Shown: piece by piece, positions 1 to 64,000 of the stretch
Numbering within the stretch: the first letter of the stretch is position 1
Layout of the letters: the number at the start of each line of letters is the position of its first letter
NCBI RefSeq assembly: GCF_004193775.1
Contig: NC_041021.1
Coordinates: forward strand, 1,312,001-1,376,000
Source: Glycine soja
Lineage: Eukaryota; Streptophyta; Magnoliopsida; Fabales; Fabaceae
Length of the DNA stretch: 64,000 nt
Direction of reading: 5' to 3'
Notes under the pieces: generated by a model
Told to the model about the DNA's origin: nothing
Database searches by the model: none
What the model saw: only the letters and a program-made list of their open reading frames with translations
Position numbers and translations under genes: made by a program

Positions 1-1681
1 TATATGATATTCTTGTTTAAATCCAAAGCATCAGCCATAGACATCATAGATTTGATTTAACGTAAAATACTTAAGGAAAATTCAAGTTTGTTGTTTCATC
101 GAGAGGTTATAATTCTCCAATTGTTGAATTGTTAACTATGGAATCTAATCAGCTTTAACTTAGAGCAATGTCACATTTGTTTTGCTACTATATGAAATTA
201 ATATTATCATCTTGATTATGTAGAGATGTGGACTGTGTATTGTTCTTAGTGACACTGCTTTCTATTAAAAAAAATGAAAATATTTTAGGAATGAACATTG
301 AGAATACAAATTTGGATGTAAATATTTAACTTACTTGACTATTATAGTCTTCTAACTTATAACACCTTTTTTTTTTTACTGAAATTGTTTAGTACTGGAT
401 CACTCCCTTTTTGATACCTAATTGGTCATCAAATTTTATGGTAATTCAAACAATACTTATAATAGGAGAATTATTGACAAGAATCTTCTAACTTATAACG
501 TATTTCATGCTTAAATTGTTTAGCATTGCTTCACTCCCTTTTAATCCCTAATTAGTCCTCAACAATTTTTATTGTAATTCAAACAATACTTATAATAGGA
601 GAATCATTAATAGGGTTTCTTCGAAATAGCGATAAATATTTTGAAGGTTGAGTTTCCATCGATGGAAATTGAATATGAAGGTAGTGTCATTTAATTACAT
701 ACCTTCGTCTAGTGTCTATAAAATATCTACTTGTTCATAATGAATACATATTGAACATAACTTTCTTTGTGTAGGTGTTGCATTATTGGTAGATACAAGT
801 GATAAAATAAATATAAATATACAACTTAAGAAAAATTGTATAATCATAAATTATTTTATAAGCTTGATCTCCTACTACTAAATGCAATATAACATGTTAT
901 TAACAGGAAAAAATCAAGCGTTAGACCATGGTTTATTCAAATAATTTTCTAAACAATACTATTTAAATTAATTTTTAACATATTTTTCCTTCGATGTCTA
1001 AAAGCAATCTAGAACATTTTCTAAGCAATTTAAGAACATATGGTGTCATTGTAATCAATATGACGTAAAATATCTCATTCCTATGATGATCTCAATTTGA
1101 AGCAACCTACCCCGAACCCCACACTTTTCTTACTTCACATAGCCAAATCCAAATTCAACTACAAATTTTCAAAAAGGAAAGTAAATAAATATATATTATG
1201 TGCACATGGTCAAATTCCCCACCACATCATCATGACAATCTTTAATATATTTGGCTATGGATATTTAGGAGTGCAATAAAGTTTTTAAGTGTCAAACAAA
1301 TAATTACAAATGACAAATTGAATTCAAAGAAAATTAGATACCTAAATTAACAACTTTTACAAATTAAGCAATATCTCCTTATAGACATATTACATAAACA
1401 TACCTTTGCAATAATATACAAGTCATTCTTAAGCAGAAAACTAAGTTACATGCATGATACTAACAAAAAAAATTAAATTTACACAATATACACAAAATAA
1501 TCGCAACCTAATTTTTATTCTCAACATAAAAGTTGCATGACAATTAATAAGCAAGAAGGTAGTACACTCATAGTATTTAATAGTGGATAGTGATGCATAA
1601 CATCGCCCTACAAAAATATCATAGCATGATAGTGGTAACGGGATGATCGATATTTTTAACCCTAAGTACACACACACACAT
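1..1681. other. AT-rich intergenic DNA, no gene seen
   Basis: I see no supported gene here. Short open frames are AT-rich and lack recognisable motifs. The stretch contains the 136-bp tandem duplication listed separately and otherwise looks like unconstrained plant intergenic DNA. Confidence 0.6.
348..612 (+). repeat. Two-copy tandem repeat, period about 136 bp
   Basis: The string TCTTCTAACTTATAAC occurs at 348 and again at 484. Both copies continue in parallel through 'attgtttag', 'cactccctttt', 'cctaatt.gtc' and 'attcaaacaatacttataat'. The copies have diverged by scattered substitutions and small indels. Only two copies are visible. I see no coding content and infer a simple local duplication. 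Confidence 0.75.
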
Positions 1682-1963
1682 AGGAGTTTGCTAACATACT
1701 CTCTTGTTAGAATATTTTAGAAATCTAAACCAAATTATTTGGACTAAAAATCCAACTACTTCTTTTGTAATAATAATTTTATTTAAGGATAATATGGTAA
1801 TTTAATGTTTATATTTTTAAAACTCAGTTGTTTCTCTCCTCCACTCATCGTTTCTCCTTATCCCTAAATAAATTTATTATCACAAAAGAAGTAGTTGAAT
1901 TTTTTGTCTAAATAATTTGGTGTAGATTGCTAAAATGCTCTAACATGAGAGTATGTTCACGAG

Positions 1964-1969
<6 letters not shown>
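1682..1969. mobile_element. Foldback MITE with about 80-bp inverted arms
   Basis: The left arm begins near 1694 (ACATACTCTC) and is the reverse complement, with scattered mismatches, of the right arm ending near 1956 (GAGAGTATGT). The arms share blocks such as CCAAATTATTT and CAACTACTTCTTTTGT. About 100 bp of non-coding spacer separates them. The similarity may extend outward a few bases. The right side abuts a (TA)n run, so I could not define a target duplication. Superfamily is unassigned. Confidence 0.7.

Positions 1970-1994
<25 letters not shown>
1963..1994. repeat. (TA)n microsatellite
   Basis: An uninterrupted TA dinucleotide run lies between the MITE and the hAT remnant. It probably marks where the 3' end of the hAT remnant was lost. 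Confidence 0.9.
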
Positions 1995-2033
1995 AAGACA
2001 CCTAAAATTAAAATTAAGATTCACAATAGTTTC

Positions 2034-3505
2034 TCAAAACAACATATCACCATATCCAAAATAGAAAACTTCAACAAGTGGTCTTATAGCCTTGAGGGTA
2101 TAAATCACATCAACCCAAAAAGTAGACATGAACATTGTGTCAGTTGCTCTTTTTCCTTTAGTTTCCTTGGTTACCTTTGACTTCAACCAATCATCAGAAG
2201 TAAACATCCTTCTACGTTTTTTTTTATTATTATTATGCAACCTTTATAATGTGAGGAAGTTTGTGGCAAACATTGTCACTCCATACCTAACCAATTTAGT
2301 TATGTTGTTGAACCTCCTCATATTAGTCAATACCAATGGGTGGTTATAAATATAGACCACAAGACTAATCCCTTCTTGGATAGTCTTTTTCACTCTTGTT
2401 GTCTTGTCAATGTCTTTTAACATTAAATCAAGACAATGGGCAACATATGGCGTCCAAAGTAAATGTGGTCTCTTGGCTTCCAACAACTTACCTAATTTTT
2501 TTTCATAAACTAAAATAAGAAATAATCTTAACAATTTAGAATCTAAAGTTGTTGTTCGACAAGGTTAAAATTCAGAATTTCAACATTCAAGGAAATCTTA
2601 ACATTTAACAAAATTTAGAATGTCAAGATTCTTACCAATCAATTTAAAGTTGCTTTCATTGTACGTAAACACTTGAACAACATTGTTGTCTCCAATCTCT
2701 TCAACAAAACTATACAACAACTCAAACACTTTTTCTCTGATCTTCATGTAAGAGGAAGCATCAACAGTCTTGGAAAACATAGTACTGAATGGACAATTGA
2801 CTAAGAAATTGATCAAGGTTATATTCTTCTTATCGTCCATCCATTTGACATAATTGTGAAACCAAAATTTTCTCTTTCAACGACAAGATATTTAATTAAA
2901 TTATTTTTGTACTCAAACTATTTCTTGAGAAGAGGAACTTTACATTCATGATAGGAAGGGATCTTTAGATACTTTTCATAATTACCAATTGCTTCAATCA
3001 TTAACCTGAAGCTTTTTTACCTTACAACATTAAAAGGAATGTTGTTTTTAAGGAAAAAAAAGGGCTCCATATATTGTATGGTCCTTGATCTTGCCTCTTT
3101 ATCAACAACATCAATCATGTTTGTTGCCCAATTTAATAATTTCCTTTAGCTTCCTAAAAAATGATAAATCAATGGGACCTTTAACATTTTTCCTTTTCTT
3201 GACAGTAAGTGAGCTGCATTTTCCCCTCCTCATTTTTTTCATCCATCTTAGTTGCATATGCATCCTTCTAAGCCTTTTTCTTCTCAAATGCTTCCTTTAG
3301 CAATGCTTTCACATCAGGGGCGTTTTTTTTTTACAACTGTTAATATCTCCCTTAATTTCAATATGATGTATCTTTGCCCGAATAATACCACCAATGCTGG
3401 TATGCAAACAAAAATCACAAGTTACAACCTTCTTATTGTTGATATCTCAAAGGCTAATCCATTTCCAAGCCATGTCCAAGTTAGGGCCAATAGGTTTCAC
3501 TAATC
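2034..3505 (-). pseudogene. Degenerate hAT-type transposase (BED finger plus DUF659 region)
   Basis: Reading the minus strand from about 3505, broken frames resemble the legume hAT-like proteins that carry a BED zinc finger and DUF659. Near 3470-3330 there is a BED-like block with DMAWKWISL and VVTCDFC. Then come a linker (GPIDL, 3180), PSYHECKVPLLKK (about 2970-2930), the DUF659 core (NFLVNCPFSTMF, VEEIGDNNVVQV at 2840-2600), HLLWTPYVAHCLDLMLKDI (about 2470-2410) and TIQEGISLVVYIYNHPL. The trailing part (MFTSDDWLKS, 2205) continues in another frame. Multiple stops and frameshifts break the reading, and the C-terminal dimerisation region is absent. Family assignment is from remembered motifs; loss of function is seen directly. 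Confidence 0.8.
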
Positions 3506-5194
3506 CATTAAAGAAGGTTGGTGGTGGTTGAATGGGCTAAGAGGATGGATGAACAAGTTTAGTGGGTGAAGCTGTAATTGCTAAAGTTTAAAGGAAATAA
3601 GAAGGTTGAAAGAAAAAGAAGAAGAAAAAGGTTGTTGAAGGAATGTTGCATGTCATCGAAATAGTCACCGATAACATTGTCAGAAGAAGGTTGAAGGTTG
3701 TGCAAAGATAGGGTTGAGAAAGGGTGAGATAATGTGGGAGACAAAGGCTGAATGTCAAACTGGAAATGTGGGTTTGTTTGGGTATAAAATGTGGGGTTTT
3801 GTCTTTAAGTAAAACATCTCATTTGACTTGTAAAAACGTTAAGTGAAGCGACACATTTCACTAAAATTTTTTTAAGAAAAAAACCCTAGTGAAACAATAG
3901 CATACAAGTCGTCTTCTTCCCTATACCTGAAATGTCGTTTTGCGACTGTGGAGGCTGTGAAATTTCACAATATGGCATGAATAGTGGTGTGTCCGCTGCA
4001 GGACCAAGATGCGATGCGACACAAGGTTTGCTTTTCTCTGCATCTCTGCAAAAGCGCTCAAAAGCAACATTATTGACAACTAGCTATTCAATTTCTGAGT
4101 TGATTTTTGTATCTTAAATTTCTTTAGTTTGTGAATGTTAAAAATGACTTAATATGAAAAAAATACTCAAAAGACTATTTTCTTGGATATAAGATTGTAG
4201 TGAAACCATTTATATTGAAGGAGAACTAAAAGTAACTCATGTTGAATGAATTAATATAAAAAAAAAACTTGGGTTATCTTTGCTTCTATTTTGCCTAACA
4301 ATTTCCTTAAATAGACTAAAAGTTCTAAACGTTGAAAACACTGTTTTGTGAAAAGTTTCAAAACACACTATTACTTTAGGAATTGCTTTCTCTTTTAAAC
4401 CGCCATGAAGCAATATTTTCTTTTACATAAGTTAGAGATTATTTGTACCCCTTGAAAACATTAATACATGCATAATGGAAGTTAATTACCAATAAGAAAT
4501 CTAAAAAGATGTCATTAGCCAACGCGTTACTTTTTTTTTTAAGAAACCGACGTCTAATCTAAAAACACGATGTTTCATTTTAATTCCTTAATTTCACGTG
4601 ATTGAGACATTTTATGGAAGAGTTAGAAGATATAGGAGTGCATAGGAATCATTACTTTTCCAATGATACATAATGATAAAGGCCAGAAAAATCTTCAAAG
4701 ATAGTAGTTGAAGAAATTAAAATAAAAATGTATTTCTTGAAAGGGGGGTTAATTTATAACAACACAAATGATGTTAATTTTTAGGCTTTAATTGCCTTCA
4801 TGGTTAGTATAAAGATTTTTCTATTATCAATCATTTAAAAATCAGCTTAGATATAATTTTAAGATATTAATGTTAAAATTAAAAGAACTTACTATATAGA
4901 GTAATCTTTTTTTTTATGCTGCTATATAGAATAATATAAGATTGGATAATCGTAATAAATTATTTACATTATCAGTATATTCTATACAAATTTTAATTTT
5001 TATACTGTTTAATAACTTTTTATTCAATAATTTAATTTCAAAATATGTTTTTAATCAAATTAAAAATTAACATCATATAAGTGATATTTATAAAATCTTA
5101 AATTAATCCAAATTTATTTAATGCCTCACTAATATACATAAGAAATAACGTAATATATACTTTTAAAATATATACGCAAATAATGAATAATATA
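3506..5194. other. AT-rich intergenic DNA, no gene seen
   Basis: Nothing codes convincingly. A 61-codon frame at 3932-4117 is slightly GC-richer but matches no family I know and has no start or splice context that would support a gene. Confidence 0.5.
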
Positions 5195-5203
5195 TAATTA
5201 TAA

Positions 5204-5527
5204 GAGTTAAATATGATTTTAGTTGGTGAAAACTTTCAAATTTTACATTTCGTTCCTAATAAATATTTTCTTAACCTTTGATCCCAGAAAAAAAAATTGT
5301 ATTTTTCCCTTGTCGTTATGACTTTGTTAACTTAAAACATCAGTATCCGATAGTAAACATATCATCAGTTGTGCTAAAGAGATTCAGAGACCAAAAAAGG
5401 AAAAATAAAAAATATGTTAGGAATCACTTATAGAGCCAACATATTGACAATAATGAAATAGGCAATAAAAAAAGGACCAAAATTAAAATTCAAAAAATCT
5501 TATAAAAACCAAAAACATATTTAAATA
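5204..5527. mobile_element. Mutator-type MITE, 324 bp, 9-bp target duplication
   Basis: The element starts GAGTTAAATATG and ends CATATTTAAATA. These are decayed versions of the common legume MITE ends GGGTTAAATATG/CATATTTAACCC, and the arms remain partly inverted inward. It is bounded by a perfect 9-bp direct repeat TAATTATAA (5195-5203 and 5528-5536), the length expected for Mutator-like insertion. There is no coding capacity. The AT-rich duplication could in principle be coincidental, but it sits exactly at both termini. Confidence 0.75.
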
Positions 5528-5536
5528 TAATTATAA

Positions 5537-7793
5537 TTTAATCATAATTTAATGATTAAATTGAGAAAATTCACATTTTATATAAAAATATGGATGGAAA
5601 AATAGTTAATTAAACATATGCCAATGTTCCTATTGTGTAATTTTCTTTTTTAAATTAAAAAACATGGCATATTTTTAGAAAATGACGTGGGTTTGGAATT
5701 AAATAGCATTCTAAAATATTTATATTAATCACCTAAGAGAATCTATAATATCTGCTTATTTTATTTATTTTAAATTTATACATATCATACAATTCCACAT
5801 AAATTTAAGAACTCTACATAAAAATTTATTCTAATATTAAATTTGTTAAAGTGAGTATTTAAGTTAGTTTTCCTAATGTGTCTACTAATTTATGGCCTAG
5901 AAAATACCTCTTTCATTGATAAAAATAAAATAAAATAAAACAACTTTAGAAAAGTAATGGTACTTGTACAAAAAACATCACATTAAATGTTCCAACAACA
6001 ATATTTGTTAAGAAACAGATCTTATTTTTAAACACCTTGTATGAGTAATTACATTATAGATGTTTTAATGTGTTTCTTTATATAGATAAAGATACTCACC
6101 TATTTTTTTGTTTTTAAAGAAAGTATATTAAACAAGTAATAATTTAAATTTTCGTTAAATTACACCTAAATTTATGTATAACCTATCAACATACTTTTTC
6201 TAAAACAACGGACTATATTTCAATATTTAGAATTGCTAACACACACTCATTTATTTCCTAGAATTAATGACCATAATAATAAGTTATAATTTTAGTTATC
6301 TTAAAATATATTTAAAGATGTAATTAATATGGTAATATATAAGATAAATTGGATGGGAGAAAGAAGGAGAAAAAAGTCGTGAATACGATCTCCTTGCCCA
6401 TAAAATAAATGGTAACATATTCCTCTTAAATAAATATATGGACGAATGTTAACAAATTTCAATGATATAATAATTTTTATTCCTGGATTAAAGATCATAA
6501 GTGTTCCCTAATCTAATGGGTCAAAGACTAATCTCATCTAATGGGTTAAAGACTAATCTCACTTGGAATAGATAAATATTGTTGATCTAAATTTTTTTCC
6601 ACAGGATACAAATCAAACACAAATTTTTTAGTTAAATAAATTATAAACCGTTTTCTCATAAATACCGCGGTGTCTTACACCAGCCATGCTAGAATATAAG
6701 TTTATTTTTTTATTAGGAATATAAGTATATAATTTGATACTTCTTTTATTAAAATTTTATATTAAAAACATTTAATAAATAATATTAAATATTATTAACT
6801 TACCAACACCGAAATAAATGTTCTACACCGAAACAGTATTCTTTAATTACTACTCTTAATGTTGTCTCCCTGAACTGTGAAGTATTTAAAATAACATTTT
6901 TTTAAAAATGATTTAGAATTATATCTATGAAACTTGGGTTATTTTACCACTAATTTCATTTACCTTCTAATTTTTTTTATTGGTGAAAAGCTTGTTTAAT
7001 TGTTCGATAAATAAGTTATTTTAAAGTAGATTTTGTCATTTTTTAAAAGGCTACTCCAAGTAATATTTTTTTAAAATATTAACTTATTATTTTTAATTTT
7101 TATATTTTATCTTTAAAATTTTTATTCAATTTCTTTATTATTCTTTTTAAATATATTATTTATGTCATTTTATATTTTTTAACTACTTCAATAACCTTAG
7201 TTGTCTTCAATAAAACAACCTTAGTTATTTAAAAAAAAACTTAATATTCTAATAAATTATTTTTAATTTATGAAAAGAACAATTTTGTGTAGATTTTTTT
7301 GCTAAATCAAGAGTCAGAGACGTCATTCATCCAATAACCATATATTTGAGGACCTTAACTCGCCCTTTGCCATTCAGCAGTTTCTTCTAGTAGGGAGGGG
7401 CCAATTGTGCATGTCTAGCTGTTTAGTTTATTAATTTTTAGATGTACTTAAAAAATTCAGTTTTTTTCATAATTCATGCATAAAGTTTATTAAGATAGTG
7501 CTTTTGAGTTTATTTTAATAAATTCTAAGATCAATTTTGTAGTATAATTTTTTGTTCGAATATATTAATCTGTATTTAATTATAGTATTGATATTTTTTT
7601 TGACAAACAAATTATTGATATCTTAACACGCGTGTATATTATAAAAGTTTTAGACCAAAATTTAAACACACAACCTATACTAATTAATTATATATTATAA
7701 CAAAGAACTTAGTTATATATATACATTTCCTAGTTTCTAGATTTATAGCAAACTATTACTATATAATAAAATGAGCCTTCAATGAAACAAAAG
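5537..7793. other. AT-rich intergenic DNA, no gene seen
   Basis: Long, very AT-rich stretch with homopolymer runs. No frame resembles a protein family. A minute poly-T insertion flanked by TATTGATAT (7586-7594 and 7613-7621) may be a heavily 5'-truncated retro-insert, but it is too short to classify. Confidence 0.5.
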
Positions 7794-7918
7794 TTTTTCA
7801 TTCTTTTTTTTGTCAAATTAGTTATTAGTTTTATTAGAATGTTATGGGAGGTATTTGAATCCACAATTTTTTTTTATCCACTAAGCCAACCTTATAATTC
7901 TTACAAATTTTTCATTCT
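7794..7918 (-). mobile_element. tRNA-derived SINE with 11-bp target duplication
   Basis: Positions 7805-7907 read on the minus strand as a tRNA-like head followed by a short A-tail. The A-box-like string is TGGCTTAGTGG, the B-box-like string is GGATTCAAATACC, and the tail is eight A's. The insert is flanked by a perfect 11-bp direct repeat TTTTTCATTCT (7794-7804 and 7908-7918). The tail, the polymerase III-type internal boxes and the duplication fit a SINE. The exact family is not identified. Confidence 0.8.
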
Positions 7919-9446
7919 CTAAACCCAACTAATGTCCCAACAACAAAAATCTAACCCATGACATTTATGTGATTATATTATTAATGCAAACTATGTCAAT
8001 CGATCATGTCAATAACTAATATATTTATTTGAGATCCTGACTAATCATTGTTAGTAAGATCTCTTTTATTAATTTTTTTATATCAAAAAACTCAAATCTA
8101 AAACATTATTAATCTATGAGATTTTGATTCAATTTAATTCGGATGAAATGCACAACATATTGATATGTAACCCAAAATTTCAGCATGCATCGTTTTTTTA
8201 TGTTATTATTATAAAAATTCTCTTATAGAATCAACTTTAGGTTCTATTCTTCTAGGAGATCGATTTTACCCTTATTCTAATTAATTATTTAGAACTAGTG
8301 TTTAGTTAAAAAACGATATATTTTCATTCAAAATTTTAAAATCACATGTCTTTTTCTTTTTTAAGCATTCACATGCAAAATTAATAACAATGACATTTAT
8401 TTTCTATATATTTTTTGAAAAAACTAATGTAGTAACGTTTATCTAATAACTAACAAAGATCTGGCAAAAAAAAAGAAAACCACAAAGCTTAAAAACCAAA
8501 CACGTATTCATTTTGCACTTCACATCGAATCATTTTTATTGTTTGATTTCACATGCTATGAATAAATGCTACAGTGACTAAAAATATTGGTATCAACTTT
8601 CCAACATTCTTCGTCCATTTTAACGGTTCCTAATTTTACTATTGGTTAAAGCTCTCTCAATAATAGTCAATAGTTTCAGTTTCGTCCCTTTATGCACCAA
8701 AAGAAAAAAAAAAGTTTCCTTTCTTTTTACTCTTAAAAATGTCCTGGATAGCATTATCCGGAGCTAGCTAGTTTGCTTCCATGATAGCGACACGGTATAA
8801 AACGTGAAAAAGTGAGACCATTGGAAGAACGTGAGGGAATCCCACAGAATGAAAAAAGATTCAGAATGAATGCAATCACTGAACTAAGTTCATGCACCTT
8901 ATTCAAATAAAACCTAATAGTATGAATATATAAAGTTAACCATTGAGTTTTGTTCGCCGAAAAAAGTAAATAACCTAAGTTTTGAATGCATAACCTAGTT
9001 AATTGCGTTATTACATTAGGCACAACTAAATATATTCAAGGTCCAAAAGAAAAGTAACTTGGTTCAACGCAAGTCATATTCATGTTAGACCGAAGGACGG
9101 TACAAAAAGTAGTCACAGTTGATGTTTCGTAGAAGAAAAACTTACACTGCTTCAGTCTTCACCATATCTTAGACCGAAGGCCTGTTTAATTATAATTCTT
9201 TCAATGATGAGATTATATGGGAGATTGGTAATAAGTCATGTGTGAACACTAAAATGGTGTGTTTAGATTAACGTTAAAATCATGTTTAACAAAGAAATTG
9301 TACGTTCCAATGTAAAAAAATTTAAAGTAACTGTATTATTTTTTTTATCATAAAAAACAAGTATATTGTAACTTTCATCTCAAAGTCTATTGACGTTGGA
9401 TTTAACTGCTTCCTGAAATGAATATCAAGACAACTTTTGATTATAA

Positions 9447-9562
9447 TTTTTTTTTATCAATAAATATTAGTTGTTAATAGTTAATTTTTTTGTTAGTGGA
9501 AAAATTGAACCCACCACCTTTTTTTCTTTTTCTTCTTTTTTTTACTACTTAACCAACTTTAT
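9447..9562 (-). mobile_element. Probable tRNA-derived SINE, older copy
   Basis: On the minus strand an A-box-like TTGGTTAAGTAG is followed by a B-box-like GGGTTCAATTTTTCC and, at the other end, an A-run (T-run near 9450 on plus). The organisation resembles the SINE at 7805-7907. I could not find a clean target duplication, so the limits are approximate. Confidence 0.5.
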
Positions 9563-9801
9563 AACTCTATTTTTTATTATACGGCAAACTATTTGCTTAA
9601 GCTCTTGCAATCATGTTATATGTTCTCTAAGTGCCTAGACAAAACACTTAAAGTTAGTGAGCCTTACCCTTAACTTTTTCTTAGTGAAAATGGTAGAAGC
9701 TTAAAGGTTTTTTGTTCAAAGAATATCTGGTTAGCTGCTTGAATAAGCAAGTCAAAGAATACCCGTGTTTGAGCTACCTTAGGCTTTCATTGAGTTTCAC
9801 C

Positions 9802-9826
9802 AAATATATATATATATATATATATA
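9802..9826. repeat. (TA)n microsatellite
   Basis: Uninterrupted TA run in intergenic DNA. Confidence 0.9.
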
Positions 9827-11129
9827 GGCTCAACATGTCAAAGTAATTTAACCATTTAAGCTTTAAAAAAGATATTTTTTATATATTTTGGAAATAGTTT
9901 CACAGATAGACGTACAATAAAAATGTTCCAACTGTAAAATTTAACGCCTATTGTATGTTTTAGAAATAATTTTTCAGTCATTGACAAGAAAAATGATACT
10001 TTAAGTATAATAATTATTAAGTCACAAGTCAAACCAACAACTTTATAAAATTAATGTTAAAAAATTAAAGTAGTACTCATAAATTTATTAACAATTACTA
10101 ATTAGGTTGGTAAATCAACTACTATTTTGCAGTTTATGTTATTTTCAAATAAACTAAGTAATTCAAAGTACAAATAATACAAATTAACCAAACTTCAAGG
10201 AAAACGAAAAGTTGCTATCGTAGTCATCAAAGAGGTGATGTGTAACACTTTCTTTTGAATTGTTTTAATCTCGACTGTAAATATTTTTTGTAAGAGGTGA
10301 ATTAATTTGTGTTGAGAACATTTTAATTATATGACAGGGCTAATTCTTTCGTCAAGTTTTCCTATATACAAAATTCAAATTCAAAATCTTACTTAAATAT
10401 ATTAAACATGTACAGCTTAAATCAAACAACTATACCTTTGTGCACAAAAATTCAAAGGCTTGACCTATTGTACACAAAAATTCATAGGCATGCAACTATG
10501 TTTCAAATAGCAATTTAACTATTTAACTATTACAAACTTTGAACAGTGAAATAGAAAGCCAAGTAAAGAAGTACATAGTAGTGGGTATTCCTAAATTAAG
10601 AAAGGCTTGTAGGCGTAGGAAGCAAAATGCTTTGAACATGAGGAAAAAAACAAAGGATGTCTCGTTTTAATTAGATTTGGAGTCGGAGGAAGGAACCACA
10701 TCAATCTAGCTATACGCTGTAGTTGCATAGATGAAGAGTGACTATCAATAAGTTGAATAGTGACCCACATATTGAGTCACCCAACTGGTTAGGCCAATAT
10801 AAGAGGGTCAAAGAAGGGGTTTAGGGGCATGTGAAGGCAAAAAGGAAAAGGGTTAAAAGTCTTTCCCATATGCACAAAATATATGGTCCCCTACCCTTAT
10901 TTTCTTGAGTGGTTCAAAGTGGCTCTCCTTTTTCCCTTTCTTTTTTCAAGTAAGCAAGTACTACATAGTTAGCAAAGTTGGGGCATGTCGCCCACGGCCC
11001 AATGGGCCCTCCTCAAATACCCCAACCTGGCCCACCACCATATATTCCCCATACTCTCCACGAAGCTAGTTAGTCCCACTTATCTGACCCCATCCCCTTT
11101 CACTATGCCTTTTATGGTGCAATTAACTA

Positions 11130-11440
11130 GATGAATCATTGTACAAAAGCAAATTTTTACTATAGTCCAAAACCTAGTTCATTTTTGGAATAGAAATATT
11201 AAACAACAAGTTTACACATGTTGTATACAAACTAGAAACAACCTCAATTTTTGCAGAGCATCATGAATGGCATATTACAACTATTAAGTAGGTATAAGGA
11301 GCCCTCACTCACTCTTTTTCTCAATAAATTCTAAAACCATTTTTCTTCCTTTTATGTATATTCCACATGTCTTGTTCACTTTTGCAATAGAAAGATAAAT
11401 CATATAGCAAGTTCTTAGGTTTTGTGCTACTAAGAAATTC
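11130..11440 (+). repeat. Copy A of a roughly 170-bp tandem repeat split by a CACTA insertion
   Basis: This block contains CTAGTTCATTTTTGG, then ACAAACTAGAAA, CAACTATTAAGTAGGTA and GAGCCCTCACTCACTC. The same order recurs at 15306-15640 (copies B and C). The copies are separated by the CACTA-like element, which explains the split. No coding function is apparent. Confidence 0.7.
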
Positions 11441-11767
11441 CTATCACTATTGTAAAAATGGTTTTCTATGACAATTTTACAAAAATCAATATTGTAAGTA
11501 AAGCGATAGCATTTTTGTAAATAATTACAATTTTTTAAAGACGTTTTATTTAAAAACGTCTTTGAAAATACTTTACGACATCAATTCTTGGAGAACTAAT
11601 GTTAAAAACAAGATTTTAAAGACAATTTAAAAAAAAAACCATCTTCGAAAAGATGTGTTTTCCCACCCTTTCACGCTGACGTAACACGTTTTAATTGGTC
11701 ATTTCGATACTCACTTGTTTTCTCTCTCCCTTTCTCTCTACCCTATCTCCTTAATCAGCTCCTGATG

Positions 11768-12620
11768 AAATGCGCATCGACCCATTTGAGCTCCCATTAC
11801 CCGTCAAGGCTCGACGACACAACCGAAACGGGCGTGACATCTTCTAACCCCTTTAGCACACACATTGTGTCCCTCACCTCCACCACGTATGACCTCCTCA
11901 CCTTTGACCCACCACCTTCCACACCTCCTTCCCGTTTCACCCTTGGCTCCCTCTTCCCCTCCGAACCAGAGGTCATTAACTCATGAGATCTCATATCCAA
12001 CCTCAACATTGATAACTTTTGCTTAGCCAAACCCAAAGAAAACTACCTCACACCCCTGGTCGGCTCCAAACTCTTATTAACCAAACTCGGTCCAACAACC
12101 TCAACACTAGCGGACCGGCTCGAGAAAATATGTCCCATGAACGGGGAGAAGCACATGGTGATCTAAACGACAATGTTGCGGGGCGTACGGAGGACGTTCG
12201 AGGCCTTCGGGGTGGTGATCTGCGAGTGTGACATGTTGATGGACAATGGCTTTAGAGAGGACTTGAGGGCTCTATTGAAAGGGAAGTAGATGATGGTGAA
12301 GGAGCCTCCAAAAGTGTTCGTGAAGGGCTTCTACATCGGTGGCACTGAGGAAATGCTTAAGGTTTCTGAAGAGGGTCTCCTTGGGGATTGCTTTAAGGCT
12401 TGCCTAGGAAGAGGCTTGGGGTTGTTTGTGAGGGTTGTAGGGACATGAGGTTCTTTCCTTCCTTTAACTGCAATGGCAGTTGTAAGACTGTTGTTAAGGA
12501 ACATGAATAGAGGAGGACGCTTCTGGTTAAGGGTACGCATTGTAAGTGGAATTTGGAGGCAGGGTGAGAGTAGCTAATGGAGGAGTTAGAGGGGGAAGCG
12601 CTCAGCAGAGGATTCACAAG
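11768..12620 (+). pseudogene. Captured glutaredoxin-family gene, decayed
   Basis: An intronless-looking, GC-richer block reads like the plant glutaredoxin-domain proteins with an N-terminal MGCxSS-type start and a C-terminal Cys-rich zinc-type tail. It opens with MKCAST; HIVSLTSTTYDLLTFDP (about 11860-11920) and RFTLGSLFPSEPEVINS follow. After frame changes come NGEKHMV, TTMLRGVRRTFE, MDNGFREDLRALL, VFVKGFYIGGTEEML and FNCNGSCK. In-frame stops (for example TAA just after the HMVI block, TAG near 12288, TGA near 12448) and frameshifts show that it is dead. Host copies act as cytosolic thiol-oxidoreductase-like proteins of uncertain substrate. Its position inside the CACTA-like ends implies transposon capture. 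Confidence 0.8.
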
Positions 12621-12872
12621 GAGAAGGGAGGAAAAGTAAAAATCTCTTCTTTTTAATTTTTGCTTTCCTTTTTTTTAACATTATTTTTTCTTCTTTGTTT
12701 TGAGTTTTGCTTTCTACAATTTGTATACATAAAATGATATACTGATTGTGCATTTTAATTAGTATATTTTCTTTTGACAATAAGGAAGGTTAGATCCCAT
12801 ATTCATTTGTTGGGTCTGTGTTTACGATTTACTTTGGGATTTATTTCTGTGAAAATGAAAAATCGCCTATAA

Positions 12873-13980
12873 TGTTGAACAAGTGACCTCAGATATCTTA
12901 AGAAGAGGGGGGGTTGAATTAAGATATCACAATCTTTTCCTAATCAAAAATTCTATTTTGATTTTATCCCAATAACCCAAGATTCCTTTTAAAAATGAAC
13001 TCCTAAATAATAATGCAAATTAATCTTACTAAATAGAAATAATAAGCAATACACAATAAACAATAAAGGAGTTTAAGGGAAGAGAAAATGCAAACTCAGA
13101 TTTATACTGATTCGGCCACATCCTTGTGCATACGTCCAGTCCCCAAGCAACCCGCTTGAGAGTTCCACTATCTTGCAAAATCCCTTTACAAGTTTTGAAC
13201 CACACAAGGACAACCCTTTCTTTGTGTTCAGATTTCTTTATAACAAGAGACCCTCGGTCTCTTAATCCCTTTCGAGAAATAGAATGAAGAGAAGAAGAAA
13301 TCTCTCTTGAAAGAGATAGATTGTACAATTGAGCACTCAATTAATTCTTTATTGAATTGCAAGTGTATTGGCCAAGGAATTCTTAAGAGGATAAAATGAT
13401 TTTGCTTTTTGAGAGGATAAGACTTTTTGTTCTGAAAAACTCTAAGCAAATTCGTGTTCCAAGTCACATATAAATAGACCTTTGATGGCCATGTAAAAAC
13501 CATTTGAAAAGTTGTGACCCTTGGAAATAATTTTCTGAAAATCTCATCTGGTAATCGATTACAAGACTTGTGTAATCGATTACAGACTTTAAAATTTGAA
13601 TCAAAACGTTCAGTAACTCCTGGTAATCGATTATCATCCATGTGTAATCGATTACACAGTGTAAAATTTGAATTCAAATTTCTAATAGCTATTATAAGTC
13701 ATTTTGGCCACTGGTAATCGATTACATCCTCTGGTAATTGATTACCAGAGAGTAAATCTATTGAAAAAGATATTTTTGCTTAAATTTCTTGGTCAAACCT
13801 TTTGCAGTTTCAATTTGGAATTCCATTCCTAAAACACTAGAGATCTTCTTGATGTTGTATCTTGTATTCTTGGATTTTTGTCTTGAATTAAACTTGAGAA
13901 ACGCATTTTCATAAGGCATCAAAAACATCACGATCATATAGCATCATGAAAACATCAAAGGCAAAGTCTTTGCTTCTACA
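12873..13980 (+). mobile_element. Solo LTR of a legume copia-type element
   Basis: The block begins TGTTGAACAAGTGACCTCAG and ends TTTGCTTCTACA, giving TG...CA termini. It is flanked by a near-perfect 5-bp target duplication (TATAA at 12868-12872, TGTAA at 13981-13985). Internal marks match legume copia LTRs I recall: a G-run followed by TTGAATTAAGATAT, GTCCAGTCCCCAAGCAACCC, GAGACCCTCGGTCTCTTAATC, and several copies of GGTAATCGATTAC (13540-13750). No internal retrotransposon sequence adjoins it, so I infer LTR-LTR recombination. It lies inside the CACTA-like element and so inserted later. Confidence 0.8.
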
Positions 13981-14035
13981 TGTAAAATTTCATTTTCATA
14001 AGTTTTGATGTGTATATTTTTTGTTTCTAAAAAAG

Positions 14036-14550
14036 GAGTCGAGACAACCAAATTTTGTTGTGTCATTTTTGGCACCATATGCAATAGGGAAAACCACACT
14101 TAGTGGAGTGAAATTATGCTTCGAGGGTGAGATGAATACTAAATGCTACTGGAAGAATATTTGTTAGTATTTTATTTTTGGTGTTTTTAGACTAATCACA
14201 TGTTTTATTTTATGTTACTTGATTTTATGTATGGACCCATGCGCCTTATATCCTCTGCTGAGTGGGATGTTGTTAAATTCAAACCGGAAAAGGGTGTGAA
14301 ATTTTTGAGATTTAGTGATTCTTCTAATGTACTTAGGTAAGATAATATATGCTTTAAAATAATATATTTGATTCGAATTTATTAATGGAGATTTCCTCAC
14401 TGTTTGTTTGTCTGAAAATAAAATGTGCATTAAAGGCAACATTACATGAAGTATGCATATGTTTTCCTACCTGAATATGGAAATACAAAAGTCATGCTTG
14501 CACTTTCTGCAATAGCAAGGGCTATGAAGGAAATGAACAAGGTGACAATA
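14036..14550 (+). pseudogene. Second captured host-gene fragment, family not recognised
   Basis: Three exon-like pieces keep sensible codons. The first (about 14036-14155) includes FVVSFLAPYAIGKTTLSGV. The second (about 14211-14337) includes GPMRLISSAEWDVVKFKPE and ends at a donor-like CTTAG/GTAAGA. The third (about 14452-14550) includes VFLPEYGNTKVMLALSA. Intervening AT-rich pieces look like introns. I do not recognise the protein. It lies in the right half of the CACTA-like element, so capture from a host gene with introns is the simplest reading. Exon limits are approximate. Confidence 0.45.
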
Positions 14551-15305
14551 TTGTAGGTTTTTCTGTCTTCGTTTCTTGCATTTTTATATTGGTTTGCCTC
14601 TTCATTTTTATTTATTGGATGGGATGTATAAATTCATGTTATGTTAATTTTCTTGCATGAAAGTATGCATCTACCTAGAGGTTAGACCTTCGTTTGTATG
14701 CTTTTTGGATCTTCCCTTCAATCTTTGTATAGGCAACCTTAAGCATATTTTTATTTGTGTGTGTGCATGAACACATTGGTGATTAAATGATATTGAGATC
14801 TGTTGGTATTTTAAAAATGTCTAAACTCCTAGGATTAATCCTCTTTGGAATAAGACTATTAGAATTTGGGTTATGTCCTTGTGTATAATGTAATTGACAT
14901 GTTGACATTTTTTCATTTTTTTAAAAAAATATTCTAAGCTGATTCTATGAAAAAACGTATTAAAAGTTTACGTTTTAAGGTGGTTTTTCATAAAATCGTC
15001 TTAGAATTCTCAATTTTTTTAAAATTTATTTTTTTAAATAAAAATATATTGTAAGACGGTTCTTTGACAAATCATGTTAGAAAGTTTACTTTTTAAGACT
15101 ATTTTTAGAAAAATCGTTTTAGAATCCTTAATTTTTTTAGAAAAAAACATCCTTAGATGATTTTAAAGATAACCAATATGGAAATTGAGATGCTAAAATT
15201 ATTGTGAAAATTGTTCACTCTCTATGACGTGACTTCAAAGATGATTTTCAAACCTTCGTGAAATATTAAAAAAAAACAATGTAAAAAACGTTTTTTCTAA
15301 TAGTA

Positions 15306-15640
15306 TTTACAAACTAAAAAGAGCCTTAATTTTGACAATCGCATATTACAAGCATTAAGCAGGTATAAAGAGCCCCCACTCACTCTTTTCTTCCTTTTTT
15401 CTATACTCCACAAGTCTAGTTCATTTTTGGGATAAAAATATTAATTAAACATTTGCACAAATACAAAAGCCCTATAAAAACTAGAAAGAGCCTCAATTTT
15501 TGCAATGGCATCATGAGTGGCATATTACAACTATTAAGTAGGTACAAGGAGCCCCCACTCACTCCTTTTTCCAATAAATTCTAAAACCCTTTTTCTTCCT
15601 TCTTTTTTCTTGGTTCCTCTTTTTTTAGATGGGAAAGATG
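15306..15640 (+). repeat. Copies B and C of the roughly 170-bp tandem repeat
   Basis: Two adjacent copies, starting near 15309 and 15477, each contain ACAAACTA or AAAACTAGAAAGAGCC, a CATATTACAA block, TTAAG(C/T)AGGTA and GAGCCCCCACTCACTC. They match copy A on the other side of the CACTA-like element, which therefore inserted into a pre-existing array. Confidence 0.75.
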
Positions 15641-18600
15641 CACAATTTGGGAGACCCACTTCATGATTTAGTTGTAAGAAGGCTTTGCTAAACCTAATTG
15701 TTCGAGAATCTAGGACCATAACGCATGGGAAGTGATAGTGGTGCGAAGGTGGGACAATAGTGTTGGGAAGCCAGTCTCTTCAACTATGTGGTAGGGTTTG
15801 TGAGTTTGGGATCATCATGCTCTTCTAAGGAGATAATTTGCATAGTATGTCAAAAAAAAGGAAGTCATAAGGGAACTGATTGAAGAGTGTGGTCTATTGC
15901 CAGAAAGACACACCCTAAGTAGCAGGAACTCCAATGCTTAATTAATTAAGATGTTGCATATTGTTGCCTTGTTGGGTATGGAAAAGTGCTTTTAAATAAT
16001 TGGAGTTTTTGGTTTCTTATAAATTTTGAAGTTCCTTAGGTATCCAAATGATATTATAGGTTTCAAGTGATCACTTTTTTATAAGAATCCCTCACAATTA
16101 CTTGCAGCAGCGTTTGTAACTTCCAAGAAATTAAACCTTTAATTTGTGTTCGTACAAGATTGTAATTTAAAGGTGCACCAATATAATAAGTGAAATCTAA
16201 AATAAACCGAGGCTTTAAACTGAGAGTTATATGTCGATTTTTTTTATATTAAAATTTGTGACTTTTTTGTTTTATAAAAATTAATAATAAATCATTTAAA
16301 AAAAAAAGCTTAAAGTTTAAATTTTAGCAGTCTTATTCTTGGGTTGCCTTAGTAATTTGCACAATAAAATAAGGAGAAAAACATTTGATACGAAATTATA
16401 GAGTATGAAAATTGACAAAAGTGAAGAAGCTGCTAACATATAAAATTACTTCTCTCTTTTTTGTTAAAATTCCTCATCAATCTGTACATATTATCTTTTT
16501 GGTGTGAATAAGGAATCTCTCTACTAAAAGTTAAGAACTAATTTTTGAGATATTGAAATTTATTAACAGAATTAACATTTTTTGATATATATTTTTTCAC
16601 ACACACCAGTTAAAAATCAAACTCTTTAACTACATATTCAAAAATTAAATTTATCTATCATGTGTGTAGTCTGTTCATATTATCTAGCATTGCTGATAAA
16701 TGAACTAAGTTGAGAAGAAGTTTTCGATCTTTTAAAGGTTAATTTGGATTCCACGTAGCAGTGTTGTAGACACAATAAATGGGTCTCTTACATGCTTTGG
16801 GATGCAATAACCCCATGTTCCTCAACGTCTGTGCTGTTGACCAACGTGCCCATCAAGAAGGAATTGTTTCTCCCCTTTATTGGGCCTACGGGTTGTTTTT
16901 TTTGGATCAAGATCAAACTTCAATTGGTCCAGCTTTACTCGTGGTTCCTGTCAAGCTACCAAATAGCAATTATACACCCACCCACACACAGCAATGAAGT
17001 GAATGAACACATGCATCCAAAACATATAACACAATTAGGTGACGAAATTAGGCTGTTTTAATTGGAGTAGTACAAACAATAGTAATGCTAAAAATGTGAT
17101 TTAATATTTAGTGTATTTTATTGAATATTTTTAATTAGTTAAAGATATAAATATTAAAGTTTTTTTAATTTCTCATGTGTCTTCCTTCAATAGCAATTTT
17201 GATAAAAGTAGGATACTAAATGTTGACACTCCTTTTAACGAGAATTTGGACCTTAGTAGTCCTTAGAGTATTTATCTTTACAACACTGATTAGTGCTATT
17301 ATTAGTTAAAAATAATTTCCGAAAAAAAATATTAGACATTAATTAAAGGGAAAAAAATAAAAATTTGGGGAGTCATAGCTGCTAGACGTAGCTCCAAACT
17401 GAACCAAAGTTGGAAAGAAACTTTTATTGAGAGTTTCTCACATTCGATTGTTTAAAGAGGGCTTTTTTCTTGTTTAAATAACATTATAATTAAATCCTAG
17501 GTTGAAAAGGCCATAATAAAAAGAAAATATTTCATGTCAGAAAAGGGAGTAAAAGTGATTCAGCATCATTAAATGTTTTACCTTAATCCCATATCCTAAC
17601 AACCCAATCCATGTCAAAAGATTGATACCTAGATTTTATTTTATTTTTTCTGGGGGGAGATTGATATCTAGATTATAGATCTCGATTGAGTTTGACTTAA
17701 ATTTTTATTAAAGATAGCTTCATATATATTATCTCTAATCTTAAATATAAGATATTTTTAATTAATTTACGAGAATTAAGAAAGATGATAAATTTAATCA
17801 ATAACATTTAGTTTTTTTTAATAATTTATATTATTTTTTCAAATTAGTCTTTAAGATTTTAGAATTCATCATCCCACTCTTATAGTTACTTCAAATCTTG
17901 CAGAGGGACCCCCAAATCCCAGCCATGGGAAGGAACATTCTTCGAACTGTAGATGGTGCCACTCATGGACTCACATTCCTCGTCCCATTCCATTCTCAGA
18001 ATTGGCCATTCCTATCTTCCTTCAACTTTTTGAACCATTCCTCTAAAAATTCCTCCAAAAGAAGGAGCAAGTTCCAAAATACAGCTAAGCAATTGTTCCA
18101 CCTTCTCATGACCTCTTTGATTTTGCTAGCTAGCTAGTTCTATCTTGTTAAATGGTTAGGGATCAAAATTAGGGACATATTCAATGGGTCTCCTAGACAT
18201 GTTGGATATATGTTTATGGACACGAATTTTTGTTGTAAAGAAAACTTGGCACCAAAAATTTCAGTGTGTTTCATATACATAATTTATCCGTGGCCATTCA
18301 TTTCTTTTGGAATAAAGCACAAGATGTGAGTCCATGTGGTATTGCTTAAGTGCCTTTAAGTCAATTTATTCTACTTGTTCGGTAGGGAGGGTGATTATAT
18401 TAACTGTCTCATTAGAATTCCTTGCTTGTTTTTTCCTACTCTTGATTTTCTTCTTAGTGATTCGTCTCCCAACCAAAACATGGCAAAAAAATATAAGGAA
18501 AAGATCTTATTCGAATTCCCTTTAAATTGTTGCCTGCTCTCATTTTTAAAATATATATTTTCCTATCATTTTAGATTTGGAATTTCTTCCCTTCACCATG

Positions 18601-19507
18601 ACCACATACTATGCAGCTTTTAAATTCTGATCGTTCCACTGTAATTTAATCCAAAAATAAAATGGTGGATAAGCTCAAGTCACTAATGAATAATGGTGGA
18701 TAAGCTCAAACACGGAAGGCTACATCATAATCCATAAGGGCAGGGAGTTGCTAAGTGTTGACTATACCAAATCGAGCATATTTCATTTGTCACTTCTACA
18801 TCATTGATCATTGTAGAACCACACACCTTATCCATGAGTTATATGTTCAAAATATTAGTTTTTTAATAATTTGATTTAAAAAGAAAAACTGAAAGAGTGT
18901 AACAGATTAAAATTGTCATTTATATATGTCTATGTATATGAATAAAGCTTGTGATACAAATGACAACAATTTTTAAGATGTTAAGAATATATTAAAAGAC
19001 CAACACTGAATGACACAATGACACAAGTTGAATGACTCTTTTTTCTTAACCATCTAGGATTCGAATTTTGATTGCTTTTTGAATATGAAATAAATTTTGT
19101 TAGAAAGAAAATACTCATCTTATATATATTTACAAATTATGACAAAAAAAAAAATAACCAATACAACTTCCCGTTAAATCTACTTAGTGTCAATACTTAA
19201 AAAAAATGTTAAAAGTTCTTGAAAATGTTCGAGTGGGAAAAATATATAGTATCATTACAATTTAGAAACAAATCAGTTTTTTTGGGTTAACAAATGAGTT
19301 GTTATTATCTCATAGATTTGAAACACAATTATGTTCTCACGTGGTAGGATCTCTCTTGGGACTGGACCATAGTGTGTCCCATGGGCCATATTGTGATATA
19401 CTTGATTTTTTGGAACTAGTTTTTTGTAAAAAAAACAGATTGTGATCTCTCATAAATGCCCTGTTGGGTGTGACATGCTTTTGTTCCCACACTACACATC
19501 AAGGAAA
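15641..19507. other. Intergenic DNA, no gene seen
   Basis: No frame is convincing. The slightly GC-richer islands at 16740-17000 and 17890-18140 hold 60-90 codon frames without recognisable motifs, start context or splice partners, so I did not call them. Confidence 0.5.
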
Positions 19508-19868
19508 GGGTATTGCTTTGCGCACCTAGCAAATTACTGGTACACCCAGTACAAGATGGGCAATTCCAATATTACCCTTCCATAAAGCTAATATAAATTG
19601 TTAATCCATAAGCCTATTACGGATTGACAATTTGTATGCCACAAAATTAATTGTCACAAATTTTATTATGAGCTTATGGATTTCCAATCTATAATGGGCT
19701 TATGAATTCGCAATCCGTATCAGTTTTACAGAAGGACAATATTAAAATTGTCAATCCGTAATGGACTTATGGATTCACAATTGATATCAGCTTTAAGGAA
19801 TGGTAATATTGGAATTGTTCATCTTGTGTGGGTGTACCAGCAATTTTCTGTGTTTGCAAAGTAATACC
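19508..19868. mobile_element. Foldback MITE with about 125-bp inverted arms
   Basis: The left arm (GGTATTGCTTTGC..., CTGGTACACCCA, CAATTCCAATATTAC, ATTACGGATTGACAATTT) is the reverse complement, with moderate divergence, of the right arm ending GCAAAGTAATACC. The short spacer is itself partly repetitive (ATAATGGGCTTATG against GTAATGGACTTATG). Flanks AGGAAAG and AGGAAGG may be a decayed target duplication. There is no coding capacity and no confident superfamily. Confidence 0.75.
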
Positions 19869-22800
19869 AGGAAGGAAATTGACTGATCCTACTACCCACG
19901 GCCTGAAATGATTTTGGGCTGCTTGGTCATTTCTTTTTGTTGTTGAATCCAAGTTGTTTATTTCTTCACCGACCAAAAAAGTGTCTATCTGACGTATTGC
20001 TTTCTTTTAATATTGATGAGAAAACAAGATTGTCTTCTACAATACTGGCAAATAATCATTGATGTTACATAACTTTATCAAACTGATATAGAAGAGGATT
20101 TCAGTTTGGAATGTGATAATTGACAATGAGGAGAGAATAATATGCTTGCTAGATAAGACGATTATAGGTGACATGGAGTAGCTATAATTTGCATTGTATT
20201 TTCCCTTTTAATCCTAAATTAGGATGAAAAGCGTGTGAAATTGTGATTTTGTGAGTATTCTCGTTTTTTTTCATATTATTGTATTATTTATATCATTTTA
20301 AAACTAAAAACATATTGTATTTTCTTAATTATTTTGAGTCTTACACCCAATAGTTTTTTTTTTATTACTTCATCCGATTGAATTCTGTCAAGATTGGATC
20401 CTAATGCCCAAATCTTTTTGGGCCAATGAATCATCCAAGATCCCCTAAAAGTCCATTGAGTTATTCACATGTTCATCTCATGCATGTCAAGAACTCCAAA
20501 GGCAATTGTTAAATATACCTTACTAAATTAATAATATATATACCTCCCGTTTTCCTTTATTTTTACGTACGGTTTAGTCTACGGTAGAATAGTAAGCTAA
20601 GTGGTCCACCGATACACCACTATTATCAGTCCTTAGATTTATTATTAAAATATTTCAATGGTTGAGATTAAAATGAAACAATCTTTTGTAGAGATTGGTA
20701 TTATATAAATATTATCTTGTAATATTATATTAAAATTTGTAAAATATTTATGTCAAATTAACATTTCTCAAAAAAAAGTAGCAATATTTTCAACATTAAA
20801 TGTTAAACCATGACCATTTATAATAGATTAATGTAGCTAAAAAAGGTAGCAATATTTAAATGTGTTATATTGTAATATGATAAGAACATGAGATTGTTAT
20901 GAATGAAGCACAAAAAGTGATAATGAAATGAAAGGAACCGATCCTTTAAATTATATGCAAAAAGCAATCTAAAAACATAAGCAAACAAATATTAATTTGC
21001 CCTTTTCGGTTAAATACAACCTCTGTAAACGATTTTGAAATATTGGGTGATTCAAAGGAATTTCTAACTTTTGGTTGTATGCATATCTTATTATGGAATT
21101 TTGGCTTTTTTTTAGGTGATTTTGGTTTCTAGTTTTTTTTTCTTCTTCTTTAGTGTGGTTCACTTTAAACTTTGAATCATGATTTGTTCTTTATCAGAAT
21201 TGAAGATGATGTCTCAATTGTTATTTTTACTGCTTTTTTTTTAATCTTGTTTTGCAAGGTTAAGGTTGCCTCTCTTCATCTAATGTCCTGTCCATTATTT
21301 GCTTGGATGTCTTTCTCCTTAAATGGCCCTAATTTTAAGATTGAATATGTTTCTTCATGTGATTAAGAGATCGATGTGTCTTTTATCTTTTTGGATGTCT
21401 TCTATCCTTTACATACATTTATAATATATCATTGGTTTTTCATTCCTTTTTTATATTTATAAAGTGAAACATATATTATTACTTTATAAAATATAAAATA
21501 TATAGGAAATTATTTTGTAGGATAATGTGACTATTAAACATAAGAACTATAATAGATATTTTTTTATCCATGATTTATGATACATATCTTATTTAACTAA
21601 TTAAATTAGAACTTCTTAGTATGTTATATTAGATATAATTTTAAACTATGTAACAAATTATTACCTTTTTATCCAATAGTATCATTTTCAACATTAATTA
21701 TAGACTCCTGATCATTTTCAACATGATTGAACTACTCGGAATTTAAAAAATCAAACATTTCATTAAGGTCTTGAAAAAAAAAATAATGTTTCCTGTTAAT
21801 TTGAGTCTAGACAATTTTTTTGTTACAATTTGAATTTAGACAATGATAATTATTTGAGTGAAGAAGTTGTTGTTGTTTGTTGTAGGTTATTATTATATGT
21901 AGAAAGGTTTGTTGTATATTATAGTAGTTATTGCGTTGGTAATACCATTATGACGGAGAAAAAGTCTTGGGTAGACACACACTCACCCCGCCATTTTTTG
22001 ACACAACAAATCGACATGTATTAAATAAAGATTTAATTAATCATTTAATTTTATACTTTTTTTCAACTTATCTATTTTTTATAATTAAATAAGTGAATTT
22101 TTTTATTCTGTTAAGAAAATTTTTTAGTTTAAAGTTAATAAATGAATTTTTTTAGTCTCTCAGATTTATATTTTAATTGTCATTAATTTTTTTTAATTCC
22201 ATTAGACAAAAACTTTTTAGAAATTAAAATATAAACTTCCTAAAATATTTACTTATTAACGAACTAAAATTGATAAGTAATTTACTTATTAACGAACTAA
22301 AATTGTTAAGTTTAAAAATTATTAAGACTAAATGAATAATTAGACCTAAAATAAATAATTCCGCATTTCCCTAAGTTAGCTTTGTGCTCGTTGAATGCGG
22401 CATCTTCCTCTTCCATCCATATTGCCCTTACCAACAAAATCGGCATCAACTACATGCAGAGCATGAGGCAAACAATCAACCACCACGTCGATGGGGTGAA
22501 CTTCCTCAAACAGGTTCGCACTTTCATCGACACGGGTATCTCCGTAACCATCATCAAGGAAACATCGAAACTCCCTTTTTTTTTCTTTAATCAGCCAATT
22601 GAAACACTCATTGTGACCAACATTCTTTTGTTTCAAGGCACCTAGAGTCATCATCATCCCCTTCTACCCCAAAACCGTTGTGAACCCTATCAATATCTTC
22701 TAGTATTTTATTATTGATTCTTCCTCTCCACTGTGCCTCTAAATGAATGATAAGTTTTGTATTTTAATTATAGATTATAGAGCGAAACTTATATTCATGG

Positions 22801-24134
22801 ACCAACAAAGTAGAGATCCGTGGAGGTATCAACATGTTTTTGAGTAAACATGGACCATGTGGTCGAAAATTTGCAGAAGCGAGAAAGCACAATTAGGAAA
22901 ATGCAGACCCATTTGTTTTTTATTTCACATGTGTCATAATATTATTTGTTGTGTCTAAGGGTGAGGTGGTGGGTGTGTGCCCCTCCAAGACTTTCTCTAT
23001 TATGGATGTTTAGGTTATTTAGTTATTTGAATAACCATAACCATATAATAGTTATATGACAATTGGATTTTATAACCATATTCATTACTTATTTTTCATA
23101 TATAATCAGTTTTAGTTTTGTAAAATTAATTTTGATTTTAAAAATTGGTTATATAAATTTTCTGCTTTGTTTCTATTTTTCCATTGATAAAAAAAAATCC
23201 AAAGTCGGTCATATAACCGGTTAGCTTTGAGTTCCCCTATAACTTGTATTTGGGCTTGAGTCATTAATTTCCTTTTTCATCTAGATCTTCGACTACTTAA
23301 TTAGTCTTTGGGGCCTTGAAATATCCATCTTCATCTTAAGAGATTCACACTTGTGTTAATTGATTTTGGGTTACCTATTTTTTTTTTTATATTAATCCTC
23401 CGGTTTATTAAGAAAAATTGATCATAATTATTCGTATAAGTACTGTATTTAATATGAAACATGTGGTTGGTTTTAAAATAGTCTCGTGGATAGCCCAACA
23501 AATACATATTCATTGAAATATTCATGCCCCAATCATTACTAGTTTTGTTCAGTCTCAAAAAATAAATAAAGTCTAATCATAAATTATTTCTATTAATGAT
23601 CAAACTCAGATAGTACTAAAACGATTTAACTTTAACTTAATCAATTGTGTCTAATGATTTAATTAGATTACTTAAGACTTGTCACATAAAAAATAAAAAA
23701 TAAAAAAACACTTTCAATTCATATATTTCTTATATAAAGAGTGATTTACTAAGTTAAAGAAATGAACAAATGTTATTGACTCGAGGCTTTAAAAGCTATA
23801 TATCGTACGTCTCCTACCTTAAAAAAAGCTATCGGTTTTCAAGGTACGTATTTCTATCTATCTTTTGTATTCTTTCCTTTTACATGCTTTTTTTTTTGTA
23901 ACTGAGTTCCTTTTACATATTTAGTTTAGGTTATTCTGTGCTTATTATATTAGGAAATTGTTTAAAAATATCTTGTTTTATTTGATTTAAAATTTTATAG
24001 GATATAAAATTTCAAAATAATAATAACAAATTTTCAAAATGAATTATAAACAACAACTATGTAGAAACGACTTTTTTCTTCTTATAATTTCTTTTATTTA
24101 TTACAGAAAATAAAACATATTTTGGACAAGTCAT
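19869..24134. other. AT-rich intergenic DNA with one unrecognised GC-richer island
   Basis: Mostly non-coding. The island 22380-22660 is GC-richer than its surroundings and open on both strands for 87-93 codons. It matches no family I recognise and has neither splice signals nor neighbours that support a gene. It may be a captured or decayed exon. Confidence 0.45.
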
Positions 24135-24218
24135 TTAACCTAACTATCTTTTTTTTGGGGTCAGCCAAAAGATACTTTCATAAAGGGTACCAGAAGTACC
24201 AATTAACCTAACTATCTT
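24135..24218 (-). mobile_element. Tiny 5'-truncated retro-insert with 16-bp target duplication
   Basis: A 52-bp insert (24151-24202) lies between two perfect copies of TTAACCTAACTATCTT (24135-24150, 24203-24218). On the minus strand it ends in an A-run preceded by GGCTGACCCC, like the 3' end of a plant LINE. Size and duplication length fit a severely 5'-truncated LINE or SINE copy made by target-primed reverse transcription. Confidence 0.75.
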
Positions 24219-24849
24219 AGGACAAATGTTTCGAAAGTGTCTGAAATTTAATTTTTATCTTTCTCCATGCAAAAGTGATTACAAAACCTAACCAAGATTA
24301 TTTTATTTTAGAATTCAGAATTTTTCAATTGTTTTTTCCAAATCTAATAAAATTGGGCTCCATTTCAATTTTTTCCTCACTAACCTAGATTTGTGAATCT
24401 TATATGTTCCTTTTATGCCACTTCCATACTAAATTTTCCAAATGTAACAAAATTGACCTCCCTTTCAATTCTTTCCTCAAACGCTGCTGCATGAGATTAT
24501 TAGTGAAGCCAATCGGTTCCTTTTACGCCATGTCCACATTTGAAAAAAGAAGAAAAGCAATCTGAAATCGCAAATAATCAAATACGCATTGACGATTGAA
24601 AAGAAGTACCACTACTACTACTACAAACTACAAAAGTTCCCCTCTCCAAAAACACCCTTTTTGTAAAAAAACAAAAAAGAAGCTATAAAACATTTTTTTT
24701 TGCTAACACATTATATCTTCATTCACATTAACTTTTAGTTTTCTAATTAACTTTAGTTTAGTTTCTCCACTGCTTCTGATTAATTAATTAGATGATGAAG
24801 AGGTAGTAGAGGCCGGTGGCGTGCAGGAGTAGGAGACTATATTATAGGG
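24219..24849. other. Downstream flank of the HD-Zip gene, including its probable 3' UTR
   Basis: No separate gene is visible. The part next to 24850 should contain the 3' UTR and poly(A) site of the minus-strand HD-Zip gene. I could not single out one poly(A) signal. Confidence 0.5.
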
Positions 24850-27077
24850 TCAACAGGCAGCGGAGGGTTGACGGGATTGCGTTGGCGGCACTTTAGGGGA
24901 CAAAGTGGCGGCGGCGGCGGCGGCGGCGGCGGAGGGCGGTTTGTCGGCGGTGGAGGTGACACGCTCGCAGCGGGGACACATGGAAAGTGTGGAGGCAGGG
25001 AGCGGCTCGCAGGAGTGAGGGGAGATCACGGTGGGTGGGCCCACCTTCATGGCTCGTAGCTCTTCCACTTCCCTCTGCAGCCTCCGGTTCTGCTCTGTGA
25101 GGGAACCAAACCACCTCTTCAGGTACTCGCACTCCATCTCCGTCTGCTTCAGCTTGCTCCTGCATAAAATCTCCACTTTATCAATTATTATTATTTGTCT
25201 AGATTAAATCTATCTTCTTCTTCTTTTTTAAATTCCAGAGAATCATATTCGAATGAGATAGATTTATTATTATTATTATTCAAACAGTTAAAACAAGCAT
25301 TCATTGAATGCATTAGATATTGTTGCATGGGTGACACGGCTTCGTTCACCAATCATCATCACTTTGCCCTTTATTGCTTCTCATGTCAAATCTAGGAGAA
25401 ATTGTTACGTGTTTTGAAATCTTTGTAGATTTTATTGTTCTCTATCTAATTAAGTGTGTATTAGCTCATTTTGTAAATTCATAAACTTAAATAAAATACA
25501 CACATATATATATATATATAAAAAAAAAAGGTCATGAAATAATGTAATCAAAAGGTTCAGAAGTTATAGACTTCTTTTGAAGAAAAAGTTATAGAGTTCT
25601 CATAATTTGTTTAAGGTAACTCATAACATATGTTTAGAAGAGCTTTTACAAAATGTATTTGTGTTTATGAAAGTAACTTTACGACTTTTTTTAATATGTT
25701 ATTTATTTCAACAATTTTTCAAAAAATAAAAAAAATAAGTTTTGTAAAGTGAATTTTAAATTCAAATTTATTAGATAAATACTTAATTCATTTTTCTATT
25801 TAAATACATTATATATATATAAGATAATTTATAGGAGAGTAATTATGAGAAGAGACATGAAACCAGTATTTCTTTTATCTTTCTTTTCCTTATGAACTTT
25901 TAGGTAAATATCTGAATTAAGTACTTATTCAATAAAAAATTGTATGAAGATTTGTGATATAATTAAATACAATCATGAAACCTATTGAAATAAATTAAAA
26001 ATAATGTTAATAAACTACATCAAAAACTTCATTGAAATAAACTTCAAAAAACCTCAAAATTAAAGTTATAAACAAGTTATTTTAACAAGTTTCATATCAA
26101 CTTCTAAGAGCAATATATAGCAGAAGATATGATCCAGGTAAATATGCAGAAACTGGGGAACAAAGACGATTATCATGAAATGAAAAATTTATTATTGGGA
26201 ATAAGTGAAGAACCCCTGTGCTTTTAATTTATGGATACGTGCTGATGATAACTAGATACACGATGCTTAATACTAATAATTGATTTGTAAAATCAAATGC
26301 ATGGTTGGTCTAAAGTACCAAAACAAGTGGTCAAAGTCGCACTTACGGCAGTGATGATCAGTGTAGCACACGAGGCCAAATAAAACTCCACCAATGCGGT
26401 GCTATCATTATCAAGTTGTCTACTTTAATTTGGACAACAATGATTGTGTTCTTTGCACACAGCTGAAATTATGGTTTAACACTGGAACTACATCATTAAC
26501 TGTTCATATTATTTGAACGCCAGCTAGCTATTCTCATGTCATTGCTATGTGTTCATGACCTAAGATTATATTATTATATTATTATTATTATTTGAAAAGA
26601 GAAGCACTTCGTGTATTCATTCTTATTTTTTTTTTTTTTTATAAAAAACAGTTGAAAAAGTAGTGAAAGCAATTACATTGTAAAAATTTATGAAAAAAAT
26701 AAAAAATAATTATATATTAAAAGATAATTTAAAATAAAAAAATGTATATAGTAAAGAGAATAATTATCTTTATTAATAGTTACAGATTATTATCATTTGA
26801 ATTTAATTAACTTTCATTTTCTAACTTATTAATAGTGTAATTATAATTTCGTCACATTTGAAACTTATAACTGAGCAAAAATTAGAGACAAAATTTCCCC
26901 TAAATTATAAGTTGAGTCTTTTAAAATAAAAAATAAAACATCCTATAAATATATAGAACATACAGGTTTGTGTTGAGTTTGTGTTTTATAAGTTTAAAAT
27001 AAAAGTTTTGCGGTAGAGCTTTGGAAAAAGTAATTTTGTTCCAAATAATAGATATGCATATGTATACCATCATATGC

Positions 27078-27160
<83 letters not shown>

Positions 27161-27546
27161 AGATTTTTCCAAACCATATGTTTTCAAAACTATTTTTTCA
27201 CTCTTTCTTGAGTTTAAATGGATCTGTGGCTTGAAACTTGATCCAAATATTTTACCTATATATATATATGCATACCCGAACAACACTCAGATTTCTTTCA
27301 TCGTATGACCTATATTACTTATTAATGAGGAATTATGTGAAGGAAGTGCGACTTTAAATGATCGCTTTCCACTTTTAGTTAGAGATAGTACGGATGAATA
27401 CTAAGGGGGTATAGCATCGGATTCAGATTCATGAGGTCTATATTATAATTATCATTATTCTGTCAACATTTGAAATTTGTCTGTATATATGGTACACGTA
27501 CCCACAGAAAATGCGGGTAAAGATGAAATTATATATATAGATGAAA

Positions 27547-27612
<66 letters not shown>

Positions 27613-28790
27613 ATATTAAAGTCAAGTCATAAATGAAAAAAATAAATTGCATTCATGTTCCATCACTTTATTAATTAGGATTGATTAGCCATACCTGGCC
27701 CTACGATTCTGAAACCACACCTCCACTTGCCTCGGTCGCAGCTTCAGTTGCATTGCCAAAGACTCTTTCTGCTTCTACAAAACCAAGAATTCAAGAACCG
27801 TAATATATTTTTTTTTTTTTTTTTGTAATTTGTATACAATAATCGCACCGAAATTAAAATTCATGATCTTATATTACGTTTATTATTCAAAACTCTCTAC
27901 CACTAGACCGACGTTACTAATTCAAGAGCCTTAATATATTACTTAATTAGTGAAACTATATATACATAGCAAGCATTAGTTATGACTCTAATTAATTTTT
28001 AATAAGAGAGAGAGAGAGAGACAGAGATTGGAGGGTTATTTACTGGGTTCAAAGTGTGGTTTTGTCTAAAGCTTTCTTCAAGGAGACGAGATTGTTCCTT
28101 TGTGAGACGGAGTTTCTTGCGAGGAGGGTCTCCATTGCTGCCTTCTTCTTCATCTTCCATGTTTGATGCCATCCAATCTTCTTCTAGAGGTACTTGGTTT
28201 ATGTCCAATTCTTTCACTGTAATACCAAACACTGCCTTATAAATATTTGTGTATATAGTTCCAAAAATAAAAACCTTACAGACCAAACAAACACATGATC
28301 CAATATATATCGTTTAAGGACAAGATTGGAAATATGACTTGAATGGATATCATTTCTATTTAATCACCAACCAGAGAGAGATGAAAAATAGAACCCTGGT
28401 GGGTTCATGTGGTCGTGATGACTTTAATTTTAATCCAAGAAAGGGTAAGAAAAAATAAATAAGTTATCCCTTCCTAAAGAAAACATATATTTTACATGGG
28501 GCCACTTGTATATGATAGAAACAACTGTAGAAGTAAAAAAAAGAATTTAATTACCATAAAATTAACCAAAACAAGAACACACACACAAAAAGGAAGGAAT
28601 TTATTTATTAAGATGATGTATGAGGTTGATCAAAATGACAAAGATGATGATTAGAAAAAGATAAGACAAAGTTGTTTATATTTATGTGATGCTTACCAGA
28701 TGATAAGGGAAGAAGGACTGGTGAAGAAGCAAAGCCAGGGACAGATATGGTCAATTCCAAGTTTGAGGAGCTACTTGGTAAAACCGCCAT
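24850..28790 (-). CDS. HD-Zip class II homeodomain-leucine zipper transcription factor (ATHB17-like)
   Basis: Four coding exons with GT-AG introns join in frame to 218 residues: 28790-28697, 28216-28044, 27774-27695 and 25159-24850 (stop TGA). The N-terminus ([20 protein letters not shown]) matches the ATHB17 start and holds an EAR-like LELTI at 11-15. An acidic stretch lies at 52-56. The homeodomain spans about 62-119, with WFQNRRA at 109-115. The leucine zipper has leucines at 129, 136, 143 and 150, one per heptad. The HD-Zip II redox motif is CPRCE at 177-181, followed by eight alanines (193-200). Class II proteins are nuclear repressors that bind CAAT(C/G)ATTG as dimers, and ATHB17 relatives act in ABA, stress and growth responses. 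The third intron is 2535 bp and microsatellite-rich. An upstream in-frame ATG at 28922 could add 44 residues; I chose 28790 by homology. Confidence 0.95.
24907..24932 (-). repeat. GCC trinucleotide repeat encoding the Ala8 tract
   Basis: A near-perfect (GGC)n run on plus encodes eight successive alanines (residues 193-200) in the C-terminal tail of the HD-Zip protein, between the CPRCE motif and the stop. Length polymorphism is likely. Confidence 0.85.
25503..25521. repeat. (TA)n microsatellite in HD-Zip intron 3
   Basis: Short TA run followed by an A-run inside intron 3. Confidence 0.85.
26438..26446. promoter_or_regulatory. CAATGATTG, an HD-Zip II consensus site, in the gene's own third intron
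   Basis: The palindromic 9-mer CAATGATTG equals the class II binding consensus CAAT(C/G)ATTG and lies in the large third intron. Class II genes are known to feed back negatively on themselves and on each other. That this copy works is inference. Confidence 0.35.
27079..27155. repeat. (TA)n microsatellite, about 75 bp, in HD-Zip intron 3
   Basis: Long uninterrupted TA run within the third intron. It should be highly polymorphic. Confidence 0.95.
27549..27607. repeat. (TA)n microsatellite, about 58 bp, in HD-Zip intron 3
   Basis: A second long TA run in the same intron, close to the donor side of exon 3 on the minus strand. Confidence 0.95.
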
Positions 28791-28988
28791 AGAAGGTACA
28801 CAGAAAATAATGAAAGGGGTGAAGAAAAAAGATGATGAAGATGAAGAAGAGGAAGAGGAGGACCTGTGTATCAACAAAAAGGAGAGAAAAAAGGTAAAGT
28901 GAAGAAACACAAGGAGACACACATGAAAAGGAGGACAGAAGAAGCAGCAAAGGATCTGATGAAATGTTTGGAGAGGAAAAAGGTCAAG

Positions 28989-28996
28989 ATATATAG
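28989..28996 (-). promoter_or_regulatory. Candidate TATA box of the HD-Zip gene
   Basis: On the minus strand CTATATAT lies about 200 bp upstream of the chosen ATG. A CT- and GAA-rich leader lies between them, a reasonable distance for a plant 5' UTR. No transcript evidence is available here. Confidence 0.45.
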
Positions 28997-29607
28997 AAAG
29001 GTCAAATAAACAAATATAGGGATATTAATTAGTCGTACAAGTTTATTATAAATTAATACCCTAAAAGGCGCATAGAAAATCAAAGGGAGGTTACCTTAGA
29101 AAAACGTATATCAAGAGGTGTAGGTTTCCGACCATGGTCGTCCAAGTCAAAGGGTATGTGGCCCAAAGATGGTGACACGTGTAGGTGGGAGAGTAAAAGA
29201 TGAAACTCCATGTTAATTTTGCAGTTACATATTAAATGTCATAATATGTTTTTGTAAACATAAGTTCAAAAGGCACTAATTTGGGTCTTATTTTTAACAT
29301 TAAAGTATCATCAGTCAAGATTATAAATTAATTTTTGAGAATAAAATATTGTTAAAATTAAATTATTCTAATTATTTTTTTTTTGTAAACAGTTAGAAAT
29401 CCAATGCTCAATAAACTCACTTATTCCTTTACTTTGAATAACAATGTGTTGACTTGAATAGAAAGGATTTAAATTTTTTAAACATGTAATATAAAAATCT
29501 CAAAAACTGTTAATTTGTAAAAATGATAATATCAAGAACTAAAAGTTTTTACACATATATATAATACGTTTAATAGGAGAATCATCCTCTTGTGTGACCT
29601 GAGTGTG
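28997..29607. other. Upstream flank of the HD-Zip gene
   Basis: No gene. This is the probable promoter region. The part near 29100-29200 is less AT-rich (for example GACACGTGTAGG, a G-box-like ACGTG core near 29174). The rest is AT-rich. Confidence 0.5.
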
Positions 29608-30152
29608 AAAATGATTATTCTCATGTTAGATTAAATAAAAAGTTAAAATTAAAATATTTGAAATTTAAATTAAAACATCATTTAATCATAAAATATTTAT
29701 AAGATTTATCAAATAAAAAATCAAATATTTTAAAGAATTAATTTATATCAGGATTGTTACTACAACTATTATCACCGTAATCACCACCACCATTATGATT
29801 GTCGCTATAACCATCGTCATCATCACCAACATGATTGTCACTGTGGTTGTTGTTACTACCATCATAATTGCTGTTATGATCACTATTGTCACTGTCATCC
29901 CTATCGTGATCGCGGTGGTGGTTGCGACGACATGACAATTACGGTAGTGATGACAACGATGGTTATAACAGTGATCACAATAATAGTAGTTGTTGCGATG
30001 ATTTTGACGTAAATTAAAATTTTTAAATATTTAATTTTTTTGTTTGATAAATCTTATAAAAAATTTATGATTAAATGAAACTTTAATTTAAATTTAAAAT
30101 ATTTTAATTTTAACTTTTTGTTTTAATCTAACGAATGAGAAATATCATGTAT
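29608..30152. mobile_element. Foldback element with about 130-bp arms around a trinucleotide-like core
   Basis: The left arm (about 29608-29750: CTCATGTTAGATTAAA, AAAAAGTTAAAATTAAAATAT, ATAAGATTTATCAAA) is inverted in the right arm (about 30005-30150: TTTGATAAATCTTATAA, TTAATTTTAACTTTTTG, TTTAATCTAACGAATGAG). The core (29750-30000) is an imperfect trinucleotide-type repeat rich in CAY/ATR triplets. It leaves a meaningless His/Asp/Asn-rich open frame on the minus strand. No transposase is present. Confidence 0.7.
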
Positions 30153-33100
30153 GAAATATTATTTATATATATATATATATATATATAATACTGTACCTTT
30201 TAGAAAAACTTTAAAAAATTGTCATAAAATCATTTTTAAAAATCTTAGAAAAAGGCCATACTTTTTAACTAATTATTTCAACCGACTCATCTTTCATTAA
30301 CCAACATGTCTGAGAAATGTCAAATTAATGTTTCGAAAAGCTTTTCTACAAAACCAGTCACAAATATAATCGAGTACCGGAGGTCTATCACTCAGAAACC
30401 TAGTTCTCCGGGTACGTCAATTTCTAGTGTGTGTGTGGATTGGCAGATTTGGTAATTGCCTTGTCATCATAAATCTTTAGATAGATATATTTCTTGTCAA
30501 TGGAGATTACTAATTTTCATTCTTTCAATGGAGTCTTAATAATATAAAAATTTTCAAATACAAAGTTTAATATTTTTTAAAATAATTCAAATCTAACAAA
30601 TATTTTTTCATTTAATTCTTTTACACCAAAATTTATTCATGAAGTTTGTTTTAAATTAATTATTCAAATTAACTCATATAATTAAAAAATAACAGTTTTA
30701 ATAGAAAAATAACTAATTCAAATGTAATGAACGCATACAAGATTAAAGCAAAAAAAAAAATGAATGTATAATAATCGACTATTTTTTTTACCCATTTCCC
30801 TTTTCGTTTAGGATCTTGAACCATTTTCTTTTTCATACATAATATTTTTTTCTATTACTTAAAAGGGGATGGTGGGAGGAGTTGACTTAATTTTATATAT
30901 ATATATATATAATAATCGACTATAAAAATTATAAATTTATAATACTTTAAGTATCTTATTCGACTAACAGAATTGGATTAATAGAAGTTAACTCTACTTG
31001 AATTTTTTTTTCAAAAAATAATAAAAATCTTATTAAATATATCAATTAATGATTATTTTAAATATATTGAGGTATAAATGTGTCTATTAAATCTGTCATA
31101 AAAGACATTAAATATTCTAAATATGGTTCCTAATATGATAGAAATTACTAGTACTTTCTTACGCAATAATCAGATGTTAGGAACTAAGGATATTCAAACA
31201 TTTTTCAGTAATGTTTTTTTATGAACTGTTAAATGCTTATCTATTAAGCAATTATTAAATGTATTTGAAACAAGGAATACGAATAGTTAGTAACAAATAA
31301 ATAGATCATGGTCTATAAAAATATAGTACATATTAAAAAATAATAATTTTTTACACTGTCTTTTTTTTCATCATTTCTTTTATAAAAAAAATTAATCCAC
31401 ACAGGCACATCAAATCATATTATATATTTTTTTACAATAAAAAACTTTAAAAAAATGTATAATTATTAGTAATATCCAAACTACAAAAAGTTCTAAAATT
31501 TAAAGTATCGAAGTGCATAATAATGATTACCTGTTTCAGAATGCAGAACATGTTATTGAGGAAAAACAAAATAATAAATTAAAAATATACATTAAATGAG
31601 AAAATGATTCTACACATAATATAAAAAAAGTTGTTCATAATCATTTAATTATAACTCATATGTATCATAAGCTTGTTAATTTTTAAAATATTTATTTTAA
31701 AATAATATATATATGGTGTAAAATTATTACACTGTTGGAATATATCCATTAAATTCATGTTAAATTGTGTAAAAACTTAAAAAGCATAGAAGGTAATAGT
31801 AGGGCTTGATGTCGGTTGAAAGTTCTAGTAGGAAAATGATTGGAAAGCCATAGCTTTGAGCCTTTCTCCGGTTGCCCTCTCAACACGGACCAACCAATAT
31901 CATTGGCCCCATTAAACAAACTAAGACAGACAAGTGGTTTTCACTTTTCTGTCTTTAGTCTTCCTAATGATGGTCATGAGAGACCCACAACTACTATTTT
32001 AATCTTAGATTATATTTCCCCTGTTCAATTGACTTTTGTTGTTGTCGCACGCTAAGAGTCGATAATCTGAGTAAAAAAAAAAACTTATTAAGGATAGGTT
32101 TGGTCGAATTGAAGAGAATGAAATACATTAACAAAAAAATTTAAAATTAAAATAGAATGAGAAAAATATAAGATTCATTTTAAATAGTGAAAGTTTATCT
32201 TTAATTTCTTCTTAGCAACCAAATCTGTCTTAAGAAAATTATTTCACCATTTTGAAAAATATTATTTACTCTTCCCAATAAATAGATGCTAGTATCTATA
32301 TTATATGTGATAAATTAGAATAAATAATTTGAAAAATAATATTTTCACTTTCTATATTTAATTATATGTTTTAAACTTTTTGATCTTTTTTGGACGTACA
32401 TTTTACATACTATTCTCACAATTAGTTAAAATTATATTAAATAATTTTATCTTTATTATATATTTGACCTTCTTGACTACTGCTTATATGATAGTATATC
32501 TTTCAATCTACCATTTTTATCTGTCTTTAAATTGAGTTCCAATAATTTTTTAAAGAAATGGTTAATACTTAAAAAATAGTCATAACTACAATTATTTATT
32601 GTAAATGCAAAATATATTTTATACATTCAAATATATTAACTTATTATAAATTTTAATTATAATATAACCTGTATATTAAAAATATTTATTTTTTATAATT
32701 TTTAATTATATAAAAATACACGTATTAAAGTACTAATTAATTATAATGAGTCCACTAGCTATTTAATCACTTTATCCAACAAGGCATTATAGGTCATCTA
32801 TTAAAAATTGTAGAGTCATTAGTTGCATCACACAACTGATATTCATTTTATAGCTTCAATCGTACAAAGCTATCTGGTTCTAGTGTGAATGAAAAGTAGG
32901 TAAAGGGAAAGAAAATGCTTTTTGTGCTCTTACTTTGATTGGGCAATGGGGTTTGGTTATTGTGTGAATTATCAGATAGGATATTTATTACTGTAGTATT
33001 TGTTGGGTGTTTGACAGAAATCCATGATTCATGGGCAAAAGGTTGGCAAGGTGATATACATGCTATTTCGCAATGGAAAATTACTCAGGGAAATGGGTAG

Positions 33101-33877
33101 ACTAAGGAATCAGTAACTAATGCATGGTGATGACCTATTTACAGGTAATTAGGAGCCAACCTAACGCTTTATTGCATTGTTTATAAAGAGGGCATTTATT
33201 GATATCAACTATCGAGTTTGTAATGTTTCATTTTTATGTGAGTTTTTTCGGCATGGACTATTTCGTCATTTTTATTATCTTGATATTTTTATAAATATTA
33301 GATGAAAATGATGTATTTAACATTTTAAAATATTAAAAAGTATTCAATATTTTTTTATATACTAGCTAGTTGAAGAATAATTATTACAAATATCACTGTT
33401 AAGAAAATAAAAATTATTCATCTTGTATATATTTCTGTAGGATAATATATTTTGATTCCAATTTTTTTATTTTTTTTATCATTAATATATAAGTTATTGA
33501 ATACTTGATTGCTCTCTAAAAGAATATTCATTGCTAGATGTTCGATAAGACTTTTGAATACTTAGTTAGAAATAATAATTAATAAATTCATAATGAGATT
33601 AATTTAAGTAAAAGACCAATTGCCAACTGTAAAAGATATTAGTCTTTATAAAGTAATCAACTACTGTTGAAGCATTTTTACCAGTAATCCTATCCATATT
33701 TATTTTTTAAAAAAATATTACCTAAAATATTTGAGAATATGTGAAATTGTGACTTAAATGTATAATATATAATTATTGCCTAAACCTCAAAGCATTGTCT
33801 AAGTTGTTTGTCCATAGTTTGAAATGTGTTGTCTAAAATACATGAAGCCTTGATATATTTATGACCTCAATACTTGT
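30153..33877. other. AT-rich intergenic DNA, no gene seen
   Basis: It includes short (TA)n runs (30163-30187 and 30894-30911) and many homopolymers. The least AT-rich piece, 31800-32060, has one 71-codon frame without recognisable features. Confidence 0.55.
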
Positions 33878-34118
33878 TGTTGGAGTATAAGTTTGAAACT
33901 GAAGTCACACATTAGATAGAAATTGACAAATTGAATAATATATAAATGGAAAAATCCAAAAATCTAATGTCTTAAGGATTTTAGATAAAATATGACAACA
34001 GTTTAATTACTTGTGTAGTGTGCTCTTGGTTCATTGTGACTTAAATATAATATATATATATATTGCCTGAACCTCAAATCATTGTCTAAGTTGCCTATCC
34101 ACAGTATATTTATGTGAT
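33746..34118 (+). repeat. Direct duplication of a roughly 75-bp segment, copies 290 bp apart
   Basis: GTGACTTAAAT...ATTGCCTAAACCTCAAAGCATTG...CTAAGTTG...GTCCA (about 33750-33822) recurs with changes at about 34038-34105. The second copy is inside the copia LTR fragment and the first lies just upstream of it. This suggests a tandemly duplicated or doubly inserted LTR piece. Confidence 0.6.
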
Positions 34119-34152
34119 GTGCTCCTGGTTCATTAGTGTAATCTCACGCACA
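33878..34152 (+). mobile_element. Copia-type LTR fragment followed by a primer-binding site
   Basis: The block opens TGTTGGAGTATAAG and closes CTCACGCACA (TG...CA). It is followed after three bases by ATTGATATCAAAGCT (34156-34170), close to the initiator-Met tRNA complement TTGGTATCAGAGC used as a primer site. The strings TGTGTAGTGTGCTC and GGTTCATTGTG are typical of legume copia LTRs I recall. Internal sequence fades out soon after, with no gag or pol seen, so this is a remnant. Confidence 0.55.
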
Positions 34153-34170
34153 ATAATTGATATCAAAGCT

Positions 34171-34640
34171 GTCCAATGTGTAGTTATCAAGCATTGGTCA
34201 AATCAAATTATAGATGCTTACATATAATTCGAACTCATATTTTAAAGCCTAAACCTACATTTCATTGGGCGAATAGACCTGACTAACCTAACTTATTTTC
34301 CACCTTCAATTTTAGACAACAATTCTTAAGTTTGTCAAATGACAAATAAAGATGGAGGTGTCATTATCACACTTCCTTAATAACTTAGCATAATTTAGGA
34401 TTCAAAATCCAATTTATCAATTAATTTTAAAAGGCATATAGTTAATATACATGAACAAAAATCATATGTAGGTTAAAATATAAAGATTACAAATATAATT
34501 AATCTTTTTTTTATGTTATTCGCCTTGGCTGAATTTAATTTTTAAAGTTGTATCAAAAAAATTTGAGACTTCAAACAAAATTATAAGAAAGATTTAACGT
34601 ATGAAGAATGAGAGAGAGAGAGAGATTTTGAAGAAAAAAA
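34171..34640. other. AT-rich DNA, no gene seen
   Basis: Probably includes residual copia leader next to the primer site, then anonymous AT-rich sequence and a short (GA)n run near 34612-34625. Confidence 0.4.
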
Positions 34641-35389
34641 ATTAGACTTAATTATCAATTTGATTCTTATATTGTTTAAAATATATAATTTGATCCCCAA
34701 ATTTTAAAATGCTCCAATTAGGTCTTTCAATTGTTAAAATTGTTTCAATTAGGTCCCTTCCAACCAGTTGATGAGGTTGACGTAGTTAAGAACTTAAGAT
34801 TGCAAATTTTAATGATTTTCACCTGTGAATAATGACGATTTATAATCGTTGCTATACTTATTATTGTTTTTAAATTAAAAATTAAATAAAAAATAAAGTA
34901 AAATTCTAACAAAGTGGCGTTTTTTAGCGCTCACTATTTGTAACACACCATGGTCATGGACACCATTAAACAACATCTTTGTACCTTCAAAATCAATGTC
35001 AAACAACAGCAACCACCATGCGACCACAGGGAGAAGACAAACAAACAACATCTACTCTATTATCCCCACTGTGACCACCCTCTATGTCATCATTATCTCT
35101 AGTGTGGTCGGTCACCCTTTGCATAACCTCACCCAGATCCACCGCTAACACCCATTGTCGCACCACAAAGAAAAGACAACCATGCATCAAAGAATGCATA
35201 GCTGAAGTAGCGTCGGAGAGAGGCACAACAAAGCAAAAATCTTTTTTATTGTTTTAGTGTCATGCAAGCATCATCCCTATGTAGCTCCCGTTCATTTTCT
35301 TTGTTGTTCCCTTCACTATCACCCTTCGCATCGCCACCAATCACGACTCAAGATGATCCTTCGGACAAGAACACTTGAGGGCCAATAAC

Positions 35390-35710
35390 GGCAAATTTAC
35401 CGTACAGGGCTTGTTTTACAAACAATTTACCAAAGGGGGTTCGTTTCTAAACAAATAACATGCAGGGTCTCTTTCCGACGTGGGTGCCGCCATTAACACT
35501 GGCGGGAAGCTTGAACCGCCAGTGCCAATGGCGGTAAGGAGGGTACCGCTAGTCCCACTTGCGGGACATGTGCTGAGTAGGAGAGAGGGGTGAGGGTGTG
35601 CCGCTGATGGCATCTGCGGGACAGGTGAGAGAGTGGGTGCCGCCAATGATGTTTGCGGCACAGGTGAGAGAAGGTGGTGCCGCCAGTACTGCCTGCGGGA
35701 CACCTTCAGC
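35390..35710 (+). repeat. Left terminal inverted repeat of the MULE
   Basis: About 321 bp, inverted at 46847-47164. The outer 95 bp are AT-rich. The inner 220 bp are GC-rich and hold six 21-bp dyads of form (G/A)CCGCY...GCGG at 35486, 35515, 35545, 35600, 35639 and 35679. A 95-codon open frame inside is shared by both TIRs and is best read as a by-product of the repeat. Confidence 0.95.
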
Positions 35711-35870
35711 TCCCTTGATGGGACGCATGAGAAGCCTGCTCACCTAGGGTTCACATGACTGAAACATGCACTGCACCTAGGGTTCAGTTTACGTTGAAGG
35801 CTTTGCAGACTTGCATTCTGAAAAGCATGTGAACGTTAAAAAATTTTGAACGTTGGGTTTAAGTTTTCAG

Positions 35871-35880
35871 CTATAAAAAA
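35871..35880 (+). promoter_or_regulatory. Candidate TATA box of the PMD gene
   Basis: CTATAAAAAA lies about 160 bp inside the left TIR, roughly 210 bp upstream of a strong leader-intron donor (CCTG/GTAAGT at 36084/36085). The position fits a TIR-proximal promoter driving inward transcription, as in MuDR. Confidence 0.6.
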
Positions 35881-36084
35881 AATGTTGAACTCATTCTTTA
35901 CTTACGTTTTTCCCTTACTGAGTTTGCTTTGTCTTTCTTTCTTCTTCACTTGAGAGATTATTGTACTGTGTTGTGATTGTTGTGCTGTGTTCGTGGTTCA
36001 AATTTCTCTAAAATTTAGTGCTTCTTGCTGTGCTTTCATCCTTCCTTGAAGTGCCCTTAGCCTTATCTTGGACATAAATTCCTG

Positions 36085-37597
36085 GTAAGTAAATATGTTA
36101 ATATATATTATAAGTTTAAGTTAGTTAGTATTAGTATTAACAAATATTAGTATTAACAAATATTCTAAGTTAAGTTAGTTAGTATTTAAATAGTAGCTTA
36201 GTTATTATTAACAAAAGTTCTAAGTTTAAATTAGTTGATATGAGTAGCTATTCTGTTATTATTTTTTAAGTATTAATAGATATTTCAATGTTAGGTTAGT
36301 TAGTATGAAAATATTATTTGGTTAGGTTAATTAGTATGAAAATTTTATTTGGTTAGTTAGAATTAAAATTTTATTTAGTTATTGTTATTGTATATATTGT
36401 TAGATGTTATTTGGTTATTGTATATAATATTTTAGTATTAGTAGTAATTACAGCATAGCATAGAATATTATTATTAATTTTTTTTTATCAAAGAATGAGA
36501 ATTTTATTATGAATTCTAGAAATATCTGTAAAATAAAATATATTCTAACTCAAGAAATATAAAGTTTTCTAAAATAATTATTCTTTCTTATCAACTTGTT
36601 TCAATTATTTTTCTAAATTTATTTTATTTGTATACTACATATGTTGTATAGAATCTAAATTAATTGTATTCTTAATTATTGGTAGAATTAAAATATATGA
36701 TGTACTTTTGCATGGGGTTGACAAACTAATTATTCTTATGAGTTTTAAATAAGAAATTATTTTATAACTTAATCTCTCGTAAAAAAATTGTATAAATAAG
36801 TATAATTGAAAAGAATATTATATATTTGTTTAGTTAGTATAAAAATATTACGTGTATATATATTTAGTTGTGTATATTCTTAAATTTTATACATGTCATA
36901 TTAGCTTTGTAGTATTAGGCATATATTTAGACGGATGATAGTTTAGTCTAATAAATATATATACATGCATCATACACATACGTAATATTAGATTTTTTAG
37001 TATTAGGCACAAGTTAATATTAACTTTAGGTATATATTTATAAATTTTAGACACACGTAAATTTTTAGTTTTTGTAATATTAAATATTTGACACTTAAAT
37101 AAATAATTGTAATATTAGACACTTGACACACGTAAATTTATCTTTTTAGTATTATAATTTTGTATTTTAAATAAATGAGTTGATAATTTAATATTATTTA
37201 AGTTAATTATTTTTTAGTTAGAATGGTATATATATTATTTGTTAGTTTTAATTTGTACGTTAATATTATTTGTTTTAGAAAATTTAAGTGATTGAATATA
37301 TGATACATTGTATATTATTATTATTTTTGTATATATATTATTGAAATGATTTTTTGCATTTCAATATTTGTTTGTATTATAAATAATTTGTTAGTCCATA
37401 TTTTATTCAATTATTTATTTGTTAATTGTAGAAAAAAAATTACTAATAAATTAAAGTTTTCTTCACATGTATTTTAATTTATGTATAGAATATATTAAAA
37501 ATTGACCAGTTTGATTTTTTACAAATTTATTGTTATATATTTAAAGTTTACTAATAAATTAAACTTTTCTTCACATGTATTATATTTTATTTTGCAG
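36085..37597 (+). other. Leader (5' UTR) intron of the PMD gene
   Basis: The donor GTAAGT follows CCTG, and the acceptor TTTTGCAG ends six bases before the PMD start codon. The 1513-bp interior is T/A-rich with no coding frames, as expected for a plant leader intron. Splicing is predicted, not shown. Confidence 0.6.
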
Positions 37598-37602
37598 TAG
37601 CA

Positions 37603-39860
37603 ATGGCATCTTCATCATCATCTTCATCACATATTAACATTAAATCTGGCCCCATCGATACTGATGTATTATGGATGCAACCTAAGCATGTTTCAGAACA
37701 TGTTTGGAATGGGGAAGAAGAAAGGAAATTACATATTAGACGAGCTGTCCCCACGTATCAAGGGGAAGAACAAATTCCAGAACAAATTTTTCCTTTTCTT
37801 CAACAATCTGGTTTCGGGTGGATTATGAAGATGGGTTTCTTAAAAATAAATGTCTCACTAATTAGTGCTCTGATAGAAAGATGGAGGCCGGAAACACATA
37901 CGTTTCACATGAGATGCGGAGAGTGTACTATCACTCTACAAGACGTCTCTGTGTTGTTAGGTATAAGTGTGGATGGTTTACCATTAATCGGCCCAACAAA
38001 TCTTGATTGGGCTGATTTATGTGAGGAATTATTGGGAGTCAGACCACAAGAAGGTGAAATTAAAGGTAGTGTAGTTAAATTAAGTTGGCTGGCTCACCAT
38101 TTTGATCAAATTAATAATGACGACGACGAAGAAGAAGTACGAAGGTTTGCCCATGCATGGATACTGAGATTTATTGGAGGTGTCTTGTTCGTTGACAAAA
38201 CCAGTAACAGAGTTTCGGTAAGGTACCTTCAATTTTTACGTGACTTTGAACAATGTGGCAGATATGCATGGGGAGCTGCCGTACTTAGTTTTCTATACAG
38301 AGAGATGTGCAGTGCCACTGATTATAAAACTAAATCAATCGGAGGTATGTGCATCTTACTACAATTGTGGGCATGGGAACGATGTCCCACGTTGGCTCCA
38401 AAGAGGACTCCTTCCCACATAGAAAATACACCACTAGGGCACAGGTCAGTCATTTTTAACAGCGTCTTTCATTTTAATAGAATAAATGGTTTTAGGGTAT
38501 ATTAAATTTTATTCTTTGTAGGTGGCTGCGACGTGGAAACCAACATATCGGCAATGATGATGTGAAAGTTTTTCGTCGCAAGTTCGATATTATGAAACGT
38601 CATGAGGTAAGAACCATGCTATTGTATTTGTAAAATAAAAAATTATATGTCTTATTTTACTACAATGTTCACAACTATGTTGTTATATGCAGTTTGTGTG
38701 GGAGCCTTACCCATCAACCGTTATGTCATTCTTGCCTCCCGTTTGTTTAGTCGGAAGTCTCGCCTGGTACGCGGTGGTGCCACTAATTTGTTTCCAAGTT
38801 ATTGAGTGGCACCAACCGGACAGAGTCTTGAGACAATTTGGGATGCAGCAACCAGTTCCAGAGTCTCCTTCACAACCCCTAAACATTCATGGCATAACAT
38901 TAAAGGGGAAACATGACGAAAATTGGGGACAATTGTTCGCCCCAATGATTCAGCAGTGGAATAATCGCCATGCATTTAGGGTCGACGCTTATCCCCGACA
39001 AGAAGGCCTATTGAGTTTTAACTCGGACTACATGGTCTGGTATAGGCGAAAGACAAAGATGTTTGTTGACCCAGAAAATGCAAAGACGGCTACATTGGTA
39101 TTTTTTAATTTTTTTTCAAATTTTAACTTGAACTTTTATTTAGTGATGGCCATTAATTTTGTTACCGTTACAAATGCAGGGTGAAGTTGCGGAGGCATTA
39201 CAATACATGGTGTCTCCTCAAGGGAGGAAAACATGCACATTTGATGATCTCGTGCCTTATGTGGAAAAAATTACAATTTTATCCGAAGAGCAAGAGAGAG
39301 TCACTGAGCCAGTGTCACATGGTCCCGCATCAGAGCGTCAATTTCCCGCACAACAGTTTCACATGCTTCAGTCAAGTATTGAAACTCAGGGGATAGCCAG
39401 AAGAAGGGACACTGTTGAAGCGGAAGAATATTCCCAACAAATGGCGGAGCGTGGCCATGGAATGTATTACACGCCACAAACATTTGCTGAGTATCCGACA
39501 CAGATGTATCAGTATCCTTTTCAGGGTCATGACACTGATACTTCTGCAACCCAGCAATCGTTCGGTGGTTTTGCGGAAACACAAGCTCAATTTTCATGGC
39601 CCACAATGACCCCTTCACAACAATATCATGGGCCAATTCCAACACCTAATGCCCCGTTAGGAACACAATGGAATGTACCGGGACAAATACCTAATACAGG
39701 TGACTTATTCGGTGTTGATTTGCGTAACGCATTTTCTGCGGAGGCTGACGAAGAAGAAGCGGGGAGGCATCGGGGCAGAAGAAATCCTGATCGCCAAGCA
39801 CGAAGATGGGATCGACCATGTGGCACATCCTCACGGCATCACGGACACCAAAATGAATGA
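37603..39860 (+). CDS. Plant mobile domain (PMD) protein, MAIN-like, carried by the MULE
   Basis: Four coding exons (37603-38444, 38522-38606, 38693-39097, 39180-39860) join in frame to 670 residues without stops. After a serine run (residues 3-9) and an N-terminal segment, the PMD core covers roughly residues 45-400, with TLQDVSVLLGISVDGLPL and the diagnostic LQLWAWERCP at 253-262. The C-terminal 200 residues are rich in Gln, Pro and Thr and end in a basic RHRGRR-type tail. PMD proteins occur as host nuclear factors (Arabidopsis MAIN and MAIL1, which work with PP7-like phosphatase in gene and transposon silencing) and in transposons. Its role in the element is unknown; it occupies the mudrB position. 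Databases often label such proteins 'PP7 long form homolog', but I see no phosphatase motifs. Confidence 0.93.
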
Positions 39861-40039
39861 TTTGCATGTCTCCGTTGATTAAGACTTTGTTGTATATTTG
39901 TAATTTGACATTCATGGCGTAATGTATGATATTCAGTTTATTAAGGCTTACTTATGGATAGAATTTATGTCGCGTATGAAACTATAATAATCAATGAACC
40001 CTAAAGCAAATAACAAAGGTAGCCAAAGGGAAAAAACTA

Positions 40040-41690
40040 ATGTTTCTAAGTAACGATGAACTTCAATGTGAACTAAACCCTAACCCATAAAACATAAAAA
40101 GTATCACATAACCCTTAAAGATGAAACACTAACCCTAACCTATAAAATATAAGCACTTAGCCCTTAACTGTACCGAAATAAACCCTAATCCTAAAATAAA
40201 AACCTAACCCTAACCCCTAAAAATTAGCCCTAACCCAAAAATGTTCAGCACTAAACCCTAACCCAAAAATAAAAAACCTAACCCTAACCCCCTAAACATT
40301 AGTCATAACCCTAAAATGTTCATAACTAAACCCTAACACTAAAATAACAAACCTAACCCTAACCCCCTAAACATTAGTCATAACCCTAAAATGTTCATAA
40401 CTAAACCCTAACACTAAAATACCAAACCTAACCATAACCCCCTAAACATTAGTCATAACCCAAAAAAGTTCATAACTAAACCCTAACCCAAAAATAAAAA
40501 ACCTAACCCTAACCCCATAAACATTAGTCATAACCCAAAAATGTTCATAACTAACCCCTAACACTAAAATAACAAACCTAACCCTAACCCCCTAAACATT
40601 AGTCATAACCCTAAAATGTTCATAACTAACCCCTAGCCCTAAAATAAAAAACCTAACCCTAACCCCATAAACATTAGTCATGACCCTAAAATGTTCACAA
40701 CTAAACCCTAGCCCTAAAATAAAAAACCTAAACCTAACCCCTAAAAATTAGTCCTAGCTCCAAAATTTTCATAACTAAACCCTACCCCTAAAATAAAAAA
40801 ACTAAGCCTAACCCTAAAAAATAAGAACTAAACCCTTACCCTTAAAAAAAAGTAATTTTATTTCAACTTCTAAATGTAATTGTATTTCCCTAAAAAATAA
40901 GAACTAAACCCTTACCCTTAAAAAAAAGAAATTTTATTTCAACTTCTAAATGTAATTGTATTTCCCTAAAAAATAAGAACTAAACCCTTACCCTTAAAAA
41001 AAAGAAATTTTATTTCAACTTCTAAATGTAATTGTATTTCCCTAAAAAACAAGAACTAAACCCTAACCCTTCAAATAAAAAACATAACCCTAAAATGTTC
41101 AGAACTAAACCCTAACCCTAACCACTAAAAATTAGTCCTAACTCTAAGATTTTCACAACTAAACCCTAACCCTAAAATAAAAAACTAAACCCTAACCGTT
41201 ATACATGAGTTAGCCCTAACCACTAAAATAAATAAAAAAGTAACCCTAAAACCTAACATAAAAAGAACTTAACATGAACCCCTAAACAATAAGCACTAAA
41301 CCCTAAAATAAAAAATAAGAACTAAACCCTTACCCCTAAAATATAAGAACTAAACCCTAACGCTTAAACAAAAAAACTAACCCTATCCATAAAATATTAG
41401 AACTAAACCCTAACCCCTAACAAATAAGAAGTAACCCCTGACCCCTAAAAAATTAAGAAGTAACCCTAACCCTTCAAATTCAAAAACATAACCCTAGACC
41501 TAAACTAAAAAAAATTAGCCCTAACCCATAACATATAAGAAGTAACCCCTAACCCCTAAAAATAAATAAGAACTAACCCTAACCCTTCAATTTTAAAAAA
41601 CTTAGCCGTAATCCCATAGTTCTAAACACTAAAACCTAAGGCTTAGACCCTAAACACTAAACCAAAATACTTAGACACTAAACCATAATG
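40040..41690. repeat. Degenerate telomere-like CCCTAA repeat array with 75- and 76-bp higher-order units
   Basis: About 1.6 kb is built from variants of CCCTAA and AACCCTAAC. From about 40240 to 40800 it forms roughly seven copies of a 75-bp unit (CCCTAAAATGTTCATAACTA ... CATTAGTCATAAC). From about 40818 to 41050 a different 76-bp unit (CCCTAAAAAATAAGAACTAA ... ATGTAATTGTATTT) occurs three times. The array lies between the convergent 3' ends of the two MULE genes, is far from perfect telomere sequence, and has no open frame. Confidence 0.9.
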
Positions 41691-41957
41691 ACTAAGTCCA
41701 TAGTTTGTCATTGTAGATAGTTAAAAAAACTAAGGTAGACAAAATACTTACACACTAACGTTTCTAACTAACGATCAGCACCAATGTCACTCAACCTCGA
41801 TTGATCCACTCCATTTATTTCAACTTCTAAATGTAATTTTATTTCATTAGAAGCACACATTCAACAAAAAGTAACTGACGATTTCATTGAAGACCAACAA
41901 GTAAATACATTGAACAAAACCTAAAGCAATACAAGATCGTCATGTAACATACATAAA

Positions 41958-44755
41958 TCAATTAAATGAATTACTCCCACGGTCAGATTGCATTGGACAT
42001 CGACGCCTATTGTGCCCTTCAGCTCCACATCTACTACATTTTTGTCGGTGGTCAGATGGTTCGACCCAATCCATCTCATTCCTTATCCTTGTTGATTTTG
42101 GCCGACCTTTCGCACGAATTGTAGTTGGGTCAGGGATTAGTGTCCATGCCTCATCAGAAGGAGGAATTGCCGCTTCATTCCCAAGAGGCCACCACTGTGC
42201 GGAGTATGCTTTTAAGATGTGTTCATTGGTGTAAACAACATCTATATATTGGTAGTAGTTCATGCTCACGTAACCACAAGCTGCAATAATGTGTGAACAT
42301 GGATAGTGAAGCGCAGAATACCTTCCGCATTGACAATAATGGCCATTCAAGTTAACTGCCCATTTTTGTCCGCCACGTTGCGTGATAGGATTGAAGGTCT
42401 CCTCTACTTCAAACCTTGTCGAGTGGATATCGTACACACGAACGATGTGCGAACAAGCTTGTTCTTGATTTTTCCTAAGTTCTGTAACAAGCTTAGAACA
42501 ATAAACTTGGCCTTCTCTTAATTGTCTTTGGGCTTGGCGACCACGATCAACAAAGTACTTTCGGCACCTACTATATGTTGACTTGACCAATGCTGTTATT
42601 GGAATGCTGCGACAATCTTTCAACACCTTATTGACACATTCTGATAGGTTGGTTGTCATGTGACCATATCGTCGTCCAGATGTATCGTAAGCCATGCTCC
42701 ATTTTTCCTTTGAAATGTGATCAATCCATCTTGCTATGGCTGGACTCAGTTGACGAAATTTTTCTAAGTTTTGATCAAACACATGCTTGCAAGGAGTGTA
42801 CGCTGCATCAAATTTGTTATCATCAAAAGTTGTACGTAGACATCAAACTCAAATTAAATTAATGTATAAAATCAACCTTACCCAATTTCTTGAACATCTC
42901 TTTTTGTTTCGCGTTGTTGAATTTGCGATTGAAATTGCTGGCTATGTGTCGGACGCAGTACACATGATAACCGTGGGGAGGTTGCCAACCAAGATGTTCG
43001 TTAGCGACAACAGATTTTATACTCGCGTGACGATCAGATATTAGACAAATTCCATTCTTATCTGTGACGTGTTCACGCAAGTGGGCCAAAAACCATGACC
43101 ATGCTGTTAGCGTCTCGCCTTCGACCACGGCGAATGCTAGAGGAAGAACACCACCATTTCCATCTTGCGATGTGGCCATTAACAGGGTCCCACGGTATTT
43201 GCCGTATAAATGTGTGCCGTCAACTTGTATGATTGGCTTACAGTACTTAAAAGCCTCTTTGCATTGACCAAATGTCCAAAATACTCGATGAAACTGACGA
43301 TGTTCGCGACTTACCCTATTACCAACAATAAAATCGTCATGTAGTATTTGAAAGTAAGAGCCAGGAGAATGATTTTGCATGTGTGTTAGCCATGACGAGA
43401 GTTTCGCATACGACTCTTCCCAATCACCATATTCAATTGCAATCGCCTTTTGTTTGGCCATCCATGCTTTTCTGTATGAAACCTTATAGGAAAATTCACT
43501 ATTTATCCTTTCTTGAATCAAAGAAATTTTTATTGATGGATCTTCTCTGATCATGCCTGTAATTCAAATACTAAAATAAAATTACAAATTAAAATAACAA
43601 ATAACACAAAAGTAGGATAATATGAACATAAAAAAACGTACCTACTACGCAAGTCGCAATTAAATTTGAATCAAGCTTCTCATGGTCTTGTGTCATAGTC
43701 ATATTTAGACATGTGTGCGGTCCACCCCATTGTGTCACTTTCCATGCATCAGTTTTTTTGGATAAAATTGCCCTCATATAAAAAGGGCAAGGAGACTCTT
43801 CGGTGTTGTTGGGACAACAAACGATATATTTGTGTGATTTCGTTTCAACAACCTTAAAAGTTTGATGCACCTTCATCACATATTGTTTCAGTGCATTTTT
43901 TACCGCATCTTTACTGTCAAAATCCATGTCAACATACAATTCTTGTCCAACATTAAAAGTCGTTGGCATGTCCAGACCACAAATGTCCTCCTCGTCCGGA
44001 TGACTCCAATTGATATTATTATAATGCATAGCATCATTCCAAAATGGATTTTGAATTTGTGGTACACCTAATAATTTTTTAAAAAAATCATGTCAACAAA
44101 CTACTCCTATTTAGTTACCATTAAATACAATTCTCATAAAAAGATAGATGTATTCAACTAATTTTGTATTTCACAAACATTTACCTTCGGTTGGGTGAAC
44201 AATTGAAACTGGTTCAACGATGTCAGTGACTTCATCGTCTGTATCAGATATTCCATCATCACTATCATCTTCATTGAAAGACTCTTCAACGTATGAGTTA
44301 GATGCAAGGTAATCGTCATCATCATCATCTTCATCATCATGTAAATTACTTATATTTCTTGGCAGTTCCGATTCATGATGAGATACATTACGTCCACATG
44401 ACGTAACAGAATTTGCAGCTTGAAACATCGAACCACCAGCAACATCCTTTTCTACGTACAATTCTAGAACTGACATTTGTTGTTGTTGTTGAAAACTTTC
44501 GATCATAGTTTCAACATCTTCGTCATCACAAATTTGCAATGCAACATATTTTCCTGAAACTAAAAATCTACAACTTATAGTAGAAATAATTTCATTATTT
44601 TCTAACTTTACCTTATCTCCAATTTTTTTTTTCAAAGCATTGAAACTAATTCCGCGTTTAATCTGAATGGCCTTTTTACTGCCTTCAAATATTGCACCAT
44701 CATTGTCTTCATATACTCTTCCATTGAAATACAACACTGTAATAATTGAATTCAT
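41958..44755 (-). CDS. MuDRA-type MULE transposase, intact, 838 aa
   Basis: Exons 44755-44185, 44067-43642, 43556-42882 and 42802-41958 join through GT-AG introns of 117, 85 and 79 bp into 838 residues. The order is: a PB1-like N-terminus (about 1-90); an acidic run (Asp-rich, about 140-180); a MuDR zinc-binding DNA-binding region (about 220-310, with C274/C275, C284, H308, C310 of the WRKY-GCM1 type); a MULE transposase core with VDGTHLYG (D445) and ISDRH (D507), and a probable third acid E612 in TTNLSECVN; a SWIM finger CxCx9CxH (C714, C716, C726, H728); and a CCHC knuckle (C813, C816, H821, C826). It should cut and join at the TIRs in the nucleus. No residue expected for catalysis is missing. 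Assignment of E612 is inferred from family alignment memory. Confidence 0.95.
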
Positions 44756-44762
44756 GATATAC

Positions 44763-45949
44763 CTACATCATCAAAATTAATAATAATTAATCATAACAAT
44801 AGGAGTTTTAAAATAAATAATTACTCATACTAATTTTATAATAAAAATTCTAATTAAAAAAATTAATTCACTTAAACTTTGCCTTCAAATATTAGTCTAA
44901 CAAATAAAATCATTACTTCAATTAAATATCAAATATTTATTTGCTTCCTCTATTAAACTTAAACTTCACATTCATACTTTATTCTAAAAAAAAGTACTCT
45001 AATTAAATAATTTATGAAAAATTCCTACTTCAAAAAAATTCCAGACAAACACAAAATGGAAGGGTTATAAATGAAAGGATTACACTTAAAAAAATTTCAG
45101 ACGGAACATGGCCAACACGCCTAGGCGCCCCCATATTTGTATCTTCCAAGTCGTTTTTCAGTACTAATTAACGAGAACAACTTACTTAACTCAAATGACA
45201 TATATTCGGTAATGAAGGATATATCATATATATATACATATGACAAAATTAGTAGGAAAGTATATTATCTATATATAGGAATGGAGGACACAGACAAATA
45301 AGGCATAATTTTTCCTCCATCTCTAGTTAATAGTCTCAATGGTTAATTAATTAAATTACATGCGCGTATATGTAAGGCAAAAAATACTCGGTGAACAACT
45401 AATTTGAAACTTAGTGAGACAAGGAGATAAAAGAAATATATACAATCCAACTAAACTTCTTTTATGATTACTAAAAATCAATAAATTACTAATAAATATA
45501 GTAACAAAAAATTGTTATTCCCATGTTAGTAAATTTAAATGACGGGACTTTTAAAATTGGTAATATTTTTCTTATTGTTTTTATAATTAAAATTAAAATT
45601 TCTTTTTGTTAACTTATACTAAATTTTATTACAAGTAAAATAAAACTTCGTACTCAGAACAAACAACAAAATACTTAAGAAATAACATGTAATTATTTTT
45701 TGTCTTAAATTAAATTATGTCAAATAATAATTCAGACGCAAAAACCATTAACAAAAAGGCTTACAAATAATTACTACTAATATTTTTAATATTTAAAATG
45801 TAATTTACAAAATTAATACACTTAAAGTTGAGCTTCAAATTTCATTCTAACCATAATATTTGTTACTTCAAAATAAAAAATTTGTACATCATAAATAAAC
45901 AAAATGAAAGAAAACTTTAATTAAATAAATATAAAACATCCTTACTTAC
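44763..45949 (-). other. Probable leader (5' UTR) intron of the transposase gene
   Basis: On the minus strand a strong donor (CTATA/GTAAGTAAGG, 45950/45949) and an acceptor (GATGATGTAG, ending at 44763) bracket 1187 bp of AT-rich non-coding DNA, seven bases upstream of the start codon. This mirrors the leader intron of the PMD gene. Confidence 0.5.
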
Positions 45950-46806
45950 TATAGAATCAAACTTCAAAACTCTTTCTTCCTCTTTCACAATACTCTGGTC
46001 TCAAATTTATGCAAGTGTGCAGAGTGTGATTGAAATTTGCTCTATTTAAAAAAATTTTTTAGCAAAGAGCTACGTACGCAAATTTATACACCATTATTAA
46101 AGTAACTCTGTATAGAAGTCACCTCCTACATGCCTAGCTCTTTAAGCTGCCATACATGCATGTGATTTCTGATTTCCCTATCCAATACAGTGCCCTATTC
46201 TCCTCCCTAGCCTGCATAAAAAAAATTCCAATGCATGTGAACCGTAGCTGCATCAGGCTTGAGTCTCGTCATTCAGGATCACTCTCCAAGCTTCAGTCCC
46301 ATCAAACCTATCACGTGGAGTGGTTTAAAATTATTATTATTATATACAAAACTGTATGGTTGATTTATGGGAAAAAAGTGTAAGAAAAGAAAAATAAGGA
46401 AGGAAAAGGAATAGAAAATATATAAATGATATTTTTTTTTCAAATTGTATGATAAAAAAGAAATAAAAGATAACAAAATTAATAAAAATTGTGTTTAAAA
46501 TTATAAAAAAATTTAAAACAAAAAAGATAAAAAAAAATTAGAAAAAATTTGTGCCTTGAACCCTAGCTTCAGTGCCATGTGCATGAGAATAATTTGTAAT
46601 TAAATCACATGCATGACTCGGAAATCGGAAATTATATGCGTTGCTTAAACACACAAATGAGATAAGGTTTTAAAAATTTAAAACGCACCAGATGGATATA
46701 AGCGGCTGAAATCTTCCATGACCTTGATGAATATTCTATTGTGAGAGACAAAAATCAGAAGATGATGTCTGATGATATAGTATAAGCTGTTATAACTCAC
46801 AATATG
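45950..46806. other. TIR-proximal promoter and leader region of the transposase gene
   Basis: On the minus strand TTTAAATAGA (46041-46052) is a candidate TATA element about 95 bp upstream of the leader donor. The rest is AT-rich without convincing genes. Confidence 0.4.
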
Positions 46807-47164
46807 CTGAAGGTGTCCCGCAGGCAGTACTGGCGGCACCTATTGTGAAGGTGTCCCGCAGGCAGTACTGGCGACACCACCTTCTCTCACCTGTGCCGCA
46901 AACATCATTGGCGGCACCCACTCTCTCACCTGTCCCGCAGATGCCATCAGCGGCACACCCTCACCCCTCTCTCCTACTCAGCACATGTCCCGCAAGTGGG
47001 ACTAGCGGTACCCTCCTTACCGCCATTGGCACTGGCGGTTCAAGCTTCCCGCCAGTGTTAATGGCGGCACCCACGTCGGAAAGAAACCCTGCATGTTATT
47101 TGTTTAGAAACGAACCCCCTTTGGTAAATTGTTTGTAAAACAAGCCCTGTACGATAAATTTGCC
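46807..47164 (-). repeat. Right terminal inverted repeat of the MULE, with inner duplication
   Basis: Positions 46847-47164 invert the left TIR with three mismatches. A second copy of the innermost 34 bp lies directly inside (46807-46840), so this TIR has seven dyads: 46817, 46855, 46895, 46934, 46989, 47019 and 47048. Confidence 0.95.
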
Positions 47165-47305
47165 GCCAATAACATCAAACCCTTAACAATGTTATTGTCA
47201 CGTTACATGTCACGCATACACCAACTTAATGTTGTTACATCAAACTGATGGAAGGCACCTAATTGGAGTGTTTTAAAATTTTGAGAACAAATTGATAATT
47301 AAACA

Positions 47306-47481
47306 AAAAAAAATTTGTAAAATAAATTGAAAACAAATAAACATTCAATAATAATTTAAAAGAAATAAAGTGTCTCTTATTTCACCTCTAAATTAAATTC
47401 CAACTTTTCCTTCACAATTATGTCTTTCTAATGAATGTTATTTTATTTCCTTTTCAAAACTCTATTTTCTTTTTATAACGT

Positions 47482-47539
<58 letters not shown>

Positions 47540-48380
47540 TGCATCTTTAATATACAATGGATTTATGAAAAATGAAATAATTAACAATAAAAATAAATCA
47601 AATTATTCCAAAATAACTTAAAATTTTACATGAAGAATCCTACCTCACATAAGCTAGTTAGGTCCTCGTTCTTATCATTACATCACAAATACCATGACAT
47701 CTCATCACACCACAAAGTATTATAGATCATATATCATACTCATTAGGATTCTTACAGCAAATTATCACATTTTCTCCTATGCAACTATGACTTCGGTATA
47801 GTGTAAGCATAATATCTAGAATTATAATAATCTTATTAAGTTTTTCTTTATCTTTTGAAAATTAAGACAATTATCTATTACTTTTATGTTGAACTTAAAA
47901 TCTAGTTTAGTTGTATATTATGAGTAAAATTAGGAAAGACACCAAAATTATTTTCTAATCCTAACAAGTCAACCTTTACTCACTAAACTTGCCACAATTA
48001 CGCCAAAATTATTTTCTCTTTTGTAGTTGTCCATTAATATTTTGAGCACGGATTTGAGGGTTTGGATCTCTTTCCGAAATGGGGTGAGAAAGGTGATGAT
48101 GGTTGGAAGAGACGACAATATTTTTGTGAATTATAATATTTAAAATAAAATAAAAATAGTAATATTTTTAGCTGTTATTATTTAAAATTAATTATTTTAA
48201 AAATTAAAAGTTAACCGAACATTACTTTATTAATAGACAATTAAAAAATATCAAAAGAGACTTTTTGAAAATATAAAAGATTAAAATAAGACTTCTAAAA
48301 CTTAATATAAAAAAGAAAACATAAATGATGAAAAGTAATATTTAGTCAATATTTAATATAATATAAAATCTAACTCAAAT
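47306..48380. other. AT-rich intergenic DNA, no gene seen
   Basis: Contains the (TA)n microsatellite at 47488-47536 and otherwise anonymous AT-rich sequence. Confidence 0.55.
47488..47536. repeat. (TA)n microsatellite
   Basis: Uninterrupted TA run of about 48 bp. Confidence 0.95.
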
Positions 48381-48596
48381 CCAATGCGGACTTGATTTTT
48401 TTTTTCAGCAAATAATTTTTTTATTTAATAGTAAAGAAGAGGACACAGGTACTAGGATACCCACTCTTCCATGTTTCTTACTGCATAAAACTATGTCACT
48501 AATTCCCTAATTGCTACCACAAAATATATATATCGATCTGTCTCCATAGCTCACAATCACTTCTGCATAGCCTACCACCCCAATGTGGACTTAATT
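48381..48596 (-). mobile_element. 5'-truncated LINE-like insert with 17-bp target duplication
   Basis: The insert 48398-48579 (182 bp) lies between CCAATGCGGACTTGATT (48381-48397) and CCAATGTGGACTTAATT (48580-48596), which differ at two positions. On the minus strand it ends in an A-run preceded by AATAAAAAAATTATTTGCTG, like the 3' end of plant LINEs. The remaining 150 bp is presumably the last codons and 3' UTR of the source element. Truncation and the duplication support target-primed reverse transcription. Confidence 0.8.
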
Positions 48597-51500
48597 AACC
48601 TGAATGAATATAATTAATCGAAATCGATGGATTCGATCTAACGAGGTGGACACAATCAAACTAATTTATGCATCAAACAGGATTAGCCGAACATGAATAT
48701 GATCGTGACAGTTTGGTAGCAAAAAGGACGCATACCATCTGAGAATAAGTCAAGTGAATAATTAATATAATTCTTCCCCGAATTATAGCAGGGATGTATT
48801 GCACTTTTCATGTAAGATGCCAGCTTAATTTATTTGAGTCCAATATATGTATAAGAAAGTATCTCGGTAGCCCATTGACTTTCATATCAATATATAGGGC
48901 ATTGGCAAATATATAGTATATACTTCACAGTGATGAAAAACTAAACTTGAAGGCATGGATGGGAACAAAGTCAAATGCATTTATCAAATTATATGAGTTT
49001 AGTCCATGTATACAAATCTTAATTTCATAATCATTATTGTTTTTTTTATTGATTCCAAAATTAAGATTTCATATATCATCTCCATACTATATTAAATAAT
49101 AATATAAAATGCAAAAAAAAAAATTGATGGATAGTGAAAATTAAATCCTTGCATAATTTATTTTCCTAATTTTATTCTATTATAGGTATATATTACACTT
49201 CTGTAAAAAAAAAAGGGTATATATTACACTTATTCAGTGTGAATACAAAATGTGAACCTCATTGTCAAACGTTGAATTTGCCTTTCACAACTCCTGAATT
49301 GTATGATTGTTCAATGTGGAAGGATTGGCATTGGTGATAGACACCTGCAAACACTCTCTTACACCCTAGTGAGTGGAGAATCTAGCAACGAGTTTTAGTT
49401 CTAAATGTGCAACTAAAACTTGGTAAATTGCTTCACTTTTTCCCTCTTCCCTTCTCTTCTGTGCAACTAAACAGATGCTTAATTATATAGATAAGATAAA
49501 ATGGTTAAGTAGAGTGATGACACACCTGTTAGGCACATCCATCAATAACTTTCATGCGAGTTTCTAAGCATGGAGAGACGATCGTGTTGAAGATTGTGCT
49601 CTTGGGGAAAGAGATATTTATTGTTTGTACTTTGTCGTGTAAGTTGATCAGGCTAACAGTAACTAATTATGCACTAATAAGAAATGTATGTTGAGATAAT
49701 GATGCTGAGGTGCATGTATCGTACGGGTTAATTAGGCTTAATCGAAGAATTGAGTCATTAGATTTTTGGAAAGTAATTTTTTTCTGTTTACCTTGTAGTT
49801 TATTATAGAAAATAGATATTAACTAATTGAGAATTCGATCGGAAGTTAAATAAAATCTTATTAATAATTATTTTTATTAAAAATTAAACTCAAATTTAAT
49901 CTTAATTTTAATATATTAATTATTTGTGTCTAATAAATTAATTGTCTTAAAGCAATTTTAAAAAAAAACCGCTTAATTATAATTGTAATTCATAAGTGAG
50001 GAGCAACAAGGAAAGATTATGTTAAAAGAACTAAAAAGAAAAGAGAAAACACGGAAAAACTTGAGAGGGTATGAATAAAAGATGAGCATTCAAAAAATAA
50101 AAGTGTGTAATTGAGTCAACCTTTGCAAAATTTATTTTTAGTAAAATTGATTATTGTTAGAATTAATTTTGAAGGGAAACGATTTATATGTAAATACTTT
50201 TATTCTAAAAACAAATTAATTGTAAAACTTGTGATAACAAAAGTTATTTAACGCAGAATTTATACATAAAGTTACTTTAACTTAAATAACGTATTTGGTT
50301 TCACATTTTAGATGTGATTTCATATGTTTGCGAATTTAATAAATTTCAAAAGCTAATTAATAGTTATAGATTTTAAGTTTTAAATGTGATTCCTCCTCAA
50401 AAGCTTTTCAAATAAGCTAATCAATTTACAATAGAATCAAACAAAGTAAGCATAAAATAATCAAATATAAAATATTTACCTAAAATTCTTTATAACATAA
50501 ATATCTTAATGTTATTTTAAATAAGTTTAATTATACTTTTGCTCTTTCTAATGATTTTTCATTTTAGTTCCTATAATTTAAAATAGTATTTTTATTTTTA
50601 TAGTTACAATTTTTTAACTCGTTCATCCTCAACGTCTAAAATTATCTAAAGTTATTACATTCAAAACTGCTACAAAACTAAAATTTTCTAAATTCTTTTA
50701 CATGTAATGGTGTTAGATAAATTTATACAACGAGAGAGACCAAAAAGGTTGAAAATTTAAAACTATAAAAACCTAACTAAGATATTTTAAACTATGAAAC
50801 TAAAATAAATAAAAAATCGTTGCAACTATGGGAAGAAAAGAATAATTAAACGTTTTAAATAACTCAACCTAAAAATTGAAATGAAACATGGGACAAATTA
50901 AATTAAAAAAAAAAAAAAAAATGAAACCGAAAGGGTGTAGTCAACAAATGAGGTTCCCCAGCGCACGGTTGATCTGACGGGGAGAGAGGGAAGAGTGTGC
51001 ACGCAGGGACAGACAGGGTTTGGGAATTTTATGGCAAAAGCATGAGAATGTGGGCCCCCACTCATGATTGGGTCAAGCCCACTTTGATATCTGGTGGGGT
51101 GCCATTAGGTACCACTTGTCTCCTTGTCCTCTATTAACTCTACCCTTCATTCATTTTTTAATAAACTTGTAATCCTAGTGGATAACATGTGGGCCCTTCC
51201 TATCTAATTTTTCATCACACGCTGTTCATAAAATTAAAAATTTTATGAATATAGGATGGGAAAGTTAGGTTCGTCCCCCATGATGAAAATATTACACTTA
51301 GTCACCATTTCCAAATCATCATACACACAACAACTAATAAGTATTTGGTATGAGTAGGATTCAACTTGATCGACGTAAATAAGATCTTAAATCTAGTCTT
51401 GTAGAAATAATGTGTTTTAAAAAACAGATCTCGTTAAAGATCATTAATTAATTTTTAATAATTATTAACAAAATTAATAGATGTAATAATAATAATAATA

Positions 51501-54500
51501 ATTAGTTATCAATCTGACCTAATAGTTTGCTTATTTCAACACCATATTATTGGCCTCAGGTTCAAGACATGACAAATCCTTTAGAACCAAACCAACAGTA
51601 TCAATAAACATGGTCATGAAAAAAAAAATCACCATAAACACATATAATGAACAAATTAATGTTCTAATAAATCCATCCATCCACTAAACTGTGTTTTGGG
51701 TGATGTCGGTGCCTATGTTTTTCCTTCTTTTTGTTTTTTTTTTTTTACTTTCGAGTTAATTCCTTGTTTTCCTATTTATTTCCCTCTTCACTTTTCTTTT
51801 TATTGCATTGGCCAAGCACTTTCTAGCTCGACTATAATTTGGGATAAGGTAACATTCACATTATTTCATCTTTGAGTTAGTGTAATTAAGCAACTCCAAA
51901 GTCCATCCCATTCGTACTATCTTAACCTATCAACAATATTAAAAGAATAAAATTGATTTTTCCTTCTTAGTATATGATCTGAACGAGTCGTACATATACT
52001 CTGATACACGTTCCTCGACACTGAGAGCATCCTCAAAGAGCTATAAATTTTCAATCTGAAACTTTTTATTGTGTTTTCTTTTTCATTGTCTTTTCATTTT
52101 TTTCACGTTTCCAAACAACAATTAATGCTGCATGTTTTCCCTCTTCAACTCGTCCATCGTTGTTTTTCTTTTGGCACCATTCGTATAAATATCGAGTAAA
52201 ACACCCTTACTTTAATCCTTAAAGATTAAAAGTTTTTCTATTAAAAAAACTTTTTTCAATAGAAAAATTCTAAAAAACACATATACTTTATATCCAAATA
52301 AGTCCTAAAAGATTTGAAAATATGTATTTCATCCATCACATTAGTATAAAAGTGAATGTGTATTTATTTAAGTGTTATGTAATCAAGAGTGGATCCACAT
52401 ATAAATCATGGTACAAATACACCTCTTCACTTTTAAAAAATTATATATAAATATCTTGGATGAGTATAGCTTCTTTCCCTAATTTGGTAAATTTGACTTG
52501 CTTTTTTTTTTTTTCATGATAAAAATTATTAAACTTTATTTTTTAAAATAAATTATCCTCCTTACTTAAAATCCTAGGTCCACCCCATGTAATGTCCTTG
52601 TGGCATACAATGAATCATCCATGTCAACAAGAACCAAAATAAAAATTTTAAAATATTTTATTTTTAAAGTTTTATTTTTTTCTTTTTATCTCCACATCAA
52701 TAGAAATCAAAATAAAACATTCAATAACCAATTTCTTTATTAATTTCTCTTTATTCAAGTGACTTCTTAATTATCTCTTCTTTTCTCACAATCACTGCGA
52801 AGATCACAGCAACACATACATCAATGCTATTTCTCTTTTTCTCTCTTTGCCTCCATTGTCTATTTCAATCTCAAGATCCAAATGGATAATTTCCATAAAG
52901 AGGAAAAAAGCTAATACACCCGAACAAAATCTAGCACAACCAACCATCAAAGTAGACCAAGCCACAACTTCTATATCGAGTAACCTTTCAGACAATCTTA
53001 AAGCATTGATAACATTGTCATGTTTTATATTTACGAAAAATTGTGTTTCAACTTATAGGAACTAATGTTTTCCTACACCCCAAAAACTTCTTCAGTTTTC
53101 AAGATCCCAAGAAACATTTTTTAGGACTTTTATGAGGGAAACTTCTCCAGAATTGCCCAATTAATGGATCCGGGGATGCCAACATTTTTCTCCATTAATG
53201 GAGGCAAAGAGAGAAGAAGGAAAAAAAGAGTGATGTGTGTTGTTGACATATTAGGATCAATGGTAAATCCCTTTTGAAAGAGGAATATTAATTTGCAATG
53301 GTAATTAAGTTTGTTAGTTATCGCATAGAACCGTCTAATAATATTACTACTAAAGATCATAAAAAATATTTTATTTTTATAGTAACCAAATTAATAAGAA
53401 ATTTTTTATGAGAACGAAATTAATTTTAAATTTTACAAAGATTCCAAAAATATTTTACCCATTTTTTTAAACACAATGGAGTTAAGTTTTTGCTAATTTA
53501 TTTTTTTTCCTAAAAAATTAATAAAGCGGGATTTTGTGGTTGTTGTGTTAAAAATATTAACATAATGAAAACTTATTTTCTTTGGTAGGGGTGTGAATTT
53601 AAAGTACACAATAGAATAAAATTTTTGTTGTATTTTATTTTTTAAAAAATACCATAACAAAAACAAATTTCTGTTGGGTTAATTTTTTATAAAATAACAA
53701 AAAAAAATTGTTCATTGTGGTAGTTTTTTGGGGAAAAAACGTAATGGAGACTTGCTTTCCTTGTGTTAATTTCTTTTTAAAAACAACGTAAAGAAGTTTT
53801 TATTGTGTTAATTTTTTTAGGAAACAAGTTTCCATTGTGTTAATTTCAATCAACGAAAACATGTTTTCGAAAGAAAGTAATTTTAACTAAAATACTACAA
53901 GGATAATTTAGTCTTTTTACAGCGTTGGGAGTTTAAATAACAATATAAGAGGTGCTACTAGCAGTTCCGTTAGTGTGTTTCAAAACTATGTGCCTAAGCT
54001 AATTATGTAATTTTTGGTCATGTGGTTTTTTTCTTGGGCCCTTCAAATTGTTTTGAGAAATGGGGGTTTCTATTCTCAATTCCCAAATTGTTATTTGCAC
54101 GCCCAATTTTTGAAAATGCAAAAGATATCTTTTTCCTGTCTGTTTTTTCCCACACTCCTCTGTTTTCCCCTTCCCCTTCCCTCATACCCCATTTCTTCTC
54201 CTCACCTCCTCTTCTTCCTCCTTGGTTTCATCACCTTCCCGTACCCCTCCACATTCTTCTCTTTTCTTTGTAACTTCACCGAACCTTCTCATTTAACCCC
54301 CATTCAACATTGGTGCAAGACACATGTATTGCACAACTACCAAAAATTATGAAGAATATGTTTTTAAGGTGCTATGTAAGTAGTATTTTATAACAAGCCC
54401 TCCCCCATTGAAGCTCTATGTTCAAATCCTTTCATTTTCTTAATAGTTTTATTTGTATTGTTTTGTTGGAATGTAAATAATTTCTTTAATTTTCATTATG

Positions 54501-54892
54501 ATGATCATTAGGCAATCTCAAAATGACGAAAACATTGTTACTCTGTTGTTTACAAAGATCTCATCGTGATGGACAATTTTTTTTTGGTAGTGATGCCTAG
54601 TTATTGATACTTCCGTTTCAATTTCTTTTAATTAACATAATTACTATTAGAGTATCATAAATATAATTAACATTTAACAACATTTGAGGATTGATTGACA
54701 TCATTTATTTGTTGGGGAATTTGTAAAGGTGGGATAGCCTCAACTTATTAAAGAAAGATAATGTGTCTTTTAGATAAAGACACAAAATAGCTTTCTGCAA
54801 CCCCTTTCTCATTAGATTCACCCTTTGACATAAACAATTATGACCCGTATTTTCTGGATTTTCAGCGAACGTAAAACACCACTGGACAGCCT

Positions 54893-54927
<35 letters not shown>

Positions 54928-55069
54928 GAAGTCATATATAATGAAAAATTACTAATGTGTGTCAATTTAATAGATATTTTAAACACTTACTTCATCAACA
55001 CAACAACTTCCTGCATGCTTATGAACTCTCTAACGCAGATCAAGCCTATGATGCATCCGTGAACCGTAT
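48597..55069. other. Intergenic DNA, no supported gene
   Basis: Six kilobases with no convincing exon. Less AT-rich pieces occur at 50930-51130 (promoter-like, with GTGGGCCCCC) and 54010-54350 (pyrimidine-rich). A 93-codon minus-strand frame at 54705-54986 reads fairly well in its middle (around AVQWCFTFAENPENTG) but matches nothing I know. The last 60 bp before the copia LTR read as a plausible exon; see the findings. Confidence 0.5.
54895..54925. repeat. (TA)n microsatellite
   Basis: TA run about 145 bp left of the copia 5' LTR. Confidence 0.9.
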
Positions 55070-55547
55070 CGTTAAGAATTTTATAATTTCTAATTAATTA
55101 ATATGGGTTGTATATTATATTATAATATTTATATTAGTTATTTATATTTAGATGAGTTCAATATAAAGTGATGTATTTAAGTGAGCCCATTCGACTGTTA
55201 GAAAAATTGATATAGGCTTAATGAGCGGAAATCAGTTTGACTCATTAGGGGATAATGGAAATCCTAATAAGTTTAAAATATAAGGCATGGTTATGGTCCC
55301 CAATACATCAAATCAACAAACAGTTTATCCTCTCCTCATCTGAAGAGAAAACGAAGGTCCCATAAGGAAGAAGGTGATTTGGTTGAGGAAGATCATTAAA
55401 TCAATTGTTTGTGACCGCTGTAAGATTCCGCTGCGTGTTAATCAAGCTTTATGGATCCAGGTATTCCTTAAAACCTCTTGATAATCTGACGTAATGTGTT
55501 TTAGTATTCATTTGATATTTTATAAGGTTTATTAAAAATTCCCAACA
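55070..55547 (+). repeat. 5' LTR of the copia element
   Basis: Starts CGTTAAGAATTTTATAATTT (ancestral TGTTAGG, from the 3' LTR) and ends ATTCCCAACA directly before the primer-binding site. The first base has mutated from T to C. Confidence 0.9.
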
Positions 55548-56149
55548 AGTAGTATCAGAGCCATGTTAGATTATTGAGATTTAAAGGTCTGTTTGGTATA
55601 TATTATATATGGATCCTTTTAGTTATATGAACCCTAATTTTATTTTGGAAAGAAACTATTTTGATTAATAAAATTGTAAAATTCCTAAATTTATGTGTTA
55701 TGGCCATAAAGTTTTTCTCCTCTTTAGAATTAATAAAAGGCTTCTGCATTTGATTTACGGGGTTGTACAATTTTTTTTGGTTGTGTCGCATTTGCTAGCA
55801 TATTATTCTATTTGGGATAAAGGTTCTACGAATCTGGTATTGACATCTAGTACGTGGCACAATTTCATAAATATATTTTTTTGTTTATATGAATCAGTAA
55901 TAAGGCAATTCTTATATGAATAATTTATTGTTTATTTGCCAGCTGTTTTTTCTTAATGAATCAGTGATAGGCAAATAATTTATGTTATTCATGTGGTTAG
56001 TATAAATTTGTGATAGTACTGTGGTATGTTTGTTTCGAATGCGTAATTAGTTTACCATGATGTTGTTTTCAAACATTTACTGCTATCATAATTGGGTGCA
56101 AATTTAATCATTATGGATGTTTTTCATTAATTTGCGTGTCCTATAATTT

Positions 56150-56600
56150 TAATTAAATTGATTGAACCATTATGTTGTAAAAGTAACCTTTATTGCGTAA
56201 AATAGTTTAATTAAATTGCATGGATGTTAATATGAAATTATTTATGCGAATTGTGATCAGCCCAAAAGAAGACACAATTTGGCCAAATAATATCATACTT
56301 GTGATGATAAATATGTGACAATTATAAAGTTTTTTTTTGTGAATAATAGTTGATACCAAGAAAGGCTATTATTTGACAGAACTAATTGTCAATATTTGAT
56401 CATTATGTTGAGAGTACCAATTACAAATTAATTTCTCTGTCCAAAGACTAGGACTTATGTTGTGCTGGGTATCTTGTGATGGATCTGTTATGGGAAACAT
56501 TTGCATGTCTTGTTATATATATATATACTTTATATGACTTGCTTGATTATTTGTGAACATGTTATTATTTTTTTGTTCTCTCTTTAGTTAATATTACCAG
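56150..56600 (+). repeat. Copia internal leader, copy 1
   Basis: Untranslated leader between the 5' LTR and gag. Blocks such as GTAACCT, CATGGATGTTA, GAAGACACAATTTG, GAGAGTACCA and GTATCTTG recur in the same order at 59005-59480. Confidence 0.75.
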
Positions 56601-56634
56601 TGCTGCAAATGTTGCCTAAGGAAATTCTATCCTA

Positions 56635-57475
56635 ATGTTGAATGAAACAAATTTTAAGGTCCGGAAGAAAACCGTAGAAATTGTTCTTGGCTATATGGAT
56701 TTGGATTTTGCATTGAGAACGGAACGACCCATTTTCACTCCGGAAACCTCCAATGAGGTAAAAATTGAGAAGTGGGATTAGTCCAACCGAATGTGCCTTA
56801 TGATCATGAAGTGCTATATTCCAGAGGCGTTTTGGGGCTCTATTTCTGAGAGTTAAAATGCAAAGAAATTCCTTGAGGAAATTGAGCAATACTTTGCCAA
56901 AAATGAAAAGGCGGAGACGAGTAACCTTTTGGCTAAACTCATCTCCATGAAGTATAAAGGCAAAGGAAACATAAGGGAGTATATTATGGAGATGTCCTAT
57001 CTTGCATCAAAACTCAAGTCACTTAAGTTAGAGCTTGGTGAAGACCTGCTCATGCACTTGGTTTTGATCTCGCTTCCTGCACACTTTGGATAATTCAAAG
57101 TGAGCTATGACACTCAGAAGGACAAATGGTCCCTAAATGAGCTTATATCTCACTGTGTGCAAGAGGAGGAGAGGCTGCAGAGAGATAGGATTGAAAGTGC
57201 TCACTTGATTTCAACCTCTCAGAATAAGAAAAGGAAGAAGACTAAGGGTGTTGCGAAAGAGACTTCTTAACAAAAGAAACAAAATAAGAATGAGGAATTT
57301 ACTTGTTACTTCTGCAAGAAGTCAGGACACATGAAGAAATAGTGTCCCAAGTATGCCGCATGGCATGTGAAGAAAGATAAATTTCTTACTCTAGTTTGTT
57401 CAGAAGTTAATTTGGCTTTTGTACCTACAGATACTTGGTGGGTAGATTCTGGTGCTACTACTCACATAAGTATGA
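56635..57475 (+). pseudogene. Copia gag and protease remnant
   Basis: From the ATG at 56635 a gag-like frame runs with in-frame stops (the first is TAG at 56779-56781; others near 56853, 57090, 57268 and 57341). The UBN2-type gag core is recognisable (KYKGKGNIREYI, about 56950-56990). The nucleocapsid zinc knuckle CYFCKKSGHMKK (about 57304-57340) has a stop codon just before its last cysteine. The protease active site WVDSGATTH follows near 57440-57466. All of this is seen directly; the product cannot be made whole. Confidence 0.85.
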
Positions 57476-57839
57476 CTATGTAGGGTTGCCTATGGAGCCA
57501 ACCACCAAGTGATGATGAAAATTCATCTTTGTGGGTGATGACAAGAAGGTTGCAGTGGAAGCTATTGGAAATTTTAGATTACATTTAAAAACTAGATTTT
57601 ATTTGGATTTGTTTAAGACTTTTGTTGTACTGTCTTTTAGAAGGAATTTGATTTCTATTTCTAGTTTTGACAAATTTGGATTTTCTTGTTCATTTGAAAA
57701 TAATAAAGTTAGTCTCTACAAAAATTAAAATATGGTTGGTTTTGGTTCTTTAATTGATAATCTTTACATGCTTGATGTTGTTAGTTCCTATAATGAAATA
57801 CTGCAAATAAGTTCACATGGTACAAAATGAAAAATTGAA

Positions 57840-58910
57840 TAAGAATTAAGTAACCTTATGACATAAGCATTTGGGCCATATCTCTAAACAAAGAATTCAG
57901 AGACTTATGTTGGATGAAATTCTTGACCCTTTGGATTTATCAGACTTTGAGGTCTGTATTGAATGCATAAAGGGAAAACGAACAAACATAAGGAAATTAG
58001 GTGTCAAAAGAGCTAAAGACGTCTTGAAACTAGTGCATAAAGACATTTGTGGTCCTTTTCCTACAACTTCTTGGAATGGACAATAATATTTCATCTGTAG
58101 TCCTTTTCCTACAACTTCTTGGAAAGGCCAAACATTAAACATTTGCACATTTGGGATTGTCCAACTGAGGCACGAAATTATACACCATATGAAAGAAAGC
58201 TGGACTCAAGAATAATTAGCTGCTATTTTGTTGGTTATGCTAAACATTCTCGGGGCTATAAATTTTATAATCCCACCTTAAGATCTTTTTTCGAGACGAG
58301 AAATGCGAGATTTCTTGAGGAAGTTGAGTTTGGGAAGGAAGAGAACATAATGAATGTTGTCTTTGAGGAAGAACCTATTATTTACAGTGATAAAGTCCTC
58401 ATACTTATTACTGTTCAAGACACAATTCTAGTAATAGAAGACAATGTTCAAACTATTGACATTGTTCCAGAACAAGACAACAATGAGGTTCTCCGTCAAA
58501 TATCTTTAGAGCAACCTCAAGAAGTGTCATTAAGGAGATCCATTAGAGAGAGGAGAAGTACAATCTCAAATGATTATATTATATTTCTCCAAGAACATAA
58601 GGATGGTGTTGGTTTAACAGAGGATGATCCAATCAACTTCTATCAAGCTATGCACAGTTCTAACTCTCAAAATTGGATTGATGCCATGAAGGATGAGATG
58701 AAGTCTATGAATGACAATGAATTTTGGAATCTAGTCGAATTGCGTGAAGGTGTGAAACCTATTGGTTGTAAATGAATATTTAAAATCAAGAAGGATTCAA
58801 AGGGTAATATCGAGATATATAAGGCTCGTCTAGTTGCTAAAGGCTTTACTCAAAAGGAAGACATTGACTAAAAAGAATCCTTTAAAGAAACCTTTTCTCT
58901 AGTATCTTTA
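57840..58910 (+). pseudogene. Copia integrase and reverse transcriptase remnant with large deletions
   Basis: The GAG-pre-integrase region (HLGHISKQRIQRL, about 57868) and the start of the integrase core (CIKGKRT..., KDICGPFPTTSWNGQ) end at about 58085. A 30-bp direct repeat (GTCCTTTTCCTACAACTTCTTGGAA, seen at 58051 and 58099 in shorter form) marks a deletion that removes the integrase catalytic core. Reading resumes in its C-terminal part (NYTPYERKL, CYFVGYAKHSRGYKFYNP) and reaches the first part of reverse transcriptase (WIDAMKDEMKSM, IYKARLVAKGFTQKE). The reverse transcriptase catalytic core is absent. Confidence 0.88.
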
Positions 58911-59004
58911 AAGGATTCTTTTGGTTAAATTGTGTAATTTTAAGAAAAATTGTGTAATTTTAAGACCTCCCATTTATTGTATTAAATTGCCTTGTATTTT
59001 TGGT

Positions 59005-59480
59005 TAAATTGATTTAAACAACATGTTGCCAAAGTAACCTCTGTTGTGTAAATTTATTTGATTGAATTTACATGGATGTTACATGAAATTATTCATGTGA
59101 ATTGTGCTCGGCCCAAAGGAAGACACAATTTGACAGAATAATTATATGCTTGCAATGGTAAACATGTGGTGATTATAAATAATGTGATTTTCCATGTGAA
59201 TGATGAAATATTCAAAGACAATCATTATTTGATTGTAATAATCATCATATAAGATTTCCATGTGAGCAATGGAGTGTCTAAAGACAACCTTTGTTTGACG
59301 AGACTTATCACTAATGTTTGATCAATGCGTTGAGAGTACCACTTGTAGTTAGTCTTTTTCAATCAAAAGATTGAGGATTAATGGTGCGTTAGGTATCTTG
59401 TTTGGGTCTTGAAATTTACCATAAAGATTATTTGTGCATTACATGTTTATTGTTCTCTTCTTTAATTGTTGTTGTTATTA
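59005..59480 (+). repeat. Copia internal leader, copy 2, lying inside pol
   Basis: Diverged direct repeat of 56150-56600, located where the reverse transcriptase core should be. Confidence 0.7.
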
Positions 59481-59689
59481 CTACTATGATTTAAATTACT
59501 CATATGTGAATCCCAAATCTGCATGTATAAAATTTAGAGTTTGAAATTATTTTTGTAGGAGTCCTAAGGTGATATATGAGTAATCTTGGTATGCAACACT
59601 AAAAAGTAGTAAAGTGCATTATGCATTAATTGAAGAGAACAAGAAACTACGTGTTTTCATATCGAAAGTCTAGAAGTTTAGAGATCAAT

Positions 59690-60125
59690 GAGTATTTTGA
59701 CTTTGATTTTTCAGAATGTCTTAATAACAATCACTCCACATACGGATCCACATTTAACCACGTTAGTGGAGTTAATATTTTGCTATGAGACATCATATTA
59801 GAATTTATGATTGCTAAATTATTGTAACCGATTTGCCTGTTGTCGCCAACATTAAGTAGTCATCAGGTGTTTATTGAGACAATATCTTAGAGTTCTTATT
59901 AAGGATTCAACCAAATAAAATTTTGTTGACATAAAATATTTGGTTGTTAAATAAAGAATCCAGAAAATATAGATTTGTATAGAATATATAGGAACTCATT
60001 CCATGCTAGCTGGTTCACTTACTAAAGGTATGACACTAAAGTTTTTTTTTTTCACAAGCACACTACTCATATGAGTGTAATTCCTGATAGTACCTTAGTT
60101 TAGTGGGAGTCTTACTCATGTTCTA
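59690..60125 (+). pseudogene. Copia RNase H and pol C-terminus remnant
   Basis: Decayed frames resemble the RNase H region (DFDFSECLNNNHSTYGSTF near 59700) and the last pol block (VKYLVV, HSMLAGSLTKGM at about 59940-60040). Stops and frameshifts are frequent. Confidence 0.65.
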
Positions 60126-60538
60126 TATCTTACGGTTTGCAAACATTTCGTTATTTGGATTTTCTGCAGAAATAAAGTTGAAGTTTATCATTTCATTATA
60201 AGTTTGTTTGTGTGCAATATTTGTATTGTATTTTGGATTGATCTCTATAAAGAATAAAGTTTGGACTAGTTGGAAATAGACATGATTAAGATCAGATTGT
60301 ATGTAATTTTCATGCCGTTTATCCATATTTGATCTATGTCATCGAGTATCAGTAACAGTGGTGATCATTGTGGTTTAGTCAAGCTAAATTGTGATGAAAA
60401 CTGCAGTGATTTCCTGTTACTATATGAGATGAACCAGGTTGTATAAAAGGAGTCTAAAAGTAAATAACATACAGTTGCACGCCTAAAGAATTTTGTGATA
60501 TAAATGTCTAAGGTTAATATGAAGCCCAAGTGGGAGAT

Positions 60539-61017
60539 TGTTAGGAATTTTATAAATTCCTAATTAATTAATATGGGCTACATATTATATTATAACATTT
60601 ATATTAGTTATTTACATTTAAATGAGTTCAATATAAAGTGATCTATTTAAGTGAGCCCATTAGACTGCCAGAAAAATTGATATGAGCTTAATGAGCGGAA
60701 ATCGGTTTGGCCCATTAGGAGATAATGGGAACCCTAATAGATTTAAAACATAAGACATGGTTATGATCCCCAATACACCAAATCAACAAACAGTTTCTCC
60801 TCTCCCCATCTGAAGAGAAAATGAAGGTCCTATAAGGAAGAAGTTGATTTGCTTTAGGAAGGTCATTAAACCAATTGTTCGTGACCGCCGTAAGATTCCG
60901 CTGCGTGTTAAAAAAGCCCTATAGATCCAGGTATTCCTTAAAACCTCTTGATAATCTGATGTAATGTGTTTTGGTGTTCATTTGATATTTTATAAGGTTT
61001 ATTGAAAATTCCCAACC
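60539..61017 (+). repeat. 3' LTR of the copia element
   Basis: Starts TGTTAGGAATTTTATAAATT right after the polypurine tract and ends ATTCCCAACC, where the expected last A is a C. Confidence 0.9.
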
Positions 61018-61190
61018 ACCTTGTCTCAGCTAGCATCCGTCAACCCCATTCTGCCGTCGCCACTGAACGTGACCCCGACGTCCGAGTACACCCCGATGAT
61101 TGCCCTCTTGGTTATGACAAGAACATTGAAAAAACCAGGGAACCTAAAGGTTTTGCGCTTTTTACGGAGGGTGCAACTTTGGAAATTATA
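61018..61190 (+). other. Unrecognised GC-richer, possibly exonic stretch next to the copia 3' LTR
   Basis: Immediately after the LTR, about 165 bp are GC-richer and open in two frames (for example LASVNPILPSPLNVTPTSEY). They end at a (TA)n run. I do not recognise the product. It may be half of an exon split by the retrotransposon. Confidence 0.3.
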
Positions 61191-61208
61191 TATATATATA
61201 TATATATA
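61187..61208. repeat. (TA)n microsatellite
   Basis: Short TA run. Confidence 0.85.
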
Positions 61209-62640
61209 CACTATTTAATTTTAAAAAAATAATAAATAGAATAGAGTTTAAAAAAATAAAGAACAATTCGTAAACTAAAATCACCATAGTTCTGAACTTA
61301 ATGATGTGAGTTTCAAATTGACAGAAGCATAGTTTTAAACATTTGTAATAAAAAAATATAAAAATTTTATATCAGTCTTAAAATATTTAAAAATAACATC
61401 ACAAATTAATATAATTTCATAACACGGATAATTAGATACCAAAATATTATTATCTCAAGTTCAAACAAACAAGTAACAAAGATCACAAACATAAATAAAT
61501 AGCTAAATAAGTTTGAAAAGAAAAATGATGGCACTCTATAATGGTAATAAAACATTTAAGAGTTAAATAAATCTAATTGTATTCACTACTATCCAATATT
61601 TGGTCAGTCTATCTTATGAAGATTACAAATCTATCTTAACCTCCTTTTCCCCTAATAGAAATTATGTATTATAATTTATAAGTTAATTTTTGCTATGGTT
61701 TCAATTGTTATATACGTGCAAAATCTCACCATCTTAATTATAATAACATTATTCTTGTTCAGATAGATAACAAAAGTTTGAAAAGAAAAAGACACGTGAT
61801 CTTAAGTATATTTTTTTATTAAGTTTCAATAGTTCATACGAAATCTTGAGATTTTATATACCTCAAGAGAGAGAGAAAACTGATATCTAGCACAACGAGA
61901 GGAAGGAAGGAGAGGTTGGTCGTTGATAAGCTACAACGTAGAAGGTGAGGATGTGAGAGATTAAGACCGAGACTGCAAGTGACAACATAGAAGGTGGCAG
62001 TAGCACAATGCCATGACTAGAGGAAGGAAGGATCGATAGGTCGGTCGTTGGCGAGCGACGGTGTAGAAGGTGAGGCTATGAGAGACTGAGAGTGAGATTA
62101 TGAGCAAGAGGAAAGAAGGAGAGGTTGGTGAGCGAAGTGGAGGCGTAGAGCGAGACCGCGAGAGGAAGGATATGGTAATTTCTAAAATTAAAATGGTTTC
62201 AAATTGAAACAATGTAGTTTCAACTATAACCTGAAAAAAAAAAAAAAGATAAGTGACCTGGTTCGGGTTGACGAGTCACCAATTTGATCACAAATTCAAT
62301 CGGGTTGTTTTGGGTCACTCCAGATCGAGAGCACACTCGAATAAACGTAAGACTCAACCCAATCCAGCCATCGGGTTGTGATTCGATTGGTCGAATCAAT
62401 CCGATCGATCTTCAAGTATTTTAAAAAATTAGAGAATCTGTTAGGACTTTTGAAAATTTAATAAAATTGTCAAAATGGATTAATTTGATTGTCCATATAA
62501 AAAAGTTGACTGGATTGGTCCATTTGGTGAATTAAATGAATTGGTCACCCTAAATTTGAAAGAAGATATTTTTGTTTTTAAAAAATATTCCACGGAAAAT
62601 CAATTCTTGTTGAGAAACAGAAGCAATAGAGGTCGGGGAG
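61209..62640. other. Intergenic DNA with a G/A-rich tandem repeat, no gene seen
   Basis: 61209-61890 is AT-rich. 61895-62170 holds a degenerate tandem repeat of about 100 bp (GAGGAAGGAAGGAGAGGTTG, GTAGAAGGTGAGG and AGAGACTGAGA recur). 62250-62560 is MITE-like in composition (GGTTCGGGTTGACGAGTCACC on one side, GAATTGGTCACCC on the other), but I could not prove inverted arms. Confidence 0.5.
61895..62170. repeat. Degenerate tandem repeat, period about 100 bp
   Basis: Three diverged copies, marked by GAGGAAGGAAGGAGAGGTTG (61900), GAGGAAGGAAGGATCGATAG (62020) and GAGGAAAGAAGGAGAGGTTG (62108). Confidence 0.6.
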
Positions 62641-62759
62641 CAGCAAAAGGCGTGGCACAGCAGTTCAACCAATTTCCATTGTTCACCTAAGCCGAGCTCT
62701 GACGACCTCGCTTACTTGTTACATTCCGTCGCCGCCGCCGCCGCCGCTCCCACCTTCCA

Positions 62760-63341
62760 ATGCCACCCAACTTCCACCTTCCTCGTCCTCTCTTCTCTTT
62801 CCCAAAACACCCCTCTTTCATTTCCCTTCTCTTCTCTCACTCCCACTACTGTTCCAATTCCCCTTCTTCACACACCTCTCACTATCTCTCACAATTTCTC
62901 CCTCTCAGCTACTCCAACTTCAAACCCCTCAACACAATCACCCCACTCGAACGCCGCATAGTGGTAGTGGGTTTATCCACCATCATCAAAACCGACCAGG
63001 GTTTCGCCCTCAAAGCCTTCTCCTTGCGCTTCTGCACCTTCTTTTTGGTCAAAATCATGAAACTCTTCCAAACCCGCGACGCCGCGTTCGCGTTCTTCAA
63101 GCTAGCGTTCGGGGATTGTTCTGATTCCGAAGAGATCCTTCGTTTGAGTTGCGTCTCCGCACATGTTCTGGCGGCGCAGAAACTTCAGCTATTAGCACAA
63201 GACGTGGTTTCGTGGCTCATTGCGAGGGTTAGGGCTGGTAGACGAATAAAATAGTGGACTTTATGTGGAGGAATCATGCAATGTATGAGTCTGATTTTTC
63301 TGTTTTGAATACCCTTTTGCGTGGTTTTATGAATGTTGTTA
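62760..63341 (+). pseudogene. 5' fragment of a pentatricopeptide-repeat (PPR)-type gene, frameshifted and truncated
   Basis: From ATG 62760 a frame of 164 codons reads as a Ser/Pro/His-rich, transit-peptide-like N-terminus. It is followed by a block I associate with plant PPR proteins (VVVGLSTIIKTDQGFALKAF, AAFAFFKLAFGD, LLAQDVVSWLIARV). It stops at TAG 63252. Homologous sequence continues one frame over (DFMWRNHAMYESDFSVLNTL) up to about 63341, so a single-base deletion near 63240 causes the stop. Similarity then ends abruptly in AT-rich DNA. Intact relatives continue with many PPR motifs that bind organellar RNA; none are present here. A (GCC)n run lies just upstream (62729-62748). Confidence 0.65.
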
Positions 63342-63980
63342 GAAAAATAAAATAAAATAATGAAAGAAAATAAATATGAAGAAGATGCACAGTCTTGAAT
63401 TAAATAACAAAATAACAGTAGCAAAATAAATTTAATTGACAACACATAAATAATGCATTATATCATACAATGAGCACAAGAAAAAATTAAATCAAGGGAA
63501 AGAATTAAATAGCCTGAGTTGAAGCGCGTAAACGCTATCCTTAGAGAGAAAACACCCCACTGCACTGGTAGGAAAATTTGATTGCGCTCCTCTCCCAAGA
63601 TACGACAACCTGTTGATTCCGATCATGTGCAGCGAAAGGATCCCGAACCTTATGAACACCAATGCTCTTGCTCTCATAAAAATAAGTTTTTTATAGGAAA
63701 AGAAAGAGACAATTTTTTCTTGGAGAAAGAAACCAGACGTTGCTCTCTATCTATCCTTTTCAGTAGAGAGGAAAGAGATATATATAGGCATTTTACAACG
63801 ACAAAATATGATCGTTGGAAAACCAACCTACAGTTGTCACAACAAACATACCAAACTAGTTGACTCGTTAAAATAAAATCTTAAGAAAATCTAAAATAAA
63901 TATTTTATTTTATAAAATAGAATTAATATATATGTATAAATTTTAAATTAAAACACAAATAAATTTTAAATTAATATATA
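63342..63980. other. Insertion-like DNA between two PPR gene fragments
   Basis: About 640 bp unlike the gene on either side. The middle (63490-63860) is GC-richer, contains TATATATAGGC and has an LTR-like look, but I found no TG...CA ends or target duplication. The rest is AT-rich. Confidence 0.4.
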
Positions 63981-64000
63981 TTCAAGCTAGCGTTCGGGGA
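63981..64000 (+). pseudogene. Start of a second PPR-gene fragment, cut by the window edge
   Basis: The last 20 bases, TTCAAGCTAGCGTTCGGGGA, are identical to 63096-63115 inside the first PPR fragment. The preceding bases do not match, so the duplicate begins mid-exon. Its length and state lie outside the window. Confidence 0.6.

Follow-up and report, generated by a model that had tools for sequence, protein, structure and literature searches.

The question raised by this locus of the Glycine soja genome is whether it holds a complete and recently moved Mutator-like element (MULE), as an earlier note proposed, and what role might be played by the telomere-like DNA lying between the two genes of that element. 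The window, i.e., the whole stretch of 64,000 nucleotides that was analysed, lies at positions 1312001-1376000 of contig C20. The reading put forward here, with a probability of roughly three in four, is that the locus is a complete two-gene MULE of a recently amplified Glycine family, carrying a MURA-type transposase gene and a convergent gene for a Plant Mobile Domain (PMD) protein, in which the PMD protein would be an accessory factor and the spacer between the genes a docking array. The features on which this reading is built are as follows (window positions).

35381-35389, no strand: left copy of the target site duplication (TSD), GCCAATAAC, an exact match to 47165-47173
35390-35708, + strand: left terminal inverted repeat (TIR), 319 bp, from local alignment against the reverse complement of the right end
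37603-39860, + strand: PMD gene (gene model), four exons, 670 codons plus the stop ending at 39860
37603-38444, 38522-38606, 38693-39097 and 39180-39860, + strand: PMD exons (predicted model)
39861-41957, + strand: spacer separating the two converging genes, largely a tandem array of telomere motifs (from motif counts)
41958-44755, - strand: MURA-type transposase gene (gene model), four exons, 838 codons
44755-44185, 44067-43642, 43556-42882 and 42802-41958, - strand: MURA exons (predicted model)
46803-46840, no strand: extra 38-bp repeat of the inner border of the right TIR, 92% identical to 46841-46878
46846-47164, - strand: right TIR, 319 bp, from local alignment against the left end
47165-47173, no strand: right copy of the TSD, GCCAATAAC, an exact match to 35381-35389

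The element occupies positions 35390-47164 (11,775 bp) between two copies of the 9-bp GCCAATAAC, which occurs exactly twice on the + strand of the window, both times flanking the element, and not at all on its opposite strand. The perfect 9-bp duplication of the earlier note was thus confirmed, and it falls within the 8-11 bp expected of a MULE. The TIR arms, previously described as about 320 bp long with three differences, align without gaps over 319 bp with 316 identities (99.1%), the additional base being one base of the TSD that pairs coincidentally; at all three mismatches, as aligned, the left arm carries C and the right arm T. Together with the open MURA gene described below, these ends make the element a structurally complete MULE, as had been claimed. 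When the two flanks were joined (400 bp) and compared with this genome in search of an empty or homeologous site, the only full-length match was provided by their own two sides, accompanied by three short matches of 79-86% identity.

Both gene models are predictions from the sequence; their six introns are all of the GT..AG type, 77-117 bp long, and the exons join without an internal stop over 838 and 670 codons, which bears out the earlier statement on this point. The MURA protein has the MULE domain (PF10551, 59.8 bits) and the SWIM finger (PF04434, 24.9 bits), both over the Pfam cut-offs, so the protein is of the MURA type that the earlier note had named. The DNA-binding domain DBD_Tnp_Mut (PF03108) scored 24.4 bits in the whole protein, against a cut-off of 25, and 26.7 bits in the exon-frame scan; weak zinc-knuckle and PB1 matches were also obtained in Pfam, and no sequence relatives were found in the PDB at E up to 1. 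The second gene, lying on the + strand and convergent with MURA on the - strand, encodes a Plant Mobile Domain (PF10536, 295.8 bits, residues 70-427). Neither this PMD identity nor the telomere motifs of the spacer were recorded in the earlier note. DUF1985, associated with VANC-type proteins, appeared here just as a sub-threshold side match; the second gene codes for PMD and is not of the VANC type. A Pack-MULE, with host gene fragments and no transposase, does not describe the element either, since its transposase is open and its second gene is intact and constrained.

The genome searched for further copies comprised 1.0136 Gb in 1,119 contigs. The left TIR gave at least 45 matches (40 of 178 candidates scored), from which ten further two-ended and two one-ended members were fetched. 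Perfect TSDs flank all 11 two-ended members, the window copy included (9 bp long in six members, 10 bp in five), and TIR length in the family ranges from 145 bp (C11) to 1,182 bp (C3). Sequence of both genes is present in nine of the ten other two-ended members; a 1.7-kb member (C15) has no match to either gene. With the PMD first exon as a query, at least 138 matches were obtained among 3,534 candidates, and with the frame of the third MURA exon at least 150 among 2,428. A MURA match lies within 30 kb of 97 of the 138 PMD matches listed, in convergent orientation in 95 of these 97, and the other 41 have no MURA match at that distance among the 150 of 2,428 MURA candidates listed. Convergent MURA-PMD pairs no more than 10 kb apart number at least 90 genome-wide, the computed spacer length being negative in one case. 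These numbers, together with two of nine other members having both genes open and with the near-identical copies of a sister subfamily described below, do not support the view that an intact two-gene MULE of this kind is unusual. Many such elements exist, and this one is an ordinary but well-preserved representative of a soybean transposon family that was amplified recently.

To read the genes of the relatives, the exon models of the window copy were projected onto 11 relatives for MURA and nine for PMD; the splice dinucleotides are intact in all of them except C5s, which has large deletions, and one acceptor in C5o. Both genes are open in three of the ten fetched two-gene members, counting the window copy, the others being C13a and C14, of which C14 has a 51-nt in-frame deletion in PMD. 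Over all pairs, with decayed copies included and C5s excluded, dN/dS came to 0.31 in the 11 MURA copies and 0.40 in the nine PMD copies; on these values both proteins were held under constraint during the spread of the family, and the element has maintained its PMD gene. The most likely course of transposition is that MURA binds the TIRs, excises the element and reinserts it, leaving the 9-bp duplication, its catalysis being presumed from the family to which it belongs. At the same time, a reading in which the element is complete but now silent, having been moved recently by its own transposase or that of another copy, with its frames not yet decayed, has a substantial though less than even chance. 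It agrees with the frameshift, stop or large deletion found in at least one gene of seven of the nine other two-gene members, and with the three TIR differences, whose C-to-T direction as aligned would suit methylated cytosines. Moreover, gene-less or heavily deleted short members also have perfect TSDs, so movement in trans does happen. What it accommodates less readily are the two open frames of this copy and the constraint on both genes across the family.

The youth of the insertion, also claimed in the earlier note, is supported by close relatives and not by TIR identity. TIR identity is a poor clock for DNA transposons because both arms are inherited together, and it was rejected here as a measure of age. 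Between the left half of the element and the corresponding part of copy C11 there are only 12 differences in 4,155 bp; with rates of 1.3e-8 or 6.1e-9 substitutions per site and year this amounts to about 0.1-0.25 My, an estimate that could be too young if gene conversion acted. Identity to C11 is 99.89% in the non-coding part upstream of PMD (1,894 bp) and 99.56% in the PMD gene (2,261 bp), and drops to 95.88% in the upstream part of MURA; on the MURA side, the nearest relatives are C3, C13a and C2. The element looks like a mosaic of two lineages. Relative to MURA, PMD has a synonymous distance about four times as large in the comparisons with C13a and C3 (uncorrected Fisher p of 0.013 in each) and 2.6 times as large in that with C2 (p of 0.049), a gap that was not seen in the five other copies for which both genes were compared (C1, C11, C14, C18a and C18b). 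In the sister subfamily, whose PMD first exon is 92% identical to that of the window copy, five copies with different flanks are identical or differ by a single base over 2,601 bp. These sequence comparisons lend good support to recent activity in the wider family.

The spacer is the part of the element most worth pursuing; most sampled copies carry a telomere-motif array there, on one strand or on the opposite one. In the 2.1-kb spacer of the window copy, read on the PMD sense strand, CCCTAA occurs 55 times and TTAGGG not once; 100 dinucleotide-preserving shuffles of the spacer gave a mean of 9.3 CCCTAA and a maximum of 15, and the rest of the window (62,250 bases) has 18 CCCTAA and nine TTAGGG. 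The core of the array lies at about 40070-41700 and is built of repeat units of 75, 76 and about 28 bp, the 76-bp unit holding a segment that is also present at 41814-41852, beside the 3' end of MURA.

In 43 sampled spacers, the window copy included, a clear array was found in 37, a sparse one in four and none in two; 28 are of the CCCTAA type and 13 of the TTAGGG type, and orientation tracks the subfamily. In each of ten elements, nine from the window family plus L036 from the sister subfamily, CCCTAA was counted 49-125 times and TTAGGG never, C5s being left out because its spacer is lost. The reverse holds for three distant members, where TTAGGG occurs 19, 23 and 115 times and CCCTAA is absent. 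Twenty further spacers, hand-picked across the PMD ranking and read over about 480-600 bp each, included 18 of the CCCTAA type, four of them sparse with four to six motifs, and two of the TTAGGG type; the opposite motif was absent from 19 of the 20 and occurred once in the remaining one. Another ten spacers, hand-picked at MURA loci for which the list contained no PMD partner, were oriented on the assumption of a convergent PMD: eight are of the TTAGGG type with 22-47 motifs, and the other two have zero to one motif and PMD coding sequence (72-73% identical) in place of the array. In both array-less spacers of the 43, the array is missing through a deletion that extends into PMD. The array is retained together with both genes in most of the relatives sampled.

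There is close to an even chance that the array is neutral, telomere-like DNA having entered the spacer once or twice and then been copied along with the element and resized by slippage. Its retention could be explained by shared descent, with only two orientations and perhaps no more than two origins. Array length varies, from 1.9-3.3 kb in ten elements to about 0.5 kb in two others, and the MURA 3'-side segment drawn into the 76-bp unit indicates that the array grows in place. Similar arrays exist elsewhere in the genome and are not confined to this family: triplets of the telomere motif number 16,659, compared with 101 when the motif is written backwards, and with such triplets so common the array needs no special role. 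An argument from repeated origin is also weakened by the scores of three CCCTAA-type arrays against five reversed TTAGGG-type arrays (72-315), which exceed those against two control arrays (33-74). However, a plain CCCTAAA repeat scored 207 and 359 against two CCCTAA-type arrays and 340-824 against three reversed TTAGGG-type arrays. The resemblance between the types is thus not clearly greater than that of each to plain telomere repeat, so kinship of the two array types beyond their likeness to telomeres is not demonstrated. The strand flip may reflect a simple inversion of the array, or a separate origin, and the 41 arrays may go back to only two origins, or one. A neutral array sits less easily with the strand purity and with the presence of an array in 41 of 43 spacers, including relatives whose PMD is just 70-72% identical. 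The control arrays (C1:51-57 kb and C1:112.5-120.5 kb) were taken from among the highest entries of the genome-wide pattern scan, and in neither did a match to PMD or MURA rise above noise; one of them adjoins two short open reading frames without a Pfam match.

The array lies exactly between the 3' ends of both genes, the position expected if it served as a two-way transcription terminator or insulator of convergent genes, and this we consider distinctly unlikely, because the opposite strand in the second subfamily is awkward for a signal at the RNA level. A signal read in RNA should depend on which strand carries it, and the occurrence of two orientations favours a double-stranded site, that is, the docking array of the preferred reading. 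In that reading, the PMD protein is most likely an accessory factor for the control of chromatin silencing, and the spacer most likely a double-stranded docking array read by a protein of the element or by host telobox-binding proteins, this role of the spacer being the weakest step. Host telobox proteins recruit Polycomb, which makes them a second candidate reader of the array. Tentatively, the spacer may be a docking array for a chromatin factor, akin to the tandem motifs of VANDAL/VANC elements, which are its closest precedent. The more specific proposal, that the PMD-MULE lineage keeps a strand-pure array, opposite in two subfamilies, as a putative binding platform recruiting PMD, MURA or the host telobox machinery against lasting silencing by methylation, appears unlikely, if conceivable. 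If true, it would provide a second, independent anti-silencing system made of an accessory protein plus a tandem motif, and the motif exploited would be one that the host can hardly give up.

Among known systems, maize MuDR has two convergent genes between its TIRs, the second being mudrB, and a 9-bp TSD. The present element shares the convergent gene pair inside TIRs and the 9-bp TSD, but has PMD instead of mudrB and is more than twice as long. MULEs with an antisense PMD gene have already been published, so this layout is not new, and the family may already be catalogued in Repbase or SoyTEdb. Dupeyron et al. (2019; PMC6446971) tabulate the MUDR (group 50, including soybean elements) and MUDRAVI2 (group 49) MULEs as having a SWIM transposase, TSDs of 9-10 bp and TIRs that reach about 290-320 bp, most of them with an antisense PMD. 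TSD size, SWIM transposase and a PMD gene antisense to it (PMD on +, MURA on -) are shared by our element, the fit being one of layout; in contrast, TIRs reach 1,182 bp in the present family, and its telomere-motif spacer has no mention for those groups in the table passages (PMC6446971).

For VANDAL21 of Arabidopsis, VANC is described as an established anti-silencing factor that binds YAGTATTAY, with the bound short motifs having become tandem repeats in the DNA of the elements and methylation being lost (PMC5735166). The likeness consists in a MULE with a transposase, a second gene and tandem short motifs in non-coding DNA, represented here by the CCCTAA array; the second gene here is PMD and the motif telomeric, both known from sequence, and the comparison is one of mechanism only. 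The host PMD proteins MAIN and MAIL1 act in silencing, and Ikeda et al. (2017) speculate that MULEs use a captured PMD against silencing (PMC5418596). The MULEs of that paper likewise carry a PMD, but in grasses and Amborella it occurs as a PMD-C fusion with the transposase, whereas here it is a separate convergent gene in a eudicot; eudicots hold mainly genic PMD-C, according to Nicolau et al. (PMC7156037). On the present element, the published guess of a MULE-borne PMD acting against silencing (PMC5418596) would become testable on a defined DNA target. A search of the open-access literature by title and abstract opening returned nothing on telomere repeats in MULEs.

Additionally, the element offers genome annotators a clean reference. 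In public records, close relatives of its PMD protein are called "serine/threonine-protein phosphatase 7 long form", whereas Pfam gives PMD for this protein and no phosphatase domain; the best 120 of 1,004 PMD relatives are all named as Glycine soja or Glycine max. Finally, a 1-base indel at MURA codons 41-43 was found in five of 11 relatives, within or next to a stretch of ten A in the window copy, and some of these indels could be assembly errors.

Two loci elsewhere in the genome are non-autonomous relatives of the window element, both with perfect TSDs:

C15:15348600-15350304 (L028), 1.7-kb relative carrying neither gene
C5:26664794-26671783 (L017), 7-kb relative with an internal deletion

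The deletion in the C5 member has removed the spacer between the convergent genes, together with parts of both the MURA and PMD genes. The sister subfamily of PMD-MURA elements includes five copies differing by 0-1 mismatch in 2,601 bp:

C17:8.38M, C15:11.20M, C15:9.21M, C17:40.39M and C11:9.14M (L060-L064), sister-subfamily copies

The inferred spacer length is ~3.42 kb in four of these five copies and ~0.49 kb in the copy at C17:40.39M, where the short spacer is the result of an array deletion.

Telomere-motif arrays in both orientations were also found on C1, accompanied by an imperfect 1.4-kb palindrome and by two ORFs, one encoding 91 aa and the other 124 aa, neither of which has a match in Pfam:

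C1:46501-57000, arrays L065 (TTAGGG 71, CCCTAA 19) and L068 (TTAGGG 88)

The usual record name of the Glycine relatives of the PMD protein (best 120 of 1,004), "serine/threonine-protein phosphatase 7 long form", appears misleading for this family, because PF10536 is the precomputed Pfam domain in 120/120 of them.

Two other open frames lie in the window:

13231-13698, minus strand, 156 aa, containing an internal repeat that resembles CNRLH...NRLP
58101-58772, 224 aa, which looks like a Ty1/copia polyprotein fragment
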